In this document: positions 1 through 64,000 of the stretch, in pieces
Position numbering within the stretch: position 1 is the stretch's first letter
How the letters are laid out: each line of letters opens with the position of its first letter
From: Pirellulaceae bacterium
GTDB taxonomy: Bacteria; Planctomycetota; Planctomycetia; Pirellulales; Pirellulaceae
NCBI GenBank assembly: GCA_029243025.1
Contig: JAQWSU010000045.1
Span: 558,001 to 622,000 of the forward strand
DNA: 64,000 nucleotides
Reading direction: 5' to 3'
Made by a program: the position numbers and the translations under genes
Notes under the pieces: model-generated
Told to the model about the DNA's origin: nothing
Databases searched by the model: none
The model's input: the letters and a program-made list of their open reading frames with translations, nothing else

Positions 1-1492
1 GCTCGCCAGAGACTTGCTGCCGCATCTGCTGCTTATTCGCTCGGTAGAGTCGGCTAAGATCGCTAAGCAGCGTCTTCCATTGCTGCTCCAAGGCTTGCTG
101 GTACTGCTGGATAATCGCCAATTCCATCTTGAAACCATCTCGATCTTCCGTCAAAAGCTGACGTTGATTGGTGACAAACTGGATTTGGCTCCGCAGATCA
201 GCCAACGCTTGGTTTAGCTTGTCAAGATCCGTATTTGTCACGCCGATCTCGCGACGCGACGCGTCGATCTGATTCACGTTCGCTCGAAAAAACCGCTCGT
301 AATCACGCAATTGCCGAACGTAGATCGGCTCAACCAATTCGGCGATTCCTTGATTAATGAATTCCTGACCGGTTGAAAAGTCGACGACCACCTCATCGCC
401 CTTGGCAAATCCAACCGACTCAAACTGTCGAAGATCATCGGCGTTGGCTCGACCACTTGGATCAAAAGGCGCATCGGGAATAGACGTCGGTTCGCTGACA
501 TCCACGTCAATATCCGACTTGGATTCCGTGAATTTCACCTTCATCCATTTGCGTTCGGGGGGATCCATATCATTGGCTTGGGTTTGATCGCGAACATACT
601 GATCAAGCACAGCCTGATAACGATCTTGATCCTCCATCATGGGCGGCAGCCACAGCTGTAATTGCTCAGGAGTGAGACCTTGAGTCGCCTCATGCGAATC
701 AATCGGCAAAACTTCGTAGAGCACCCAAGACGAACCCTCTTGGAGCTGTTCGATTTGCGATTTGTCCAACGGCAGATTAGGTTCAAGCTTTACCGTGTTG
801 GGATCCGCCTGGGGATCATTCGTAACCTTAAATTCGCCAAGGTAGAAATCGGGAACTTTGCAAAAGCCTTGCTTGTCGTTTTTAACGAGCGGATCATCAC
901 CATAAAGAAGCTGCTGGAGAGGCTGTGGCAATTGTGCAATCGGAGCTTCTTTGAAAGCAAAAACGATGGAGTTCTGCTGTAGCCCAAGAGGCTTGGTGTT
1001 GCTCGCCGCAGCCGCCTCACCCTCGGCTGGAATCGGCTCTACTGGTTCATCATCGAAGTCATCATACTCGTCAACGCCGGAGCGTGGTTGATAACAAGCC
1101 TCGTCGCCCCAATTCGTAGCATCCAAAGTGATCGAGCCCTGACCAATCCCCGCAACGGCCAAATTTCGCCAGACGCGGCCTCGATCGACAAGCAAGCGAC
1201 GAAGATCACTCTGAATTTGAGGTAGCGACGGATCGTCGGTCTCAAAGATCGAGCCCTTCGTTAATTGAAGCTGTGTTTCTTGAGCTTGCGCCAAATCTTT
1301 CGTCGACCTGACGTACTGAGTTCGCCATCGTTCTTGAGTCTTCAGCGTAGCAGCAGCAAATGCCATAAAGCAGAACGTCGCGATGAACAGCGCGAACATT
1401 AGGACAACATGCCAAATCTGCCATGTCTTTGCACTGAAGACCGCCAAAGCGATGAAGGCTAGGACGAGCACGCCCAAGATTGCCAAGCCCAT
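1..1492 (-). CDS. Membrane-anchored coiled-coil protein, function unknown (3' end off window)
   Basis: An open frame runs from an ATG at 1492 past the left edge, giving about 497 visible residues. Two hydrophobic segments (about residues 2-20 and 26-49) suggest an N-terminal membrane hairpin. Next comes an acidic linker (about 140-165), then a soluble domain. A segment with 'GSSWVLYEV' resembles the beta-rich domains common in planctomycete hypothetical proteins, but I cannot name it. The last 120 visible residues are rich in Q, L, E and R and look like coiled coil. I chose this start because a purine-rich AGGA lies just upstream and the hydrophobic segments follow at once. The role is not recognised; anchoring or scaffolding at the membrane is a guess. 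Confidence 0.75.
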   Translation of the reverse strand, partial: MGLAILGVLVLAFIALAVFSAKTWQIWHVVLMFALFIATFCFMAFAAATLKTQERWRTQYVRSTKDLAQAQETQLQLTKGSIFETDDPSLPQIQSDLRRLLVDRGRVWRNLAVAGIGQGSITLDATNWGDEACYQPRSGVDEYDDFDDEPVEPIPAEGEAAAASNTKPLGLQQNSIVFAFKEAPIAQLPQPLQQLLYGDDPLVKNDKQGFCKVPDFYLGEFKVTNDPQADPNTVKLEPNLPLDKSQIEQLQEGSSWVLYEVLPIDSHEATQGLTPEQLQLWLPPMMEDQDRYQAVLDQYVRDQTQANDMDPPERKWMKVKFTESKSDIDVDVSEPTSIPDAPFDPSGRANADDLRQFESVGFAKGDEVVVDFSTGQEFINQGIAELVEPIYVRQLRDYERFFRANVNQIDASRREIGVTNTDLDKLNQALADLRSQIQFVTNQRQLLTEDRDGFKMELAIIQQYQQALEQQWKTLLSDLSRLYRANKQQMRQQVSGE

Positions 1493-1721
1493 CGAGCTTC
1501 CTGTTCCATGTTAAAGGGTCTGTTACCGACACGCCTTGAATCCCACGATTCAGGAGTTCGACCAAACCCATGATAAATTGGGCAGTCTAGCTAGTCAAGA
1601 TTCTGATAACGAAGGGGGAAGACGTAAATCCTACTGTGGAGGGGATTTAATAGCCTACAGCAGAACCTGAACAATCGGCCAAGAGCGTTAAAATCGACAT
1701 AATCCCTTGAATCTCCGCAAC

Positions 1722-2936
1722 TCAATGCCCGTCGATACCGATTCGACTGCGAGCTTCAGCTGCCCAGGGGCTGTCGGGAGCCAGACGAATAAACTCTCTC
1801 CAATGGTGTTCCGCCTCATTAACTTGCGAATTTTCATCGAAAGAACGGGCCAGATGGTAGTGCACGTCCGGATAGTCTGGATGAGAGCGGAGTGCTCCTT
1901 GAAAAGCTGCAATGGCCAACTCCAATTCGCCGGTTTCTGACAAGACACAGCCAAGATTCGCACGTGCTTCGACGTAGTTCTCGTCAAGCTCAACAGCCGT
2001 TGAATAGCGTTCTCGCGCGGCTGTCACATCTCCGATCAAGTAAAGCAACTCGGCCAAGCGGAAGCAAATTTCCGCGTGCGGGCCACCAGCCACCAGAGCA
2101 GCTCGATACATTTCAATCGCCTCGCGAGTTTGTCCCGCGTCCTCCAGATCGTTGGCCATGCGAATCATGTCGTCGCAGGAAAACTCATTTTCGTCTTGAG
2201 ATAAGACCGATTCCATCGAAAGCACCACGGGCTCTGCAACTTCGTCGAGCAGGGGGCCTTCTAATTCGCTCTCTTGCTCCGAATCAAAATCGAGCCGCAT
2301 CTGGCCGCCGGCCTCGATCAAGCCTTCCCCCTGCCGCAGCAACAATTGCCGCCCCTCGACAATAACGGAGAGCTGAGCCAACGGTCGATCGACATCAGGG
2401 ACCAAACGGGCAAGCTGTTCAAGATTCTTTTCGATAGCAGATGGCGATGCGCCTGCCGCAAGCAGTTCAGCAAGCCGACGAGCTGTCGCCACTTCTTGAA
2501 AGTCAAAGTAGGGTAGCCGATGGACTTCGCGAGCAGGAACGATCAAGCCACGTCGATGCCAGCGTCGCACGGTTGCAACCGGTAAATCGAGTAATTGGGC
2601 CAGCATGGCGGGCGTGTAGAGTCGCCGAACATTTCCCTCTTTCTCGTTCTCGCCAAAGCCGAGTCGGTGCCAAAACTCCGTCTCTGAAATGACCTCCAGA
2701 GTTCCACGCCCCGCAGCGTCGCGCATGGCCTCGCTCAACATCGATTCATCACCAATCGGCAGCTCATCCGCACCGATCACCGCAATGTTGACTTGTTGAT
2801 CAAGTTCATCGACGGGAATCGCACCGTGTTGGCGCAGCAAGCGAGAGGCCTCACGCCGATTAACTCCACCAAGTTTGCCGACGAAGGCAACACGTTTCCC
2901 CGAGAGCTGCGATACGAGATCCGATTCGACCGCCAT
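1722..2936 (-). CDS. BRCT-MerR-type HTH-TPR protein
   Basis: The 404-residue protein has three modules. Residues about 9-93 match a BRCT domain of the DNA-ligase type: 'GKRVAFVGKLGGVNRREA' at the start, a hydrophobic 'NIAVIGADE' core, and an 'ISETEFWHRLG' end. Residues about 105-175 look like a MerR-family winged helix: 'YTPAMLAQLLDLPVATVRRW' followed by a wing. Residues about 255-395 are tetratricopeptide repeats with the usual A/L/Y spacing ('ARANLGCVLSETGELELAIAAF'). BRCT domains bind phosphopeptides or DNA ends, MerR domains bind DNA, and TPRs bind proteins. A DNA-bound scaffold or regulator is therefore likely, but the target is unknown. It is cytoplasmic, with no signal peptide. The domain calls are pattern-based. 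Confidence 0.85.
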   Translation of the reverse strand: MAVESDLVSQLSGKRVAFVGKLGGVNRREASRLLRQHGAIPVDELDQQVNIAVIGADELPIGDESMLSEAMRDAAGRGTLEVISETEFWHRLGFGENEKEGNVRRLYTPAMLAQLLDLPVATVRRWHRRGLIVPAREVHRLPYFDFQEVATARRLAELLAAGASPSAIEKNLEQLARLVPDVDRPLAQLSVIVEGRQLLLRQGEGLIEAGGQMRLDFDSEQESELEGPLLDEVAEPVVLSMESVLSQDENEFSCDDMIRMANDLEDAGQTREAIEMYRAALVAGGPHAEICFRLAELLYLIGDVTAARERYSTAVELDENYVEARANLGCVLSETGELELAIAAFQGALRSHPDYPDVHYHLARSFDENSQVNEAEHHWREFIRLAPDSPWAAEARSRIGIDGH

Positions 2937-3121
2937 ATTCTGCTCACAACCAGCGTTAATTTAAATAAGCACCAACCGATAGCTTGGCGAAGGTGCCAAC
3001 GAGTGTCAATCGGCACCCAACGGCAATTGAGCCATGTCCGGGAGAGCGCAAAGAAAACGACACAATCACTCGATTGTGTCGTTGGGCTTGATCACACCTG
3101 ATTTTTGCGTCACGAGGGCCG

Positions 3122-4432
3122 TCACGGGGAGTTTTTACTGGGAGGATCTGGCTCACTAAATTCTTCGATCTCAATTTCCAAGTCTTTGTCAATTCTTGGG
3201 CGATCTAACTTCTCCTGCCCCGTTGTTGGCGGCTTGGCCTCGGTGCCCTTTTTGGCAATCGACTCTTCAGTGATCACAATTCGTTCGGTGACGGTCGCCC
3301 CCGATGGCCCATCAATGGGCACTCGGGAAACAATCGTCCGAGCGACGGTTTGGGTACTTTGATGCGGAACCCAGCGAGACACGTTTTTGCGAATCTTTTC
3401 AACTCGCTCTTCCTTGACCCACTTACGAACCTTGACGGAATAGTCTTCCTGCCGTAACTCCCGTTCATAACGCATGGTCGTGACAGGAATCTTTCGCACA
3501 ACTTCCTGACGCTCCCAACGAAGCCGTTGCACGGGCACTTTGCGAACCACCTGCTCAACAACAGGTCGTTGAACTGTTTCGGGAACCATCCGTCGCTGTT
3601 CTTCGCGTTCCATCCGAGTGGTCGAAACGGGAATTCTGCGTACTTCAACGGTCGGCTCGTAGCGCGTCACCTCGACTGGAACTTTACGACTTACGGTTTC
3701 CGGCAAGTAGTTTGTCTGCTGAACAGTCTGTGGTACGAGGCTCGACACATAATTTTGCTGAACCTGGTAGGTGCCCCGTTGCTGCTGAGGTACCCAATAC
3801 AATCCGCGACGCTGAACCGTTTCCAATCCGGTAGTTGGATTCACGTAGACGGTACGAGGCCTCCACCTTACACGCGTTCGCGTCGCACCCGGCTGGTAAA
3901 CGTACTGATTCACATAGCCGCCTTGGTTGACCCACTGAGTCGATGAAGTGGTTACAGGTCGAAGTGTCGTGTAGGACTCGTCCCGCATTTGGGTTTCTGT
4001 GACCGGACGCATCACGGTACGTCGTTCCTCACGAGTCGAAGTTTCCGTTACCGGCTTCATGACAACGCGTCGCTCCTCCCGCATCGTCGTTTCGGTAACG
4101 TAATGAGTTTTCTGAATGGTCTCTTCGCGAAATTCTGTTTCGTAGACGGGCTTGAGCACCGTATACCGTTCCTCGCGCGTACTCGTTTCCGAAACGGGCT
4201 TTAAAACCGTGTAGGACCGTTGCCGCATCTGGGTTTCCCAAACGGGTCGGTAAGTGGTCACCGGCCGTTCTTCGATCAGAGTTTCCGTCTCGAGTCGATA
4301 GGTGGTAACTGGACGTTCCTCATAAATCGTTTGTGGAACAAGGCGATAGGTCTCACAGGAGACTTGCGCCGAAAGAGAATGACTCAAGCCCAAAATCAGG
4401 CTGAGTGCCGTAGTGAATGCGACCTTTTTCAT
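3122..4432 (-). CDS. Secreted protein with 16-residue tandem repeats
   Basis: The 436-residue protein has a clear signal peptide (residues 1-22, ending in SLSAQ). Residues about 25-160 are tandem 16-residue repeats with consensus [TSWY]ETxxREERxTVxKPV; at least six copies follow each other directly. A middle part (about 165-230) is rich in Y, Q, V and G. The second half continues with looser V/R/E-rich repeats such as 'VVRKVPVQRLRWERQEVVRK'. The very high Arg/Glu content with alternating valines suggests an extended beta or amyloid-like cell-surface fibre, but this is inference. No catalytic motif is visible. Genes with this kind of repeat occur in planctomycetes as hypothetical proteins. It appears to be transcribed alone, with 374 bp upstream. 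Confidence 0.85.
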   Translation of the reverse strand: MKKVAFTTALSLILGLSHSLSAQVSCETYRLVPQTIYEERPVTTYRLETETLIEERPVTTYRPVWETQMRQRSYTVLKPVSETSTREERYTVLKPVYETEFREETIQKTHYVTETTMREERRVVMKPVTETSTREERRTVMRPVTETQMRDESYTTLRPVTTSSTQWVNQGGYVNQYVYQPGATRTRVRWRPRTVYVNPTTGLETVQRRGLYWVPQQQRGTYQVQQNYVSSLVPQTVQQTNYLPETVSRKVPVEVTRYEPTVEVRRIPVSTTRMEREEQRRMVPETVQRPVVEQVVRKVPVQRLRWERQEVVRKIPVTTMRYERELRQEDYSVKVRKWVKEERVEKIRKNVSRWVPHQSTQTVARTIVSRVPIDGPSGATVTERIVITEESIAKKGTEAKPPTTGQEKLDRPRIDKDLEIEIEEFSEPDPPSKNSP

Positions 4433-4806
4433 TGCGAATATCCGGTCCAGAAAGGAAGACGTACGAATGTGACTCGAGTTAAAGTCAGTTTACTGATTTT
4501 CACTTCGATACCTGACGAGTCGGCGTGTCTCGCTGCGCATCAGTTGGAACAACCTAATAACGAATGTGAATGAAGTTGCTCGTTTCATCAAGCGCTTTTG
4601 CCGGCTCAAGCGGGCCGAACTGTTGCGAAGTGAAACGAACGCAACGGTTTAGCAATCTTAGAATTCTTTCCGCGGCTTGTCGCTAGCAAGAATGCATTTT
4701 GCTCATTTCTGCGACGTAAACCCTGACAGCATAGACAGGTTGCGACACAACTTTAACTGACCGTTACAATCGGCACAAAGCGACGAGAGCTCTCCTGGGG
4801 GCTAAT
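4433..4806. other. Intergenic region, 374 bp
   Basis: This lies between two minus-strand genes. It should hold the promoter of the repeat protein and the 3' end of the HEAT-protein transcript. I see no convincing terminator hairpin, RNA gene or ORF. Confidence 0.5.
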
Positions 4807-5943
4807 TCAAGCAGCCTCGCCCACCGGCCAGTCGGCGCACCGGGACCGCTTCATCGCTCGGGCGCAACAAACGTTTTGCTTCGCATTTCGTCGCAGTGTG
4901 GCCACGTTACGAGCCTTCAAAGCTTGCAGGGTTACTTTTGCATCCACGCCAATGGCACCTTGCGGATCCTTGTCGACGAGCTGCTGCACGGCAACTTGAA
5001 GTGCCGATAGATCAGCGGTCGAGTTGACGTCGTTCAGTTGCATGATCGCTCGCAAGCCGTTTCGAACAATCGAAAACGATGTCGCAGGATCAAGCGGTTG
5101 GCCGTCAACGCCCGTCAAATCGGCTGGCCGCAACATGGCAATCAATTGATCGACACCACGGGCATCTCCATTGCGGGCTAAGCCAGTGGCCGCATTAAAT
5201 CGAACAGCCCACTCCGGATCAGAGGTCATCTTAGCCAACGTGTCTTGGCATTGTTCGCCACCAATCACTCCCAAAGCGTAGGCAGCCCGTTGGCGCAGTT
5301 CCGCGTTGGCCTGCTTCTCCAAACCGGTTTCATCAAATTCTCTCGCAGCCGCATCGATGGTTTTTATCAACTTGGGATTTCCGCGCATCAATTTTTTTCC
5401 ATCGGGAACCCCATCCGCGAGTGTTGCCAGAGCCTCGAGCGCTGCTAGGCGCACTTCGAGTTCCTTGGGATCGCGTTGCGTCGATGCGGCGGTGATAAGC
5501 GCCGGCATGCCATTGTCGACTTCGAAAACGCCCAACGCTCGACAAAGGTAGACGCGCAACTGAATCTGCTCGTCGCTCATGGCACCCACTTCCATCTGCT
5601 TGTCGAGAACCTCAGCAAGCCGATCTGCCATGAGTTGATTTTGACGCAACTCAGACTGATTCGGATCACAGAGGTAATTCGCAATCGTCAATGCTTTTTG
5701 CCAGCTTCCCGGATTCAGTCTTTCGAGATCATCCACCAAATCTTCCGGCCGAGTTCCCAAATGGGCCAACCAATTGAACATCAAACAAACCATGACGATG
5801 ATGATAACGATCACCATGGGCACGATGAACAGTTGCATCAAAAAACCGGCGGTCGGCGGGCTGACCGGCGGCAGTTGGTCATCAGCGTCAACAGTACCGG
5901 CTGGCCCGGGATCGCCAGAATCTGGGGTTTCATTTTCCGACAT
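4807..5943 (-). CDS. Membrane-anchored HEAT-repeat protein
   Basis: The 378-residue protein has a short acidic, proline-rich N-terminus and one strong transmembrane helix (about residues 34-60, with runs of I, V and M). About 270 residues of HEAT-like alpha-helical repeats follow, for example 'ELRQRAAYALGVIGGEQCQD' and 'WAVRFNAATGLARNGDARGV'. HEAT repeats usually bind proteins, and no enzymatic motif is seen. Whether the repeats face the cytoplasm or the periplasm is not clear from sequence. The extreme C-terminus (NVCCARAMKRSRCADW) is basic and cysteine-rich, unlike the rest. It is divergent from the lipoate-ligase-like gene. Confidence 0.8.
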   Translation of the reverse strand: MSENETPDSGDPGPAGTVDADDQLPPVSPPTAGFLMQLFIVPMVIVIIIVMVCLMFNWLAHLGTRPEDLVDDLERLNPGSWQKALTIANYLCDPNQSELRQNQLMADRLAEVLDKQMEVGAMSDEQIQLRVYLCRALGVFEVDNGMPALITAASTQRDPKELEVRLAALEALATLADGVPDGKKLMRGNPKLIKTIDAAAREFDETGLEKQANAELRQRAAYALGVIGGEQCQDTLAKMTSDPEWAVRFNAATGLARNGDARGVDQLIAMLRPADLTGVDGQPLDPATSFSIVRNGLRAIMQLNDVNSTADLSALQVAVQQLVDKDPQGAIGVDAKVTLQALKARNVATLRRNAKQNVCCARAMKRSRCADWPVGEAA

Positions 5944-6129
5944 GACGATCCTCTTCTGATAATTCGGACGGGCAGAGGGGCGGGTAAGCAGAAGGCCGCA
6001 ATCAAACCAGTATTGGACCGGCCAGAGAAATGGTCAAGCCACCGCCAGAAGCCCCGCGCGGGCCTCCTTCCACCTTAACTCGAGCTGGGCATGGTACCCA
6101 AGCGGTCTAATTCCTCATAAAAAGGTGCC

Positions 6130-6849
6130 ATGAAAGTACTCGATCTCACCATGCCAACTGTGGCCGAAAATCTCGCGTTGGACGAGGCGTTGCTTGATCG
6201 GGCTGTCGCTCGAGGCTCCCAAGCCGAGGTTTTTCGCCTCTGGGAGTCCAACCAGCCGGCGGCCATCATTGGTCGCGCGTCGCGGGTGGAAGAGGAGGTG
6301 AATCGTGACTATTGCCAAGCAAATCAGGTGGCCATCCAGCGGCGCTGCAGCGGTGGGGCTTCCGTCATGATTGGCCCTGGCTGTCTGATGTACGCGGTAG
6401 TGCTCAGTACAGTGGCCCGCCCGCAGCTGTCAGTCGTCGACCAAATTCATCAATACGTGCTTGGTCACCTGCGAACTGCGTTAGCTCAAGCATCAATCAA
6501 AGTTGACGTCTCGGGAACCAGCGACCTGACCGTGGGCGAGAAAAAATGCTCTGGAAACAGCCTTCGATGTAAACGGGAAGCCGTCCTCTACCATGGCACG
6601 TTGCTCTACGGCGCATCCATTCCTGCGATTAGCATGTGCCTGAAGATGCCGCCCCGGCAGCCTGCCTACCGAGAACAAAGGTCACATCGCCATTTCCTGA
6701 CGAATCTGAGCGTCGAAAGGGACTACTTGTCTCAGGCATTGAAAAAAGCATGGGCCTGCGATGGCCCACTATTGGATTGGCCTGCAGAGGAAACTCGCCG
6801 GCTGGCGGAAACCAAGTATTCCACCGATCAGTGGAATCTGCAGCGCTGA
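6130..6849 (+). CDS. Lipoate-protein ligase A family protein
   Basis: The 239-residue protein belongs to the BPL/LplA/LipB catalytic family, which attaches lipoate, octanoate or biotin to carrier lysines. Visible family features are an 'ENLALDEALL' N-terminus, the substrate-loop motif RRCSGGAS (71-78), the invariant lysine in 'EKKCSG' (K139), and 'YHGTLLY' (155-161). The length fits the catalytic domain alone, without the LplA C-terminal accessory domain. It could therefore be a ligase or a LipM/LipL-type octanoyl transferase, and the sequence does not decide which. The start has AAAGG about 7 bases upstream. It is followed by tmk after 76 bp on the same strand. Confidence 0.85.
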   Translation: MKVLDLTMPTVAENLALDEALLDRAVARGSQAEVFRLWESNQPAAIIGRASRVEEEVNRDYCQANQVAIQRRCSGGASVMIGPGCLMYAVVLSTVARPQLSVVDQIHQYVLGHLRTALAQASIKVDVSGTSDLTVGEKKCSGNSLRCKREAVLYHGTLLYGASIPAISMCLKMPPRQPAYREQRSHRHFLTNLSVERDYLSQALKKAWACDGPLLDWPAEETRRLAETKYSTDQWNLQR

Positions 6850-6925
6850 CCGTGCTGCTCCTAGCTGCAACGTCAACAGATTCGTACAATAGGGCCGCCA
6901 AGCCTTCTTCGGAGAATTCTTCAGC

Positions 6926-7552
6926 ATGTCCAGGCCATTCTATTGTTTCGACGGGGTCGATGGAGCCGGCAAGACGACTCAAATCCAATTGTTTCACGAT
7001 TGGCTGCTCGAACTCGGCCATGACGTCGTGCTCTGCCGTGACCCGGGTACAACGGCTTTGGGAGAAGAGATCCGGAAGCTGTTGCTATCGCATTCCGACA
7101 CACGCATCGACATGCGGGCTGAAATGTTTCTTTACATGTCGGCCCGAGCCCAACTCGTGGAAGAAATCATCCGACCCGCATTGAATGCTGGCAAAACGGT
7201 GATCGCCGATCGTTACTTGCTCGCAAATGTGGTTTACCAAGGCCACGCCGGAGGAATGGATCCAAAACAGATCTGGCAGGTCGGTGACGTTGCAACCGAT
7301 ACGATCCTGCCAGCCATTACCTACGTGCTTGACCTGCCGCCACAGGTGGCTGCCGGAAGACGGGTGGGGGAACCTGATCGCGTTGAAGGTCGTGGTGAGC
7401 CCTTCTTGACTCGAGTCCGCAATGGTTTTCTGGCCGAAGCTCAAGACCGATCCGACATTGTGATCATTGATGCCGCCGCATCACCGCAAGAAGTCCAAGC
7501 CCGCATCCGGTCAGCTGCCGGCCAGCCCATTAAGGCAGGAGATACACCGTGA
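6926..7552 (+). CDS. tmk: Thymidylate kinase
   Basis: This 208-residue P-loop kinase phosphorylates dTMP to dTDP with ATP in pyrimidine nucleotide synthesis. The Walker A motif FDGVDGAGKTTQ is near residues 6-17, the DR(Y/F) motif follows in 'VIADRYLLANVVYQGHAGG', and a lid-like segment is near 'RVEGRGEPFLTRVRNGF'. Length is normal for the family. GGAG lies 12-15 bases before the ATG. The stop codon overlaps the GTG start of holB (GTGA), so the two are probably translationally coupled; the tmk-holB pair is a common bacterial arrangement. Confidence 0.95.
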   Translation: MSRPFYCFDGVDGAGKTTQIQLFHDWLLELGHDVVLCRDPGTTALGEEIRKLLLSHSDTRIDMRAEMFLYMSARAQLVEEIIRPALNAGKTVIADRYLLANVVYQGHAGGMDPKQIWQVGDVATDTILPAITYVLDLPPQVAAGRRVGEPDRVEGRGEPFLTRVRNGFLAEAQDRSDIVIIDAAASPQEVQARIRSAAGQPIKAGDTP

Positions 7553-8592
7553 GCTGGTGCGGAGTCGAAGGTCATGATGAAGTTGTGGATCGCTTTCGTA
7601 CGAGTCTGTTCCGAGGTCGACTGGCAAGTACTTTTTTGTTCGTAGGTCGATCGGGCATCGGCAAACGATTATTTGCCCGTCGGCTGGCCCAGGCGTTGCT
7701 TTGCGAACAGAGTGAAGAAGCAAAATTCCAACCATGCCTCGCATGCAATTCTTGCGTTCAAATTGAAGCCGAATCCCACCCGGACGTGGAAGTGGTTGGA
7801 AAACCGTCCGATAAATCCTTTATCCCAATCAAGACCTTTATTGGAGATCGCGAACATCGCAATCAGGAAGGACTCTGTCATCGGATCTCCTTAAAACCGT
7901 CACAGGGGAACCGGCGGATTGCCATCATCGACGACGCCGACCACCTCAACCACGAAGGCGCAAATTGCTTGCTCAAGACGTTGGAAGAACCTCCCCCCAA
8001 TGCGGTGCTGATTCTGATCGGTACCAGTGAACAAACTCAACTGCCAACGATTCGTTCGCGCTGCCAAACCATTCGCTTCCGACCCCTGGAACATTCGTTC
8101 ATCCAACAGTACTTGGTTAACCAAAACCTAGCCACAGATGCGAACCAAGCCGCCGAACTTTCTTACCTGAGTGAGGGAAGCCTCGATCAAGCAATTGAAT
8201 TCTCCGATCAAGCTTTAAGCGACTTTCGTGAAGAACTCTGGACAACCATCGGTCAGGACAGCGACATCGATTCGGTTTCTCTCGCAAAAGTGGTGAGCTC
8301 CTTTGTCGATGGGGCAGGCAAAGAGGCACCCAAGAGGCGCCAGCGATTGAGACACGTGATTCGGCTCTTCCTAATGGTCTTTCGCCACCAACTATTCCAA
8401 ACCGTTGACGCTCCACCCCCATCGCAGGGACGGTTGGAACAAGTGGCGAGCCCGCTTTCTGACTCCCTGACTGAATCCGTCCAAAACCGCATCGACCGCT
8501 GTCTGCTGGCCCTCGGCGAAGTGGATGCCAATGCAAATCTAGCGACGCTAATTGAATGTTGGATCGACGAACTTTATGCGTCCCCAGCTTAG
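7549..8592 (+). CDS. holB: DNA polymerase III delta prime subunit
   Basis: The 347-residue AAA+ protein is a clamp-loader subunit. It shows a P-loop (VGRSGIGKRLFARRLAQALL, near residue 30), a four-cysteine zinc motif (C, then CLACNSC), a Walker B region 'IIDDADHLNHEGANCLLKTL' followed by EEPPP, and the sensor-1/SRC motif 'RSRCQTIRF'. The C-terminal collar is divergent, as usual for delta prime. The GTG start overlaps the tmk stop by three bases, which decides the start. It is convergent with the YjbQ-family gene, only 9 bp away. A full tau/gamma subunit would be longer, and the tmk context supports delta prime. Confidence 0.9.
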   Translation: MSWCGVEGHDEVVDRFRTSLFRGRLASTFLFVGRSGIGKRLFARRLAQALLCEQSEEAKFQPCLACNSCVQIEAESHPDVEVVGKPSDKSFIPIKTFIGDREHRNQEGLCHRISLKPSQGNRRIAIIDDADHLNHEGANCLLKTLEEPPPNAVLILIGTSEQTQLPTIRSRCQTIRFRPLEHSFIQQYLVNQNLATDANQAAELSYLSEGSLDQAIEFSDQALSDFREELWTTIGQDSDIDSVSLAKVVSSFVDGAGKEAPKRRQRLRHVIRLFLMVFRHQLFQTVDAPPPSQGRLEQVASPLSDSLTESVQNRIDRCLLALGEVDANANLATLIECWIDELYASPA

Positions 8593-8601
8593 ACGGCGCG
8601 C

Positions 8602-9039
8602 TCAGGCTGCCGAAGGCTCCGCAGCACCAAAAGCGGTCACCACAATCTTACGGGGTCCACCTCGATCACGATGCTCACAGAGGTAAATGCCCTGCCACGT
8701 GCCCAAATTGAGCCCACCGCCTGAGATGGGTAAACACAGTGAGTTTCCCAGCAAAGAGCTCTTAACATGAGCTGGCATGTCATCGGGGCCCTCCATCGTG
8801 TGCACATATGGAAAATTTTCGGGCGCGATCTTTGAGATCGCCATCTCCAGGTCGACCCGTACGTCAGGATCAGCGTTCTCATTGATCGTTAACGAAGCGG
8901 ACGTATGCTTGATAAAAACGTGAAGCAAGCCAGTCTGGATTCGTTGTAAATCGGGTAGCGCGGCGCAGACGGGCCCTGTAATCAAGTGAAAGCCACGAGA
9001 AAAAGGAGGTAACGTGACGTTGGCTTGCGACCAGATCAT
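8602..9039 (-). CDS. yjbQ: YjbQ/UPF0047 family protein (secondary thiamine-phosphate synthase type)
   Basis: The 145-residue protein matches the UPF0047/YjbQ family throughout. It has 'HVFIKHTSASLTINENADPD', the H-rich 'YVHTMEGPDDMPAHVKSSLL', 'LPISGGGLNLGTWQGIYLCE' and a C-terminal 'HRDRGGPRKIVVTAFG'. E. coli YjbQ has weak thiamine-phosphate synthase activity, but the main role of the family is unresolved. The conserved histidines and glutamate suggest metal binding. It appears monocistronic. Confidence 0.92.
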   Translation of the reverse strand: MIWSQANVTLPPFSRGFHLITGPVCAALPDLQRIQTGLLHVFIKHTSASLTINENADPDVRVDLEMAISKIAPENFPYVHTMEGPDDMPAHVKSSLLGNSLCLPISGGGLNLGTWQGIYLCEHRDRGGPRKIVVTAFGAAEPSAA

Positions 9040-9433
9040 TCAACAGTACTCCAACAGCCAAAAACAATCTGAGAGAGGGACATTACAGTCAAACCGCGTG
9101 GCCCATCCCAAGTGTCCAGTGCAGTCGACCTAGGTTACCGAGGTTCAGGAATCCTATCGATTGGACTGACGAAACTTCTAAGTTTGCAAAACTTAGGCGA
9201 TTATCTTACTAAAACGTTGACTTTTGAAGTGGCGAGGGAATAATCACGTGCTTTCCCGCTCGACCTGCTTGGCCTTCGTCGGCGAGCACCCACCGCGAGT
9301 GATAGGGTCTGATAAGTTGTAACGCTGCATCTAGCTTAGGGTTCGGCCACATCTTCCTTCAGCTAGTGAAAGCGATCTATTTTTTTCGTGTTTTCGGTTC
9401 AGATGAATTGAGTGGAGGTTAAAAGAAGCACAA
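9040..9433. other. Intergenic region between divergent genes, 394 bp
   Basis: Promoters for both the yjbQ-type gene and the small protein gene should lie here. The only clear structure is a perfect 8-bp inverted repeat at 9178-9196. No ORF or RNA gene is recognised. Confidence 0.5.
9178..9196. repeat. Perfect inverted repeat CTAAGTTT-GCA-AAACTTAG
   Basis: An 8-bp perfect dyad with a 3-base centre, in the gap between divergent genes. It could be an operator or a small hairpin. No T-run follows it on either side, so a terminator is less likely. Confidence 0.5.
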
Positions 9434-9664
9434 ATGCACTCTCAGAAGGTTCGGAACGTTTTTGAGGCCATCCTAAAATATGGCCACGATGAAGATTTTG
9501 CACCGCTTAAGTCGGAAGAGTTCGAAGCGACGGAGGCCCCGGCCGGCTCCGCCGCAAAGATCGATATCTTACGTCGACGAGTGGAATCCGGGGACCCCTT
9601 ATGGCACATGGAAGATCGGTCCGACTATAGCGGCTTGACCGGAGCCGTTCGCCCTCGAGAGTAA
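9434..9664 (+). CDS. Small conserved-looking protein, unknown function
   Basis: The 76-residue protein is acidic at the centre, has no signal peptide or membrane segment, and ends 'LTGAVRPRE'. It has a helical N-terminus (RNVFEAILKY) and a segment 'AKIDILRRRVESGDPLWH'. It reads like the short cytosolic hypothetical proteins conserved among Pirellulales, but I do not recognise a named family. A purine-rich stretch (GTGGAGGTTAAAAGAAG) precedes the ATG and a good terminator follows at 9717, which supports a real transcript. Confidence 0.7.
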   Translation: MHSQKVRNVFEAILKYGHDEDFAPLKSEEFEATEAPAGSAAKIDILRRRVESGDPLWHMEDRSDYSGLTGAVRPRE

Positions 9665-9716
9665 ATGGATGCACGCTCTGGGTCAGTACGTCTGCAAGAC
9701 GTCAGATAACGAGAAA

Positions 9717-9754
9717 AACGGGATCCGTATTGAGAAGGACCCCGTTTTTTATTT
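9717..9754 (+). terminator. Rho-independent terminator
   Basis: AACGGGATCC pairs with GGACCCCGTT (one A-C mismatch) around a 10-base loop and is followed directly by a T-run. It ends the transcript of the small gene at 9434-9664. A second short hairpin (ACGTCT-GCA-AGACGT, 9688-9702) lies just before it. Confidence 0.85.
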
Positions 9755-9778
9755 GTCTGCACAAAACTCATCAACCTC

Positions 9779-9952
9779 TTAGGGGTCTCCCGTCGGAGAA
9801 TCCGCCACCGACAACTCCTGCCTCAGGACCGATACGTCGGTTGGAGCTCGAATTCCTATTCGAACTTTGTTTCCGCTCACACGAACCACGGTAATTTCGA
9901 TCGAGTCACCTAACTTGATCTTCTCGCTTTTTTTCCGCGAAAGAACGAGCAT
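9779..9952 (-). CDS. csrA: Carbon storage regulator CsrA
   Basis: This 57-residue RNA-binding protein dimerises and binds GGA motifs in mRNA leaders to control translation. The N-terminus MLVLSRKKSEKIKLGDSIEI and the core 'VVRVSGNKVRIGIRAP' are typical. The open frame extends 13 codons upstream, but the family always begins MLVLSRK, so the ATG at 9952 is chosen; GGAGA lies about 10 bases before it. It follows the 100-residue gene at 10006-10308 by 53 bp and is probably co-transcribed with it. In bacteria with flagella CsrA often controls motility; no flagellar gene is visible here. Confidence 0.95.
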   Translation of the reverse strand: MLVLSRKKSEKIKLGDSIEITVVRVSGNKVRIGIRAPTDVSVLRQELSVADSPTGDP

Positions 9953-10005
9953 TTCACTGTTATCTCCGTGTATCCAAGGGACACCCTTCAATGGGCACCG
10001 CCTCG

Positions 10006-10308
10006 TTAGTTGGTGGATTCCGTCACCTTCAGTGCGGGAGCCTGGGCTAAACGCAGCTTATGGAAGCGTTCGCCAGTTGACCCGTAGAAAAGCACGGTGT
10101 TTCGATCCGTTTCCCAAATCGCCGTGAATTTGACACTCCTCGGGCCGTGCAAGCAGAAGTAGATTCCGCAAGGCTCGGTTCGACGTCGCAACACGCGTTC
10201 AGTCATCGGAAACACGCCTATTTCCAGTTTTTCATGTTCACAAAGCGTTTGATAAATGTAGTCCTTAAGACTCTGAAGATTTAAATCTGGAGGTCGATTC
10301 GCGATCAT
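10006..10308 (-). CDS. Small conserved protein upstream of csrA
   Basis: The 100-residue soluble protein has no signal peptide. It begins 'MIANRPPDLNLQSLKDYIYQ' and contains 'GIYFCLHGPRSVKFTAIWET' and 'NTVLFYGSTGERFHKLRLA', a mixed alpha/beta pattern. I do not recognise a named family. AAAGGAG precedes the ATG. It is directly upstream of csrA on the same strand, so a linked regulatory role is possible, but this rests only on position. Confidence 0.75.
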   Translation of the reverse strand: MIANRPPDLNLQSLKDYIYQTLCEHEKLEIGVFPMTERVLRRRTEPCGIYFCLHGPRSVKFTAIWETDRNTVLFYGSTGERFHKLRLAQAPALKVTESTN

Positions 10309-10692
10309 CAGCTAGACTAACTCCTTTAGGCTTTAACGCTGAAAAATGCGTAAACTCATCGAAAGGTAGGCACCCGAAGCAAAGTGCGACCGCTGAATAC
10401 CAGGGGGTGGTGGAAACAAGGTCGAAACAGAAAAAGCAACTGAGGTGGAGTTGCTGGGGGATCGCCAAATCGTCGGCGTGGGCTTGGGGGAACCGTACAA
10501 TGCTGTCACGCAATGAACGACAACAACGTGTCAGCAAGACTAAGTATCGGCAGCTTGGGAAAAGTAATTGCGAAACTACCAATCTTCCATCTGGGGAATT
10601 TGTAACCCCAGGTCGACGGGACCCGTCATTTTAAGGATTCATTAATGTTTGAATCTCAGGCAACGTTAAAGGCGATGGCCTACAGCCAATTA
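10309..10692. other. Intergenic region, 384 bp
   Basis: This lies between the csrA-partner promoter and the 3' end of the secreted protein gene. It contains a 75-codon plus-strand frame with no protein-like composition. No RNA gene or hairpin with a T-run was found. Confidence 0.45.
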
Positions 10693-11472
10693 CTAACGTT
10701 TTTCACGGCCACTGCGGCCTTTGGCGATCGGCAACTGTTTGGTCTGATATTCTAAAAAGGGGATCAGCTGGTAGCTACCTCGTTCGATTTGCCATTGGGA
10801 CAGCCGATTCGCCTGCTCGGACGAGAGTTGGGTCAAGAGTCGATGACGGCTCTGCTGGCTGACAATCACCTTACCGTTCTTTTTGATCTCAACGGCAACG
10901 CGAGTCGGCAGCCGCCCTCGTTTCTCAAGCTCCTCATTGAGCCGCATTCGGATATTTGGAGGCAGCGGACGAAATAGGGCATTAAGTTGAGTAAACCATT
11001 TCGCAAATTCGTTGTAGCGTTTAAGTTGAGAGTCCGAGGCACGCATCGTCTGAACCCGATAGATCCACAGCGGGCTACTTAACTGGAGATCTCCATTGGA
11101 TTCGTCGAATTCCACGTCGAAATCCGGGTTCGCCGCGAAACGGATCAATTCGATGTCGAGACCAGCAGCCCGAGTCTGTGTGGCAGCGACAAATCGGATT
11201 AATTCTTCGACTGTCAGTGAAGCTTGAATTCGATCTTGGGAATCAGCGACGGTAAATCGCTTGGCCGTTGGATCGAAGATGGTGACGGCATGCTCTGGAA
11301 CCATGGAGAAGTCGTAGACCATGGCATCTTTGAAGATCGTTAGATTGCTGGCTTGCACTCCATTTTGCCCCGCCACAAAGATTTCCGTTTCGATCGCGAA
11401 ATCTTCCGCTAGCACCGAAGACGAAAAAAACAAAAGAAAAACAACAACCGCTTTCAGTGGCTGAAAACTCAT
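10693..11472 (-). CDS. Secreted protein of unknown function
   Basis: About 259 residues are made from the ATG at 11472; an ATG four codons earlier is also possible. The later one gives a standard signal peptide (SFQPLKAVVVFLLFFSSSVLA, cleavage before EDF). The mature part has a beta-rich N-terminal half ('YDFSMVPEHAVTIFDPTAKR') and a helical C-terminal half rich in R, Q and L. It resembles the LolA-like/outer-membrane carrier style of secreted planctomycete proteins only loosely, so I do not assign a function. It is divergent from the nucleotide-sugar dehydrogenase. Confidence 0.75.
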   Translation of the reverse strand: MSFQPLKAVVVFLLFFSSSVLAEDFAIETEIFVAGQNGVQASNLTIFKDAMVYDFSMVPEHAVTIFDPTAKRFTVADSQDRIQASLTVEELIRFVAATQTRAAGLDIELIRFAANPDFDVEFDESNGDLQLSSPLWIYRVQTMRASDSQLKRYNEFAKWFTQLNALFRPLPPNIRMRLNEELEKRGRLPTRVAVEIKKNGKVIVSQQSRHRLLTQLSSEQANRLSQWQIERGSYQLIPFLEYQTKQLPIAKGRSGREKR

Positions 11473-11575
11473 GGCGATCTCCATGAAATAATCTGATACA
11501 CTTCCTGGCCAAGTGCCAAGTTATTTCCGACAATACTCAAGTCCTACAATCTCTGTCCAGTCGAGAACCTCAAAC

Positions 11576-12910
11576 ATGTTAGCGACAGCCACGAATGAAA
11601 AGCTGCTTGCATCGATCCAGAAAAAGACAGCAACGGTTGGAATTGTCGGTCTCGGCTACGTCGGCCTTCCTCTTGTCAATGCCTTCGTCCATTCTGGCTT
11701 TCGCACGATGGGCTTTGATGTTGATGCCTCAAAAGTGGAGAAACTGCGAGCAGGTCAGAGTTACATCAAGCATCTGCCGGGCGAGTGGATTCGCGCCTGC
11801 GTCGACAATGAACAATTCATTCCAACAGCCGACATGAGTCGTCTCGGGGAAGCAGACACATTGCTGATTTGTGTTCCCACTCCGCTGAGTGACAGTCGGG
11901 ATCCGGACCTTTCTTATGTCGAATCGACGACGCGATTCATTGCCAAAACGCTGCGTCGAGGTCAGATTGTAATTTTGGAGAGCACAACTTACCCAGGCAC
12001 CACCCGTGACGTGGTGCTGCCGATCTTACAGGAATCTAACCTTGAGGCCGGAAAGGATTTCTTTCTTGCCTACAGTCCAGAACGCGAAGACCCAGGCAAC
12101 CCAAACTTCTCAGCAACCACGATCCCAAAAGTCGTAGGCGGAATCGATGCTGACAGCCTGAAAATCGCACAGGAGCTGTACTCCAGAGCGGTTGTAAAAA
12201 CCGTCCCGGTCTCGAATTGCGAAATCGCCGAGGCTTGTAAGATACTTGAAAACACCTACCGTTCAGTCAATATCGCCATGGTCAACGAGCTGAAGGTGCT
12301 TTTCACAAGGCTGGACGTGGATATTTGGGAGGTCATCGACGCCGCGAAAACGAAACCATTTGGTTTTCAAGCTTTTTACCCAGGGCCCGGGTTGGGGGGA
12401 CATTGTATTCCGATCGACCCGTTCTACCTCAGTTGGTTGGCACGTAAACATGAACTTTCAACACGATTCATTGAGTTAGCGGGAGAAATCAACGCCTCGA
12501 TGCCAAAACACGTCATCAATCGTGTGGCAGAAGCGTTGAATGCGCGCGCGAAACCCATTCGCGGTAGTAAAATCGCTGTGCTCGGTGTGGCTTACAAGAA
12601 AGACGTCGATGATCCGCGTGAGAGTCCATCGTTCAAATTGATCGAACTACTCGCCGAAGGCGGAGCCCTACTCACCTACAATGACCCTCACATCGCATCA
12701 CTCCCAGCGATGCGTAGTTTCGACGTGCCTGCTTTGGACAGCCAGGCGTTAACCGCAGAATACGTCAGCGCTCAGGATTGCATTCTGATCGCAACAGATC
12801 ATTCCGCCTACGATTACACGTCGATTGTTCAGCATGCCCAACTTGTGGTCGACACTCGAAATGCGACCAAGAATGTGACCCAAGGCCGAGACAAGATCGT
12901 TAAGGCTTAG
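11576..12910 (+). CDS. UDP-N-acetyl-hexosamine 6-dehydrogenase (WbpA type)
   Basis: The 444-residue NAD-dependent enzyme oxidises C6 of a UDP-sugar to a uronic acid in two steps. It has a Rossmann motif VGIVGLGYVGLP near residue 20, 'LICVPTPL', 'LESTTYPGTT', 'YSPEREDPGN', the 'NTYRSVNIAMVNEL' helix, and the catalytic cysteine C277 in 'GGHCIPIDPF'. The motif set is closer to WbpA/UDP-GlcNAc dehydrogenase than to UDP-glucose dehydrogenase. The open frame starts at 11513, but 11576 fits family length. Its last 11 bp overlap the end of the degraded endonuclease V gene. It is one of two such dehydrogenases here, the other being wecC. Confidence 0.88.
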   Translation: MLATATNEKLLASIQKKTATVGIVGLGYVGLPLVNAFVHSGFRTMGFDVDASKVEKLRAGQSYIKHLPGEWIRACVDNEQFIPTADMSRLGEADTLLICVPTPLSDSRDPDLSYVESTTRFIAKTLRRGQIVILESTTYPGTTRDVVLPILQESNLEAGKDFFLAYSPEREDPGNPNFSATTIPKVVGGIDADSLKIAQELYSRAVVKTVPVSNCEIAEACKILENTYRSVNIAMVNELKVLFTRLDVDIWEVIDAAKTKPFGFQAFYPGPGLGGHCIPIDPFYLSWLARKHELSTRFIELAGEINASMPKHVINRVAEALNARAKPIRGSKIAVLGVAYKKDVDDPRESPSFKLIELLAEGGALLTYNDPHIASLPAMRSFDVPALDSQALTAEYVSAQDCILIATDHSAYDYTSIVQHAQLVVDTRNATKNVTQGRDKIVKA

Positions 12911-13583
12911 TCAGGGTACTGTTCTTAGCGGCTTGTCGGCTAATTCGGTCAGCCCAATAGATCGGATCCGGTGTGGGGCAGCGTTCCAAAAACGGTTTGA
13001 TAAGCTGCTGCACTTGCGACACGGACAGGCCAAAACCGGGTGAAATAAAAACGGGCTTCCGATTTCGCGAAGCGGTCAATGCCGCATAGCCTAATTTCTT
13101 TTTGCAAACGCGAATTTCTCGCATCGAACAGACTTCAGCACTTTTCGTATCGACTGATCCGAATAGCAGCTTCTTGGTAACTCCGATAGGTAATATCTGA
13201 GCCACCGCCCCTAACATCGTTGCAATTCCCGCCGTTCGCGGATGTGCAATTCCGCTCCCATCAACAACCCGTACATCGGCTAACCCGTGGTCGTTGCTAA
13301 CCTCATCAATCAACATCAATAACAAAGGCAACTCTCGAAAGGCCAGATCAGAGCTCAGATAAGGATACCGAATTTGCTTGGAAACCGTCCGGGACCACCC
13401 CACCAAGCCCGTATCCGGATCGACCTCGACATCGGTTGCAAATCCCACATCACCGACCTAGGAAATGTCAACTCCGGCAAAAATAGACGGTGGGAGATCC
13501 GACTGACAAGTCGCTCCCTGAATGATCTCCTCTTGGAGAGCACGTCGCTTCCTGAATGGGCCTTTCGAGTCAAAATCATTAAA
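12900..13583 (-). pseudogene. nfi: Endonuclease V (deoxyinosine endonuclease), degraded
   Basis: The translated frame reads '...ALQEEIIQGATCQ', 'PPSIFAGVDIS', then TAG at 13460-13458, then 'VGDVGFATDVEV'. It continues with 'FRELPLLLML', 'VVDGSGIAHPR' and 'PVFISPGFGLS'. This is endonuclease V in order, with the stop replacing the aromatic residue that normally follows GVDIS. No ATG, GTG or TTG occurs in frame between the TAA at 13586 and the TAG. The conserved His of SPGHR is Phe here. A product starting after the stop (ATG or GTG near 13448) would be about 182 residues and lack the metal-binding Asp of GVDIS. I read it as a pseudogene; a sequencing error could explain the stop but not the other changes. 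Confidence 0.8.
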
Positions 13584-13918
13584 TTAGTGCCTGCTTAGAT
13601 CAACACGAGAGTCGTGGATCAGGACACCTTCGCCGGAAAGCTGCTTCTTTTTTTGCTCTGGTTCTCCCGTGATAAACTTACCCCGTCCGCCTGAGACCCG
13701 CACAATCCGGTGGCAATGGCAGAGATTAGTGTGCTCATGGTTAGAAGAACTTTTCCCACCCAACGAGTGGCAACGCGATCTCCCAACGTCTGAGCTAATT
13801 CCCCGTAGGTGGACACGCTTCCAATCGGAATCTGCTCGATAAGCTGCCACAAAACCCGATACAGATCTGTTGGATTCTCCGTACGACGACGTAACTCGAC
13901 AAGACTCAGATTCCTCAT
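13584..13918 (-). pseudogene. O6-alkylguanine-DNA alkyltransferase-like gene, frameshifted
   Basis: From the ATG at 13918 the first part reads '[20 protein letters not shown]' then 'AQTLGDRVATRWVGK', the MGMT DNA-binding helix region. The active-site part 'NHEHTNLCHCHRIVRVSGG' and the family-like end 'GEGVLIHDSRVDLSR' lie in another frame. One missing base between 13740 and 13756, which includes an AAAA run, would join them. The active-site Cys is preserved in CHR, but the usual Pro before it is His. The second half ends at TAA (13586-13584) in exactly the frame that continues into the endonuclease V sequence. Without the shift the protein would be about 110 residues, close to alkyltransferase-like or C-terminal-domain-only forms. 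Confidence 0.8.
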
Positions 13919-14024
13919 TTCGGCTCCAAGTGCTACCTTGGTAACAAGCTATAATTCTGTATTTCCCGCCAGCTCGTGGAAATCGGACTACCTTTCCCTT
14001 AATTCTCTCCAGGAATCGATCGCC

Positions 14025-14999
14025 GTGGCCTTGATTCAACGAGTCCTTGTTACCGGAGGAGCCGGATTTCTCGGATCTCACCTCTGTGACCGCTTGGTTG
14101 GTGAAGGACATGACGTCATTTGCCTGGACAATTTCTTCACGAGCCAAAAGAAAAATGTGAAGCATCTTTTGGACAAACCGAATTTTGAACTGATTCGACA
14201 CGACATCACGATCCCACTCTGGTTAGAAGTCGATCAAATCTACAACTTGGCTTGTCCCGCTGCACCTGGACATTACCAGTACAATGCGATCAAAACAATC
14301 AAAACCTCCGTTTTGGGCGCGATCAATGTTTTGGGGATGGCAAAGCGATGTGACGCGAAGGTACTACAAGCCTCCACGAGCGAAGTCTATGGTGATCCTG
14401 AAATTCACCCTCAACCCGAAAGCTATCGAGGAAACGTCAATCCAATCGGTCCTCGGGCTTGCTACGACGAAGGTAAACGAGCAGCAGAAACCCTCTTCAT
14501 GGATTATCACCGAATGAATCGTGTCGATTCACGCATCGTGAGAATCTTCAACACTTACGGCCCTATGATGCATCCCTTCGATGGTCGAGTAATCTCGAAC
14601 TTCATCAGACAAGCGTTAAATCATGAAGATATCACCATCTTCGGCGATGGCAGTCAGACGCGTTCATTCTGTTACCGAGACGATCTCGTGGATGGCATCA
14701 TTCGTATGATGAATGCGCCAAAGGGATTCACGGGCCCTGTCAACCTTGGCAATCCGGTTGAATACACCATCTTGCAGCTTGCTCAACAGGTGATCAAGCA
14801 GACGAAATCAGAATCAAAACTCGTGCATCGACCACTCCCCACCGATGATCCAACTCGTCGTAGGCCAGATATTAGCTTGGCACGTGAAAAACTTGATTGG
14901 AATCCAACAGTCGCATTGGAAGCCGGATTAGCTAAGACCATTGAATGGTTCAACATGATCGACTTGGCAGCCTATCGCCCACCCACTCCAAATTATTGA
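14025..14999 (+). CDS. uxs: UDP-glucuronate decarboxylase (UDP-xylose synthase)
   Basis: The 324-residue extended SDR converts UDP-glucuronate to UDP-xylose with bound NAD. It has [13 protein letters not shown] near the start, '[20 protein letters not shown]', '[20 protein letters not shown]', the catalytic YDEGK, and '[20 protein letters not shown]', all diagnostic of UXS. The open frame runs 72 codons further upstream, but that part overlaps the alkyltransferase remnant and is not family-like. The GTG at 14025, with AGGA upstream, is the better start. It leads a plus-strand series with the epimerase and a DUF1080 protein. UDP-glucuronate must come from elsewhere or from the dehydrogenase upstream. 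Confidence 0.92.
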
Positions 15000-15067
15000 T
15001 TCGTTAAACCTGACTTCGGTTTTCAGACCTAGTAATCCTCTGTTTCGGCTACGAAAGTATTAATCGA

Positions 15068-16030
15068 ATGGCAATATTAATTACTGGTGGAGCTGGTTTC
15101 GTCGGCAGCCACCTGGCGGAGCTAATGGTCGCTGAAACAACGGAGCAAATTGTTTGCCTGGACAATTTCAACGATTATTACGATCCTCAGCTCAAACGGT
15201 CAAACGCCGCCAGCATCGATACTCATGAACGCATCAAGATAATTGAAGGTGATTTTTGTGATTTTGAAGCGAACTGTCAGCTGTTGAAGGCGCACGATAT
15301 CGATCGAATTGTTCATCTTGGGGCCTACGCGGGTGTGAGATACAGCGTCGAAAATCCATTCATTTACGAACAGTCCAACGTCGGCGGAACTCTTTCGCTA
15401 CTCGAAGCAGCACGCAAGCATCCCGTGAAACGATTCTTGCTGATTTCATCATCAACGGTTTATGGCTGCGGTGCAGCGATTCCGTTTCGCGAAGACGCCC
15501 CGTTGGGAATTCCCGCGAGTCCCTACGGCTCCTCCAAAAGAGCAGCAGAACTGATGGGACTTACGTATCACCAGCTTCACCAAGTTCCCGTTGTGTGCCT
15601 CCGCCCCTTCAGCGTGTATGGCCCCCGACTTCGTCCCGATCTTGCGCTGACAATCTTTGCCGATGCAATTGAAAACGGAAAGACTTTCCCATTGTTTGGC
15701 GATGGCACCATCCGCCGAGACTACACCCATGTAAGTGATATTTGCTTTGGCTTGAAATCCGCCTTGTATACCGACGGTATCGACGGCGAAACATTCAATC
15801 TCGGACATAGCCACCCCGTTGAAATAAGACAAATCATTGAAATGATCGAAAACTCCCTGGGAAAAAAGGCTCAGATTGATCGACAACCTGAACGGCCAGA
15901 AGATCTGCCTGTGACATTCGCCGATTTAACAAAGGCTGAACAACTCCTCGGATACTCTCCTAAAGTTCCAATCGAGCAAGGCATAGACGAATTTTGCCAT
16001 TGGTTCCGTGCGTGGCATCAAAACCAATGA
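15068..16030 (+). CDS. NAD-dependent epimerase, UDP-glucuronate 4-epimerase-like
   Basis: This 320-residue extended SDR has TGGAGFVGSHLAE at residues 6-18, the GAE/CapI-type 'CLDNFNDYYDPQLKRSNA', 'LGAYAGVRYSVENPFIYEQS', the catalytic YGSSK, and 'RPFSVYGPRLRPDLALTIFA'. These fit the family that makes UDP-galacturonate from UDP-glucuronate. Related enzymes act on other UDP-sugars, so the substrate is inferred. It is 68 bp downstream of uxs, both needing the same UDP-glucuronate pool. Confidence 0.87.
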   Translation: MAILITGGAGFVGSHLAELMVAETTEQIVCLDNFNDYYDPQLKRSNAASIDTHERIKIIEGDFCDFEANCQLLKAHDIDRIVHLGAYAGVRYSVENPFIYEQSNVGGTLSLLEAARKHPVKRFLLISSSTVYGCGAAIPFREDAPLGIPASPYGSSKRAAELMGLTYHQLHQVPVVCLRPFSVYGPRLRPDLALTIFADAIENGKTFPLFGDGTIRRDYTHVSDICFGLKSALYTDGIDGETFNLGHSHPVEIRQIIEMIENSLGKKAQIDRQPERPEDLPVTFADLTKAEQLLGYSPKVPIEQGIDEFCHWFRAWHQNQ

Positions 16031-16106
16031 GCATTTGTCGGACACAAGGCTTACAATAATCCCAATCTTCGTTGACCATTCCTCTCGCCTATTTTGGGAT
16101 GTTTGA

Positions 16107-16784
16107 ATGTTAAACCGGCCTCAGATTGGACGTCTGCTTTGGCAAACCACAATCGCTCAACTGCTCGTATTTCTCACAGTGCCGGGAGCGATTGCTGCCG
16201 AACCAGGGGCGACAGCGCGATCGGACGAGTGGCGACCCCTGTTTAACCGTAAGGATCTCACCGATTGGAAAATCACCAAATTCGGTGGTGAAGGAGATGT
16301 CTACGTTGAAGACGAGCAAATCAACTTGGATTTCGGCTCCTCCTTGACAGGGATCACTTACGATAAAGAATTCCCCAAAGACAATTATGAGATTCGTCTG
16401 GAGGCAAAACGGCAGGAAGGGACCGATTTCTTTTGTGGACTTACTTTTCCTGTCCAAACCAAACATCTGACACTCGTCGTGGGCGGCTGGGGCGGCGCGG
16501 TCGTGGGACTTTCGAGCATCGACGGTGAGGACGCCTCGGAAAACGACACTCAACGAAGCATGGCGTTCAAACGCAATACTTGGTACCGCATTCGGATTCG
16601 GGTCCAGAGCAACTCGGTTTCCGTTTGGATCAACGATCAACTCGTGATCAAAAAACAGCTCAAAGGTCATGAGCTATCGATTCGCCCCGAGGTCAATCTG
16701 TCACGTCCACTCGGCATCTGCGCTTGGGATACACGTGCGGTACTTCGCAAGCTCGAATGGCGTTCCGTGGACGGCCAAGATTGA
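16107..16784 (+). CDS. Secreted DUF1080 (3-keto-disaccharide hydrolase-like) protein
   Basis: The 225-residue protein has a signal peptide (about 1-30, ending AIAA). A single DUF1080 domain follows: 'EWRPLFNRKDLTDWK' at its start, a concanavalin-like beta-sandwich pattern, 'FKRNTWYRIRIRVQSNSVSV', and an end 'PLGICAWDTRAVLRKLEW'. Some family members hydrolyse 3-keto-glycosides; most are uncharacterised. The 'GGWGGAVVGLSSIDG' segment is less usual. It lies 76 bp after the epimerase, possibly in the same transcript. Confidence 0.85.
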   Translation: MLNRPQIGRLLWQTTIAQLLVFLTVPGAIAAEPGATARSDEWRPLFNRKDLTDWKITKFGGEGDVYVEDEQINLDFGSSLTGITYDKEFPKDNYEIRLEAKRQEGTDFFCGLTFPVQTKHLTLVVGGWGGAVVGLSSIDGEDASENDTQRSMAFKRNTWYRIRIRVQSNSVSVWINDQLVIKKQLKGHELSIRPEVNLSRPLGICAWDTRAVLRKLEWRSVDGQD

Positions 16785-16946
16785 TTAGATCTGCCACCAC
16801 TCGTTACAACCTGACCACGCCTGTCAATCTGCACAAGATCGGAAAAATTCCCCGGTCACACATAAACCTTCCGATAACGAAAGACAGGAAGAATTGAGGC
16901 GGCTTGAATCGAGCACCAATCACGGAATAGAGAGGGGGGATGAGCC

Positions 16947-18116
16947 TTGGACAGCGGGAATGATTACCGATACGGTACAGGCGACACGGGTGATTTGTCG
17001 CGTCACGACAGGACTAGTAGCTTCGGCTGGAACATATTCCTGTTCGCCGTTGCGATCACAATGATTGCAGTCAACTGGGGATTCTTACGTCCAGCATCAA
17101 AACAGCTGGAGGAGATGAAACAACAAGTCAGCTCACTGGAACAAACGGTTCAGTTGCTGACCAGACAGCAAGGTTCGGCCAGAGAAGCAACGAATCTGCT
17201 GCAATTGCTTTCCGAACAAGGAAAGCACACGACAAACGCCGCAGAGGGGCTCGCGGAAATCCAAAGGCTGCACAGCCAATTGATCTCCCAAGCCAAACAA
17301 CTCAAGACGGCCAACATGGCGATCGACCGCTTGGGTGACTTGCGTAAAAAGGTGTCAGAGCACAGCCTGCTGATCGACGACGCAGTTTTGGCGTTGTCAG
17401 AGTCAAATCAGGTGCAGGAAGATCTGATCGATGCGGCGGCAACCACACACGATGCCGACGAAGCTTTGGATCGACTGGCCACTTTGCGGATGCGACTTCT
17501 CCGTTCGATCGGCTATCTTGAAGAAGCAGCACCGATTGTCGAGGAAGTTGATCATCTGACGGAGCGGCTCAAGGGCTCATCCGAATTGGCTGCCGATGCG
17601 TCCACGGTCGCCGATCAGCTACTTGATCTTCATCAAACTCTCATCAACGAGGCAGATCGTGCATCCGAGGCAGAGTTAGCGTTGAACGAGTTGGTTGATA
17701 TTCGCACGCTACTCGACGCTCAATCCATCGACATCGTCAAGACCAAGGACACTCTGCATGACCTTGTCGAAATGAAAGACGATGTGCTCGCACAGAATGC
17801 AAACATTGCGGATGCGATTGAGACGCTTGAGCGAACTGTCGACCTGACAGATCAATACCAACAGGCCTCGAAATCATTCGAAACGATGCGGCGCTGGCTG
17901 ACCGATGTGATCTTGATGGAGCCCACCGTGCAGCGAGCGATGCAAACCCTGGAACCGATCTCCGAACTTGGCAACCTGCGACGGATCAGTCAGGCCGAGC
18001 TACGACATGCGGCTCAAGTGGTACGGGACATGCGGCGAACAGAAATCGCCCGCCGGTCCTACACCGTGCGATCAACTCCAGAAATCGCATCGGTCGACGA
18101 GCTGGAACGTGAGTAG
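16947..18116 (+). CDS. Membrane-anchored coiled-coil protein, unknown function
   Basis: The 389-residue protein has a short hydrophilic N-terminus, one transmembrane helix (about 28-48, 'WNIFLFAVAITMIAVNWGFL'), and then almost continuous heptad-like L/I/V spacing to residue 365. The pattern is repeated ('LDRLATLRMRLL', 'LNELVDIRTLLD', 'LHDLVEMKDDVL'). It looks like a long periplasmic or cytoplasmic rod. The start is a TTG at 16947 with a strong AGGGGGG seven bases upstream. An ATG at 16940 is in another frame and stops after seven codons. A strong terminator follows at 18194. No enzymatic motif is visible. Confidence 0.8.
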   Translation: MDSGNDYRYGTGDTGDLSRHDRTSSFGWNIFLFAVAITMIAVNWGFLRPASKQLEEMKQQVSSLEQTVQLLTRQQGSAREATNLLQLLSEQGKHTTNAAEGLAEIQRLHSQLISQAKQLKTANMAIDRLGDLRKKVSEHSLLIDDAVLALSESNQVQEDLIDAAATTHDADEALDRLATLRMRLLRSIGYLEEAAPIVEEVDHLTERLKGSSELAADASTVADQLLDLHQTLINEADRASEAELALNELVDIRTLLDAQSIDIVKTKDTLHDLVEMKDDVLAQNANIADAIETLERTVDLTDQYQQASKSFETMRRWLTDVILMEPTVQRAMQTLEPISELGNLRRISQAELRHAAQVVRDMRRTEIARRSYTVRSTPEIASVDELERE

Positions 18117-18193
18117 CAGCCATGATTGGCGCTGAACCGGATACGGGCCTGCGATCTCTTTCTTCCTGAAAGCGTTCAAGCCTTGTTCTTATC

Positions 18194-18235
18194 AACCGCT
18201 CCAACGACAATTAGAGTCGCTGGAGCGGTTTTTTC
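18194..18235 (+). terminator. Rho-independent terminator
   Basis: AACCGCTCCA and CGAC pair with GTCG and TGGAGCGGTT (one mismatch, seven-base loop), followed by TTTTTT. This is a strong terminator after the coiled-coil gene. Confidence 0.92.
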
Positions 18236-18273
18236 ATAGGACATTAGCAACCCCGCAATTCGAGTGTGACGTG

Positions 18274-19626
18274 ATGCTGTCAAACGTACTGAATAACACC
18301 GCTTCCACCGATAACCGCGAAGCCATTCACACGGTTTCATCCTCCGTGTCCTGGGCCGCGCTGAAATCACAGTACCAACACCATCTGGAACAGTTTACGG
18401 GGATCCGGGGACAAAGGGTTGGTTTTGCCTTGCCTGCGACCGCCAACGGGATAGCTGCTCTTGCGGCCTTTGAACAGCTTCGCGTTCATTTATTCTTGGT
18501 CGATGCTCTGACCGGGCCCCAGCACCTTCAGCAAATCGCTGACGAGCTTCAGCTTTCAGACATGATCACCGCAGAAACACTGACCAGGAACGCAACGGTT
18601 TCGCGTGTTCCCGAAGAAGCTCTTGCCAAGGGAGCAAGCGATTTAGGTTCGATTACCATTTTGACCTCAGGTACGTCAGGTCGTCCCAAAGCCGTGCAGC
18701 ATCATTTCGACAATCTTGCCCGCCCCGTGCGACGCCGCGGCGATCAGGAACAACGCTGGCTGATGGCCTATCGACCGCACCTTTATGCGGGCCTCCAAGT
18801 AACCCTGCAAGCGCTCTTAAATCAGGGAACGTTGGTGATACCTGCCGTCGACGCATCTCCGCAAGCGGTCGCCAATTTAATGCTCGATGCCAACGTCGAA
18901 TACGCATCAGCAACACCCTCTTACTGGCGCCGACTGTTACTGTTTGCAGACCCCAGCGATCTGCGACGCGTACCGATGAAACAAATCACCCTCGGTGGTG
19001 AAGCGATCGATCAATCGATCCTCGATCAACTATCACAATCATTTCCAACCGCCCGCATTGTTCACATTTACGCGACCACCGAAGCCGGTCGATGTTTCTC
19101 CGTATCTGACGGGATAGCCGGCTTCCCCACCGCGTTTCTCGATGCACCATCCGCTGACGGCGTCGAACTCAAAATCACAGACGGCGAACTTTGCGTTCGT
19201 TCGGCAAATGCGATGGCAAGATATGACGAACGTTCCGAATTACTGGAGAACCGTCAGACAACAGACGGCTGGTTTCGGACTGGAGACCTCGTGGAAATTG
19301 AGGGAGAGCGAGCGTTCTTCGTAGGACGCTCAACCGACATGATTAATGTGGGTGGTAACAAAGTCCATCCCGTCGAGATCGAACAAGTCATCCGAGCAAG
19401 AGACGATGTGGCTGAGGTCCGAATCTACGCCCAAAGTTCCTCAATTGCGGGGGAACTCGTCGCCTGTGACGTGGTGCCCATCCCTTCAAAAACCGATTTC
19501 GAAGAATTTCGCCAAGCCATCGTCGAGCACTGCAATGCTCAGTTGAACCGATTTCAACGGCCGCGCATTGTGCGGATTTTGAAAGAGTTGGAACTCAACG
19601 ATTCAGGTAAGATGAAACGGATCTAA
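18274..19626 (+). CDS. AMP-forming acyl ligase (ANL superfamily)
   Basis: About 450 residues from the ATG at 18274; a GTG directly before it would add one residue. Adenylation motifs are present: 'ITILTSGTSGRPKAVQHH' (A3 P-loop), 'IYATTEAGR' (A5), 'GWFRTGD' (A7), 'STDMINVGGNKVHPVEIE' (A8), and the A10 lysine in 'DSGKMKR'. It activates a carboxylic acid as an acyl-AMP and passes it to CoA or a carrier-protein thiol. The N-terminal half is shorter than in typical acyl-CoA ligases. The acyl carrier protein at 44933-45193 is a possible acceptor, though it is 25 kb away. It is convergent with the aminotransferase. Confidence 0.88.
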   Translation: MLSNVLNNTASTDNREAIHTVSSSVSWAALKSQYQHHLEQFTGIRGQRVGFALPATANGIAALAAFEQLRVHLFLVDALTGPQHLQQIADELQLSDMITAETLTRNATVSRVPEEALAKGASDLGSITILTSGTSGRPKAVQHHFDNLARPVRRRGDQEQRWLMAYRPHLYAGLQVTLQALLNQGTLVIPAVDASPQAVANLMLDANVEYASATPSYWRRLLLFADPSDLRRVPMKQITLGGEAIDQSILDQLSQSFPTARIVHIYATTEAGRCFSVSDGIAGFPTAFLDAPSADGVELKITDGELCVRSANAMARYDERSELLENRQTTDGWFRTGDLVEIEGERAFFVGRSTDMINVGGNKVHPVEIEQVIRARDDVAEVRIYAQSSSIAGELVACDVVPIPSKTDFEEFRQAIVEHCNAQLNRFQRPRIVRILKELELNDSGKMKRI

Positions 19627-19641
19627 AGCCGGCCGGCCGAA

Positions 19642-20781
19642 TCAGCGATTGACCGACTGAATCTCTTCGATCAGTGAACAGATTCGATCCAAATCGGATC
19701 GCGTCAATGCAGTTCCACTCGGTAGACAGAGGCTGTCGGAAAAAATTTCCTCCGCCACTTCGCCGCCACGACAACGGCAGTTCGAAAATGCGACCTGCTT
19801 GTGCAGTGGAATCCAGACCCGCCGCGACTCAATGTTGTGTTCTTCTAATTTTCGCCGAATCGCCTCGCAGTCAACGCCGAACTTCAAGGAGTCAATGCGT
19901 GCTACCGTCAACCAGCGATTCGAGTGACCAAAATCGGCTTCCGGCATGAACGTCACCCCAGGTAGGTCACCCAACCGGTCTGCGTAAAACTGAAAATTCT
20001 TTCGCCGAGTCGCCACTCGTTCGTCTAAAACGTCGAGCTGGGCTAACCCAACCGCAGCAAGAACGTTGCTGAGCCGATAGTTAAAACCGATTTCCGAATG
20101 TTGGTACAAATGCCCAGCATCCTTGGCCTGAGTGGCCCAGAATTTCGCTCGTTCAATCAACTGATCGTCATTCGAACAAAGCATGCCACCACCGCTCGTG
20201 GTGATAATCTTGTTCCCATTAAATGAAAAAGCGCTGGCCCAACCAGACGCACCGGCTGGTCGATCCTTGTAAGTGGCTCCCAACGCTTCTGCCGCATCTT
20301 CGATCACCGGAATCTCATACCGATCGACCACTTCACGGATTGCATCCATGTCCGCACTCTGACCAAGAATATCAACGGCAAGTACCGCCTTGGGCAGTTT
20401 CCCGCGATCCGCACATTCCTGTATTTCGTCGGATAGCAGATTTGGATCCAGGTTCCAGCTCGTTCGATCCGAATCGATAAAAACGGGCTTGGCACCTTCG
20501 TAAGTGATCGGATTCGCAGAAGCACAAAAGGTAAACGTCGAACAGATTACTTCGTCTTCTGGCTTGAGTTTGAGTGCATGAAGTGCCAGATGAAGCGCTG
20601 CTGTCCCACTGGAAACTGCAGCGGCAGAACTCACGCCAACCTTCGCGGCGAACTGACGCTCGAATTCTGCCAAATCAGGGCCGACAGGAGCAACCCAGTT
20701 CGATGCAAAAACATTTGCGATCAGTGACTGCTCTCGGCCAGACATGTGAGGTGGAGACAGATAGATACGAGCTTGCCCCAT
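19642..20781 (-). CDS. DegT/DnrJ/EryC1 family sugar aminotransferase
   Basis: This 379-residue PLP enzyme transfers an amino group to a keto-sugar nucleotide. It shows the N-terminal 'IYLSPPHMSGREQSLI', 'SSGTAALHLAL', 'EDAAEALGA' and the PLP lysine K191 in 'FSFNGNKIITTSGGG'. 'NYRLSNVLAAVGLAQLDVLD' follows. The motif set resembles EpsN/PglE-type aminotransferases that make 4-amino-4,6-dideoxy sugars such as bacillosamine precursors. No matching 4,6-dehydratase is visible, so its partner may lie elsewhere, or its keto substrate may come from another SDR here. Confidence 0.92.
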   Translation of the reverse strand: MGQARIYLSPPHMSGREQSLIANVFASNWVAPVGPDLAEFERQFAAKVGVSSAAAVSSGTAALHLALHALKLKPEDEVICSTFTFCASANPITYEGAKPVFIDSDRTSWNLDPNLLSDEIQECADRGKLPKAVLAVDILGQSADMDAIREVVDRYEIPVIEDAAEALGATYKDRPAGASGWASAFSFNGNKIITTSGGGMLCSNDDQLIERAKFWATQAKDAGHLYQHSEIGFNYRLSNVLAAVGLAQLDVLDERVATRRKNFQFYADRLGDLPGVTFMPEADFGHSNRWLTVARIDSLKFGVDCEAIRRKLEEHNIESRRVWIPLHKQVAFSNCRCRGGEVAEEIFSDSLCLPSGTALTRSDLDRICSLIEEIQSVNR

Positions 20782-20838
20782 GGTCGACCTACACCTCAGA
20801 TACCAGAAAAGTTTGTCGACGAGCTGCGAGCATGCTCC

Positions 20839-21261
20839 CTAACGCCCTATGCGTTGGAAACCCGGATAAAAATTGAGGTAGGTGCCGTGGCGAGGCATAC
20901 CGCGACTGGACCACCCCATACGTCCGGTGATCATCGCCGATGCGGCTTGGCTTTGTGACTGACGAAATTGGCTCTGTATTTGACCCAGCTCCTGTTGCTG
21001 ACGACTCGCCTGCTGTTGCCGCCGGACATTCACTTGCTCTTGATCCAACTGGGGTCGAACCATCGTGTGGTAGTTCGACATCCCATTGGAACTGCGAGAG
21101 GTCAAGTTCAGGTAGGGACTCACCGTCGGGCGATTGTACAAAAAGTTTCGCGTGGCAGTGTAAGCGTTCGAGCCACCCTTGTATTGGGCCTCAGCAGCTT
21201 GCTGGAAGCCTGCAACCACACCGCTAGCAAGAACAACGATCAATGTCGATTTGGCAAGCAT
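20839..21261 (-). CDS. Small secreted Gln-rich protein
   Basis: About 140 residues from the ATG at 21261; an ATG nine codons earlier is also in frame. The signal peptide 'LAKSTLIVVLASGVVAGFQQ' ends near AEAQ. The mature part holds 'RNFLYNRPTVSPYLNLTS', 'NYHTMVRPQLDQ', and a Q/R/S-rich helix. Similar short proteins occur in planctomycetes, but I know no function. It sits between two exopolysaccharide genes on the same strand, which may be coincidental. Confidence 0.75.
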   Translation of the reverse strand: MLAKSTLIVVLASGVVAGFQQAAEAQYKGGSNAYTATRNFLYNRPTVSPYLNLTSRSSNGMSNYHTMVRPQLDQEQVNVRRQQQASRQQQELGQIQSQFRQSQSQAASAMITGRMGWSSRGMPRHGTYLNFYPGFQRIGR

Positions 21262-21288
21262 TCTTCGATACCCTCTTACAGACCGCAA

Positions 21289-21661
21289 CGAGACACAGCC
21301 TTAGAATTATAGGAAAAACAGCAAGTAAGGGCAAAAGGCCGCTCACTTTCTTATCTCGCTCCAAAGCACATAATCGGCAAAGTCGGCAGAAAAATTAACA
21401 GAAAATGGGCGCGATCGAGCAGATTGGCTCAATTAATTGAACCAGGACACCCGCTTCCAGCTCCCCCGAAGCGGTCTAGTTCGCCGCCCAACGACAGAGG
21501 GCAGCTGGCGACCCCATCACAAAAGTCTGGCCGCAACGGGACTCTTGGGCGATCCATCCGGCCGGCGTTCGATCACCCAACACGTTTTTCGGCGGGGACG
21601 CGTCGCATGGTCATCCGCGCAATGAGAAAAGGCGTTCTTGAGATGGTGATTGCAGCTGAGA
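21289..21661. other. Intergenic region, 373 bp
   Basis: It holds the promoter region of the small secreted protein and the 3' end of the WecA-like gene. A 12-bp perfect palindrome (TCAATTAATTGA, 21429-21440) is the centre of a TGG...CCA imperfect dyad at 21425-21444. No gene is recognised. Confidence 0.5.
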
Positions 21662-23215
21662 TTAGACGCGTTCAACCATGGCGTTGTCGGAAGCCGAATC
21701 ACCCATCAACGGTTTGTTCATCGTTGAGTGTTCTTCAATGCGAGAAACTTCTTGATGAATCAGGAGATTCAGCTGCAACTCGAGCGTTTCGACAAAGTCG
21801 ATGAACTGATTCATCTCCTTGCTCGCATACTCTTCGTTTTGCAGACCAGTCACGTGGAGTCTCCCGACCGACTGACCTTCGACGATCAAAGGAATATCCG
21901 CCTGCCAGGATAGATCGTGCGAATGTCGCCCTGGCTTCGACCAAGTGGCATAGAAACTTTCATGCAGACGTGGCATGGAAAGATTCAATTGCATTTTCAC
22001 AAGATGGAACTTCTGAGCAGATTCAACCAGAGCGCCCCAGAGTTCCTCCCATTGACGCGTACCCTGAAGACTAACTCGCGTATGCTTGGCTTCTTCATCA
22101 CCTTCCGACGTGGAAGTGCGAGAGAGAAATCGTCCAAAGCCAAAAAGCCTGGCGTTCAAAAGTACAAACTCGACGTGTCCGAACACACGAGTGAAGATCA
22201 GAAAACCGATAACAGCAAGAACGGTAGCGAAACCCAGCCATTCGATTTTAAAATACAAACTGACAACTGCACCAATACAAGTAATGCTGCACAGAACGAC
22301 AATAAAAGAAACGGCTTGAAACGCACTCATGCCTCGAGTCAACAAGACATGGTGAATATGCCCTCGATCCGTGGCATAGATGCTGCGGCCCGTCAGTTTG
22401 CGACGTAGCACAGCCGCAAACGAATCGAACATCGGAATCGACCAGATTGCCAGCGGAGCCGCAAAGGCGAGTGTGGCGGCCTGCTTGATCGAACAGCGCA
22501 AGGCAATGGTGCCCAAAACAAGACCGATAAACATACTTCCCGCATCACCCAGATAAATGGTCGCGGGAGGAAAATTAAACCGTAGAAATCCCAACAGAGC
22601 TCCGGCTAGCGCGAAGGCAATAATCGCCTCAAGCTGTTGACCGCCGAGTATTGCGATCAGTCCGAAAGTGAGACTAAAGACCACTCCGACGCTGCCTGCC
22701 AATCCATCCACGCCATCGATCAAATTGAACGAATTGATGGCCCCCAGCAACCAAACAATGGCGAACAAACTTCCAAGTGTCCCAAGCGGAACGACATAAT
22801 CAAAGATTCCAACCTTGGGTACCGAGAGTCCAGTCCCCATCACCAAACCTGCAGCGAGCATCTGCCACAAGAGTTTATAACTCCCTCGAATGCCGAACCC
22901 ATCATCCAGCAATCCGACAACCGCTAGGAGTATTCCTGCGATGGCAAGCCCAATGATCGCGCCCGGTTCTTTCGACGATTGGCTTGTCATCAACCACAAG
23001 TCGGGACCCCACCAAGCAATCACAATCGCTACAACCAGAGGTGCCGCGATCAGCAGCATAAGCCCCCCACCTAAGGCAACCGGAGTCGACTGGATCTTGC
23101 GCTTCCCATCAGGACGATCAACAAAGTCATATCGTACTGCCGCTCGCCTAACGAGCGGCGTAAGAAGGTAACTGATTAAAAATGCCAACCCAAGGGCGGC
23201 AGCGGCAATTGCCAT
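21662..23215 (-). CDS. Undecaprenyl-phosphate GlcNAc-1-phosphate transferase-like (WecA/TagO/MraY family)
   Basis: The 517-residue polytopic membrane enzyme transfers a HexNAc-1-phosphate from UDP to undecaprenyl phosphate, starting a glycan. Family motifs are 'VDRPDGKRKIQSTPVALGGG', 'LLDDGFGIRG', 'NSFNLIDGVDGLAGS', 'IYLGDAGSMFIGLVLG' and the His-rich 'RGHIHHVLLTRG'. About 11 membrane helices fill residues 1-350. The last 165 residues are soluble, end in 'SASDNAMVERV', and are not part of the normal enzyme. The extension is unrecognised. A second initiating transferase is fused to a glycosyltransferase at 45207-47063. Confidence 0.9.
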   Translation of the reverse strand: MAIAAAALGLAFLISYLLTPLVRRAAVRYDFVDRPDGKRKIQSTPVALGGGLMLLIAAPLVVAIVIAWWGPDLWLMTSQSSKEPGAIIGLAIAGILLAVVGLLDDGFGIRGSYKLLWQMLAAGLVMGTGLSVPKVGIFDYVVPLGTLGSLFAIVWLLGAINSFNLIDGVDGLAGSVGVVFSLTFGLIAILGGQQLEAIIAFALAGALLGFLRFNFPPATIYLGDAGSMFIGLVLGTIALRCSIKQAATLAFAAPLAIWSIPMFDSFAAVLRRKLTGRSIYATDRGHIHHVLLTRGMSAFQAVSFIVVLCSITCIGAVVSLYFKIEWLGFATVLAVIGFLIFTRVFGHVEFVLLNARLFGFGRFLSRTSTSEGDEEAKHTRVSLQGTRQWEELWGALVESAQKFHLVKMQLNLSMPRLHESFYATWSKPGRHSHDLSWQADIPLIVEGQSVGRLHVTGLQNEEYASKEMNQFIDFVETLELQLNLLIHQEVSRIEEHSTMNKPLMGDSASDNAMVERV

Positions 23216-23600
23216 TTATCTTAATCCGATCGGGACAAACGATCCAAAAAACTTATCTTTGATAGGACTAATCCATACTGTGTTCAAACAATTCAATTCC
23301 ACTGTCCCAAACTTCGTGAACAGTCGCAAGAACCGGCAACTGTCCAGTAATGCGATTCGAGATGCAAAACCGAGTGTTAAATATTGAAGTCGACCGACTA
23401 TGTTCAGATGTGTTTCTTCTCTGATCAACATTAAACCAACGGGCCTTCAAACGGTCAAGAAAACAAACCATTTACGACGCACCACCACCAGCCCTGTGGC
23501 GGTTATTCCGATGATTCTGATCATTCACGCAAATTGAACCATCAAGTAGCTAGCAACGGCTCGAGTTGTTGCCACTAAGGCGCGAAAGCGACCCATTCGT
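23216..23600. other. Intergenic region between divergent genes, 385 bp
   Basis: Promoters of the WecA-like gene and the heparinase-like gene should lie here. I see no RNA gene, terminator or marked dyad. Confidence 0.45.
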
Positions 23601-25226
23601 ATGAATAAACCCCAGCTTTTACGGTTGCTGCAAACGGCTCGACACCTGAGACCGATCCAGATTGCAAATCGTTTCCAACGTCGATTTCGCAGCGCGACGC
23701 CCTCCAAATCCCCACCCCCACCCCAACGAAAACGTTCAGGTAATTGGACACTTGCGGCACAACGGAATCCGACCCTATTAGCCCCAAATAAAATAAAAGT
23801 TTTTGAAAGCGAGATCGAAGTCACGTCGAACAGCTGGGACGATCCTGAACTCGAGCATCTCGTCCGATACAACCTCCACTACTTTGATGATCTGAACGCC
23901 GTTAATGCTGAGAATCGATCGAATTGGCAGCAAGCTTTGCTAACGCGCTGGATCAGCGAGAACCCCCCCGCTGAGGGCACCGGCTGGGAACCCTATCCAC
24001 TCTCAATTCGGATTGTGAATTGGATTAAATGGTCCCTGGCTGGAAACGAATTATCCACTGCCGCCTCGAAATCATTGGCTTTGCAGACGAGAAGCCTGGA
24101 AAAACAGATCGAATTGCATTTGATGGGCAACCACGTCTGGGCAAACGCCAAAGCGTTGATCTTTGCTGGCCTCTTTTTTTCCGGTCCAGAGGCAGACCGC
24201 TGGCTGTCACACGGGCGATCTCTGCTCGAACGCGAAATGCAGGAACAAATCTTGCCGGATGGGGGACATTTCGAACTCAGCCCGATGTATCACTGCATTC
24301 TGCTTGAAGATCTCATCGATCTGGCAAACCTTTCACACGTCTACGGGCAAAAGTCGGTCAAGGGGCTGGAGCAAACGATTCAATCGATGGGGCGTTGGTT
24401 ACGTGTCATGTGTCATCCGGATGGCGAAATATCATTCTTTAACGACGCATCCTTCGGAATTGCGTTGAAGCCGAGTCAAATTGAGGATTACGCCTGCCGT
24501 GTCGGATTCAGCGCATTCCCCCCCTGTCGCGGGAGCGTCACTCATTTGGCCGACACGGGCTATGTTCGTATTCAGTTTCCGAATCATGCCATGCTAATCG
24601 ACGTCGCGGCAGCTGGTGCAAGTTATCAACCGGGTCACTCACACGCCGACACGTTGTCCTTTGAGTGGTCCCTGTTGGGCCAACGCGTGTTAGTGAACTC
24701 TGGAACGTCTTGCTACGGTGTTTCAGCCGAGCGTTTGCGACAGCGTGGCACAGCCGCCCATAACACGGTGATTGTCGATCAAACCAACTCATCCCACGTC
24801 TGGAGCGGCTTCCGATTGGCCAGTCGGGCAAAACCTTTTGGATTGACCATCGACGAATCGAACGACCATGTTTCGATCAGCTGCTCTCACAATGGCTATC
24901 GACGACTCCCCACACGGGTAACACACACCCGCAAATGGGAAATTGGCCCGACTGAATTCTCCATTTCCGACGAAGTAGGACCGCGATTTCAGCAAGCCCA
25001 GTCGCGACTTCACTTTCATCCGGACTGGTCGGTCTTCAAAGTCAATTCCACTGTTTTCGCCGAGTCGCAGGTTATTCCCGAGAAGTTAGAGATTACGACA
25101 AAAGCTGAAAAACGTCTGCTTCCTGGCAGCTACCACCCTCAATTTGAACAGTCTCTGCCGAATTCCGTGCTGGAGTGTGACCTTGAACCGGATGTGGCCT
25201 CAAAGATTCGAATCGGCTGGTCATAG
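23601..25226 (+). CDS. Heparinase II/III family protein (polysaccharide lyase-like)
   Basis: The 541-residue protein has the two-part architecture of heparinase II/III and alginate lyase-like enzymes. An alpha-toroid N-terminal half contains 'WEPYPLSIRIVNWIKW' and 'HLMGNHVWANAKALIFAGLF'. A beta-sandwich C-terminal half opens with 'YQPGHSHADTLSFEWSLLG' and continues with 'RGTAAHNTVIVDQ'. The N and H in 'MGNH' and the HSHAD histidines are the usual catalytic or metal-site positions. No signal peptide is evident, so it may act in the cytoplasm or be exported without one. In exopolysaccharide loci such proteins usually trim or release uronic-acid polymers, which fits the uronic-acid genes here. 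Confidence 0.87.
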   Translation: MNKPQLLRLLQTARHLRPIQIANRFQRRFRSATPSKSPPPPQRKRSGNWTLAAQRNPTLLAPNKIKVFESEIEVTSNSWDDPELEHLVRYNLHYFDDLNAVNAENRSNWQQALLTRWISENPPAEGTGWEPYPLSIRIVNWIKWSLAGNELSTAASKSLALQTRSLEKQIELHLMGNHVWANAKALIFAGLFFSGPEADRWLSHGRSLLEREMQEQILPDGGHFELSPMYHCILLEDLIDLANLSHVYGQKSVKGLEQTIQSMGRWLRVMCHPDGEISFFNDASFGIALKPSQIEDYACRVGFSAFPPCRGSVTHLADTGYVRIQFPNHAMLIDVAAAGASYQPGHSHADTLSFEWSLLGQRVLVNSGTSCYGVSAERLRQRGTAAHNTVIVDQTNSSHVWSGFRLASRAKPFGLTIDESNDHVSISCSHNGYRRLPTRVTHTRKWEIGPTEFSISDEVGPRFQQAQSRLHFHPDWSVFKVNSTVFAESQVIPEKLEITTKAEKRLLPGSYHPQFEQSLPNSVLECDLEPDVASKIRIGWS

Positions 25227-25378
25227 CTCCATGCCAATCACGGCCACATTTCCCCGAGCCCGCAAGACCGTCACACATTGCGCAGACCCGCTGGACTGAA
25301 GGGTTAGATCGGCGATTCCGGCTATTTTTTTGCAAGCCCGGTGAACCGGTCGCTCCCCAACACCGTATACCCAGGGTC

Positions 25379-25415
25379 CGGGGTAGTTTCTCAGGACGGG
25401 GGTAGTTTCTCAGGA
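25379..25415. repeat. Direct repeat, two copies of GGGGTAGTTTCTCAGGA
   Basis: Two copies start 19 bp apart (25379-25396 and 25398-25415). They could be a regulatory repeat or the remains of a short duplication. No third copy is seen nearby. Confidence 0.6.
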
Positions 25416-25604
25416 TCAGAGAGGTGGTAACGACGGTGACGGCACCGAAGTCTCAAGAGGGCGCTCGTTTTGTTTGACCACCAATTAGGGCACGCTTATT
25501 CTTAAGGTGATGCTTTCTTCGAACATTGTTGCTGTCCGGCAACGAAAACGAAAAACGCTAGTTTGGCTTTTTTGATTCGCTATATTTAAAAATTAGATCA
25601 TTAA

Positions 25605-25630
25605 GCTGTTTGGCTGATCGGCCAAACAGC
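25605..25630. promoter_or_regulatory. Perfect inverted repeat GCTGTTTGGC / GCCAAACAGC
   Basis: A 10-bp perfect stem with a 6-base loop (TGATCG) lies 76 bp upstream of the exosortase start. No T-run follows, so an operator or an mRNA-leader hairpin is more likely than a terminator. Confidence 0.6.
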
Positions 25631-25706
25631 ACACCTCAAACGAGTTCAAAACCTGACGCGGACCCACAGTGCTCAACCGCCGTTGTTCTCTCCATGCTGA
25701 CGAGAC

Positions 25707-26660
25707 ATGAGGAAACCAAAAGTGACCCAAGATCAACCTGAAACCGAAGAAACGGAACTGAACAAGCCAGTTAAGGCTTCACCCAAATTCGACAACCCTC
25801 AGTTCAGCGCCTGGTTGATGATTGGAGTCTTGAGTGGGCTGATTATCCTTTGCTACTTAAACACACTCATCGGAACGGCCGTGGCATGGGACACTCCGAT
25901 GTATAGCCATGGCTACTTGATTCCGCTGATTGCCGCAGGGCTACTCTATTACCGGCGTGAACAGCTCCAACCATCTACCAACGCGGAACGATGGTGGGGC
26001 GTTGGAATCATTTTATTTGCCACCATCGCGCGTGTGTCAGCGGCCTATCTGGTCCAATTCAGCATCGATCGCCTCAGCTTTATCGCCTGCTTGATTGGCG
26101 TTTTCGTGATGGTTGGCGGATTCAGAACGTTGCGTTGGGCGGGCCCAGCGATTGCCTTTTTGATCTTCATGTTTCCGCTCCCTCGCGTACTCGTTGACAA
26201 CATCCTGCGTCCGATGCAAACGATGGCCACCATTTCCAGTGTCTATGCTTTGCAAACATTTGGCGTTGACGTTTATCGTGAAGGAAACCGAATCATACTC
26301 GAGCACACCCCGATGAACGTTGTCGACCAATGCAGTGGTTTGCGCATGCTGACAATATTCATCGCAATTGCAGTTGCAATCGTCATGATCAGCAACCAGC
26401 GTCCGCCATGGGAACGGATCCTGATTCTGATCAGTTCTGTTCCAATTGCCCTCCTCGTCAATTGCATTCGAATCACGATTACAGGGTTGCTGTACAACCT
26501 TGAAATTGGTGCGGAGGAAGTGGACGTCATCTTCCACGACTTTGCAGGGATCATCATGATGCCACTCGCACTAGGCTTCCTGCTAATAGAAATGCAAGTT
26601 CTTTCCCGACTGTTCATTGAAGATACATCCTCGCGACAAATGAATGTCGGCATCGGATAG
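25707..26660 (+). CDS. Exosortase (EpsH/Xrt family transpeptidase)
   Basis: The 317-residue membrane protein has eight or nine predicted helices. Exosortases cleave C-terminal PEP-CTERM-like sorting signals at the membrane in Gram-negative bacteria that make exopolysaccharide. The catalytic triad is visible: Cys209 in 'VVDQCSGLRML', Arg255 in 'LLVNCIRITITG', and His277 in 'DVIFHDFAG'. The 30-residue charged N-terminus is cytoplasmic. It is followed after 57 bp by the chain-length/kinase gene and then by EpsI. No protein in this window has an obvious sorting signal, so its substrates lie elsewhere. Confidence 0.93.
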   Translation: MRKPKVTQDQPETEETELNKPVKASPKFDNPQFSAWLMIGVLSGLIILCYLNTLIGTAVAWDTPMYSHGYLIPLIAAGLLYYRREQLQPSTNAERWWGVGIILFATIARVSAAYLVQFSIDRLSFIACLIGVFVMVGGFRTLRWAGPAIAFLIFMFPLPRVLVDNILRPMQTMATISSVYALQTFGVDVYREGNRIILEHTPMNVVDQCSGLRMLTIFIAIAVAIVMISNQRPPWERILILISSVPIALLVNCIRITITGLLYNLEIGAEEVDVIFHDFAGIIMMPLALGFLLIEMQVLSRLFIEDTSSRQMNVGIG

Positions 26661-26717
26661 CGCACTTATTAAACGACTGACAAGCCGAATTTTTGGCACC
26701 CTTGGAGTGAAATCTTT

Positions 26718-29030
26718 ATGTCTGACAATGGCCCCCATCCGGTAGATCCGCAGATGCCATCTGAAAACAGGGCGTTACCTGCGATTACCCAAGAACCTGT
26801 TGGCGCGATTGGCAACCCGATGCCCGTCGCACCTTGGATGGAAACCAAGGAAAGCAACGACGGATTTAACTTTTCTGGATTTCTCCATTCGCTCCGCCGT
26901 CGCTGGCTGGCAGGAGTCGGTTTTGGCTGTATTGCAGCCACTATTGTCGCGACGCTCTTGTATCTCCTCGTGCCCGTCAAGTTTGAGGCATTTGTGACGC
27001 TTCGCGTTCGACGTAATCCGGACGAGATTCTTCGGCAAAATCGACGGACGAATGTGCACCCGGCCGACTTCGAAATCGAAAAACAAACACAAGCAGCCTT
27101 GTTGAAGAGTCCGTTCGTAATCAACGCGGCTCTGCGGGACCCCACCATCAACCAAATGCCCCTCGTGAGAGACGAAGCCTGGCCATTTGGCAAGCGTAAA
27201 AAACCGGAAGCGTGGCTTGCTAAGCAGCTCAAAGTCGAATACTCCGAGGGTTCGGAGATCCTTGTGCTTAGCATGCACGAAAAAAACGAGAATGAACAAC
27301 TCGTCAAATTGCTCAATGCAGTAACACGTGCATACATGGAAGAAATTGTCGATGCGGAAGCGGCGGAGCGGATGATCAAGCTACAAAAGCTACGAGATCG
27401 CTACCGCGACTTAATGGACGACATGAACGCCAGCCTTAAGAAGATTAGCGAACTGGCGAAAACGTATGGATCGACCGAATCGGAAAGCGTCAAACTCCAA
27501 ATCGATCTTGGACTTCGGCAACTGGCAGCTCTCGATCGCGAGCGAATGAGCGCGGATCAACAGTATTTTGAAGCGTACGACATGATGATGCTTCAACAGC
27601 AACGCATCAACGCTCAAATGAGTTACGACCCTCGTCCGTTCGAAATCGAGGATGTGTTGCAGTCTCAATATCCTGATTACGCCATGCTCAAAACCCAAAA
27701 AATCGAACTCGAGCACATGATGAAGTCTCGAAGTGGCGGACGAGCTTCGCCAGCTGGTGCCATGCAACCACAGCTGGCTGCGATTCAATCACAACTGGAT
27801 CAGATACGTTACGAGAAGAAGGATGAAGTGACGGAGCGACTACGCATGATGTCAGGTAACGACAGTCGAATTCTGCAAGAAGACTTATCCGTGCTACAGC
27901 TGAAGGTTCGAAGTCTTTTGCAACGCCGCAACAAGACCTATTCCGAATACGAAAAACTTTCGAACCAACTGAAGTCGATGGGCGCCTACAATTCGGAGCT
28001 TGACGGTGAGAAACTTTCACTCCAAGCACAGCAAGAGTTTGTATCGGACGTCAAGAAGGAGATGGAAACACTTGAACTTGAGGTAGCTTCAAAACCCCAA
28101 ATTCGTGTGCTCCAAGAGGCAGTCATCCCCGATGAAAACAACTTGCTATCGAAGTACTTCCAGGTGATCGCTGCGTCAATCTTGACAATGTTTGTCACCG
28201 TGCTCGGTGTTGCGTTCTGGGACATGCAAAGCAAGCGAGTTAACAGTTCCCAGGAATTGTCCGCTTCAGGTGACCTGCGAGTCATCGGTTCGCTGCCACA
28301 GATCAACGCCCGCCGCGCCGCTGGGCTGCTACCGATGACCGAATCCAATAAACAACGAGTTGAAATCGGCCTTACTCGGGCGATCGACAGCATTCGCACC
28401 GCACTGTCATTTGCCAAGACGAGTCGTCCGTATCAAATCCTCATGGTCACCAGTGCCCTCGGGCAAGAGGGTAAAACGACAGTCGCTAGCCAACTGGCAG
28501 TGAGCTTTGCTCGTTCAGGGAAACGCACCTTGTTGATCGACGCCGATGTCCGCAACCCACAGCAACACGTCGTGCTCGGAATGCCCTTCCAACGTGGCCT
28601 GTGTGACCTGCTAAGGTCCGAAGCGACTGTCGAAGAACTGATTCAGCCAACGCCTGCTGAAGGCCTGTGGTTGCTTGGGGCTGGCACACGAGATGCGGGC
28701 ACCGACCAACTCATGGCATGCTCGTTTCCAACCATCATCGAAGATCTCCGATCCCAGTTTGAAATGATCATCATTGATACCGGCCCAGCTCTGACTTGCC
28801 CTGATGCAATGCTGATTGGTCAAACCGCTGATGCGGCCTTAATCTCAATCATGCGTGATGTCAGTCGCACTCCAAAAGTAACGGACGCATGCCATCGCCT
28901 GCAGTCGGTAGGAATCACTATCGCGGGAGCTGTCCTGAATGGTGACACAATGGACATCCGCGCCAGCGATTTGCAAATGACGAATGATATGAGTCATGAC
29001 CCGCAACTTGAAAAGTCAAACGCCAGCTAA
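26718..29030 (+). CDS. Polysaccharide co-polymerase with BY-kinase-like ATPase domain (Wzz/Wzc type)
   Basis: The 770-residue protein controls polysaccharide chain length. A first transmembrane helix (about 70-92) is followed by a Wzz-type periplasmic region with long coiled coils (about 200-470), then a second helix ('IAASILTMFVTVLGVAFW'). The cytoplasmic ATPase has Walker A 'GQEGKTT' near 582, Walker A' 'LLIDADVRNPQQ' near 604, and Walker B 'MIIIDTGPAL' near 683. BY-kinases normally end in a tyrosine cluster; this tail (MTNDMSHDPQLEKSNAS) has none. It may bind ATP without autophosphorylating there. It sits between the exosortase and EpsI genes in one plus-strand operon. Confidence 0.9.
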   Translation: MSDNGPHPVDPQMPSENRALPAITQEPVGAIGNPMPVAPWMETKESNDGFNFSGFLHSLRRRWLAGVGFGCIAATIVATLLYLLVPVKFEAFVTLRVRRNPDEILRQNRRTNVHPADFEIEKQTQAALLKSPFVINAALRDPTINQMPLVRDEAWPFGKRKKPEAWLAKQLKVEYSEGSEILVLSMHEKNENEQLVKLLNAVTRAYMEEIVDAEAAERMIKLQKLRDRYRDLMDDMNASLKKISELAKTYGSTESESVKLQIDLGLRQLAALDRERMSADQQYFEAYDMMMLQQQRINAQMSYDPRPFEIEDVLQSQYPDYAMLKTQKIELEHMMKSRSGGRASPAGAMQPQLAAIQSQLDQIRYEKKDEVTERLRMMSGNDSRILQEDLSVLQLKVRSLLQRRNKTYSEYEKLSNQLKSMGAYNSELDGEKLSLQAQQEFVSDVKKEMETLELEVASKPQIRVLQEAVIPDENNLLSKYFQVIAASILTMFVTVLGVAFWDMQSKRVNSSQELSASGDLRVIGSLPQINARRAAGLLPMTESNKQRVEIGLTRAIDSIRTALSFAKTSRPYQILMVTSALGQEGKTTVASQLAVSFARSGKRTLLIDADVRNPQQHVVLGMPFQRGLCDLLRSEATVEELIQPTPAEGLWLLGAGTRDAGTDQLMACSFPTIIEDLRSQFEMIIIDTGPALTCPDAMLIGQTADAALISIMRDVSRTPKVTDACHRLQSVGITIAGAVLNGDTMDIRASDLQMTNDMSHDPQLEKSNAS

Positions 29031-29055
29031 ACCGACCAGCTAAGAGGAATTCGCT

Positions 29056-29784
29056 GTGAAGTATTTACCTATCGCCGTCGTGGTCGTTGTGCTTGTAATC
29101 GGAACCATCATCGAAGGAAATTACTCCGATCGATGGGGGGAGGCACAGTCCGAGAAGCTCGACCAGTTCACCGCCGCTGTCAATCGCGTTCCCAAATCGT
29201 TTGGACACTGGACAAGCATTGACGATGAGATTAACCAAAGAGAGTTCGAAGCTTCGAACTGCACAAATTGCATTTCTCGAACTTACACCAATCGGGAAGG
29301 GGAAGTCGTTAACGTTTACCTCGTTTCCGGAACCGGTCGTCATGTGACCATCCACACGCCTGACTGGTGCTACGTGGGAGCTGGATACGAAATTGTCGAC
29401 GGGGAAGCTCAACAGTACACCGACCCAAAAGCGACAAATCTGGAGGTGGCTCCTGAATTCCTCACGGCGATTTTCCGTAAGGAAGATCCGATCAATCCGA
29501 CGGAACACATTCGCATCTTCTGGACCTTCTCCGATGACGGCATTTGGCGTGGACCAAGAATGCCCAAGCCGACACTCGGCTCCAAACCCGCCATGTATAA
29601 GATCTACATGATCACCAACGTCAACAGCGGTGGGGCCGACGTGTCAACGAACCCAACGCTCAAATTCGCGCGTGAGTTTTTGCCGATCATCAACAACGAG
29701 TTATTCAAAGAAACACCCGTCGACACCAGTTCGGAAAGCTTGGCAACTGGCTCAGAAACCGCGACCAGCAGCTCAGCAAGGTAG
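29056..29784 (+). CDS. EpsI-family exosortase-associated protein (DUF3485-like)
   Basis: The 242-residue protein starts at a GTG with AGAGGA eight bases upstream. One N-terminal membrane helix anchors a periplasmic domain. The signature 'HTPDWCYVGAGYEI' (Cys105) is that of the EpsI domain that accompanies exosortases. The C-terminal 30 residues are S/T/E-rich. EpsI is needed for exopolysaccharide production in some bacteria, but its chemistry is unknown. It is the third gene of the exosortase operon and is convergent with tadA. Confidence 0.88.
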   Translation: MKYLPIAVVVVVLVIGTIIEGNYSDRWGEAQSEKLDQFTAAVNRVPKSFGHWTSIDDEINQREFEASNCTNCISRTYTNREGEVVNVYLVSGTGRHVTIHTPDWCYVGAGYEIVDGEAQQYTDPKATNLEVAPEFLTAIFRKEDPINPTEHIRIFWTFSDDGIWRGPRMPKPTLGSKPAMYKIYMITNVNSGGADVSTNPTLKFAREFLPIINNELFKETPVDTSSESLATGSETATSSSAR

Positions 29785-29811
29785 GTTCGAGAAAACTCGA
29801 GATACCAAAAC

Positions 29812-30270
29812 CTATTTCTTTCCGCGGCCACGCTGCTGCTGAAAGAAGTCGGTGAGAATCTTTCCACACCGATCCGCAAGCACGCCGGAAGTAACTTGCG
29901 TCTGGTGGTTGAGGCGAGCGTCCGTAAGCAGCTGAAACATGGAGTGCACCGCACCCGCCTTCGGATCCGCAGCACCATAAATCAGATGGGGAATTCGAGC
30001 CTGCAAGATTGCACCTGCACACATCGGACATGGTTCTAAGGTCACATAGATCCTACACCCTTCGAGTCGCCAACTACTGAGCGATTCGGCTGCTTGCGTA
30101 ATGGCAATCATTTCAGCGTGGGCGGTCGGATCATGCAACTGTTCTCGCTGATTGCGTGCTGCCGCAATCACACGGTCTTGAAACACAACCACGGCCCCAA
30201 CCGGCACTTCTTCTTCGGCCCAGGCCTGCTCTGCTTCTGCAAACGCCATCCCCATGTAAGCTTCGTCCAT
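29812..30270 (-). CDS. tadA: tRNA-specific adenosine deaminase
   Basis: This 152-residue zinc deaminase converts the wobble adenosine of tRNA-Arg(ACG) to inosine. The zinc site and proton shuttle are visible: H51 and E53 in 'HAEMIA', C81 and C84 in 'PCPMCAGAI'. The helix '[14 protein letters not shown]' and the C-terminal '[20 protein letters not shown]' match TadA. The ATG at 30270 gives the normal length. It is a housekeeping gene inside the exopolysaccharide region and is downstream of the TIGR03790 gene on the same strand. Confidence 0.94.
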
Positions 30271-30306
30271 CGTTCAACCTATCCCAACTCTATCGATCGC
30301 CAAACA

Positions 30307-32046
30307 CTAGGGTTGCCCAACCGCTGAAAACTCATCGGCAGGCCTCACAAAAAACTGAATCGGCTTTGAATAGACCTTATCCCCCCGGCCCTTGCCAATC
30401 CCAATTGCCGTCAAGGTGATCGGACCACTACCGAGACTCGACGTATCGATCGTCAGTTGTCCCATCCCGCCCTTTATGACTCCGATGGGCTGCCGCCGAT
30501 GAAACAGGTGAATCGAAACCGCATTCTTACAGCTGACAAAAAGCTGAACCTGTTCGTTTTCATAAATAACGCTAGGTCGCAGCGCCCATTCCATTTTCAT
30601 ATCTTGATTAGCGACATCAATCGGCAATAAAAGTTGTGCCTGCGATTCAATGACTGATTCTTCGATTGCCACAATACGCAAATCTTGCCAACCGTTCGCC
30701 AAACCGTTCGTATCAATCTCAAACGAGTCGCCCGGCCTGGTGATACGCCGCAAGCGTCCATTGACGAAAAACTGATATTCACGAATCGCAACTCCAGGTG
30801 CGGCTTGAGGCGTCATTCGAATTGTCCCCGTCACTTTTTCGCCCGGCGATATTTCGTCGACGATGAAAGTTGGCGAACGCGCCCAGGGACGGCAAAGCGG
30901 GTCACCAACAATCAGCAATTGATAAGGGGCCGCCACGGACTGATAGAAGGATTCTGCCACCGTCGCACCACGTGCGTAATGCACCTGAACCCACGGGTGA
31001 GGAAACTTGGCCTGCAGGGCAAATGGCTCGGCAACGGTGCCGCTCGAAGCCGTCGCGCCATAGCGCAAACATTCCGTCAACGGAGTCTGCTTCGCACTCT
31101 GCTTGAGAACCCCGCCAAAACTCGTCAAATTCTCACAAATTGCGCCCGGAAGTATTGTACTCCCTGATTTCTCCCAACTGTATTGTGCTCGACCGATAAC
31201 AGCACCTAACACATCATTCTTTTTCGACGGCAAAACGCCATTCACAACGTCGGCTTGAACGCCAAGTTTCGCAAGCGCCTTAGCAACCTCTGGAAACGCG
31301 TTGTGTCGGGTCCTCGATCGAACTTCCGCCTCATTTTGCATCAGATACACCGTCCCACTTGGCCGAGAACAGTCCGCCAATGCGCTCCGTCTGAGGTATT
31401 GAACGACCTCTTCCAGGCTATTACCGCGACCATCCGTGTAACCAAGCATCATTGACAGATAATAGCTCTCACCATCCAGTTGCACCTGTTGTCCGCGTTT
31501 GTTCCAAGCATACTGACTTCGAAATCCACGCGTCCTTGTACTCTGGTAAGAGTTCGAACGATCATTCTTAAAAGTAAATGCGTACGACGAATCACGTGCT
31601 CTGACTCGTCCTTGAAAGAATGTCAATCCCGTCAGTGAAGCCAATGTGCCCGCTTCTCGCGGCAAAGCGGTCCGCACGTCTGCAGAAAAGTCAACGGCGT
31701 AAGGAAAGCCACTTGAGTACACAATGTAATCAATCTGAGACTCTAATCTTCTTTCACTCATCTCAGCGAGAATGGGAGCCAATATTTGCTGACGAAAGGT
31801 GTCGATCTTGATCGCTACTCTGGAACCACCCCACTCGAGCTCAAATACATTAATGTCAGGTATTTCCCTGAGATCCGTGTAGTAATTGGCAATCGCGCGG
31901 GAATCGGGACTCAATGAATTCACGACGAGGAAGACATTTTCGGGTCCACCGCCAGCACAACAGGGCGTCCAGGTTACTGCTCCGAAAGCTGTGATCACCA
32001 GCCAAAAGGCGACAGACCATGCTGTGAAGCTCAATCGTTGATACAT
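30307..32046 (-). CDS. TIGR03790-family secreted protein
   Basis: The 579-residue protein has a signal peptide (about 1-31) and opens with 'VFLVVNSLSPDSRAIANYYT', which is typical of the TIGR03790 family found with exosortase systems in planctomycetes and others. It contains 'SGFPYAVDF', 'YLSMMLGYTDGRGNS', 'RAQYSWEKSGSTILPGAICE' and 'YARGATVAESFYQSV', followed by beta-rich C-terminal modules. The function is unknown. No membrane-spanning C-terminal sorting signal is present; it ends 'FVRPADEFSAVGQP'. It is third in a short operon after asnB and a glycosyltransferase, with 28 bp before it. Confidence 0.85.
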   Translation of the reverse strand: MYQRLSFTAWSVAFWLVITAFGAVTWTPCCAGGGPENVFLVVNSLSPDSRAIANYYTDLREIPDINVFELEWGGSRVAIKIDTFRQQILAPILAEMSERRLESQIDYIVYSSGFPYAVDFSADVRTALPREAGTLASLTGLTFFQGRVRARDSSYAFTFKNDRSNSYQSTRTRGFRSQYAWNKRGQQVQLDGESYYLSMMLGYTDGRGNSLEEVVQYLRRSALADCSRPSGTVYLMQNEAEVRSRTRHNAFPEVAKALAKLGVQADVVNGVLPSKKNDVLGAVIGRAQYSWEKSGSTILPGAICENLTSFGGVLKQSAKQTPLTECLRYGATASSGTVAEPFALQAKFPHPWVQVHYARGATVAESFYQSVAAPYQLLIVGDPLCRPWARSPTFIVDEISPGEKVTGTIRMTPQAAPGVAIREYQFFVNGRLRRITRPGDSFEIDTNGLANGWQDLRIVAIEESVIESQAQLLLPIDVANQDMKMEWALRPSVIYENEQVQLFVSCKNAVSIHLFHRRQPIGVIKGGMGQLTIDTSSLGSGPITLTAIGIGKGRGDKVYSKPIQFFVRPADEFSAVGQP

Positions 32047-32074
32047 AAATGCCTTTCATTTCAGGCGATGTTTT

Positions 32075-33238
32075 CTATTTACTCTCTGCTGAGCGATTAC
32101 GGTCAGGCATGAGTAGTTGTTCAAAAAAGCGATTGAGCTTTTCAAACTCTGCATCCCAATTATAAGTTTGTTGCACGGCCTCACGTCCGCGCTGGCCACA
32201 TGCCCGCGCGAATTCGGGTTGTTCTAACAGCTGTTGGATCGCATCTGCCAGTTGCAGTGGAGCGGTTGGGTCAACACAAATACCACACTTACATTCATCA
32301 ACCACGCGACGATATAAGGGAAAATCAGAGACAACCACCGGCATCCCGAGCGCCATGTATTCAAACATTTTCGTTGGAAAGGACGCAACAAAGTTCGGCT
32401 CAGGAAGCAGAACAGCCAGACCAACTTCACAGTTTTCGATTTTCCCAATGGCTTCTGCGCGCTGAAGATAGCCGTAAAAGGAGACTTCGGTCAGTTCCTT
32501 TTCGCGTGCCAGATTTTTCAGCTCAACTTCGTGGTCGGCCGGAGAAATCGGACCGACGCAATGCCAGCCGACGGACATCCCTCGCTGCTTTAACTCGCTC
32601 AACGCTGCCAGAGTCAATAGACTGCCACGATCCCTCGAAACGGCACCCAGGTAGGCAACCGCTGGGCGAGAGGAGGGTGTCAACGGAGCACCCCGATGCT
32701 GAAAAGAGCTGAGCTTGGCAAAATTACGAGCAACAATGGCTTGTTTCACCCAGGGATAATCATCCACGTAGGAAGATTCGGCAAAGATCACAGGCATGCG
32801 TCCGATCAAGATGCGTTCGAGCATTCGCATGGTGGAGGAGAGCGGACGACGCAAAGCCTTCGGAATCCAACTCTTGGACAACAAATCCTTCGGCACGTTT
32901 TCGTGCATATCGTAAATAACCGTCTTTCCCAGGAGCGTCATCAAACGGGCCCACGGAAGCAACTCGGCATCATGAATCACATACAGATCGGCAGATTGTT
33001 TCCAAGCCTCACGAAAAACATGAAACGCGGTCCGCGTCATTCGCGAAAAACGTCCTCGTGGTGGAGAAATCGCCTTCAATTCAACGCCATTGATCTTCAC
33101 ATCACTATCGTGCACGGCCACCAACACGACTCGATAACCGGCTTCAACCGAGGTACGGCAATGCTTATCAAAGATGCGAACATCGAAAGGCCGATGCACG
33201 GAGGTAAGATGAACGATTTTGAAATTCGCTTGTGTCAT
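32075..33238 (-). CDS. GT4-family glycosyltransferase
   Basis: The 387-residue GT-B enzyme has an N-terminal acceptor-binding domain ('HLTSVHRPFDVRIFDKHCRT') and a C-terminal nucleotide-sugar domain. The latter shows 'CEVGLAVLLPEPNFVASFPT', 'KMFEYMALGMPVVVSDFPLY' and 'LEQPEFARACGQRGREA', the GT4 EX7E-like region. The donor and acceptor cannot be read from sequence. It lies 9 bp after the AsnB-like gene, which supports co-transcription and a part in the same glycan. Confidence 0.9.
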   Translation of the reverse strand: MTQANFKIVHLTSVHRPFDVRIFDKHCRTSVEAGYRVVLVAVHDSDVKINGVELKAISPPRGRFSRMTRTAFHVFREAWKQSADLYVIHDAELLPWARLMTLLGKTVIYDMHENVPKDLLSKSWIPKALRRPLSSTMRMLERILIGRMPVIFAESSYVDDYPWVKQAIVARNFAKLSSFQHRGAPLTPSSRPAVAYLGAVSRDRGSLLTLAALSELKQRGMSVGWHCVGPISPADHEVELKNLAREKELTEVSFYGYLQRAEAIGKIENCEVGLAVLLPEPNFVASFPTKMFEYMALGMPVVVSDFPLYRRVVDECKCGICVDPTAPLQLADAIQQLLEQPEFARACGQRGREAVQQTYNWDAEFEKLNRFFEQLLMPDRNRSAESK

Positions 33239-33247
33239 TGAGTCGAC

Positions 33248-35125
33248 CTAATTCGGCGAAACTTGAAAACGATCGAGCCAGACTGCAAGACACGCCATGC
33301 GATAGAGAAAGAAATGAGGAATTTGCTTCGAACCCTGGCGATAATTGCGAAACGCTTTGCATGCTAACTCGCGATTCAAAATCGGTTCGAGTCGATCACA
33401 GGCCCGCACGCGTTCTTCCAGTAATTCACCGAGTCGCCCTTTCATCCAACGCGATTGGGGCGTATCAAATCCGAGTTTTGTCTTTCGTCGCCGTAACATT
33501 TCCGGCAAACGATCCCCCATTGCATCAACTAACACACGCTTCGTCATTCCCTTTTTAAAGAAGAGTTGCGTCGGCAAAGTCAATGCAAGTTCGATGAACT
33601 CATGATCAACCATAGGCACCCGAGCCTCGACGCTATGCGCCATGCTGTTTCGATCCTGATACCGCAATAGAATTGGCAAACTCCATTGACGCAAGTCAGC
33701 CCATTGATGTTCGTGAAGATCCACAATACCCTTCATCTGAGATCGCCAGGCCGACCGAGAAAGTTGGTACCAATCCGGCTTCAGAACGTCCGTCATCACA
33801 TCGTAGCGACGCCTGAGCCAGGCAGGAGCGTAACGAGTCCCCTGCCAGAATTGAAGGAGTTGCCGATCGCCAAAAGCGAGTAAGCCTAGCAAATGGGATG
33901 TGGCTGCTGCATAACGATGCTCGCTGAGCAGTTGCTTCAGATAAAAGAATGCAAACTTCCTGTACCCGCAAAGTGCTTCGTCGCCACCTTGGCCATTTAA
34001 TAAGACGGGTACTCCATGCTCGCGTGCCAAACGCATCACACAAAATTCACCATATTGGCTCAGCGAAAACGTTGGCTCATCCTGGTGGTAAATAAACTGA
34101 TCGAGATTTTTTTCAGCATCATCATCACTGAGAAAAAACTTTACAGGCTCGGCTTGGCATTCGCGATTGACGACGTCGATGTACGGCTGTTCATTGATTC
34201 GTGGATCATCGTTACAAACAGAAAAGGTTCGCATCGATGTCGAAAAATCCCGATAGGCAACAGCCACAATGCTGGAGGAGTCGATCCCGCCGGAGAGACA
34301 AGTTCCAACAGGCACATCCGATCGCAACCGCAATCGAACAGAGTCACAAAAGACATCACCGATCTGTTGAACTGCGTCTTGCCAAGAAATGGCAACCTCC
34401 GATCGACTCGGTTGCCAATAGGAAGTCGCATTTGCCAAGTTGGGCCGCTCACCCAACGACCACGTCAAGCATTGACCTGCGGGTAAAGCATGCACTTGGT
34501 CAAACATTGTCAAAGACGGATCATGACCCAATAGTCCTTCCGTTAGATAATCCACGCACTGCTGAGCTTGCAAGCGAGGTTGGAATTCTGCAACCGACAA
34601 CAACTGCTTCGGCTCGGATACTAGGTGAGTTTGGTCTTTCCCGGCCCAAAAATAAAGCGGCTTAATTCCAAGTCGATCGCGAGCGACAAAAACGACAGAT
34701 TGCGCCAGATCAACAATCACAAGAGCAAACATGCCCCGAAATCGATTCACCGATTGCGAACCCCATTCGCGATAAGCAGCCAAAAGTACTTCCGTATCCG
34801 ACCGGGTCTCAAATTGGTGCCCGAGGCTTTGCAGCTCTACCGCCAACTCAATAAAGTTGTAGACCTCGCCGTTGTAACTGATCCAAACCAAACCATCTCG
34901 GCTTTTCATTGGCTGAGCACCGGCCTCAGTCAGATCGAGGATCGCCAACCGCACGTGGCCCAACGACCAGGTTGCGGGGCGATTCGCAACAACTCCGCCA
35001 ACGGTGCCACAAACAATTCCGCTCCCGTCAGGACCTCGATGTGCGACCAAATCGAGCGAAAGCCGAGTTTTTTCTTGCAACTCGAGGTCGGGAAAGTCAG
35101 AAAATACTGCGGCAATTCCACACAT
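33248..35125 (-). CDS. AsnB-like glutamine amidotransferase / asparagine synthase
   Basis: The 625-residue protein has an Ntn-type glutaminase domain beginning MCGIAAVF (nucleophile Cys2) and an ATP-pyrophosphatase synthase domain with 'GTCLSGGIDSSSIVAVAY'. Length fits the class-B enzyme. In exopolysaccharide and exosortase loci, proteins of this family often amidate uronic acids in the glycan rather than make free asparagine. The UDP-uronic-acid genes here make that the better guess. It starts the three-gene operon with a glycosyltransferase and the TIGR03790 protein. Confidence 0.9.
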   Translation of the reverse strand: MCGIAAVFSDFPDLELQEKTRLSLDLVAHRGPDGSGIVCGTVGGVVANRPATWSLGHVRLAILDLTEAGAQPMKSRDGLVWISYNGEVYNFIELAVELQSLGHQFETRSDTEVLLAAYREWGSQSVNRFRGMFALVIVDLAQSVVFVARDRLGIKPLYFWAGKDQTHLVSEPKQLLSVAEFQPRLQAQQCVDYLTEGLLGHDPSLTMFDQVHALPAGQCLTWSLGERPNLANATSYWQPSRSEVAISWQDAVQQIGDVFCDSVRLRLRSDVPVGTCLSGGIDSSSIVAVAYRDFSTSMRTFSVCNDDPRINEQPYIDVVNRECQAEPVKFFLSDDDAEKNLDQFIYHQDEPTFSLSQYGEFCVMRLAREHGVPVLLNGQGGDEALCGYRKFAFFYLKQLLSEHRYAAATSHLLGLLAFGDRQLLQFWQGTRYAPAWLRRRYDVMTDVLKPDWYQLSRSAWRSQMKGIVDLHEHQWADLRQWSLPILLRYQDRNSMAHSVEARVPMVDHEFIELALTLPTQLFFKKGMTKRVLVDAMGDRLPEMLRRRKTKLGFDTPQSRWMKGRLGELLEERVRACDRLEPILNRELACKAFRNYRQGSKQIPHFFLYRMACLAVWLDRFQVSPN

Positions 35126-35444
35126 CAGGCTTCTCGTAGGGCGGCTAAGACCCGCCGTGCCGCTCGATTTACATCCAGCGGCTTCCGGGGGGCGTAAGTT
35201 GGACGGGTCGCGTCTCGAGTCGTTTCAGGCTCGCGAGCTCACGAAGCCGTATTCCAATAGTCGACTCCAGCCGCTACCTAACGCAAGCAGCAGCAATCAA
35301 ACCACCAAAATCATACTTTTTGACTCAATCCTCACAGACTGTACTCATGGTCAATTATGAGACGAACCAAGTTCGGTATGTTAAACTACAGCTGTGCAGC
35401 GAGGCGTTCTTTCAACGCCCATTCAGGCGTTTACGAGGCAATCC

Positions 35445-36815
35445 ATGTTTGTTATCTCTGTCGTAATGCTGGCCTTCGTGATCTTTGCGATCGCGATCGT
35501 GTGGCGTCCTGCTTCCGTGCTTGCATTTGCTGTTTGTGTCTACCCGTTCGAGCAATGGGCGCAAGCCAATTCTGCTTACTTCGGCGCGAATTCGGCATTG
35601 ATGAACTACGGACTGGGGTTATTAACCTTGTTTGCACTCGCATGTGTGATCATGCGTGGGAATAATCCGCTACAGCCAACCAGCAGCGCGATGTGGATGT
35701 GGCTTGCTCTTTACGTTTATGCCGGTGTGAGTTGCATTTGGTCACTCGACCGTGAAACGTCTCTATTCCTGTATCGATATCACGCCCCCTACATGATCAC
35801 TTTTGTGGGGCTGTTGCCGCTCGTAATCCAAAAACCCGATGACATTCGAATTGGATTCTTAAGCACTCTGATCTTCGGCACGATTGTAATGGGACTGTTG
35901 TTCTGGGACACGGGAATTCATGCTTGGGGACGAACCATTGAAGTCGCAAAAGGGGCCGGTGTTGTCGACCGTGTAGGTCAATCGCACACGCGTTTGTCAC
36001 CACTGGCAGTTGCCGAAGCGGCTGGTGAAATTGCGATCATTGCAATGTTGATGAATTTCAAAGGCGTCAATCGTATCTGGCAAATCCTACGCTGGGGAAT
36101 TGTCTTCGTCGCCCTTGCCTTGATTTATCGATCGGGTTCACGAGGCCAACTATTTGCCACAATTCTAGCGGTCATGGCCTTCATTACGCTTAGCCGCGGA
36201 ATGGCTTCTGCTCGGGGATGGATCACAACTTTTGCGACAGTCACGATCATCTTCTTCATTGCATCGTTTACTTTTGCGATGTTCGGTGATACCACCGGTA
36301 GTCGATGGAAACTCGATCGCATGGGCGACACACTCTCGGCGACTCGATTTGACTACAGTATGATCCTGCTCAAGTATTGGCTCGATAGTTCTCCGATACA
36401 CTGGTTATTTGGTCTCGGTAGTTCTGCTTCCTTCGATGCGAGACTCCTGGGCATCTACTGTCACGTGGTAGTCATTGAAATACTCGCAGAACTTGGCTTG
36501 ATTGGTTTCCTGCTAATCAGCGCTTTTGTTCTATTAGTGATTCGTGACGGCTTTCGGCTGTACCAAGCGACAAAGGATTCCGACACCGAACGTGGAACGG
36601 CCATGGCATTATGCGCGATGTTCTTCTTCCAGATCATCCTGACATTCAAAGAGCGGTCATTCTTGACACACACACTGACTCTTGGCACCGGATTGATGAT
36701 CTGTCGTTACGCGGCAATCGTCACCGCTCACAAGAAGCAAGAGCGAATCCGAGCCGTAAAGAGATGGTTCATTGGACAGTCGCAGATGGCTGCCCAGCTG
36801 CAGTCGACCCCTTGA
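35445..36815 (+). CDS. O-antigen ligase / Wzy polymerase-like membrane protein
   Basis: About 456 residues with some 11-12 hydrophobic helices and a large periplasmic loop (about 110-210) between the middle helices. The topology and 'LIYRSGSRGQLFATILAVMA' fit the O-antigen ligase/Wzy family, which joins or polymerises lipid-linked glycans outside the inner membrane. The open frame starts 17 codons earlier, but the ATG at 35445 has GAGG at a good distance and begins the first hydrophobic segment (FVISVVMLAFVIFAIAI). The basic C-terminus (AHKKQERIRAVKRW) should be cytoplasmic. It is the only such protein in this window. Confidence 0.82.
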   Translation: MFVISVVMLAFVIFAIAIVWRPASVLAFAVCVYPFEQWAQANSAYFGANSALMNYGLGLLTLFALACVIMRGNNPLQPTSSAMWMWLALYVYAGVSCIWSLDRETSLFLYRYHAPYMITFVGLLPLVIQKPDDIRIGFLSTLIFGTIVMGLLFWDTGIHAWGRTIEVAKGAGVVDRVGQSHTRLSPLAVAEAAGEIAIIAMLMNFKGVNRIWQILRWGIVFVALALIYRSGSRGQLFATILAVMAFITLSRGMASARGWITTFATVTIIFFIASFTFAMFGDTTGSRWKLDRMGDTLSATRFDYSMILLKYWLDSSPIHWLFGLGSSASFDARLLGIYCHVVVIEILAELGLIGFLLISAFVLLVIRDGFRLYQATKDSDTERGTAMALCAMFFFQIILTFKERSFLTHTLTLGTGLMICRYAAIVTAHKKQERIRAVKRWFIGQSQMAAQLQSTP

Positions 36816-36828
36816 GCAATTCTTTGCC

Positions 36829-39519
36829 TTAGAAGGTGAATTCAGGATTAACCCAATAGGTCTCATCACCTTGGGCAGATTTCTGCGACTCGACACGCAG
36901 CACGATTTTTTTTGCCTTCTCGGGTAAAGGAATACTAATTGGAATCGTGCGCCCGCGTGTCTTAACCAGACCGCTTGAGAATTTCTTTCCGTCGACCTGG
37001 ACCACAAACTCTGCCCCGTCAGTGGAGTCGGCATTCAAGACAGCGACAGCACGAAACATCTTCGCACCCTCAGGCACATCGTACTCCACCATCGAAGGTG
37101 CGTGTGCCCAGAGAAAACGAGATATGGGCTGCCGCCCTAAACGCGGCAGCTCATGGATCGGTCCAACGCTGGCGGATGTGTTCTCATTGATACCCAAACC
37201 TCCGTAGCCACCCTTGGATGCATTTGGATGAAGAACGGTAACATCAAGTAAGCGTTCTTGCCTCCCAATAGCGGCGGAAATCTCATTCAAGATTTTGCGT
37301 GTCGGTCCGGTTTGTGCCACCGGTAGACCGACCAAGCTCAATTGGTACCAATGGCGAGCTCTTTCCAACGCGTGCAATGGAACAAGCCCCTTCCCTTTGC
37401 GGGCGTAGGTTTGCCAGCTCTTGGCAACCTGTTTTCGATCCTCCGCATTTCGTGGATTGGCCAAATCTGCCGCCGCCAATTTACGCAACGCGGCGTCCTG
37501 CCCCAATTTAAGATGCGGGAGACCGGCCTCAAAATCACCTTTTGTAAAACAAAGGAATTTTCCAACGGTGGCATTCGCAGCAGGGTCATCGGAGTTTTCT
37601 ACAAGCCGATCGCGTGCCTCTTGCGATGCTTCAAAATCGTTTGCAATCGACTTGATTTTCTCGCGATGCCGACTTAACCGCGTGCGCAACGAAGCATTTC
37701 GCGTCAGTCGCCCGCCAATCGAGTTTGCGAGATCCGAAAATCGATTCGCACTACTATAATCGTCACCCGAAACCCCCAGCTCCGAAATATGCAAAGCAGC
37801 ATCGACTAGACCGCCACGCTGATCGCGTTTGGACGAGCGACTAAGACGTTGAAGGAAATCGAACTGAAGATCTCCCTGATTTACCCGATAGCGTTCACTC
37901 AACAAATCAATGGCCGCCAACCCTGTCTCAAGGTCCTGGTCGATTAGCGAGAGTCGGGCAGCTTCTTTCAACAACACGAATTGAGCATCGGGGCGATCAT
38001 CTTCTTCGCGGGCAATCTCCAAGCAACGAGCTGCCTCCGACTCCAACATATCCTGTTTCTTTAACTCTTGGCGGGTTGCTGTTTGCACCGCTGCAGCCGG
38101 TACGGGGAGACGAGAATCATTCGTTTGACCCGTTTTCGTTCTTTCCAAATTTTCATCATCGGAGGTGGGTACGGCAACGACCTTACCGTGATCCTCGCCG
38201 GTGACCATTTCCAGGGCGCGAACGATAAAATCTGCGTCGAATCCATGGCTTTCCGCTCGCTTGAGATATTCTTGCCCTCGCGTAATATCGCCAAACTTGT
38301 CGATAAGTAAAAAGTTGCCAATCCACCGCCAACCAACTGGAGCGGCCTGCTTGAATCGATGCTCAACCAAGCTAATCGCAAGCTCCACATCCAACGCCTG
38401 AGTCGGTAGATCAAACTTCTTGATCTGCCCATTCACGGTCTCCAAAGTTATCTGCAAAGAGTCTACCTGCCTTACCGTCACCGTCTCACCTCGGTACGAC
38501 AGAGTTGTGCCTTTTTGCAACGCCGATTTCGCTTCGTCGACCGACTGCCAAAATCGCTGCATGTTGTAAAGTAAAAGCTTAGCCCGATCGTATTTTTGTC
38601 GATCGCGAACGGTATCGAATTGCTGTGCTCGTTTTGCCGCAGTAACAGCCGCTTTCAGATTTCGATTTGAAAGCTCAAGCAGAACAGCCTCAAACGGATC
38701 CTTTGCTGAAAATTCCGGACGTGGTCCAGCGGTCATTCGAACTGGCGCCCAGGGCTCCGGTGGGTTGACCTGATCAGCTTCGGTTTCACCACCGCTTGTT
38801 TCTGAAACTGAATCCGAGGGCTGTTCTTGAGTCTCAGCATCGGGCTTAGATGGATTTATCGCTTCGACTTCGGATCTTTCTTCGCGATTCTCTTCGGTTG
38901 GACTTTCTTCGGCTTGCAGCTGCTCTTCGACTCCATCATCTGCCGGTGCTACTTTTTCGTCCTGTTTCGTTGACTGCTCGAATTCGACCAGATCTTTCCC
39001 TGCAACCGAGTTGCGATCAGCTGAATGATTGATAAAACGAAATGTCACCATAGCAATCAAGATAACGAGCGAAATAACGAGCACGACAGTCGGTAATCGC
39101 CGACCCAGATTCCCTTTGCGAATACTCCGCCCGGGACGGTTTAATACCCCCTGATCTTGCTCTGAAACAACGATCTCCGGCCGATTCCCGTTGCTAAACG
39201 AATCCAATTCGGGATCCCAAGGGGGCGGTGCGTCAGGCGATTCGGTTTCTCGGAGGCGACGGTCGTATTCTGACTTTTTCTCCGGATCGAGCAGACAAAC
39301 CTTGGCAGCGGACACTTCGTTCAGTAACCGCTCAGACAAATCAACATTCTTACCCTGTTGATAAGTGCGCAGATGGGCCATTTGACGATCCGCAGCCGTC
39401 GCAATCACTTCGCGATTCGACTCGAATGTCTCGATACCAAGTAGCCGATAATGGCTTGGCGGTCTCGCGAGATCACGAATTCCCAGCCATTGATGATAGG
39501 GATCAAAACTGTCGGGCAT
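36829..39519 (-). CDS. Membrane protein with planctomycete J-like domain and C-terminal NPCBM domain
   Basis: The 896-residue protein starts with the planctomycete J-like module (about 1-92): 'DPYHQWLGIRDLARPPSHYR', 'AADRQMAHLRTYQQG', 'LLNEVSAAKVCLLDPEKKSE'. A transmembrane helix (about 143-164) follows. Then come an acidic E/S/P-rich linker, a helical middle (about 260-760), and an NPCBM-type beta domain at the end ('YDVPEGAKMFRAVAVLNADS', 'ETYWVNPEF'). NPCBM domains usually bind glycans. The arrangement suggests that the J-like end is cytoplasmic and the glycan-binding end is outside. It may detect or hold the exopolysaccharide, but that is inference from position. It is convergent with the O-antigen-ligase-like gene. 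Confidence 0.87.
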   Translation of the reverse strand: MPDSFDPYHQWLGIRDLARPPSHYRLLGIETFESNREVIATAADRQMAHLRTYQQGKNVDLSERLLNEVSAAKVCLLDPEKKSEYDRRLRETESPDAPPPWDPELDSFSNGNRPEIVVSEQDQGVLNRPGRSIRKGNLGRRLPTVVLVISLVILIAMVTFRFINHSADRNSVAGKDLVEFEQSTKQDEKVAPADDGVEEQLQAEESPTEENREERSEVEAINPSKPDAETQEQPSDSVSETSGGETEADQVNPPEPWAPVRMTAGPRPEFSAKDPFEAVLLELSNRNLKAAVTAAKRAQQFDTVRDRQKYDRAKLLLYNMQRFWQSVDEAKSALQKGTTLSYRGETVTVRQVDSLQITLETVNGQIKKFDLPTQALDVELAISLVEHRFKQAAPVGWRWIGNFLLIDKFGDITRGQEYLKRAESHGFDADFIVRALEMVTGEDHGKVVAVPTSDDENLERTKTGQTNDSRLPVPAAAVQTATRQELKKQDMLESEAARCLEIAREEDDRPDAQFVLLKEAARLSLIDQDLETGLAAIDLLSERYRVNQGDLQFDFLQRLSRSSKRDQRGGLVDAALHISELGVSGDDYSSANRFSDLANSIGGRLTRNASLRTRLSRHREKIKSIANDFEASQEARDRLVENSDDPAANATVGKFLCFTKGDFEAGLPHLKLGQDAALRKLAAADLANPRNAEDRKQVAKSWQTYARKGKGLVPLHALERARHWYQLSLVGLPVAQTGPTRKILNEISAAIGRQERLLDVTVLHPNASKGGYGGLGINENTSASVGPIHELPRLGRQPISRFLWAHAPSMVEYDVPEGAKMFRAVAVLNADSTDGAEFVVQVDGKKFSSGLVKTRGRTIPISIPLPEKAKKIVLRVESQKSAQGDETYWVNPEFTF

Positions 39520-39766
39520 GTTTGCCAGCCTGACGCTCTATTGAGCGACCTAAAACGAGCTGCGTCTCTTTTTGCCGCATGGTGCAAACCTACCCCGATG
39601 ATAAGCTCCGAGCTTAAGAAAGTCACGCCATGTGGATCACGGCAAGCAAATCCCTTGAGGATCAACGCTTGCCAATCCGGATGCCATTCAAGAGCGAACA
39701 ACAACAGGCTGCCAGCACCGATCAGTCAGCAACGCAGAGATTCTCAATCATTGTCAGCCGTGCGAA

Positions 39767-40777
39767 TTAATAGTCACCGGCGGACAATGTCGTGTTGAGC
39801 TGCGACGGAATCGGTGTTTGCTGCCAACTTTTCCCACCTTGGCGAGGGTGACGGGCTTGCGATCGCGACGCGGTAAGTAATTGAGCATAGACATTCGGGG
39901 CAACGTCCTCCGATAAAAAGCTCGCATGCGAGTCACAAAAAACAACGTTCACGCCACCACTGTGATTACTGGATGGACGAGCAAATGAAGCCATCTCAGA
40001 AACGTTGTTTCCTTGGGACGCCTCAAGCAGCTGTTTATCGGTCAGGCGATCACTACCTTTGTTGATCTTGTAGAGCCGACCCTCTGTGGGACGCTCATTC
40101 TCTTCCATCCACCTATCCTGAAGGGTCCAGACAATTCCGTGGAGACCTTCTTCAAGCGATGGCCAGTTGACTGCATTTAAATTTTCGGCCAACAGCAACG
40201 TGGAACTCGTCCCGTCGTTTTTTCCAAGGTAGCCAAGATCCACTTTGGACTGCGAATAATTATTGCGGATGACATGCCCAATTCCGTTTGCTCGCAAGTC
40301 GTTCCAACGTTCGGGGCTGTCGCCAAACTCACGATCCCAGATCCCCGCATTGATCACGTAGCTCAATCGCCCCGGTATTGCTGAACCATCGCTCGGATCA
40401 CTCGGGCAGGTCATGATTTCCAGCTCAAGAGAATAACGGCTTGGATCGTTTGGATTAGTCGCATTTTGGTCGTTTACAACCAGGTCCCAAACATTCTGCT
40501 TTTCGATGTAAGGCAATAACTTGGCGACCCATGACACTGGCAATTGATTGCCTGAATTGGTCGTTACCAAGTTGACTCGCCCTGGAAAATATTTCTTTGA
40601 CGTCTCATGCTGAATCACCGCTTGACCGACGCCGCGAACGTTGTTGAGACACTGCGTTTTACGGGCTGATTCCCTAGCGAAGTTCACAGCAGGTATCAAC
40701 AGCGCAACGAGTATACCAATGATGGCAATTACGACGAGCAATTCCACGAGTGTGAAACCTCGGTTCTTCTTCAGCAT
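39767..40777 (-). CDS. DUF1559 protein with type II/IV prepilin N-terminus
   Basis: The 336-residue protein begins with a prepilin signal (KKNRGFTLVELLVVIAIIGI), cleaved and N-methylated before Phe in the family. The pilin helix runs to about residue 30. The C-terminal region has the H-x9-D motif of DUF1559 in 'SNHSGGVNVVFCDSHASFL', here D-S rather than D-G. Planctomycetes have many such proteins, and their role in secretion or pseudopilus assembly is unproven. It lies alone between the NPCBM protein and wecC. Confidence 0.93.
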   Translation of the reverse strand: MLKKNRGFTLVELLVVIAIIGILVALLIPAVNFARESARKTQCLNNVRGVGQAVIQHETSKKYFPGRVNLVTTNSGNQLPVSWVAKLLPYIEKQNVWDLVVNDQNATNPNDPSRYSLELEIMTCPSDPSDGSAIPGRLSYVINAGIWDREFGDSPERWNDLRANGIGHVIRNNYSQSKVDLGYLGKNDGTSSTLLLAENLNAVNWPSLEEGLHGIVWTLQDRWMEENERPTEGRLYKINKGSDRLTDKQLLEASQGNNVSEMASFARPSSNHSGGVNVVFCDSHASFLSEDVAPNVYAQLLTASRSQARHPRQGGKSWQQTPIPSQLNTTLSAGDY

Positions 40778-40972
40778 GATCTCTATTCCTTGGACTGCGG
40801 GTGACTCAAGGCCCCTCGAACACCAACATTAATTATCACAAAAGACCGCTCATTTGTCGAGCGAAACCAGAGGCCCACCGTCAACCGCGTCACGCTGAAC
40901 CTAACAATCACCTCAGTCCAAAATCGACTTAGACGTCAAGTTTTGGATACGTCAACGGTGAGCTTGGACAGC

Positions 40973-42229
40973 CTAGCGCCAGATACCACGGGTATCGACA
41001 ATCACTTTTTCCTGCAAAATGCGACGCGGGACCGCTCTGAATTGTCGGTGATCTGTCAGCAAAACCACGATGTGACTCTGCTCCAAAACGTCGGCCAAGT
41101 CATACAAGGGAAACTCAGAGAATGTCTTTGAGGATACGTAAGGGTCGCAGGCCATCACCTCACCAATACTTTTTTCTCGTAGCGCCTGGACAATCTCCAG
41201 TGACGGACTCTCTCGCAAATCATCGACATCCGACTTATAAGTCAGTCCCAGACAACCAATTTTAGGAGCGGCAAATTGCTCTGCAAGCTCCGCAATATGC
41301 TTCACGATATGATGTGGTTTTTGATCGTTGACTTCTCGGGCCATCCGGATCAAAGGCGTATTCTCCGGATCGGTGTGCACGAGAAACCAGGGGTCGACGC
41401 TGATGCAATGTCCACCCACTCCTGGACCGGGTGAAAGGATATTTACGCGTGGATGCCGGTTGGCGAGCTCAATGATTTCCCAAGGATCAATTCCCAAGCG
41501 GTCAGCCAGCATTGAGAGTTCATTGGCAAAAGCGATGTTGACATCGCGGTAGGAGTTTTCGACCAACTTCGTCACTTCGGCTGCAATCGCACTCGTCGCG
41601 AGTACGTTGCCGTTGACAAAGGATTCGTAAAAAGTTTTTGCCTTCTCAGTGCACGCATCGGTAACGCCACCGACGACGCGATCGTTTTGCACCACTTCCA
41701 GGAGAATCCGACCGGGTAATACTCGCTCCGGACAGTGCGCCACAAAAACGTCTTCACCCACCGTGAGTTCCGGTGGAATCGCGTTGGGAACGACGATTGT
41801 CTCGGTTGTTTGCGGCGGACTGGTCGACTCCAGAATAATCAGGTTCCCAGGCTGGACATGCGGTTGGATCGCTTTCGATGCCTGTTCGACGTAAGAAAGG
41901 TCGGGGGAATGGTCGGGGCGGATCGGCGTCGGAACACAGAGAATAAAAATATCCGCGGGTTGAGGCTCGTAGCCGGCCTTCAGTTGTCCGCTGTTCACCG
42001 CAGAACGAACAACAATGTCGAGGTCGGGCTCTTCGATGTGAATACGACCATCGTTAATAGTGTCCACAACATCAGCTCGGACATCCATCCCAAAGACGTG
42101 AAAGCCCTTCGTCGCCAATACACTTGCTGTGGGCAAACCGATATAACCAAGTCCGACGACGCAGACCCGTATTTCGGAGGGTACAAGCGTTTCAGGCATA
42201 GAGGAAGATAAGTTCATTTCAAGTTTCAT
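40973..42229 (-). CDS. wecC: UDP-N-acetyl-D-mannosamine dehydrogenase
   Basis: This 418-residue NAD enzyme oxidises UDP-ManNAc to UDP-ManNAcA. It has 'VCVVGLGYIGLPTASVLATK', 'CVPTPIRPDHSPDLSYVEQA', 'LESTSPPQTTE', 'CPERVLPGR', 'NSYRDVNIAFANELSML' and the catalytic Cys in 'GGHCISVDPW'. The start overlaps the wecB stop (ATGA), which fixes coupling; in-frame ATG codons at residues 5 and 11 are also possible starts. With wecB it makes the uronic sugar that the AsnB-like protein may amidate. Confidence 0.93.
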   Translation of the reverse strand: MKLEMNLSSSMPETLVPSEIRVCVVGLGYIGLPTASVLATKGFHVFGMDVRADVVDTINDGRIHIEEPDLDIVVRSAVNSGQLKAGYEPQPADIFILCVPTPIRPDHSPDLSYVEQASKAIQPHVQPGNLIILESTSPPQTTETIVVPNAIPPELTVGEDVFVAHCPERVLPGRILLEVVQNDRVVGGVTDACTEKAKTFYESFVNGNVLATSAIAAEVTKLVENSYRDVNIAFANELSMLADRLGIDPWEIIELANRHPRVNILSPGPGVGGHCISVDPWFLVHTDPENTPLIRMAREVNDQKPHHIVKHIAELAEQFAAPKIGCLGLTYKSDVDDLRESPSLEIVQALREKSIGEVMACDPYVSSKTFSEFPLYDLADVLEQSHIVVLLTDHRQFRAVPRRILQEKVIVDTRGIWR

Positions 42230-43356
42230 GATTGCCAGTTTTGTTTTAGCATGAGATCAACGATACGTTTTGCAGCCTGCCCATCTCCATATGGATTTTC
42301 ATCGATTTGATGCCGCGAGTATTCAACCGCATCATCCAACAAGGCCGAAATTCGAGCGATGATTCGCTCCGCGGATGTGCCCACAAGCTCCACCGCACCA
42401 GCATCCATCGCCTCGGGCCTCTCAGTCGTTTCTCGCATGACCAAAATCGGTTTTTTCAGCGAGGGAGCTTCCTCTTGAACACCACCCGAATCTGTCAGGA
42501 TAACGCTGCTTCGATCCATTAGCCAGACAAACTCAGGGTAGGGGGCTGGCTCGACAAGATGTATATTGGCGTGATCTCCAAGAATCTCAAAAACAGGCCC
42601 GCGAACATTTGGATTAAGGTGCACCGGGTAAACGAATTCCACCTCGGGGTAGCGATCAGCTAAGGTTCCAATCGACTTACAGATATCTTGAAATCCATCG
42701 CCAAAGTTCTCCCGACGATGTCCGGTGATCAAAACCATTCGGTGGTCGCCAAGCTGAGCGTATTTTTCGCGCCACTGCTGATCATTCGCTCGCTCGCGTT
42801 CCACGGCCCAGAGCAAGGCGTCAATCACCGTATTTCCAGTAACGTGCACCGAACTTGGATCAATCTTCTCATCGAGTAGATTTTTTGCTGAACGAGCCGT
42901 TGGCGCGCAATGCAATGTGGCAATTAGACTCGTGATACAACGATTCATTTCCTCCGGCCATGGTGCCCGCATGTTCCCAGTACGCAGTCCGGCTTCCACA
43001 TGCACTAAAGGCACATGACGATAGAAGGCTACGAGTGAGGCAGCCATCACGGTCGTGGTATCGCCTTGAGCGACGATACAGTCGGGTTGCCGCTGCTCCA
43101 CCACTTGGTCAAGTCCCTGGACACAACGCGCAGTCAGCTGAGCAAGTGTTTGATTGGGTTGCATCAATTGTAGGTCCACATCTGCTTTCAGCCCAAAATA
43201 ATCGGTCACCTGCTGCAACATTTCTCGATGCTGGCCAGTCAAACAGATGACTGTTTCAATGTCTTCTGGACGATTGAGGCACTCCCGCACGACGGGAGCC
43301 ATCTTGATGGCCTCAGGACGCGTTCCAAAAATGAGCAAAGCTTTCAACTTGGACAT
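42226..43356 (-). CDS. wecB: UDP-N-acetylglucosamine 2-epimerase (non-hydrolysing)
   Basis: The 376-residue GT-B-fold enzyme interconverts UDP-GlcNAc and UDP-ManNAc. Family motifs are 'GTRPEAIKMAPVV', 'QGDTTTVMAASLVAFY', 'HVEAGLRTGNMRAPWPEEMN', 'GHRRENFG', 'DSGGVQEEAPSL' and 'RETTERPEA'. The stop overlaps wecC. It is sixth in the operon that begins at 48669. The UDP-ManNAc made here is the wecC substrate. Confidence 0.94.
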   Translation of the reverse strand: MSKLKALLIFGTRPEAIKMAPVVRECLNRPEDIETVICLTGQHREMLQQVTDYFGLKADVDLQLMQPNQTLAQLTARCVQGLDQVVEQRQPDCIVAQGDTTTVMAASLVAFYRHVPLVHVEAGLRTGNMRAPWPEEMNRCITSLIATLHCAPTARSAKNLLDEKIDPSSVHVTGNTVIDALLWAVERERANDQQWREKYAQLGDHRMVLITGHRRENFGDGFQDICKSIGTLADRYPEVEFVYPVHLNPNVRGPVFEILGDHANIHLVEPAPYPEFVWLMDRSSVILTDSGGVQEEAPSLKKPILVMRETTERPEAMDAGAVELVGTSAERIIARISALLDDAVEYSRHQIDENPYGDGQAAKRIVDLMLKQNWQS

Positions 43357-43495
43357 GGGTTGTTCTGACGCCTATTTGGTGGAAGGTTTTGCGGAAAGTA
43401 TACGTCTTGGCAACGAATGGCGACGGCCGAATGCGCGGTCAACGAATATCATTATCCTCTCGACCAGCACCAACGCTGCACAGGTTAATTTAGCC

Positions 43496-44134
43496 TTAAT
43501 CCATACGCCGCACCTGCCGTCCTGGCACGCCAAACACGAGTGTCGACTCGGCCGCATCACGCATGCAGGCAGAATTCGCGGATAGCTTGGCGTTTCGATG
43601 CATTTTACAACCGGGAGCCACTGTACCGTGTGTACTGATATAAACCTGCTCTTCAAGCGTCACAAAGCCATTGAGTGTGGCATACGGCGCTAATAAGCAC
43701 ATCCGCCCAACTCGACAATCATGGCCCACGGAGGCGTAATAATTCAAATGAACATGAAAGTCCAGTTCTGCCGCATTGGAAACGGTCGCAAAGGGATAAA
43801 TCACCGCACCCTCGCCAATCTTTGCGGTGGTCGCGACCTGAGCCTTGGGATGGATGAAGGAAACGAACTGCCCTCCCTTTCCCGTGACCGCATCAACGGT
43901 TCGTCGCCTAGCTTCCATGTGACCGATCGCCAAGAGAAATCGATCATTCGGCTCTGGTTGGTAGTCTTCCGGTGCCGCTAGAACGGGAGCCTCGATCTGC
44001 CACTGACTCAAGTTGCCGTCATCGTTCGCAAGAAACCCCTTCAAGCGATACTCATCTTGAGAAAACACGTGCCACAACATTTCGTGCAATTCTCGCCCGA
44101 AGCCACCAGCGCCGATTATGATAAGTTCCAACAT
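43496..44134 (-). CDS. NeuD/PglD-type sugar acyltransferase
   Basis: The 212-residue protein has the small N-terminal Rossmann-like domain of the NeuD/PglD family ('LELIIIGAGGFGRELHEMLW'). A left-handed beta-helix of hexapeptide repeats follows ('IGEGAVIYPFATVSNAAELD', 'LNYYASVGHDCRVGRMCLLA'), with the active-site His in 'SVGHDCR'. These trimeric enzymes use acetyl-CoA, sometimes acyl-ACP, to acylate an amino sugar. The neighbouring acyl carrier protein makes an ACP donor worth testing. It lies between the SDR reductase and wecB. Confidence 0.9.
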   Translation of the reverse strand: MLELIIIGAGGFGRELHEMLWHVFSQDEYRLKGFLANDDGNLSQWQIEAPVLAAPEDYQPEPNDRFLLAIGHMEARRRTVDAVTGKGGQFVSFIHPKAQVATTAKIGEGAVIYPFATVSNAAELDFHVHLNYYASVGHDCRVGRMCLLAPYATLNGFVTLEEQVYISTHGTVAPGCKMHRNAKLSANSACMRDAAESTLVFGVPGRQVRRMD

Positions 44135-44176
44135 GGCGTTTCAAATCAATTGAAGTAATCGCTAACTTCTAGAAGA

Positions 44177-44911
44177 CTAAACGGAAGCACCACCATCGAT
44201 TGCAATAACTTGCCCGGTGACAAATCCACTCGCAGGCATCAACAGAAACTTGACCCACGGCACCACATCCTCGGCCGTTCCCAAACGTTCCAAAGGTGTT
44301 CTACGTACGATCTGAGCCTTGCGTTCTGGACTCAGCGAATTCGACATGTCGGTTTCCATGTAACCCGGCGCAATTGCATTGACGCGAATATTCCTGGAGC
44401 CCAACTCTCGGGCCATCGCCTGGGTCATCCCCACCATACCCGCCTTCGTCGCTGCGTAACCGACCAACCCGGAAAAACCTCTCAATGCAATCACGGAAGA
44501 AACGTTGAGAATATTTCCGGAACCTTGCGTCAACATCAACCGGGTGCACTCTTTCGACAGAACAAGTGCGGCCTTGAGATTGATCGCTAACATCCGATCT
44601 AAATCTTCCTCGTGAGCAAGTGCTAGGACACCGTCCACCGCGACCGCTGCATTGTTGATCAGTGCGTTTATCTCTCCAAACCGCTTATTCGCATCCTGCA
44701 CAAATTGTCTCAACCTTTCCGACTGCAAGGCGTCAACTTCTTGGTAAAATAAACGATCTCCGTACTGCGACGACACATCATCGATAAAAGTCGTTCTTTT
44801 CCGACTGAATGTGGCCACGCGACAACCGTCCTCAAGCAGCGCCTGCACGATCGCTTGCCCTAAACCGCGGCTGCCACCTGAGATTAGTATGGATTGGTCC
44901 ACTTGTTTCAC
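44177..44911 (-). CDS. FabG-like short-chain reductase
   Basis: The 244-residue classical SDR has 'ISGGSRGLGQAIVQALLE', the NNAA motif at about 86-89, S138/S139, catalytic Y152 and K156 in 'GYAATKAG', and 'NIRVNAIAPGYMETDMS'. This is the 3-oxoacyl-ACP reductase pattern. Directly upstream is an acyl carrier protein gene (21 bp gap), so a ketoacyl-ACP substrate is plausible. A polyol or sugar substrate cannot be excluded. Confidence 0.9.
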   Translation of the reverse strand: MKQVDQSILISGGSRGLGQAIVQALLEDGCRVATFSRKRTTFIDDVSSQYGDRLFYQEVDALQSERLRQFVQDANKRFGEINALINNAAVAVDGVLALAHEEDLDRMLAINLKAALVLSKECTRLMLTQGSGNILNVSSVIALRGFSGLVGYAATKAGMVGMTQAMARELGSRNIRVNAIAPGYMETDMSNSLSPERKAQIVRRTPLERLGTAEDVVPWVKFLLMPASGFVTGQVIAIDGGASV

Positions 44912-44932
44912 TTTCCGAGGATTCCCGGCTGA

Positions 44933-45193
44933 TCAAGACGCATTCATCGCACTGCGATAGATTTCAACCAACTCACCGACAGTCTGTACCGCCTGGGCTC
45001 CACTCCGAAACGGATCGACTCCCAGCGATTGTTCAAGCCCAACCACCATCACAGCTAAATCCAACGAATCCAGACCGATTGTGTCCATAAACGTGTCCGC
45101 ATCGGCAATCTCACGAGCATCACGGCCCGAATCGGTTAAGATTCGATTGATCACACCAGTAATCGTCTTTTTGATATCTACCTGTTCAGTCAT
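44933..45193 (-). CDS. Acyl carrier protein
   Basis: The 86-residue four-helix protein carries the phosphopantetheine site Ser43 in 'DTIGLDSLDLAVMV'. It has the usual acidic helix II and Leu/Val packing. This is an extra ACP in a polysaccharide operon, not next to fatty-acid synthase genes, so it probably carries an acyl or beta-hydroxyacyl group for glycan decoration. It lies 13 bp after the glycosyltransferase fusion and 21 bp before the FabG-like gene. Confidence 0.92.
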   Translation of the reverse strand: MTEQVDIKKTITGVINRILTDSGRDAREIADADTFMDTIGLDSLDLAVMVVGLEQSLGVDPFRSGAQAVQTVGELVEIYRSAMNAS

Positions 45194-45206
45194 TCATTCC
45201 TTGCCT

Positions 45207-47063
45207 TTAGATTTGCGAGGCGTTGGCAGTGTCAGCGGTTGCGTCGGTCCCCATAAACTCAGGCATCGTTGCATGCCCCGTTGAACTGATACCTTGCCGT
45301 CGAAGGACACAGTAACTGGTTCTCAGCAAAATATTCAAATCGAGCCAAGGAGAGCAATGATCGACGTACCAAACATCTAATCGAAATTTTTCTTCCCAGT
45401 TAATTGCGTTACGACCGTTAACTTGGGCCCACCCCGTAACACCGGGACGAACGTCGTGTCGACGTGCTTGTTCGGGAGTGTAACGTGGCAAGTAATGCGT
45501 CAGCAAAGGTCTGGGCCCAACCAAACTCATATCACCACGGACGATATTGAACAACTGGGGTAATTCATCCAAACTGCAGGCTCTCAAGAACCGTCCGAAC
45601 TTTGTGAGTCGCTGATCATCCGGGAGAATATCCCCCGTTTCGTTTTCAGCATTGAGCATCGTGCGGAATTTTAAAATCGTGAATACGTGACCGTTACGAC
45701 CAGCTCGAACCTGCGAAAAAATCACGGGCGAACCAAGCTTCCAGCGTATCAGCAACGCCGTGATGAGCATTACCGGACTCAACACAACTAATAAGCTGCC
45801 AGCCATACCCAAATCGGCAGCCCGCTTAAAAAACCGACTGTAAAGCGTCGGTCTCGGCTGGCGATCCACGACCCTTTCCAGGACTGACTCAAGCAGAGCC
45901 GCTTGATCCGATCGCTCAAAGTGTTGCTCAACGTATTCTCGAGCTGCCTGACCGTGCCTTTTTCGTAAATCAGGATCTTCACGGTACATGAGAATCGCGC
46001 GAGCCAGTGCTTCGGCATCACCTGGCTGAACAAAGGTGCCTCCGCCCGCTGCTTCGATCACCTCACGAATGACGCCATCAATCGCGATAACAGATGGGCG
46101 ACCTGCTGCCATGTAGTCAAAAACCTTGTTGGGATAGGTTGTGCGAAACATGCTGAGATTGAGTAAGGTTGCCAGACACACATCTGAGGCAGCTAAGACT
46201 TCTGACATCCGTTGTTTCGGAAAGAATCCACCTAAGATTACGTTGGTCAGCTGCCGATCCTTCAATTCCTTTTCCAACTGAGGCAACTCCTTACCTCCGC
46301 CAATCAACACAATTTTAATCTCTGCTTGATTTCGCAGCCGATCGGCAACGTTAACCAACGTCGCCATGTCGTTAGAACGCCCAAGAGCTCCGGCGTAGGT
46401 CGCGACAAAATCATCACCCAGCTGCAATTCGGTGCGAATAGATCGTCCGTTATCCCCGGGATCGAACATATTTGTTTCCACACCATTGGGAATGATCGTC
46501 AACCGATTGGTCGCAACGCCACGCTCAAGCAAATGAGAGCGAAAGCCGGGTGAATTGGCGACCACCCAATCGGCTCGATGGTAAAAAAACCGTTCAATGT
46601 GTTCAGCGATCCAGATCACCGTACGGTTCTTGACAACACCCGTTTCAATCGCAAAGGCGGGCCACAAATCACGAACCTCAAGCAGAAACGGCCGACGACG
46701 CAAGACGGCGACAAGCCATGCCGAAGGCAGTTGAAAAATGGGAGGGGACGTTCCAAGGACGGCATCGATTTCCCCGGCTCGCAGGGACTCCCAGACACTC
46801 GTCAGCATGAAGCAAAGATACGAAAGTACGCGGCCCAGGTAGCTATGATGTAGTGTCGGAAAAGCATAAGCGCGACGGACCCGAACACCGTCGATGTCAA
46901 AAACTTCCCGAGGCAAAGGACGCCCCGTTAGAAAGTCGACACTTCCTGCAACAATCGTGCATTGATGACCGTTGCGTACCAAATGCCGCGCTAACTCAAG
47001 ATGCCGCGTCCCGCCAGGATGCTGATGGTCAACGAAATTCTGATGGACAATCAGCAGATGCAT
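45207..47063 (-). CDS. Fusion: GT4 glycosyltransferase + polyprenyl-phosphate phosphoglycosyltransferase
   Basis: The 618-residue protein joins a WbuB-like GT4 enzyme (about 1-400) to a membrane phosphoglycosyltransferase (about 410-600). The GT4 part has 'VHQNFVDHQHPGGTRHLELA', 'IPNGVETNMF' and 'YPNKVFDYMAAGRPSVIAID'. The second part has 'FKRAADLGMAGSLLVVLSPV', 'VIFSQVRAGRNGHVF', the Asp-Glu of 'CSLDELPQLFNIVRGDMSLV', and 'RPGVTGWAQVNGRNAI'. The phosphoglycosyltransferase loads a sugar phosphate on undecaprenyl phosphate and the GT adds the next sugar. The fusion could channel the first two steps. It overlaps in role with the WecA-like protein at 21662-23215. Confidence 0.9.
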   Translation of the reverse strand: MHLLIVHQNFVDHQHPGGTRHLELARHLVRNGHQCTIVAGSVDFLTGRPLPREVFDIDGVRVRRAYAFPTLHHSYLGRVLSYLCFMLTSVWESLRAGEIDAVLGTSPPIFQLPSAWLVAVLRRRPFLLEVRDLWPAFAIETGVVKNRTVIWIAEHIERFFYHRADWVVANSPGFRSHLLERGVATNRLTIIPNGVETNMFDPGDNGRSIRTELQLGDDFVATYAGALGRSNDMATLVNVADRLRNQAEIKIVLIGGGKELPQLEKELKDRQLTNVILGGFFPKQRMSEVLAASDVCLATLLNLSMFRTTYPNKVFDYMAAGRPSVIAIDGVIREVIEAAGGGTFVQPGDAEALARAILMYREDPDLRKRHGQAAREYVEQHFERSDQAALLESVLERVVDRQPRPTLYSRFFKRAADLGMAGSLLVVLSPVMLITALLIRWKLGSPVIFSQVRAGRNGHVFTILKFRTMLNAENETGDILPDDQRLTKFGRFLRACSLDELPQLFNIVRGDMSLVGPRPLLTHYLPRYTPEQARRHDVRPGVTGWAQVNGRNAINWEEKFRLDVWYVDHCSPWLDLNILLRTSYCVLRRQGISSTGHATMPEFMGTDATADTANASQI

Positions 47064-47127
47064 CGAGCCGCCAAATTACTGGAATTCAGTTCGAAAGTCA
47101 GACAAACACGAACGCTACTCGCGCTGC

Positions 47128-48669
47128 TTACTGACTGGTCAGATCCTTGATCAGCTCGCGCGCCCATCGATCTCGCTCTAAGCCTTCCGTACCTTCCTGA
47201 CTCAGAAAGGCCACGTTGCTGTACTGTGGGTCTCGGTAGTCGGTTACTTGCCCACTGGCTATCGCTTCTAAAACCTGCTGGATTCCATCTTGCACCGTCC
47301 ACTTCGGCTGAAAGTCCAACAGGTTTCGAATCTTACTGAAATCAACACGGTAGTCACGACGGTCATTTTCCGTTTCCGACAGTAACAACTTGGCCGTGAT
47401 CACCCGCTCGTGAATCAACTCTCCCACCTCTTTAATCGTGAAGTTCTGATCGCTCGCTCCGACGTTGAAAATCTCATTGTTTACGGTAGCAATCGGGGCA
47501 TTCAGAACTGAAACGATCGAAGCCGCTGCATCTTCAACATGCACAAATGGACGCCACTGGTCACCATCGTGCACGGTGATCTCACCATCGATCTTCGCTT
47601 TGGCAGACAGCAGATTAACAACCAAATCAAAACGCGTTCGCCCCGAAAATCCATAAATCGTGGCAAAACGTAGAATGGTCGGAGCAAATCTGGAATCCGC
47701 CATTTCCATTAATAACGATTCCGAAGCGTATTTTGTATTGCCATAAATCCCCAACGGCCTGGCTTCTGATCGCTCATCCAAAAGATCCGGACTCGCCCCA
47801 TACACAGAACAGGTGCTGGCGAAGATAAACTGCCGAACGCCATGTGCTTTGGCAAGTTCCGCCAACATTCGTGTGGCCGACAAGTTGATATCAATCGTGA
47901 GAGATTCGTCCAAGGCACAAGCCGGATCGCCCACAATCGCACCCAAATGAACCACACAATCAATGTCCTGCAAAGCTTGCACCACATTGTCAACCTGCCG
48001 AAAGTCCCCTCGGACCACCTCGAGGTTCGGATGTCCGATCACGGCGGAGAGCGATTCGCTGCCGAACATCATGATGTCCAGAACGCGAACTTGATAACCA
48101 TCGTCCAACAATTTCGGCACCAATGCGGAGCCAATGTAACCGCCACCACCAATGACGAGGACTCGCCCCGTGTCACTCGGCTTGACCAGCGGTCGCACCT
48201 CAGGATTTGCCGTCTTCTGCCAAATCTGATTCCAAACACGTGCCCCGGCTAGCAGCAAAATGCTGAAGCCCCATGCCAAAACCATGGCTGACTTCGCGAA
48301 GGACAGCTGACCGTCGTAGACGTTAAAGAATAAAACCGCACTGATGTAAACCAAAAAACTCACAGAAACTGCTTGCGTCACCACCAAGACCTTGTAGCGA
48401 CTCTGATAGGTGACACCACGGGTGTAAAAACCGGTCACATAAAAAACAAAGAGACACAATATCGTGAGCGGCGCAGCGGCGCGGACATACCAACCCTGAT
48501 AAAGAGCCAATAATTCACTTACAGTGGTCGTCCCCAGTTCCTCGAAATTTACAACCACATAAAAGCGAACGACCAACGCCAAGATGATCGCTAACTGGAG
48601 TAAAACGACATCGGCAACCATGCGCATCACAGCACCAGGCGTCAAACGAAGTTGGCTAAATTTGATCAC
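47128..48669 (-). CDS. Membrane-anchored NAD-dependent epimerase/dehydratase (extended SDR)
   Basis: The 513-residue protein has four N-terminal hydrophobic helices (about 14-155), like the membrane part of WbpM/FlaA1 enzymes. The soluble part (about 165-500) is an ordinary extended SDR: 'VLVIGGGGYIGSALVPKLLD', 'ASTCSVYGAS', catalytic YGNTK, and 'RFATIYGFSGRTRFDLVVNL'. It is not the WbpM-type dehydratase normally found behind these helices. The reaction is probably sugar-nucleotide epimerisation or reduction, with the substrate unknown. It is the first gene of the seven-gene operon ending with wecC. Confidence 0.85.
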   Translation of the reverse strand: MIKFSQLRLTPGAVMRMVADVVLLQLAIILALVVRFYVVVNFEELGTTTVSELLALYQGWYVRAAAPLTILCLFVFYVTGFYTRGVTYQSRYKVLVVTQAVSVSFLVYISAVLFFNVYDGQLSFAKSAMVLAWGFSILLLAGARVWNQIWQKTANPEVRPLVKPSDTGRVLVIGGGGYIGSALVPKLLDDGYQVRVLDIMMFGSESLSAVIGHPNLEVVRGDFRQVDNVVQALQDIDCVVHLGAIVGDPACALDESLTIDINLSATRMLAELAKAHGVRQFIFASTCSVYGASPDLLDERSEARPLGIYGNTKYASESLLMEMADSRFAPTILRFATIYGFSGRTRFDLVVNLLSAKAKIDGEITVHDGDQWRPFVHVEDAAASIVSVLNAPIATVNNEIFNVGASDQNFTIKEVGELIHERVITAKLLLSETENDRRDYRVDFSKIRNLLDFQPKWTVQDGIQQVLEAIASGQVTDYRDPQYSNVAFLSQEGTEGLERDRWARELIKDLTSQ

Positions 48670-49550
48670 GCGATGAACTCGGTTGGGTCAAGGGAACGTG
48701 TCGGAAGTAGAAGCGTCGACAACGGCAGGAACCTGCCGCCTCTTTTCATTGTACACACCAAGCTGACTCTGTGTTTAGGTTCTCGACGTCCGATTCGGTC
48801 GCTCGAACCCAATTGGCTGCCTCTCCACAAAACTCTCTAACTCACTGCCTGCAGCCGCGTTAACAGCCTTACTCGACACTTTGAGAAAACGACGCAACTC
48901 GTTCTCTGGCAAGGTCATATCTTCAGCATAACAAATGCGAAACGTTTCCAGAGCCTTGCCGTTTCCAGCAACAGCGAAGTTTGCCGATCAAAATCCTTTT
49001 GTAGCAATTAAGCCGAATAGGCAAATCGACTCCCCCTCCATCCATCCCCCCCAATAAACACCCCCCCCCCCAAATAACTATCCCTGATATTTGCTCGATC
49101 CGGAAAAGTCTCTGCCATCAACCGTTGGAAATTGCCTCCAACTTCAGCCGCTTCATGCTTCCCATCCCGCCGCATTCAAATTGGCTTGATTGATTTCCAA
49201 AAATTTGAGTACTTTCGGACGGTCCAAACGTTCAGGGTGTTGTGAGTATCCCGCCAAGGGCCGCTTACAGGGCAAAGGGCCATGAACTTCGGCACTGGGG
49301 CAGAGAGATTCCTCTCATGGTGCCGGCTTTTGTGAAATTTCGAAGAGGAAAGCATGTCATGTGCGGCGTATCCGATTGAAGCACTTGTTGGATTGTGGTC
49401 TTCAAGAGAAGTGTAGCGAGAGATCCTGCGTTTCGGGCGTTTGTAGCTTGACGCATCAGTACGAAATCTCCTGCCTAAACCGTTTCCGAGACCACCTTCC
49501 AATCGCTTCGAGTCAACGACGTCCGCTGACATGGGATCGGAGGTATTCTT
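48670..49550. other. Long regulatory gap between the EPS operon and the HTH gene, 881 bp
   Basis: No gene is supported. It includes an 11-C tract at 49061-49071, a second C7 run at 49046-49052, and an imperfect nested hairpin at 49291-49324 (GGCAC...GAGAG...CTCTC...GTGCC). Promoters for the seven-gene operon (minus) and the regulator (plus) should lie here; leaders may be long. Confidence 0.6.
49046..49071. repeat. Poly-C tracts (C7 and C11)
   Basis: C7 at 49046-49052 and C11 at 49061-49071 are separated by AATAAACA. Such mononucleotide runs are rare at random in this base composition and are prone to slippage. They lie about 390 bp upstream of the EPS operon start and 480 bp upstream of the HTH gene. 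Confidence 0.75.
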
Positions 49551-50099
49551 ATGTCGATCGCTCCAGACAATACGGCAACTGCACAACTCGGCGCCGATTA
49601 CCCACACACACCTGGATCGCCAAATAACCATTTAGCGCAAGAGCCACGCCATCGCATTCAGGAAGTCCGGCAGCAACAGGGCGTCTCGCTCCGAAGCGTG
49701 GCGCGGCAAATGAAGAGCACGATCTCAACGGTCAGGGAGCAGGAAAAACCTGACTCGGACGTGATGTTGAGCGATCTCTTGAAATGGCAAAACATTCTGG
49801 ATGTCCCACTCGTTGACCTCCTGCATGACGTTGATACCCCCTTGTCGCGTCCGGTCATGGAACGGGCTCAATTAGTCAAGCTCATGAAGACAGCTGCCTC
49901 CATTACCGACCAAGCTGAATCCGACGGTGTTAAGCGGCTGGCGCGGATGCTAACCGATCAACTGATCGACATGATGCCCGAGTTGTCCGAAGTCAGCGCT
50001 TGGCATTCGGTGGGTCAACGACGAAGCCTCGATGAGTACGGTCGAGTCGTTGATCGAAGGCTCGGCGATGACTTTTTCTCGGCCTTTCGTGAAGATTAA
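49551..50099 (+). CDS. XRE-type helix-turn-helix regulator
   Basis: The 182-residue protein has an N-terminal XRE-like HTH (about 33-95; 'RHRIQEVRQQQGVSLRSVAR', 'MKSTISTVREQEKPDSDVML'). A helical C-terminal part of unknown fold follows ('MERAQLVKLMKTAASITDQA', 'LARMLTDQLIDMMPELSE'). It probably binds DNA, and the divergent exopolysaccharide operon is the obvious candidate target. A strong GGAGG lies nine bases before the ATG. A terminator follows at 50141. Confidence 0.85.
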   Translation: MSIAPDNTATAQLGADYPHTPGSPNNHLAQEPRHRIQEVRQQQGVSLRSVARQMKSTISTVREQEKPDSDVMLSDLLKWQNILDVPLVDLLHDVDTPLSRPVMERAQLVKLMKTAASITDQAESDGVKRLARMLTDQLIDMMPELSEVSAWHSVGQRRSLDEYGRVVDRRLGDDFFSAFRED

Positions 50100-50140
50100 C
50101 CATTCTGCTTGGACATTTTGATTTGATTGCTCCCTCGGGG

Positions 50141-50175
50141 GGGTAGAGTCGTCAAGACTCTGCCCTCTTTTTTTG
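50141..50175 (+). terminator. Rho-independent terminator
   Basis: GGGTAGAGTC pairs with GACTCTGCCC (one G-T pair) around GTCAA and is followed by CTCTTTTTTT. It ends the HTH regulator transcript. Confidence 0.92.
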
Positions 50176-50615
50176 ATTGCCCTACAAATCAGATCCTTTG
50201 AGGCTCGACAAAATCCACCTTCGCAAGTCGAATTCTTCATGAGAACTGATCGGAATAACCGCCGCTATCGCTTGGACGAGAACTGCGGCACCAGATAACC
50301 AAGTCGCCAGTGGGATTGAGAGGCGATCGCGATTCCGATCCCGATTTCAGCTTGATCGTCTCATCGAAAACTCACGATTCCGCCTGAAGGTCCATCGGCG
50401 GTACAAAATTGTCGAATCAAGCTTCGCGATCAGCTGCGACAACTTGTAAGCTGCGACAACCGGAAAAATTATATCGTGGTAACTTATCACCTGCGGCATT
50501 TCGCACTCCCATCGAACGGTTCGATCAAAGGGGTCGAAATCAACGAGTGTTCGGGATGTTTGCCATTGTGTCGCATGCGCGTTTCGATTTCGTTTCGATT
50601 TCAGGCCAGTCACCC
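50176..50615. other. Intergenic region, 440 bp, upstream of the AmmeMemoRadiSam gene
   Basis: An open frame extends upstream of the chosen start to 50409, but the extra 69 residues do not resemble the family. No RNA gene or marked dyad was found. The promoter of the fusion gene is expected here. Confidence 0.5.
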
Positions 50616-53600
50616 ATGTCTCAAAAAACAAGGTTCCCGCCGCCCCGGCGACCTGCGCCCGACGGCTCCGTCGAAGCAGGCTGGTGGCACCGGACGGATG
50701 ACGACCGAATCGTCTGTGATCTTTGCCCTCGAGAATGTCATTTAAAACCGGGCGATCGCGGATTCTGCTTTGTACGTGAGAATCGTGATGGCGAAATGCG
50801 ATTGACCACCTACGGTCGCAGTACCGGCTTTTGCATTGACCCAATAGAAAAGAAACCGCTCAATCATTTTTTCCCTGGAACGAGTGTACTTTCGTTCGGG
50901 ACTGCCGGCTGCAATCTTGGCTGCAAATTCTGCCAAAACTGGTCGATCTCGAAGTCACGGGAAGTTCGCCAACTGAGTGAAATCGCAACCCCCGAAACGA
51001 TTGCGAACGCGGCCGAGCAGCATGGGTGTAAGAGCGTCGCTTTCACTTATAACGATCCGGTAATTTGGGCCGAGTATGCGATCGATACGGCGCGTGCTTG
51101 CCGTCAGCGCGGAATCAAAACTGTCGCTGTCACGGCCGGATACATCAGTGAAGTTGCTCGCCGGCCATTCTACGAACAGATCGATGCGGCAAATGTTGAC
51201 TTGAAGGCATTTTCGGAAGCTTTCTATCAGGAACTCACGCTTTCACATCTCAAACCTGTTCTGGAAACGTTAGATTGGCTGCATCACGAAACCAAGGTCT
51301 GGGTTGAAATCACAAATCTAGTAATTCCCCAAGCGAATGACGGGGACGACGAATTCCGAGCGATGTGCGACTGGCTACTCGATCACGTTGGTGACGAAGT
51401 ACCTCTGCATTTCACCGCCTTTCATCCTGACTTCCGCCTAAAAGATCGTGATGCGACTTCGCTCGAAACACTGTTACGTGGCTACGAGTTGGCAACCCAA
51501 GCAGGTGTCAAATATGTCTATGTGGGCAATGTGAACGACGTTCAACACCAAAGCACCTACTGCCCTTCGTGTAAGCAAATGTTAATTGAACGAGATTGGC
51601 ATCAACTTGGCCGATACAATCTCAAAGACAATCGTTGTCAAGCATGTCGACAGGTAGTCGCCGGACATTTTGAGACCACACCCGGTGACTGGGGGCGAAA
51701 GCGATTACCTATTCGAATATCGGAATTCGCGACCGAACGATCTCCGCTCACCCGATCAGACGTCGGTGAGTCACAGCCACCCGCGGGAGAAACTCAGATG
51801 AATCAACCCATGGCAGATCCGCCCAATGGAGATGTCGATCGCCCGGAACTCACGAAAAGTCAACAGCAGGCAATCGTCCGCATCACCAGCGAAATCGTGC
51901 GAGCTGCGGTGATGAATTGCCAACCCGAGGTAACCGAAGAGATGTTTGCTGGCGCCGCAGAAATCCCGGTGTTTGGCTGCTTCGTTTCGATCAAACGAAA
52001 ACAGAAGCTGCGAGGTTGTTGCGGCTTTCTCGGACGCCGGATGCCGCTCGTCCAGGCGCTCGTCGGATCCGCTAAAACATCTGCAACCGAAGACAGTCGC
52101 ATGCCAAGCGTCTCACCAAGCGAACTTCCCTTCCTGGATTTCGAAATCTGGTTGCTCTATGGACAGCAGCCAATTACGTCTCAAGGTAACGATCGTCTCC
52201 AAGACATCATCATCGGCAAGCACGGCTTGCAAATCGAACATGGTGAGACACGCGGGCTGTTATTACCAGGAGTTGCCAGCGATCACCGCTTGGACCCCGA
52301 AGGGTTTCTCCAACAAGTCTGTATCAAAGCCGGACTACCTCCGACAGATTGGCGAGAAGATGACGCGCAACTTGCAACCTTTGAAGGCCTGTTAATTGAA
52401 GGGCCATTCCAGCGTGATTTGCTCGCGAACGAATCTCCGAAAACAACAGAGCGTTTCTCGAAGGAAGAGCTCCAGGCACTGAGTAGTTGGTGTGCACAAA
52501 ACATTTGCGCCAGTTGCCGTGGCGCCGTCCCCACCTTTTACCTACCCAATATCTCGGATAGTTCAATCCATGGAGTGAATCTTGAAATCAATCTGCAAGG
52601 ACGATCGGAGCCTCTTCGATTGTCCCAAATGTCGCTCCGCCAAGTAGTCCCATTGCAAGCGACCCTGTTTCAAATGAGTGAAACAGCAGGCAAACAATTT
52701 GAACTGGAAGGACTCTCTCAAATCACTCCGCGAGAGCTGAGTGTGGCAATCAGTCTGGCCTACGATCCGGCGATGCATGGAACACTCGCTGAACCCGATA
52801 TGGATGGCTTCGATCCGTCGCAGCGCGCGCTCCTCGTAAATCAGAATTCGAAATCGGCGTGGGCCTTCGATCCCAATCTCGCTGTGCCTCAACTGCTGGA
52901 ACAATTAGCAGAAAAAGCCGATATCACGATCCCTGAGACCGCCTCCCTTTCCAGCTACACCGCACAGGCAAACATCACGCCAATGTGGGTCGTAAATGTT
53001 CCACGACCAGCCATCGGTCCGCAGCAACGCCCGCCGGCTGTCGCAGGAATGTTCTATCCCGATAACCCCGACCAGCTAAAAGCGGTCGTGCAGGATTTGA
53101 TTCCCACGGATCACGTCCCGAAGCGATCATGGCGAGCGGCTCTTGTTCCACATGCTGGATTAATGTTCTCCGGCAAAGTTGCAGCCGACGTTTTGAGACG
53201 AATTGAATTTCCACCGACGATTATTGTGATTGGACCAAAGCACACCGGATTAGGAGTCGAATGGGCAGTTGCTCCCCATGACAGTTGGCAGATCCCCGGC
53301 GGAAACATTCCCTCCGATCCAGAATTGGCGCAGCAGCTCTGCGATTCGATTGAAGGGCTCCAACTGGATGCAATCGCTCATCTGCGAGAACACGCGATTG
53401 AAGTCGAGCTACCATTTCTAGCACAATTCGCACCCCAATCAAAAGTCGTGGGCATCGCGATCGGTGAAGCAAATTTCGAGCATTGTCAACGAATTAGCCA
53501 GGGCTTAGCCCGGGTCCTGGAAGATCGGCTTGAAGAAACGCTGTTGATCATTTCAAGCGATATGAATCACTATGCAAGCGATGATGAAACGCGACGAGTC

Positions 53601-53831
53601 GACGAATTGGCGCTCCGCGCGCTCGAGGGCCTTGATCCTCAGCAGCTTTTCCATACGGTTAGAGACAATAACATCAGCATGTGCGGCATGTTGCCGGCGT
53701 GCATCGTCCTTGATTCGCTGCGGCGTCTGAATTGTCTCAGACGCGCAGAACGAGTCGGTTACGCAACAAGTGCCGATGTATCTAACGACAAGTCGCGTGT
53801 CGTTGGCTATGCCGGCATGCTTTTTGAATGA
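50616..53831 (+). CDS. Three-part AmmeMemoRadiSam protein (radical SAM + AMMECR1 + MEMO)
   Basis: About 1071 residues. Residues 1-390 are the AmrS-type radical SAM enzyme with the cluster motif C99xxxC103xxC106 (CNLGCKFCQNWSIS), an N-terminal 'CDLCPRECHLKPGDRGFC' and a later 'YCPSCKQ...CQAC' cysteine set. Residues about 410-595 are AMMECR1 ('GCFVSIKRKQKLRGCCGFLG'). Residues about 800-1071 are MEMO ('RPPAVAGMFYPDNPDQLKAV', 'VPHAGLMFSGKVAADVL', 'SSDMNHYASDDETRRVDELA'). The stretch between them (about 640-795) is not clearly assigned. These three are encoded together in many genomes, but the reaction is unknown. Neighbouring genes give no further clue. The ATG at 50616 is chosen from family conservation. 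Confidence 0.92.
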   Translation: MSQKTRFPPPRRPAPDGSVEAGWWHRTDDDRIVCDLCPRECHLKPGDRGFCFVRENRDGEMRLTTYGRSTGFCIDPIEKKPLNHFFPGTSVLSFGTAGCNLGCKFCQNWSISKSREVRQLSEIATPETIANAAEQHGCKSVAFTYNDPVIWAEYAIDTARACRQRGIKTVAVTAGYISEVARRPFYEQIDAANVDLKAFSEAFYQELTLSHLKPVLETLDWLHHETKVWVEITNLVIPQANDGDDEFRAMCDWLLDHVGDEVPLHFTAFHPDFRLKDRDATSLETLLRGYELATQAGVKYVYVGNVNDVQHQSTYCPSCKQMLIERDWHQLGRYNLKDNRCQACRQVVAGHFETTPGDWGRKRLPIRISEFATERSPLTRSDVGESQPPAGETQMNQPMADPPNGDVDRPELTKSQQQAIVRITSEIVRAAVMNCQPEVTEEMFAGAAEIPVFGCFVSIKRKQKLRGCCGFLGRRMPLVQALVGSAKTSATEDSRMPSVSPSELPFLDFEIWLLYGQQPITSQGNDRLQDIIIGKHGLQIEHGETRGLLLPGVASDHRLDPEGFLQQVCIKAGLPPTDWREDDAQLATFEGLLIEGPFQRDLLANESPKTTERFSKEELQALSSWCAQNICASCRGAVPTFYLPNISDSSIHGVNLEINLQGRSEPLRLSQMSLRQVVPLQATLFQMSETAGKQFELEGLSQITPRELSVAISLAYDPAMHGTLAEPDMDGFDPSQRALLVNQNSKSAWAFDPNLAVPQLLEQLAEKADITIPETASLSSYTAQANITPMWVVNVPRPAIGPQQRPPAVAGMFYPDNPDQLKAVVQDLIPTDHVPKRSWRAALVPHAGLMFSGKVAADVLRRIEFPPTIIVIGPKHTGLGVEWAVAPHDSWQIPGGNIPSDPELAQQLCDSIEGLQLDAIAHLREHAIEVELPFLAQFAPQSKVVGIAIGEANFEHCQRISQGLARVLEDRLEETLLIISSDMNHYASDDETRRVDELALRALEGLDPQQLFHTVRDNNISMCGMLPACIVLDSLRRLNCLRRAERVGYATSADVSNDKSRVVGYAGMLFE

Positions 53832-53834
53832 ACT

Positions 53835-54353
53835 ATGAAACGGCATTCTGTTACGGGTAAACAGCCCAACTCGAAAATGTGCCTCGTCTGCGGTCTAGGT
53901 AATCAATTCGGCTTGCAGACGGCATTCTACGAAGTGGATAGCAATCAGTTGGTCGCCGTCTTTTCGCCTCAGCAAGCGCATCAAGGTTATCCTGATCGAC
54001 TGCACGGAGGAATCGCCGCATCAATCCTTGATGAAACCATCGGTCGCGCAATTCGTCTCCAACATGGCGACGAGCTGTGGGGTGTCACCATTGAATTAAA
54101 CACGAAATTCCGAGCGCCGATTCCACTCGATCAGGAAATCCGCGTGGTAGGCCGTGTCACCAAGGATCGGCGTCGTGATTTCGAAGGAACAGGCGAATTG
54201 CTGCTGCAGGATGGCACCGTCGCAGCAGAGGCACGAGGCCGATACCTCAAGATGTCTGTCGATCGGATCGCGGATTTCGACTATGAGGCTCAAGAATGGA
54301 AAGTCATCCCATCCGATGGCGATCCGGCCGAATTCCATTTCAAAGAGCGTTAG
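53835..54353 (+). CDS. PaaI-type hotdog-fold thioesterase
   Basis: The 172-residue protein has the hotdog thioesterase signature 'YPDRLHGGIAASILDETIGR' (HGG and the catalytic-type Asp/Glu), and 'TIELNTKFRAPIPLDQEIRV' for the central strand. An N-terminal 'NSKMCLVCGLGNQFGL' carries a CxxC that could bind metal or be structural. It hydrolyses an acyl-CoA or acyl-ACP of unknown length. It starts 3 bp after the radical SAM fusion stop, so the two are probably one transcript. Confidence 0.88.
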   Translation: MKRHSVTGKQPNSKMCLVCGLGNQFGLQTAFYEVDSNQLVAVFSPQQAHQGYPDRLHGGIAASILDETIGRAIRLQHGDELWGVTIELNTKFRAPIPLDQEIRVVGRVTKDRRRDFEGTGELLLQDGTVAAEARGRYLKMSVDRIADFDYEAQEWKVIPSDGDPAEFHFKER

Positions 54354-54523
54354 TTTTCAAACCATGCGAGTTCGCCGGCCTATTGGGACCGGCCATGGCG
54401 GCTGTCGTTTTTTAGCCAATTCCAGCCGCAATTTCTTGACTCGCCAGTCGCTAGGCTCCAAACTGCAGCCGATACCCATTTACCCGCTGGAGGCCATTGA
54501 CCCGGGAGAAGCGAGGAAACCGC

Positions 54524-54793
54524 ATGTCTGAGAATTCAACCGCGATCAACAACGAACCGGACCCGCCCACCCAGGCAGAACTCTATGACGACCTACGTCG
54601 AATCGGTGAACTAGAAGACGAGAAACAACAAATTCAAGCCGAAATCGACGTCAAGACGCAAAAACTACAAGCTGCCGTCAGCACGCTCGACCCCCAGAGC
54701 CTACTCTGCAGAATGCTCAAAGCTGTCCTGCAACCCGTGAAAACCGCGGGCCGCAAGACCGCCGCACGCAAGACGGGTCGAAAACGCTCCTAA
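54524..54793 (+). CDS. Small helical protein with basic C-terminal tail
   Basis: About 89 residues. Residues 15-60 form a charged coiled coil ('LYDDLRRIGELEDEKQQIQA'). The last 18 residues are Lys/Arg-rich (AGRKTAARKTGRKRS), like tails that bind nucleic acid. GAGGAAA lies just before the ATG; an upstream TTG in the same frame is less likely. No family recognised. Confidence 0.65.
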   Translation: MSENSTAINNEPDPPTQAELYDDLRRIGELEDEKQQIQAEIDVKTQKLQAAVSTLDPQSLLCRMLKAVLQPVKTAGRKTAARKTGRKRS

Positions 54794-54833
54794 AACAACA
54801 AACTGCTCCTTCCCAAATCTTGAGAACCGGACC

Positions 54834-56183
54834 ATGGATTTTCCAAAGTTGACGTTACCGCTTGTTTGCCTGCATCTTGTTCTGGCAACGCCGGCGATCA
54901 ATTGCCAAGCCCAACAAACCGACACCCAACAAACGGACGCAAACGGATTCATTCCACTGTTCAATGGGCAAGATCTGAAGGGCTGGGTCAACGTCAACTG
55001 CGCGCCAAACACTTGGACCGTGAAAGAAGGTGTAATCCACTGCACGGGTAAACCAATCGGCGAATTACGTACAGAACGGATGTACCAGAATTTCGTGTTG
55101 GAATTAGAGTGGCGACACTTACGCCCGAAGGGGAATGCGGGGGTCTTTGTCTGGGCAGATGCCTTACCGGCACGCGGCCAGCCGTTTCACCGTGCGATCG
55201 AAGTTCAGGTCTTGGATGGTCGCGAAGCAGACTGGTACACATCCGATGGAGACATCTTCCCCATCCATGGAGCTACGATGATTCCCAAAAATGGACGAGG
55301 TGGATCGCGAGCTTTTCCGACCGAAAAACGAAGCAAGCCTTCCCCGGCATGGAATCACTATCGCATCGAATGTCTTGACGGTAGCATCAAACTGTCCGTC
55401 AACGGAAAGGTGGTCACCGAAGGCTCGCAATGTACGCCAAGGAAAGGATACATCTGCTTGGAATCGGAGGGCTCACCGGCCGAGTTCCGCAACATTCAAC
55501 TCAAAGAATTGCCCGCGACCTCCGTCCCTCCCACGCAAATTGCCAAACCGACCGAAGGGTTCATTAGTCTTTACAACGGAGTCGATCTCACCGGCTGGAA
55601 AATGCATCCAGGCCTCGTCGACCACTGGAAGTCCAACGATTGGCGTCTGACTTACGATGGAAAAGCAACCGGTAAAGAAAAAAATCTTTGGACGGAAGAA
55701 TCGTTTGGCGACTTTCAGCTGATTGTCGATTGGCGTTGGAACGGAAAATACGACGCAACGACCCAACGGCCCGTCATTCTCCCCAGCGGTCAGCATGCCA
55801 AAAATGAAGACGGCTCAGAAAAACAGATCGATGTGCCCATCGCAGATTCTGGCATCTACTTACGAGGCACTCCGAAAGGGCAGATTAATATTTGGCAGTG
55901 GCCGATTGGTTCTGGTGAAATCTGGGGCTACCGAACCGATTCGAGTCAAACGGATGAGGTACGAGCTGCCGCGACGCCCCAAGTGCCGGCCGATCAGCCG
56001 ATCGGTCAATGGAATCGATTTCTGATCACACTAATCGGCGATCGGCTCTCTGTTGAACTCAATGGCCAGCAAGTCATCAACCAATGCCAACTCTCCGGTT
56101 TACCCGCCGAGGGGCCAATCGCCCTGCAGCATCATGGCGATCCGATCGAATTCGCGAACATCTTCATCAAGCGGCTGGACTGA
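54834..56183 (+). CDS. Secreted tandem DUF1080 protein
   Basis: The 449-residue protein has a signal peptide (about 1-25) and two DUF1080 domains. One begins 'GFIPLFNGQDLKGWV' (about 39-225), the second 'GFISLYNGVDLTGWK' (about 240-448). Both have the conserved GW start and the beta-sandwich pattern ('RHLRPKGNAGVFVWADAL', 'IADSGIYLRGTPKGQIN'). The domains are associated with extracytoplasmic sugar hydrolysis in some planctomycetes and Bacteroidota, but catalysis is not shown for most. It shares the plus strand with its neighbours. Confidence 0.9.
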   Translation: MDFPKLTLPLVCLHLVLATPAINCQAQQTDTQQTDANGFIPLFNGQDLKGWVNVNCAPNTWTVKEGVIHCTGKPIGELRTERMYQNFVLELEWRHLRPKGNAGVFVWADALPARGQPFHRAIEVQVLDGREADWYTSDGDIFPIHGATMIPKNGRGGSRAFPTEKRSKPSPAWNHYRIECLDGSIKLSVNGKVVTEGSQCTPRKGYICLESEGSPAEFRNIQLKELPATSVPPTQIAKPTEGFISLYNGVDLTGWKMHPGLVDHWKSNDWRLTYDGKATGKEKNLWTEESFGDFQLIVDWRWNGKYDATTQRPVILPSGQHAKNEDGSEKQIDVPIADSGIYLRGTPKGQINIWQWPIGSGEIWGYRTDSSQTDEVRAAATPQVPADQPIGQWNRFLITLIGDRLSVELNGQQVINQCQLSGLPAEGPIALQHHGDPIEFANIFIKRLD

Positions 56184-56500
56184 TGCCACATCCAGGCCGG
56201 CCGGCCCCTTCATCCTGAGCCACAGGATGGCCAATGGGTGAATTTCATGACGAACCGTCCCGGATCGTGCCACCGGATCAATCGGAACCCTTCGAAGCCG
56301 AAAGTTAATCAACAAACAGGGACAGACCGGCCGTTGTTGGTTGAGACTTTTGCTATAGGAAGGTAGGCTATTTGGATAAAGAGACGCCACGGCGTTCCGA
56401 TCGGGTCCAATTGCACCCGAAAACAGGTTCGTACGTGTGTGTCACTGTTCACGCCTGAAGTCCAGGCATCTTGATTTAGGAAACGCGGAAAGGGTCAATC
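56184..56500. other. Intergenic region, 317 bp
   Basis: A perfect 7-bp hairpin (CATCCTG-AGCCA-CAGGATG, 56211-56229) follows the DUF1080 gene but has no T-run. A G/C-rich GGCCGGCC block lies just before it. No gene is supported; the promoter of the next gene is expected here. Confidence 0.5.
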
Positions 56501-57163
56501 ATGAAACTTCTGGCAGCCGCAATGTTAATCATGGCGGTGTTTGCGGTCAGCGACGCTTGCGGGCAAGCTTATCCGTACTACGGCGGCGGCGGCGGCGTCT
56601 ACGGTGGTTACGCGCCTCGGTCCTCCACGGTTGGTGAGAGCTACCTACGAGGGTCAGCTGACCTCGTGAGATCGGCGGGCGAACGCAACCTATTAGATTC
56701 GCAAGCCGCGCAAGGTTACGCGCAAGCTCGATCCATGGAACTCGACAATCGTCTCAAATATGCAGATACCTATTTCGCACGGCGTCGAGTCAACCAGGAA
56801 TACCGCGACGAAAATCGCAAGCCGGCTCCGACCGAAGAACAAATCTTCCGCATGGCGAAAGCAGCTGAACCTAAACGTCTGGCCCCCAGCCAAGTCGACC
56901 CGGTGACGGGAAAAATCAATTGGCCGCCGCTGCTAATGACCGATCAGTTCGCTGCCGAGCGTGAGATCATTGACCCCTTGTTCACAAGAATGATCAAAGA
57001 TGGACATCTCGACTACAACGACGCGCTCAAGGTTCGAAAAGCGTGTGGTGACATGCGGCAACGACTCATCGCCATCATTCGCAGCGTTCCTGGTGCAGAC
57101 CAGCGACAAGCGAACACATTTGTCAATCAGCTTGAGTATGAAGTGCGACAGACCTCCAGCTAG
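56501..57163 (+). CDS. Secreted protein, unknown function
   Basis: The 220-residue protein has a signal peptide (about 1-22), then a Gly/Tyr-rich stretch (YPYYGGGGGVYGGYAP), and a helical body ending 'RQANTFVNQLEYEVRQTSS'. The body contains 'TGKINWPPLL', which recurs in planctomycete secreted proteins without a known role. No catalytic motif is seen. It lies 49 bp upstream of the HEAT protein on the same strand. Confidence 0.8.
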   Translation: MKLLAAAMLIMAVFAVSDACGQAYPYYGGGGGVYGGYAPRSSTVGESYLRGSADLVRSAGERNLLDSQAAQGYAQARSMELDNRLKYADTYFARRRVNQEYRDENRKPAPTEEQIFRMAKAAEPKRLAPSQVDPVTGKINWPPLLMTDQFAAEREIIDPLFTRMIKDGHLDYNDALKVRKACGDMRQRLIAIIRSVPGADQRQANTFVNQLEYEVRQTSS

Positions 57164-57212
57164 GTCGAGTCAGTAGACACTGAGATACGTTCGTCATTAC
57201 CGGAGAATCAAC

Positions 57213-58994
57213 ATGCCTCGTTCGAAGGCCTTTCTATTTTTAGTTTTGAGTTTGCTTGTGGGCTCGCTCACGACAGCTGCGCTCGCCCAAGAGGCAACAG
57301 TGGCTCGTCTGATCAAAGCACTCGGTTCCAAGCAAGCATCGACACAGATCAAAGCCGCCAAAGCGTTATCCCAGCGAGGTGCCGACGCAGCTCCTGCAAC
57401 AGCCGCTTTAGCAAAGGCACTAAACTCACCCACCGTTCAAGTCAAGAACGCGGCCGCCTTGGCACTCGCAGCCATTGGCCCTGACGCAAAAGAAAGCTTG
57501 ACAGCGTTAACCAAAGCGTTGAGGGACAAGCATCCTGGCGTTCGCGCTCGAGCTGCCTACGCCATCGGCAAAATTGGAAACGTGAACGACGCCACGCTGG
57601 AAGTCATGATCGGCAGTGCCCTGGATCCCGACGTGACCGTTCGGCGTCAAGTTCGTGACGCACTGCGAAATATCGAAGCACCACGTGAAAAGACACTTCC
57701 CATCTGGGTGCGTACGCTGAAAGAGGCGAACGATGAAGAAATCATGCCGGCGTTAATGACGCTGGCCGAAGAGGGCAAAAACGCACTGCCAGTTCTCGCG
57801 GACGCTCTAAAACACGAAGATGCCTCCTACTGGGCAACTCTGATCATTGCAGAAATCGGACCCGATGCGGCTCCTTTGACGCCGAACTTGATTGAAGTCC
57901 TCAAACATGACGACCCGGAAACTCGCATGAACGCCCTCGTGGCACTCGGCGAGATTGGACCTGGAGCTGCTGCTGCAACGAATGAGATCATTACCCACCT
58001 CCAGTCCGAGGATTCCGACAACGTACGATACGCGGCTGCCTTTGCACTCGGAGCGATCGAAACAAGAAAGACCGCCAGCCCGGCTGCAAAAGCAGCCTTG
58101 GAAAAATTGCTGGACACCCCTGATCTCGGACTGGGAAGTATTGCGGCTCGCGGTTTGTTGCTCAACCATTTAGATGACGATGACGATGAAAAAGCGATCA
58201 AGGTGACGGTTCAAGCACTCGGCTCCGATGATCCCAACATTCGTCATCTGGCAGTCCGCACGCTTGCAGAAATGACGCCACGCGGCTCGGAACCCAGTCC
58301 CGAAGTGGTGGATGCTTTTGTAAGAGTCATGAGTGATTCGTCTCCCCACGTGGTTGGCGAAGTGATCGGTGCTTTGGCCGCTCAAGGGAAGAGCGCAACT
58401 CCACGAGTCATTCGTGGCCTCGGCAACAAAGAACTCCGACCCTATGCGGTTCAGGTGGCGATCTTGTTGGGGCCCGATGCCGCAGACGCAGTTCCTGCAT
58501 TACTGAATGCTTGGGGAGACACCCAAGCAAACGATGGCCTGAAACAGGAAATCCAATTCGCGTTGGGAGCCATTGGACCCGCCTCCAAGCCTGCGATTCC
58601 AAAATTGATTGAATCGTTGTCGAGCAAATCCCCGGAAGTGCGTTACAGCGCCTGTTACGCGTTGGGGCGTATCGGCCCGGCTGCCAAAGCGGCGGTGCCA
58701 AAACTGAAGGCGTTGCTCGGCGCCCGTGATGAATTTGACAGACTGGCCGGCGTCTGGGCACTCATTCGAGTTGAACCCGGTAACTCCGAAATTCAGGCTC
58801 TGGCGATTCCGTTACTGACGAAAACTCTCAAGGACCCGCGGGGACACCTTCGCATCAAGGCGGCCGATTCGCTGGGCCATATCGGAGCGGCAGCCAAAGC
58901 GGCCTTGCCAGCCCTGAAAGCCGCATCGAAGGACTCGGACCCAAATGTGGCCGAGGCGGCCAAAGCGGCGATCCGCGACATTTCAGGCAATTAG
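57213..58994 (+). CDS. Secreted HEAT-repeat protein
   Basis: The 593-residue protein has a signal peptide (about 1-26) and then HEAT-like repeats to the end, often with the loop 'IGPDA' or 'IGPAA' ('ALAAIGPDAKESLTALTKAL', 'VRARAAYAIGKIGNVNDATL', 'ACYALGRIGPAAKAAVPKLK'). Each unit is about 35-40 residues. These solenoids bind proteins, and in planctomycetes they are often extracytoplasmic. No enzymatic domain is present. A strong hairpin follows the stop. Confidence 0.9.
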   Translation: MPRSKAFLFLVLSLLVGSLTTAALAQEATVARLIKALGSKQASTQIKAAKALSQRGADAAPATAALAKALNSPTVQVKNAAALALAAIGPDAKESLTALTKALRDKHPGVRARAAYAIGKIGNVNDATLEVMIGSALDPDVTVRRQVRDALRNIEAPREKTLPIWVRTLKEANDEEIMPALMTLAEEGKNALPVLADALKHEDASYWATLIIAEIGPDAAPLTPNLIEVLKHDDPETRMNALVALGEIGPGAAAATNEIITHLQSEDSDNVRYAAAFALGAIETRKTASPAAKAALEKLLDTPDLGLGSIAARGLLLNHLDDDDDEKAIKVTVQALGSDDPNIRHLAVRTLAEMTPRGSEPSPEVVDAFVRVMSDSSPHVVGEVIGALAAQGKSATPRVIRGLGNKELRPYAVQVAILLGPDAADAVPALLNAWGDTQANDGLKQEIQFALGAIGPASKPAIPKLIESLSSKSPEVRYSACYALGRIGPAAKAAVPKLKALLGARDEFDRLAGVWALIRVEPGNSEIQALAIPLLTKTLKDPRGHLRIKAADSLGHIGAAAKAALPALKAASKDSDPNVAEAAKAAIRDISGN

Positions 58995-59009
58995 CTCGAA
59001 AATTCGGCG

Positions 59010-59052
59010 GCAGATGGCTCTTCACCGCTGAGCCATCTGCAGGCCGTTTTCA
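59010..59052 (+). terminator. Strong stem-loop, likely terminator
   Basis: GCAGATGGCTC and GAGCCATCTGC form a perfect 11-bp stem with a 9-base loop (59010-59040). CCGTTTTC follows a few bases later. It probably ends the HEAT-protein transcript. Confidence 0.75.
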
Positions 59053-59073
59053 CCGTTGCCACCGGCAAAATCC

Positions 59074-59095
59074 CGACTTCAGCCGGCTGAAGTCG
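59074..59095. repeat. 22-bp perfect palindrome (REP-like)
   Basis: Both halves read CGACTTCAGCC from their outer ends, with the centre GC|CGGC. The site is between two genes, 34 bp after the terminator stem and 53 bp before the DUF1501 start. It looks like a single REP-type element or an operator for that gene; no second copy was noticed in this window. Confidence 0.7.
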
Positions 59096-59147
59096 CCTCA
59101 CGGATTGGGCGTTCGTCTGGGCAACGAAATACGGCTATAATCGGGCC

Positions 59148-60488
59148 ATGTTTACGATCCAATTAGGCCAGCGCCAAAGCCGCATCTGTGATGCGATTCC
59201 CCGCCGTACGTTCTTGCGAGTCGGTGGCCTCGCCGTCGGTGGATTAACTCTCTCTCAATTGCTGGCTGCTGAGGCCGCACAGGGAATTCGAAATTCTAAC
59301 AAGTCGATCATCATGATCTACTTGCCTGGTGGACCACCTCATCAGGATCTATTCGACCTGAAACCCAACGCTCCAGTTGAAATCCGGGGAGAATTCAAAC
59401 CGATCAAAACGTCAGTGCCTGGAATTGAGATTTGCGAACTCTTACCACAACTCGCACAGCGCATGGATCGACTGGCTCTCATTCGATCACTTGTGGGAGC
59501 CAAGGATCGACACGAATCATTTCAATGCCTGACGGGCCGTCTACGCGACAACCAACCGGCCGGTGGTTGGCCTGAAATGGGTGCGATCTTATCCAAACTT
59601 CAGGGACCAAGAGACATTTCAGTGCCACCCTTTGTCGGTCTCTCACCGCGCATGAAGCACACCCCTTACAACAACGGAAAGCCAGGTTTTTTGGGCCCAG
59701 CCCACGCGGCTTTCCAACCCAATGGTGACGGTCGCAATGACCTCTTATTGGGCGATGTGTCCGTTGACCGCTTGGAAAATCGCCGACACCTGCTCGGCTC
59801 GTTGGATGCATTGCGCCGACGCGCAGAAGTGTCTGCCACAATCGCCGGTGCGGGAGCGCTGCAACAACAAGCATTGGGAGTCCTGACCTCCAGTCGCCTC
59901 GCGAATGCACTTGATCTCACTCGGGAAGATCCCAAGATACTCGCACGCTACGGAAAAGGTACCGAGCGAGTTCAAGGGGACGCCGCGCCACGACTTAATC
60001 AACAATTCCTTTTGGCTCGACGCTTGATTGAAGCAGGAGTACGCTGCGTCACCTTGAGCTACAGCTTCTGGGACTGGCACGGAAACAATTTCGGATTAGC
60101 TCGAAAAAATTTCCCGGACCTCGATCAAGCAGTCTCCGCCCTTGTGGACGATTTGCACGAGCGAGGACTGGAACAGGACGTGACGGTCATTGTCTACGGA
60201 GAGTTTGGTCGCACACCCCGGATTAATAAGAACGCCGGACGAGATCACTGGCCCAATGTTGCCTGTGCATTGCTGGCGGGCGGAGGCATGCAAACCGGAC
60301 AGGTCATTGGGTCAACCGATCGTCACGGAGCAGAAGCGAAAGATCGACCCGTCCATTTCCAGGAGATTTTCGCGACCCTCTACCGCAACCTGGGAATTGA
60401 CGCGCAAAACATGACCGTCAGCGACCTGACTGGTCGTCCGCAATATCTGGTCGACGGCGATTTCGCAGCCTTACCCGAGCTGATCTAA
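59148..60488 (+). CDS. DUF1501 Tat-exported protein
   Basis: The 446-residue protein begins with a twin-arginine signal (RRTFLRVGGLAVGG, near residues 19-32), so it folds before export. The mature part is a DUF1501 sulfatase-like (alkaline-phosphatase fold) domain: 'SIIMIYLPGGPPHQDLFDLK', 'HESFQCLTGRL', 'DVTVIVYGEFGRTPRINKNA' and 'GRDHWPNVACALLAGGGM'. These histidines and Asp/Glu residues suggest metal binding. Function is unknown, but planctomycetes have many, often beside DUF1549 cytochrome-type proteins; none is seen here. It is convergent with the GntP permease (5 bp gap). Confidence 0.92.
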   Translation: MFTIQLGQRQSRICDAIPRRTFLRVGGLAVGGLTLSQLLAAEAAQGIRNSNKSIIMIYLPGGPPHQDLFDLKPNAPVEIRGEFKPIKTSVPGIEICELLPQLAQRMDRLALIRSLVGAKDRHESFQCLTGRLRDNQPAGGWPEMGAILSKLQGPRDISVPPFVGLSPRMKHTPYNNGKPGFLGPAHAAFQPNGDGRNDLLLGDVSVDRLENRRHLLGSLDALRRRAEVSATIAGAGALQQQALGVLTSSRLANALDLTREDPKILARYGKGTERVQGDAAPRLNQQFLLARRLIEAGVRCVTLSYSFWDWHGNNFGLARKNFPDLDQAVSALVDDLHERGLEQDVTVIVYGEFGRTPRINKNAGRDHWPNVACALLAGGGMQTGQVIGSTDRHGAEAKDRPVHFQEIFATLYRNLGIDAQNMTVSDLTGRPQYLVDGDFAALPELI

Positions 60489-60493
60489 GTCGA

Positions 60494-62134
60494 CTAAATC
60501 AAGGGCAGTACCAGCGCACCAACTACCGTTACCGCCAAGCCCACCAACCCCATCAGCGTCAACGCCACCGAAACAGTTCGCAGAGTCTCACCCTCTGACA
60601 TCCCGGTCATGCGCGTCACCACCCAAAACCCACTATCGTTCATCCAGGGAATCGGTTTCGACCCGCAGCCAATGGCCAGGGCAACATAAACCGGATTAAA
60701 AGCGAGTTCCACATTGGCAACAATCGGCGCGACGATCCCCACGGATGTGATCATCGCGACAGTCGCTGAACCTTGGGCAATACGGACTACCGATGTGATG
60801 CCAAAGGCCACTAACAGCAAGGCAACTCCTCCTTCCGCCACGGGAAAGCGATGTTCGATCGCCGGGGCGATTCCTGTTTGACGTAAAACATGCCCGAACG
60901 CACCTCCTGCAGCCGTGATCAACACGATATTGCCGGCACTCAACAACGCCTCCTGCACTTCGCTGCTGATCGTCAATGACTGGTCAGGATAGCGAACGAG
61001 CATCAACAAGGCGACAGCGGCGGCCAAAGCCAGGGCAAGGTTCTTATCACCGAAAAAATTCACAACTGGGGCGACACTTGTCATCCAACTCGATCCATCG
61101 GATGCTGACAGGGTCATGTCAAGAACGGTTTTCGAAGAAAGCAAAACAATGGGAAGAAGAATCGGCAACAGAGCCAACAACAGCGGTGGACGTAACCGAT
61201 CGGTTTGCTGCTGTTCCAACTCACTCGACGATAAATCCCGCATCGGTAGCTCCCAACGACGGTTGGCCCAAACCGCGTAGAGATACCCTGCCGAAACAGC
61301 CACCGTGCCCACGACGCAACCAGCCAAAATCATCAAACCCAGATTTACATTCAACTCTCCAGCAACGAAGAGAGGGCCGGGAGTTGGGGGGACCAGGGAA
61401 TGAGCCATCGTGGCCCCAACGACGATCGACAACACATAGAGCAGATAATTACAGCGAGTCTTCATCCACATGGCGCGAGCGAGAGGCAGTAACAAGTAGA
61501 ACACGGTATCAAAAAAAACCGGAATGCCAACGACGAATCCACTCACCGAAAAAGCCAAAGGCGTCCTGCGGTCACCAAACGCATTTCGAACCGAAAGCAC
61601 AATTTGTTCGGCCGCACCACTCGCCAGCAAACAACGTCCGATGATGGAAGCCATCGCAATGAGAATACCTATCTTCCCGCAAGTTTCACCAAAGCCCTTC
61701 GAAATCCGAGAGCCGACTGACCGCTGGCTCAGCTTCTGAGCCGCGACAATATCGCGTTGATGCACCAGGCGATCCTTTCGTTCAACGGATACCGTCGCGT
61801 TAGCAATTTGAACCACCGCCCCCTTCCCGAATGCCGTGACAACCACCTGCCCCACCGGCTGCATTTCATGCTTCATCGAGCGGTAAATCTGGTAAGTCCC
61901 GAGACTTACCAAATAGCCACGGGCTGGCCTTAACTCAACCTCCCCTTCATTCACAAGAGCGACAACAGTGGCCGAATGAGTTTGCAGCTCGTTTTGAAAG
62001 ACCGCTTGGCTGGGCGTCAACAAAGCAACGGCCAGCGCACCCGCACCCAAGGCAAGGAACGCATGGAGCCGCAACAGCAAGACGCCGGCAATCACGATAA
62101 CCATTCCCACCAATAAAACTATAATTGGGTCCAT
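60494..62134 (-). CDS. GntP-family gluconate/sugar-acid permease with soluble insertion
   Basis: The 546-residue permease matches GntP: 'GKIGILIAMASIIGRCLLAS', 'HSLVPPTPGPLFVAGELNV', 'RIAQGSATVAMITSVGIV', 'PWMNDSGFWVVTRMTGMSEG'. It takes up sugar acids with protons. Unlike ordinary GntP (about 440-460 residues), residues about 46-140 are a soluble, beta-rich segment placed between the first helices and the core ('GYLVSLGTYQIYRSM', 'GQVVVTAFGKGAVVQIANAT'). It resembles small beta-domains in planctomycete proteins, but I cannot name it. It is divergent from the dehydratase with a 119-bp gap, suggesting shared control. Confidence 0.88.
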   Translation of the reverse strand: MDPIIVLLVGMVIVIAGVLLLRLHAFLALGAGALAVALLTPSQAVFQNELQTHSATVVALVNEGEVELRPARGYLVSLGTYQIYRSMKHEMQPVGQVVVTAFGKGAVVQIANATVSVERKDRLVHQRDIVAAQKLSQRSVGSRISKGFGETCGKIGILIAMASIIGRCLLASGAAEQIVLSVRNAFGDRRTPLAFSVSGFVVGIPVFFDTVFYLLLPLARAMWMKTRCNYLLYVLSIVVGATMAHSLVPPTPGPLFVAGELNVNLGLMILAGCVVGTVAVSAGYLYAVWANRRWELPMRDLSSSELEQQQTDRLRPPLLLALLPILLPIVLLSSKTVLDMTLSASDGSSWMTSVAPVVNFFGDKNLALALAAAVALLMLVRYPDQSLTISSEVQEALLSAGNIVLITAAGGAFGHVLRQTGIAPAIEHRFPVAEGGVALLLVAFGITSVVRIAQGSATVAMITSVGIVAPIVANVELAFNPVYVALAIGCGSKPIPWMNDSGFWVVTRMTGMSEGETLRTVSVALTLMGLVGLAVTVVGALVLPLI

Positions 62135-62253
62135 TTTGATCCTCGCAATTCGGTTAACGCTGCATCAGCTTGGATCGATCATGGTACAATCCGCTGGCTG
62201 AATTCGCGAGATGAGAGATCACCAGAAACTCTAACCGTAAGATCGAAACTTTT

Positions 62254-64000
62254 ATGAGCGAGACCCCGACGATGCCTTCCGACTCATCCCAAGCAAGCAT
62301 AAATCCCGAACAACTTCGCAGCCACCGTTGGTTCGGGCCTGATGACATGCGGTCATTCGGACATCGCTCGCGACTCAAGGGGATGGGATTCGCCGACGAG
62401 GATTACAAGGGAAAGCCCGTCATCGCGTTACTCAACACATGGAGTGAGCTGAATACTTGCCACTCGCATCTCCGCGAGCGAGCTGAGGAAGTTAAACGGG
62501 GCGTTTGGCAATCTGGCGGCTTTCCCGTCGAAGTACCTGTCATTTCACTCGGTGAAATGCTGATGAAACCCACCACGATGCTCTATCGCAATTTATTGGC
62601 GATGGAGACCGAGGAAGTGTTGCGTTGTCATCCGATTGACGGTGTCGTGCTGATGGGAGGATGTGACAAGACGACGCCTGCGTTGCTGATGGGCGCCATC
62701 ACCATGAACATCCCTACCATTTTCTTTCCTGCAGGACCTGCCTTGAATGCGAAGTGGGGCAAAGAAACTTTGGGCAGCGGTAGTGACGTATGGAAATATT
62801 GGGCCGAACGATGTGCTGGTAATCTGTGCGATGAAGCTTGGTGTCAAATCGAAAACAGCATTGCGCGTTCTGCCGGCCATTGCATGACAATGGGCACCGC
62901 TTCCACGATGAGCTCCATTGCTGAAGTACTCGGCATGATCCTGCCAAACGGATCCTCCATTCCCGCAGTCATCGCCGATCATGCCCGCCTGGCAACCGCC
63001 ACAGGACGTCGGATTGTTGACATGGTTTGGGAGGACCTTAAGCCCTCCGATATCATCTCCACCGAATCTTTTGAAAACGCAATCATTACGGATATGGCGA
63101 TTAGCGGATCAACCAACGCAATCGTACATCTGATTGCACTCGCCGGGCGAGCGGGATTGAAGCTTACGATGGAAGACTTTGACCGACTGTCTCGAATCAC
63201 GCCAGTCGTGGCCAATGTTCGTCCAGCCGGTAAATATTTGATGGAGGACTTTTACAATGCGGGCGGCCTGAAAGCTCTGCTCAATCAAATCGGTAACTTA
63301 CTGCACTTGGATAGCATGACGGTGACCGGAAAAACGCTGGGCGAAAATATTCAAGGTGCGGAAGTTTTTGACGATGACGTGATCCGCTCTCGTGACAACC
63401 CGATTGCCGAGTCCGGCGGAACCTACGTTCTCCAAGGCAACCTGGCTCCGCATGGGTGTGTGATCAAACCGGCAGCAGCCGACCCTAATCTGCGCAAACA
63501 TCGCGGACCAGCCGTCGTATTCGACAATTATCGTGATCTAAAAAGTCGACTAAACGACCCGGAATTGGAGATTACGGCAAATTCCGTGATTGTACTTCGA
63601 AGCGCTGGACCTTTAGGAGCACCGGGATTTCCCGAATGGGGCATGTTACCCATCCCCAATCACCTGCTGAAGGCTGGTGTACGCGATATGGTGCGAATCT
63701 CGGACGCCCGCATGAGCGGGACCAGCTACGGGACCTGCGTTCTTCACGTGTCACCAGAATCACACCTGGGTGGTCCACTGGCGTTAGTGAGAGATGGAGA
63801 TACGATCGAATTGGATGTTGACGAACGACGACTCCAAGTGATGGTCAGTGAACAGGAGCTTGCGGAGCGACGTGAAAAGTGGCAGGCCCCGGCTCCGAAA
63901 TATGAGCGAGGATACGGCCAGCTTTTCACGAAACATGTGACCCAGGCACACGAAGGCTGTGACTTTGACTTTCTTCAAGAAAAGAAGCAGACACCGGACC
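62254..64000 (+). CDS. IlvD/Edd-family sugar-acid dehydratase (L-arabinonate dehydratase type), 3' end off window
   Basis: About 582 codons are visible without a stop. Family motifs include 'KPVIALLNTWSELNTCHSHL' (cluster Cys), 'VVLMGGCDKTTPALLMGA', the 'GHCMTMGTASTMSSIAEVLG' segment, 'AISGSTNAIVHL' and the late 'SDARMSGTSYGTCVLHVSPE'. 'GFPVEVPVISLGEM' and the GxCDKTTP form are closest to L-arabinonate or related aldonate dehydratases rather than IlvD, but the substrate is inferred. It should bind an iron-sulfur cluster and Mg. With the divergent GntP permease it forms a sugar-acid uptake and dehydration pair. A second in-frame ATG at 62272 is also a possible start. Confidence 0.88.
   Translation, partial: MSETPTMPSDSSQASINPEQLRSHRWFGPDDMRSFGHRSRLKGMGFADEDYKGKPVIALLNTWSELNTCHSHLRERAEEVKRGVWQSGGFPVEVPVISLGEMLMKPTTMLYRNLLAMETEEVLRCHPIDGVVLMGGCDKTTPALLMGAITMNIPTIFFPAGPALNAKWGKETLGSGSDVWKYWAERCAGNLCDEAWCQIENSIARSAGHCMTMGTASTMSSIAEVLGMILPNGSSIPAVIADHARLATATGRRIVDMVWEDLKPSDIISTESFENAIITDMAISGSTNAIVHLIALAGRAGLKLTMEDFDRLSRITPVVANVRPAGKYLMEDFYNAGGLKALLNQIGNLLHLDSMTVTGKTLGENIQGAEVFDDDVIRSRDNPIAESGGTYVLQGNLAPHGCVIKPAAADPNLRKHRGPAVVFDNYRDLKSRLNDPELEITANSVIVLRSAGPLGAPGFPEWGMLPIPNHLLKAGVRDMVRISDARMSGTSYGTCVLHVSPESHLGGPLALVRDGDTIELDVDERRLQVMVSEQELAERREKWQAPAPKYERGYGQLFTKHVTQAHEGCDFDFLQEKKQTPD

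Follow-up and report, generated by a model that had tools for sequence, protein, structure and literature searches.

A protein that joins an alkyltransferase to endonuclease V (EndoV), AGTendoV of the archaeon Ferroplasma acidarmanus, was reportedly described by Kanugula et al. in 2005. Stand-alone ATL proteins carry tryptophan at the acceptor position, and the N-terminal domain of Ada holds a zinc-bound acceptor cysteine. According to passages of a review (PMC10779285), the Ferroplasma enzyme repairs O6-alkylguanine and has further products of alkylation and deamination among its substrates; moreover, archaeal ATL-EndoV fusions exist, and their EndoV is speculated to work like the NER nuclease XPG. 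The first-pass annotation of the DNA studied here had named a fused enzyme from this archaeon. In the review passages, AGTendoV consists of an alkyltransferase C-domain and EndoV, without the AGT N-terminal domain, as in the planctomycete fusion described below. Here, however, the fusion is bacterial rather than archaeal, and while activity is reported for the Ferroplasma protein, the bacterial ones are described here from their sequences and a structural model. Relatives with the AGTendoV architecture also appear among the Thermoplasmata in our genome scans. We found no report of a bacterial alkyltransferase-EndoV fusion in the open-access literature; automatic protein-database annotations may well exist. 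The architecture is known from archaea, and the bacterial family with an HxHx3CxC loop appears to be a new form of it relative to the open-access literature searched. The dead gene analysed here points to a repair fusion that is widespread in bacteria, although the passages found in the literature, including those of the review cited above, describe it only from archaea.

The window, i.e., the whole stretch of 64,000 nucleotides that was analysed, contains the remains of both domains one after the other on the reverse strand (Table 1). With a probability of roughly nine in ten, we read this locus as the decayed remnant of one gene, whose two-domain DNA-repair product began with an alkyltransferase C-domain (AGT/ATL-like, lacking an AGT N-terminal domain) and ended in EndoV. 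Bearing one frameshift and two stops (TAA and TAG), it lacks the uninterrupted frame of the intact fusions and is a pseudogene of their family rather than a working member. The frame A half shares 57% identity over 60 aa with the intact fusion of the same genus; its codons for VGKVLL run to 13742, where frame B (NHEHT...) picks up with the codon starting at this position. The acceptor loop reads HEHTNLCHCHR (NHEHT, 13742-13728; CHCHR, 13721-13707) and thereby retains each of the four H/C residues that make up the planctomycete motif. The acceptor cysteine is kept before HR (HCHRI), with the usual preceding proline replaced by histidine. Further downstream, the EndoV remainder (13448-12912) matches PF04493 with an E of 4.9e-34 and displays the motifs RELP (13337-13326), VDGSG (13265-13251), and HPR (13244-13236).

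Table 1. Features of the fusion pseudogene and its two neighbours, in window coordinates.
Feature	Position	Strand	Basis
Alkyltransferase-like domain, 5' half	13742..13918	-	Frame A, ATG 13918-13916; PF01035 profile 3-41, E 4.8e-9
Frameshift	13740..13748	-	One base missing near 13742-13748 versus the frame kept in relatives
Alkyltransferase-like domain, 3' half	13587..13742	-	Frame B; PF01035 profile 49-81, E 0.003, below the curated cut-off when this half is scanned alone
In-frame stop TAA at the domain junction	13584..13586	-	Read from the sequence
Linker plus opening strand of EndoV, which bears the first catalytic Asp (GVDIS)	13461..13583	-	Alignment of fusions
Second in-frame stop TAG, inside EndoV	13458..13460	-	Third codon after the first catalytic Asp (GVDIS-stop)
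Remaining EndoV, ending with TAA 12902-12900	12900..13457	-	Retains catalytic Glu, Asp, and His
Convergent neighbour, UDP-glucose/GDP-mannose dehydrogenase gene	11513..12910	+	PF03721/PF00984/PF03720
NAD-dependent epimerase/UDP-glucuronate decarboxylase-like gene, divergent	13809..14999	+	PF01370/PF16363

The first-pass annotation had let the alkyltransferase C-terminus end, after a frameshift, at TAA 13586-13584 and had EndoV follow without a start codon of its own. These coordinates are exact, and the codons, read by eye, agree: TTT (13583-13581) opens the linker, and no ATG, GTG, or TTG occurs before the next stop. At the domain junction, the two remnants are indeed separated by nothing but a stop, as it described, but the gene as a whole has three lesions, among them the previously unreported TAG at 13460-13458. 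The neighbouring genes look intact. The true start of the epimerase gene is probably GTG 14025, as judged from the length of its relative, and the mechanical ORF start overlaps the pseudogene. At the other end, the 3' ends of pseudogene and dehydrogenase gene overlap by 11 bases (12900-12910); in the sister genome they are 5 bases apart.

This sister genome (G001) is the sole other member of the genus among the relatives, and the same sequence occurs in the named collection as MAG SP176 (L021). It carries a 343-codon open frame that holds both domains, 333 aa long from the first ATG (L008/L181). The frame lies at 9106-10107(-), between orthologues of the two genes that flank the locus in the window (75% for the dehydrogenase; 81% identity over 324 aa for the epimerase). 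Gene order is shared with the window over ~16 kb, a stretch in which each of 15 neighbouring genes has one window ORF as its counterpart. In another genus of the same family, the fusion sits between the epimerase orthologue and an orthologue of the 10693-11484 gene (L182 and L183); the dehydrogenase gene has no match at these two loci. A fusion that newly arrived at this locus only was also considered and rejected, given the position shared with L181, L182, and L183.

The intact one-ORF positional orthologue supports the earlier suggestion of a decayed single fusion gene. It likewise contradicts a separate origin of the two parts, according to which an alkyltransferase gene and an EndoV gene were chance neighbours and broke independently. 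In favour of a separate origin, stand-alone EndoV genes do occur in part of the order and in further planctomycete classes. Against it, the TAA is not followed by a start codon, the window copy groups with the fused L008 in the tree (97/97), and the arrangement of the pieces is no accident, since the sister genome has both in this order within one ORF at the corresponding position. We therefore reject chance adjacency of two separate genes, whose likelihood is negligible. In favour of the single-gene reading, all seven intact relatives tested match both PF01035 and PF04493 above the cut-off, with the alkyltransferase first.

In total, 116 distinct fused proteins were gathered as stop-free frames, a procedure by which the absence of stops in them is a matter of selection. 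They include L008/L181 and provide what had been proposed as a check, i.e., intact fused ORFs with a sense codon in place of the TAA. The residues in this column vary across the 116 proteins, and the TAG column holds Tyr in 115 and Phe in one. Neither of two findings named in advance as speaking against a fusion was seen, be it orthologues divided into two genes, each with a start of its own, or a TAA kept in relatives ahead of a start codon. The catalytic Asp, Glu, and Asp as well as the conserved His of EndoV are present in all 117 aligned rows, window included. Their conservation would also fit a full-length protein that is still made by readthrough of the stops or recoding of the frame. 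This, however, needs one frameshift and two readthrough events, no sign of recoding was seen, and a Tyr or Phe stands at the TAG position in every intact relative. We consider readthrough extremely improbable and reject it, together with a conserved TAA; for an ancestor with readthrough, which the first-pass annotation had offered as an alternative, no support was found.

Persistence of the catalytic residues and of the H/C loop could also mean that the gene is intact in the organism and that frameshift and stops are sequencing or assembly errors, all the more as the genome is a draft and the base calls are those of the assembly. Against this stand three lesions of different kinds within ~0.3 kb, amid a window otherwise densely packed with long ORFs and next to 15 genes that each match one ORF. 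Moreover, 59 columns are shared by at least 90% of the other 60 planctomycete fusions, and the window protein departs from 9 of them (TAG counted), compared to a median of 2 and a next highest value of 7 among these 60 rows. Its branch is 1.6-1.7 times as long as that of its sister L008, with 0.94 versus 0.59 in the EndoV tree and 1.41 versus 0.85 in a second tree. A few base-call errors would not give such departures, and we regard errors as a very unlikely explanation of the locus. The window copy is an ordinary pseudogene. Its decay may be recent, since the catalytic EndoV residues and the H/C loop persist.

The largest surviving EndoV ORF (13448-12900) begins downstream of the first catalytic Asp and is therefore not a working enzyme by the known mechanism. 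The window copy is the sole EndoV match in its own draft genome (60 contigs, 95.95% complete). A second, intact alkyltransferase with a PCHRVV loop is present (L002). Because the EndoV ORF starts past this Asp and no other EndoV was found in the genome, the function of the fusion has probably been lost here, with a separate alkyltransferase remaining, and at 95.95% completeness EndoV is likely lost from the species.

The first-pass annotation had held that a bacterial fusion of both domains would be noteworthy. Bacterial fusions do exist, but they are commoner than it assumed, being widespread in Planctomycetota and Bipolaricaulota. A PF04493 match occurs in 17 of the 60 genomes compared, that of the window among them: 7 have a fused protein, 2 a stand-alone one, and 7 short divergent ones, and the remaining match is the window copy. 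In 396 genomes of the order, at least 52 have a single frame over both domains, one of them clipped by a contig end; the other matches listed comprise 13 stand-alone EndoV (G246 ambiguous), one protein divided between contigs, and the window copy with its lesions, as counted by hand from match extents and frame lengths. In three genomes (G389, G133, and G091), the match contains one stop or ends with one. In two of these, the frames (L115 and L124) reach profile positions 324 and 327 of 331, and the stop therefore lies at the C-terminus. In a phylum sample, EndoV occurs in 133 of 392 genomes, and the best 30 loci by score are all stand-alone; many fusions were found among the loci checked in the class Planctomycetia.

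In a scan of named genomes that kept the top 80 of 505 relatives by similarity to a fused query, a ranking that favours fusions, all 80 are single frames spanning both domains (L064 clipped by a contig end). By their titles, these include Planctomycetota, Bipolaricaulota/Acetothermia, Fraserbacteria, two Campylobacterota (Hippea and Campylobacterales), Thermoplasmata, and other archaea. EndoV is present in 60 of 100 Bipolaricaulota and 71 of 145 Thermoplasmatota genomes, mostly in frames of at least 300 codons. Frame length alone can mislead: among 45 loci checked, which were drawn from these two scans and six further genomes, 38 are fused and 7 stand-alone, three of the latter in frames of more than 300 codons. 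No NCBIfam model scored above its cut-off for the four fusions tested.

In a quickly searched EndoV tree, a branch with an SH-aLRT of 94 (unstarred) sets the bacterial fusions apart from the remaining rows, whereas the archaeal fusions are mixed with stand-alone EndoV. This tree comprises 121 of 151 rows; of the fused proteins, it includes 16 of 26 from archaea and 14 of 18 from Bipolaricaulota, and of the planctomycete stand-alone ones, 16 of 32. Five fused proteins (L064, L078, L087, L094, and L172) were left out of the trees, as the anchor pattern did not fit. The two isolated Campylobacterota fusions (L063 and L075, from Hippea and Campylobacterales MAGs) have PCYKIV loops and a long shared branch; transfer or misbinning is possible.

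The acceptor loop of the planctomycete clade has the form H(-8)-x-H(-6)-x3-C(-2)-x-C(0)-H-R, with the acceptor cysteine at position 0. The clade is represented by 65 rows, i.e., 61 planctomycete proteins (window included) plus L024, L028, L064, and L172. All four H/C residues are present in 44 rows, none in 19, and three in 2. The acceptor cysteine is found in 46 rows and replaced in 19 by Ser (7), Ala (5), Thr (3), Trp (3: L166, L168, and L176), or Val (1). Entropy over the 44 full-motif rows is circular for the four positions by which these rows were chosen, and the 46 rows selected by the acceptor cysteine alone were used instead. Here, H(-8) and C(-2) occur in 46/46, H(-6) in 44, H(+1) in 44, and R(+2) in 46, compared to a commonest residue in at most 14 rows at each of -7, -5, -4, and -3. 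Pro(-1) is present in 23 of these 46 rows versus 35 of the 37 Cys-bearing rows of other fusions.

Outside the planctomycete clade, none of 52 fusions has the full H/C set, and C(-2) occurs in none of the 37 with an acceptor cysteine. Neither HxH nor CxC is found in the loops of 21 stand-alone alkyltransferases, i.e., that of the own genome plus 20 higher-scoring ones from the order, of which 20 read PCHR and one PWHR. The archaeal fusions aligned here likewise differ in that they are without HxHx3CxC and mostly have N....PC(H/Y/F)(R/K) loops. A single Bipolaricaulota protein (L043) shows H, H, and C(-2) in the alignment but no acceptor cysteine, which we take as a chance alignment across a gap. 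In L042, L036, and L039 (Thermoguttaceae by title), the loop carries an insert of ~8 to 23 residues; in L042 it lies between HxH and CxC, with the motif kept.

Parsimony requires at least 4 changes for C(0), 4 for C(-2), and 5 for HxH. Only one independent pair for joint loss falls on well-supported branches, and 4 are obtained if every branch is used, which is less than a sign test requires. In the single well-supported pair, C(-2) changed with C(0) in every pairing and HxH in ~9/10. Against a strict loss as a block, L036 and L039 retain CxC without the second His. Ligand-type residues at fixed spacing, separated by variable ones and retained or missing almost as one unit, suggest a putative metal site in the loop that includes the acceptor cysteine. 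We tentatively propose, with the odds somewhat against the proposal as a whole, that the H-x-H-x3-C-x-C site of planctomycete fusions would hold a metal, yielding either a metal-activated thiolate or a lesion sensor locked by the metal, from which damage would pass to the tethered endonuclease, and that its block loss in several lineages would have left ATL-EndoV proteins. A metal-activated thiolate, if so, could be analogous to the Ada N-domain but independently evolved. Analogy is meant here only in that a thiolate acceptor doubles as metal ligand; the fold is unrelated, and the putative planctomycete site, unlike that of Ada, would sit in the O6-alkylguanine transferase loop. If the loop binds metal, this would be, to our knowledge, new chemistry for the enzyme family.

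The AlphaFold model of an intact fusion (L023), built with an alignment of 51 rows from the 80 named loci, reaches a pLDDT of 95.6 and a pTM of 0.91. Its C-domain resembles stand-alone EndoV (Nfi) of T. maritima (2w35; Z 32.6, 219 residues, 1.5 A), E. coli (4xpu; Z 30.5), and human (4nsp; Z 31.2), with conserved catalytic residues; in contrast to these, the EndoV of the fusion is joined to an N-terminal lesion-recognition domain. The motif residues, counted by hand, are H53, H55, C59, and C61. Among the 50 entries listed, below which AGT entries may follow, the folds nearest to the N-domain are the stand-alone ATL proteins Atl1 of S. pombe (3gx4; Z 14.5, 100 residues, 2.1 A) and that of V. parahaemolyticus (2kif; Z 14.3), which are also small and without an AGT N-terminal domain. 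Unlike the fusions, they have no EndoV, and most planctomycete fusions keep Cys at the acceptor position. The archaeal ATL-EndoV fusions covered in the review passages (PMC10779285) resemble some planctomycete members in the loss of the acceptor cysteine, including to Trp, but the planctomycete proteins are bacterial and have Ser, Ala, Thr, or Val as further replacements.

Judged by its two families, the intact bacterial fusion would start repair of both alkylation and deamination damage from one polypeptide. The alkyltransferase-like domain would scan DNA and flip O6-alkylguanine-type bases into its pocket. Where the acceptor cysteine is present, it may take off the alkyl group from O6-alkylguanine; where it is lost, as in 19 of 65 rows of the planctomycete clade, the domain could only bind or mark the lesion, like ATL proteins. 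The tethered EndoV would incise 3' of deaminated or otherwise unsuited or distorted bases. Since the bacterial fusions span the transition from AGT to ATL with intact nuclease residues, the idea of EndoV as built-in incision partner of an ATL-like sensor becomes testable.

Several genomes of the same bacterial family (G008, G009, G017, G019, G024, G025, and G027) encode divergent EndoV-like proteins in frames of 170-236 codons with weak PF04493 matches (L013-L020), which possibly form a separate branch. Two EndoV-like matches with internal TGA codons are found in G009. Beyond the fusion itself, the long frames of L024, L031, L117, and L084 yielded no further Pfam domain. In G793, the fusion lies within a 734-codon open frame (L024/L186), the first ~400 residues of which match no Pfam family, and L115 (G389) looks alike. 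The G793 record bears the name 'Candidatus Nealsonbacteria' bin.20, which is at odds with its 9.1 Mb and with the place of its protein among Pirellulales fusions.
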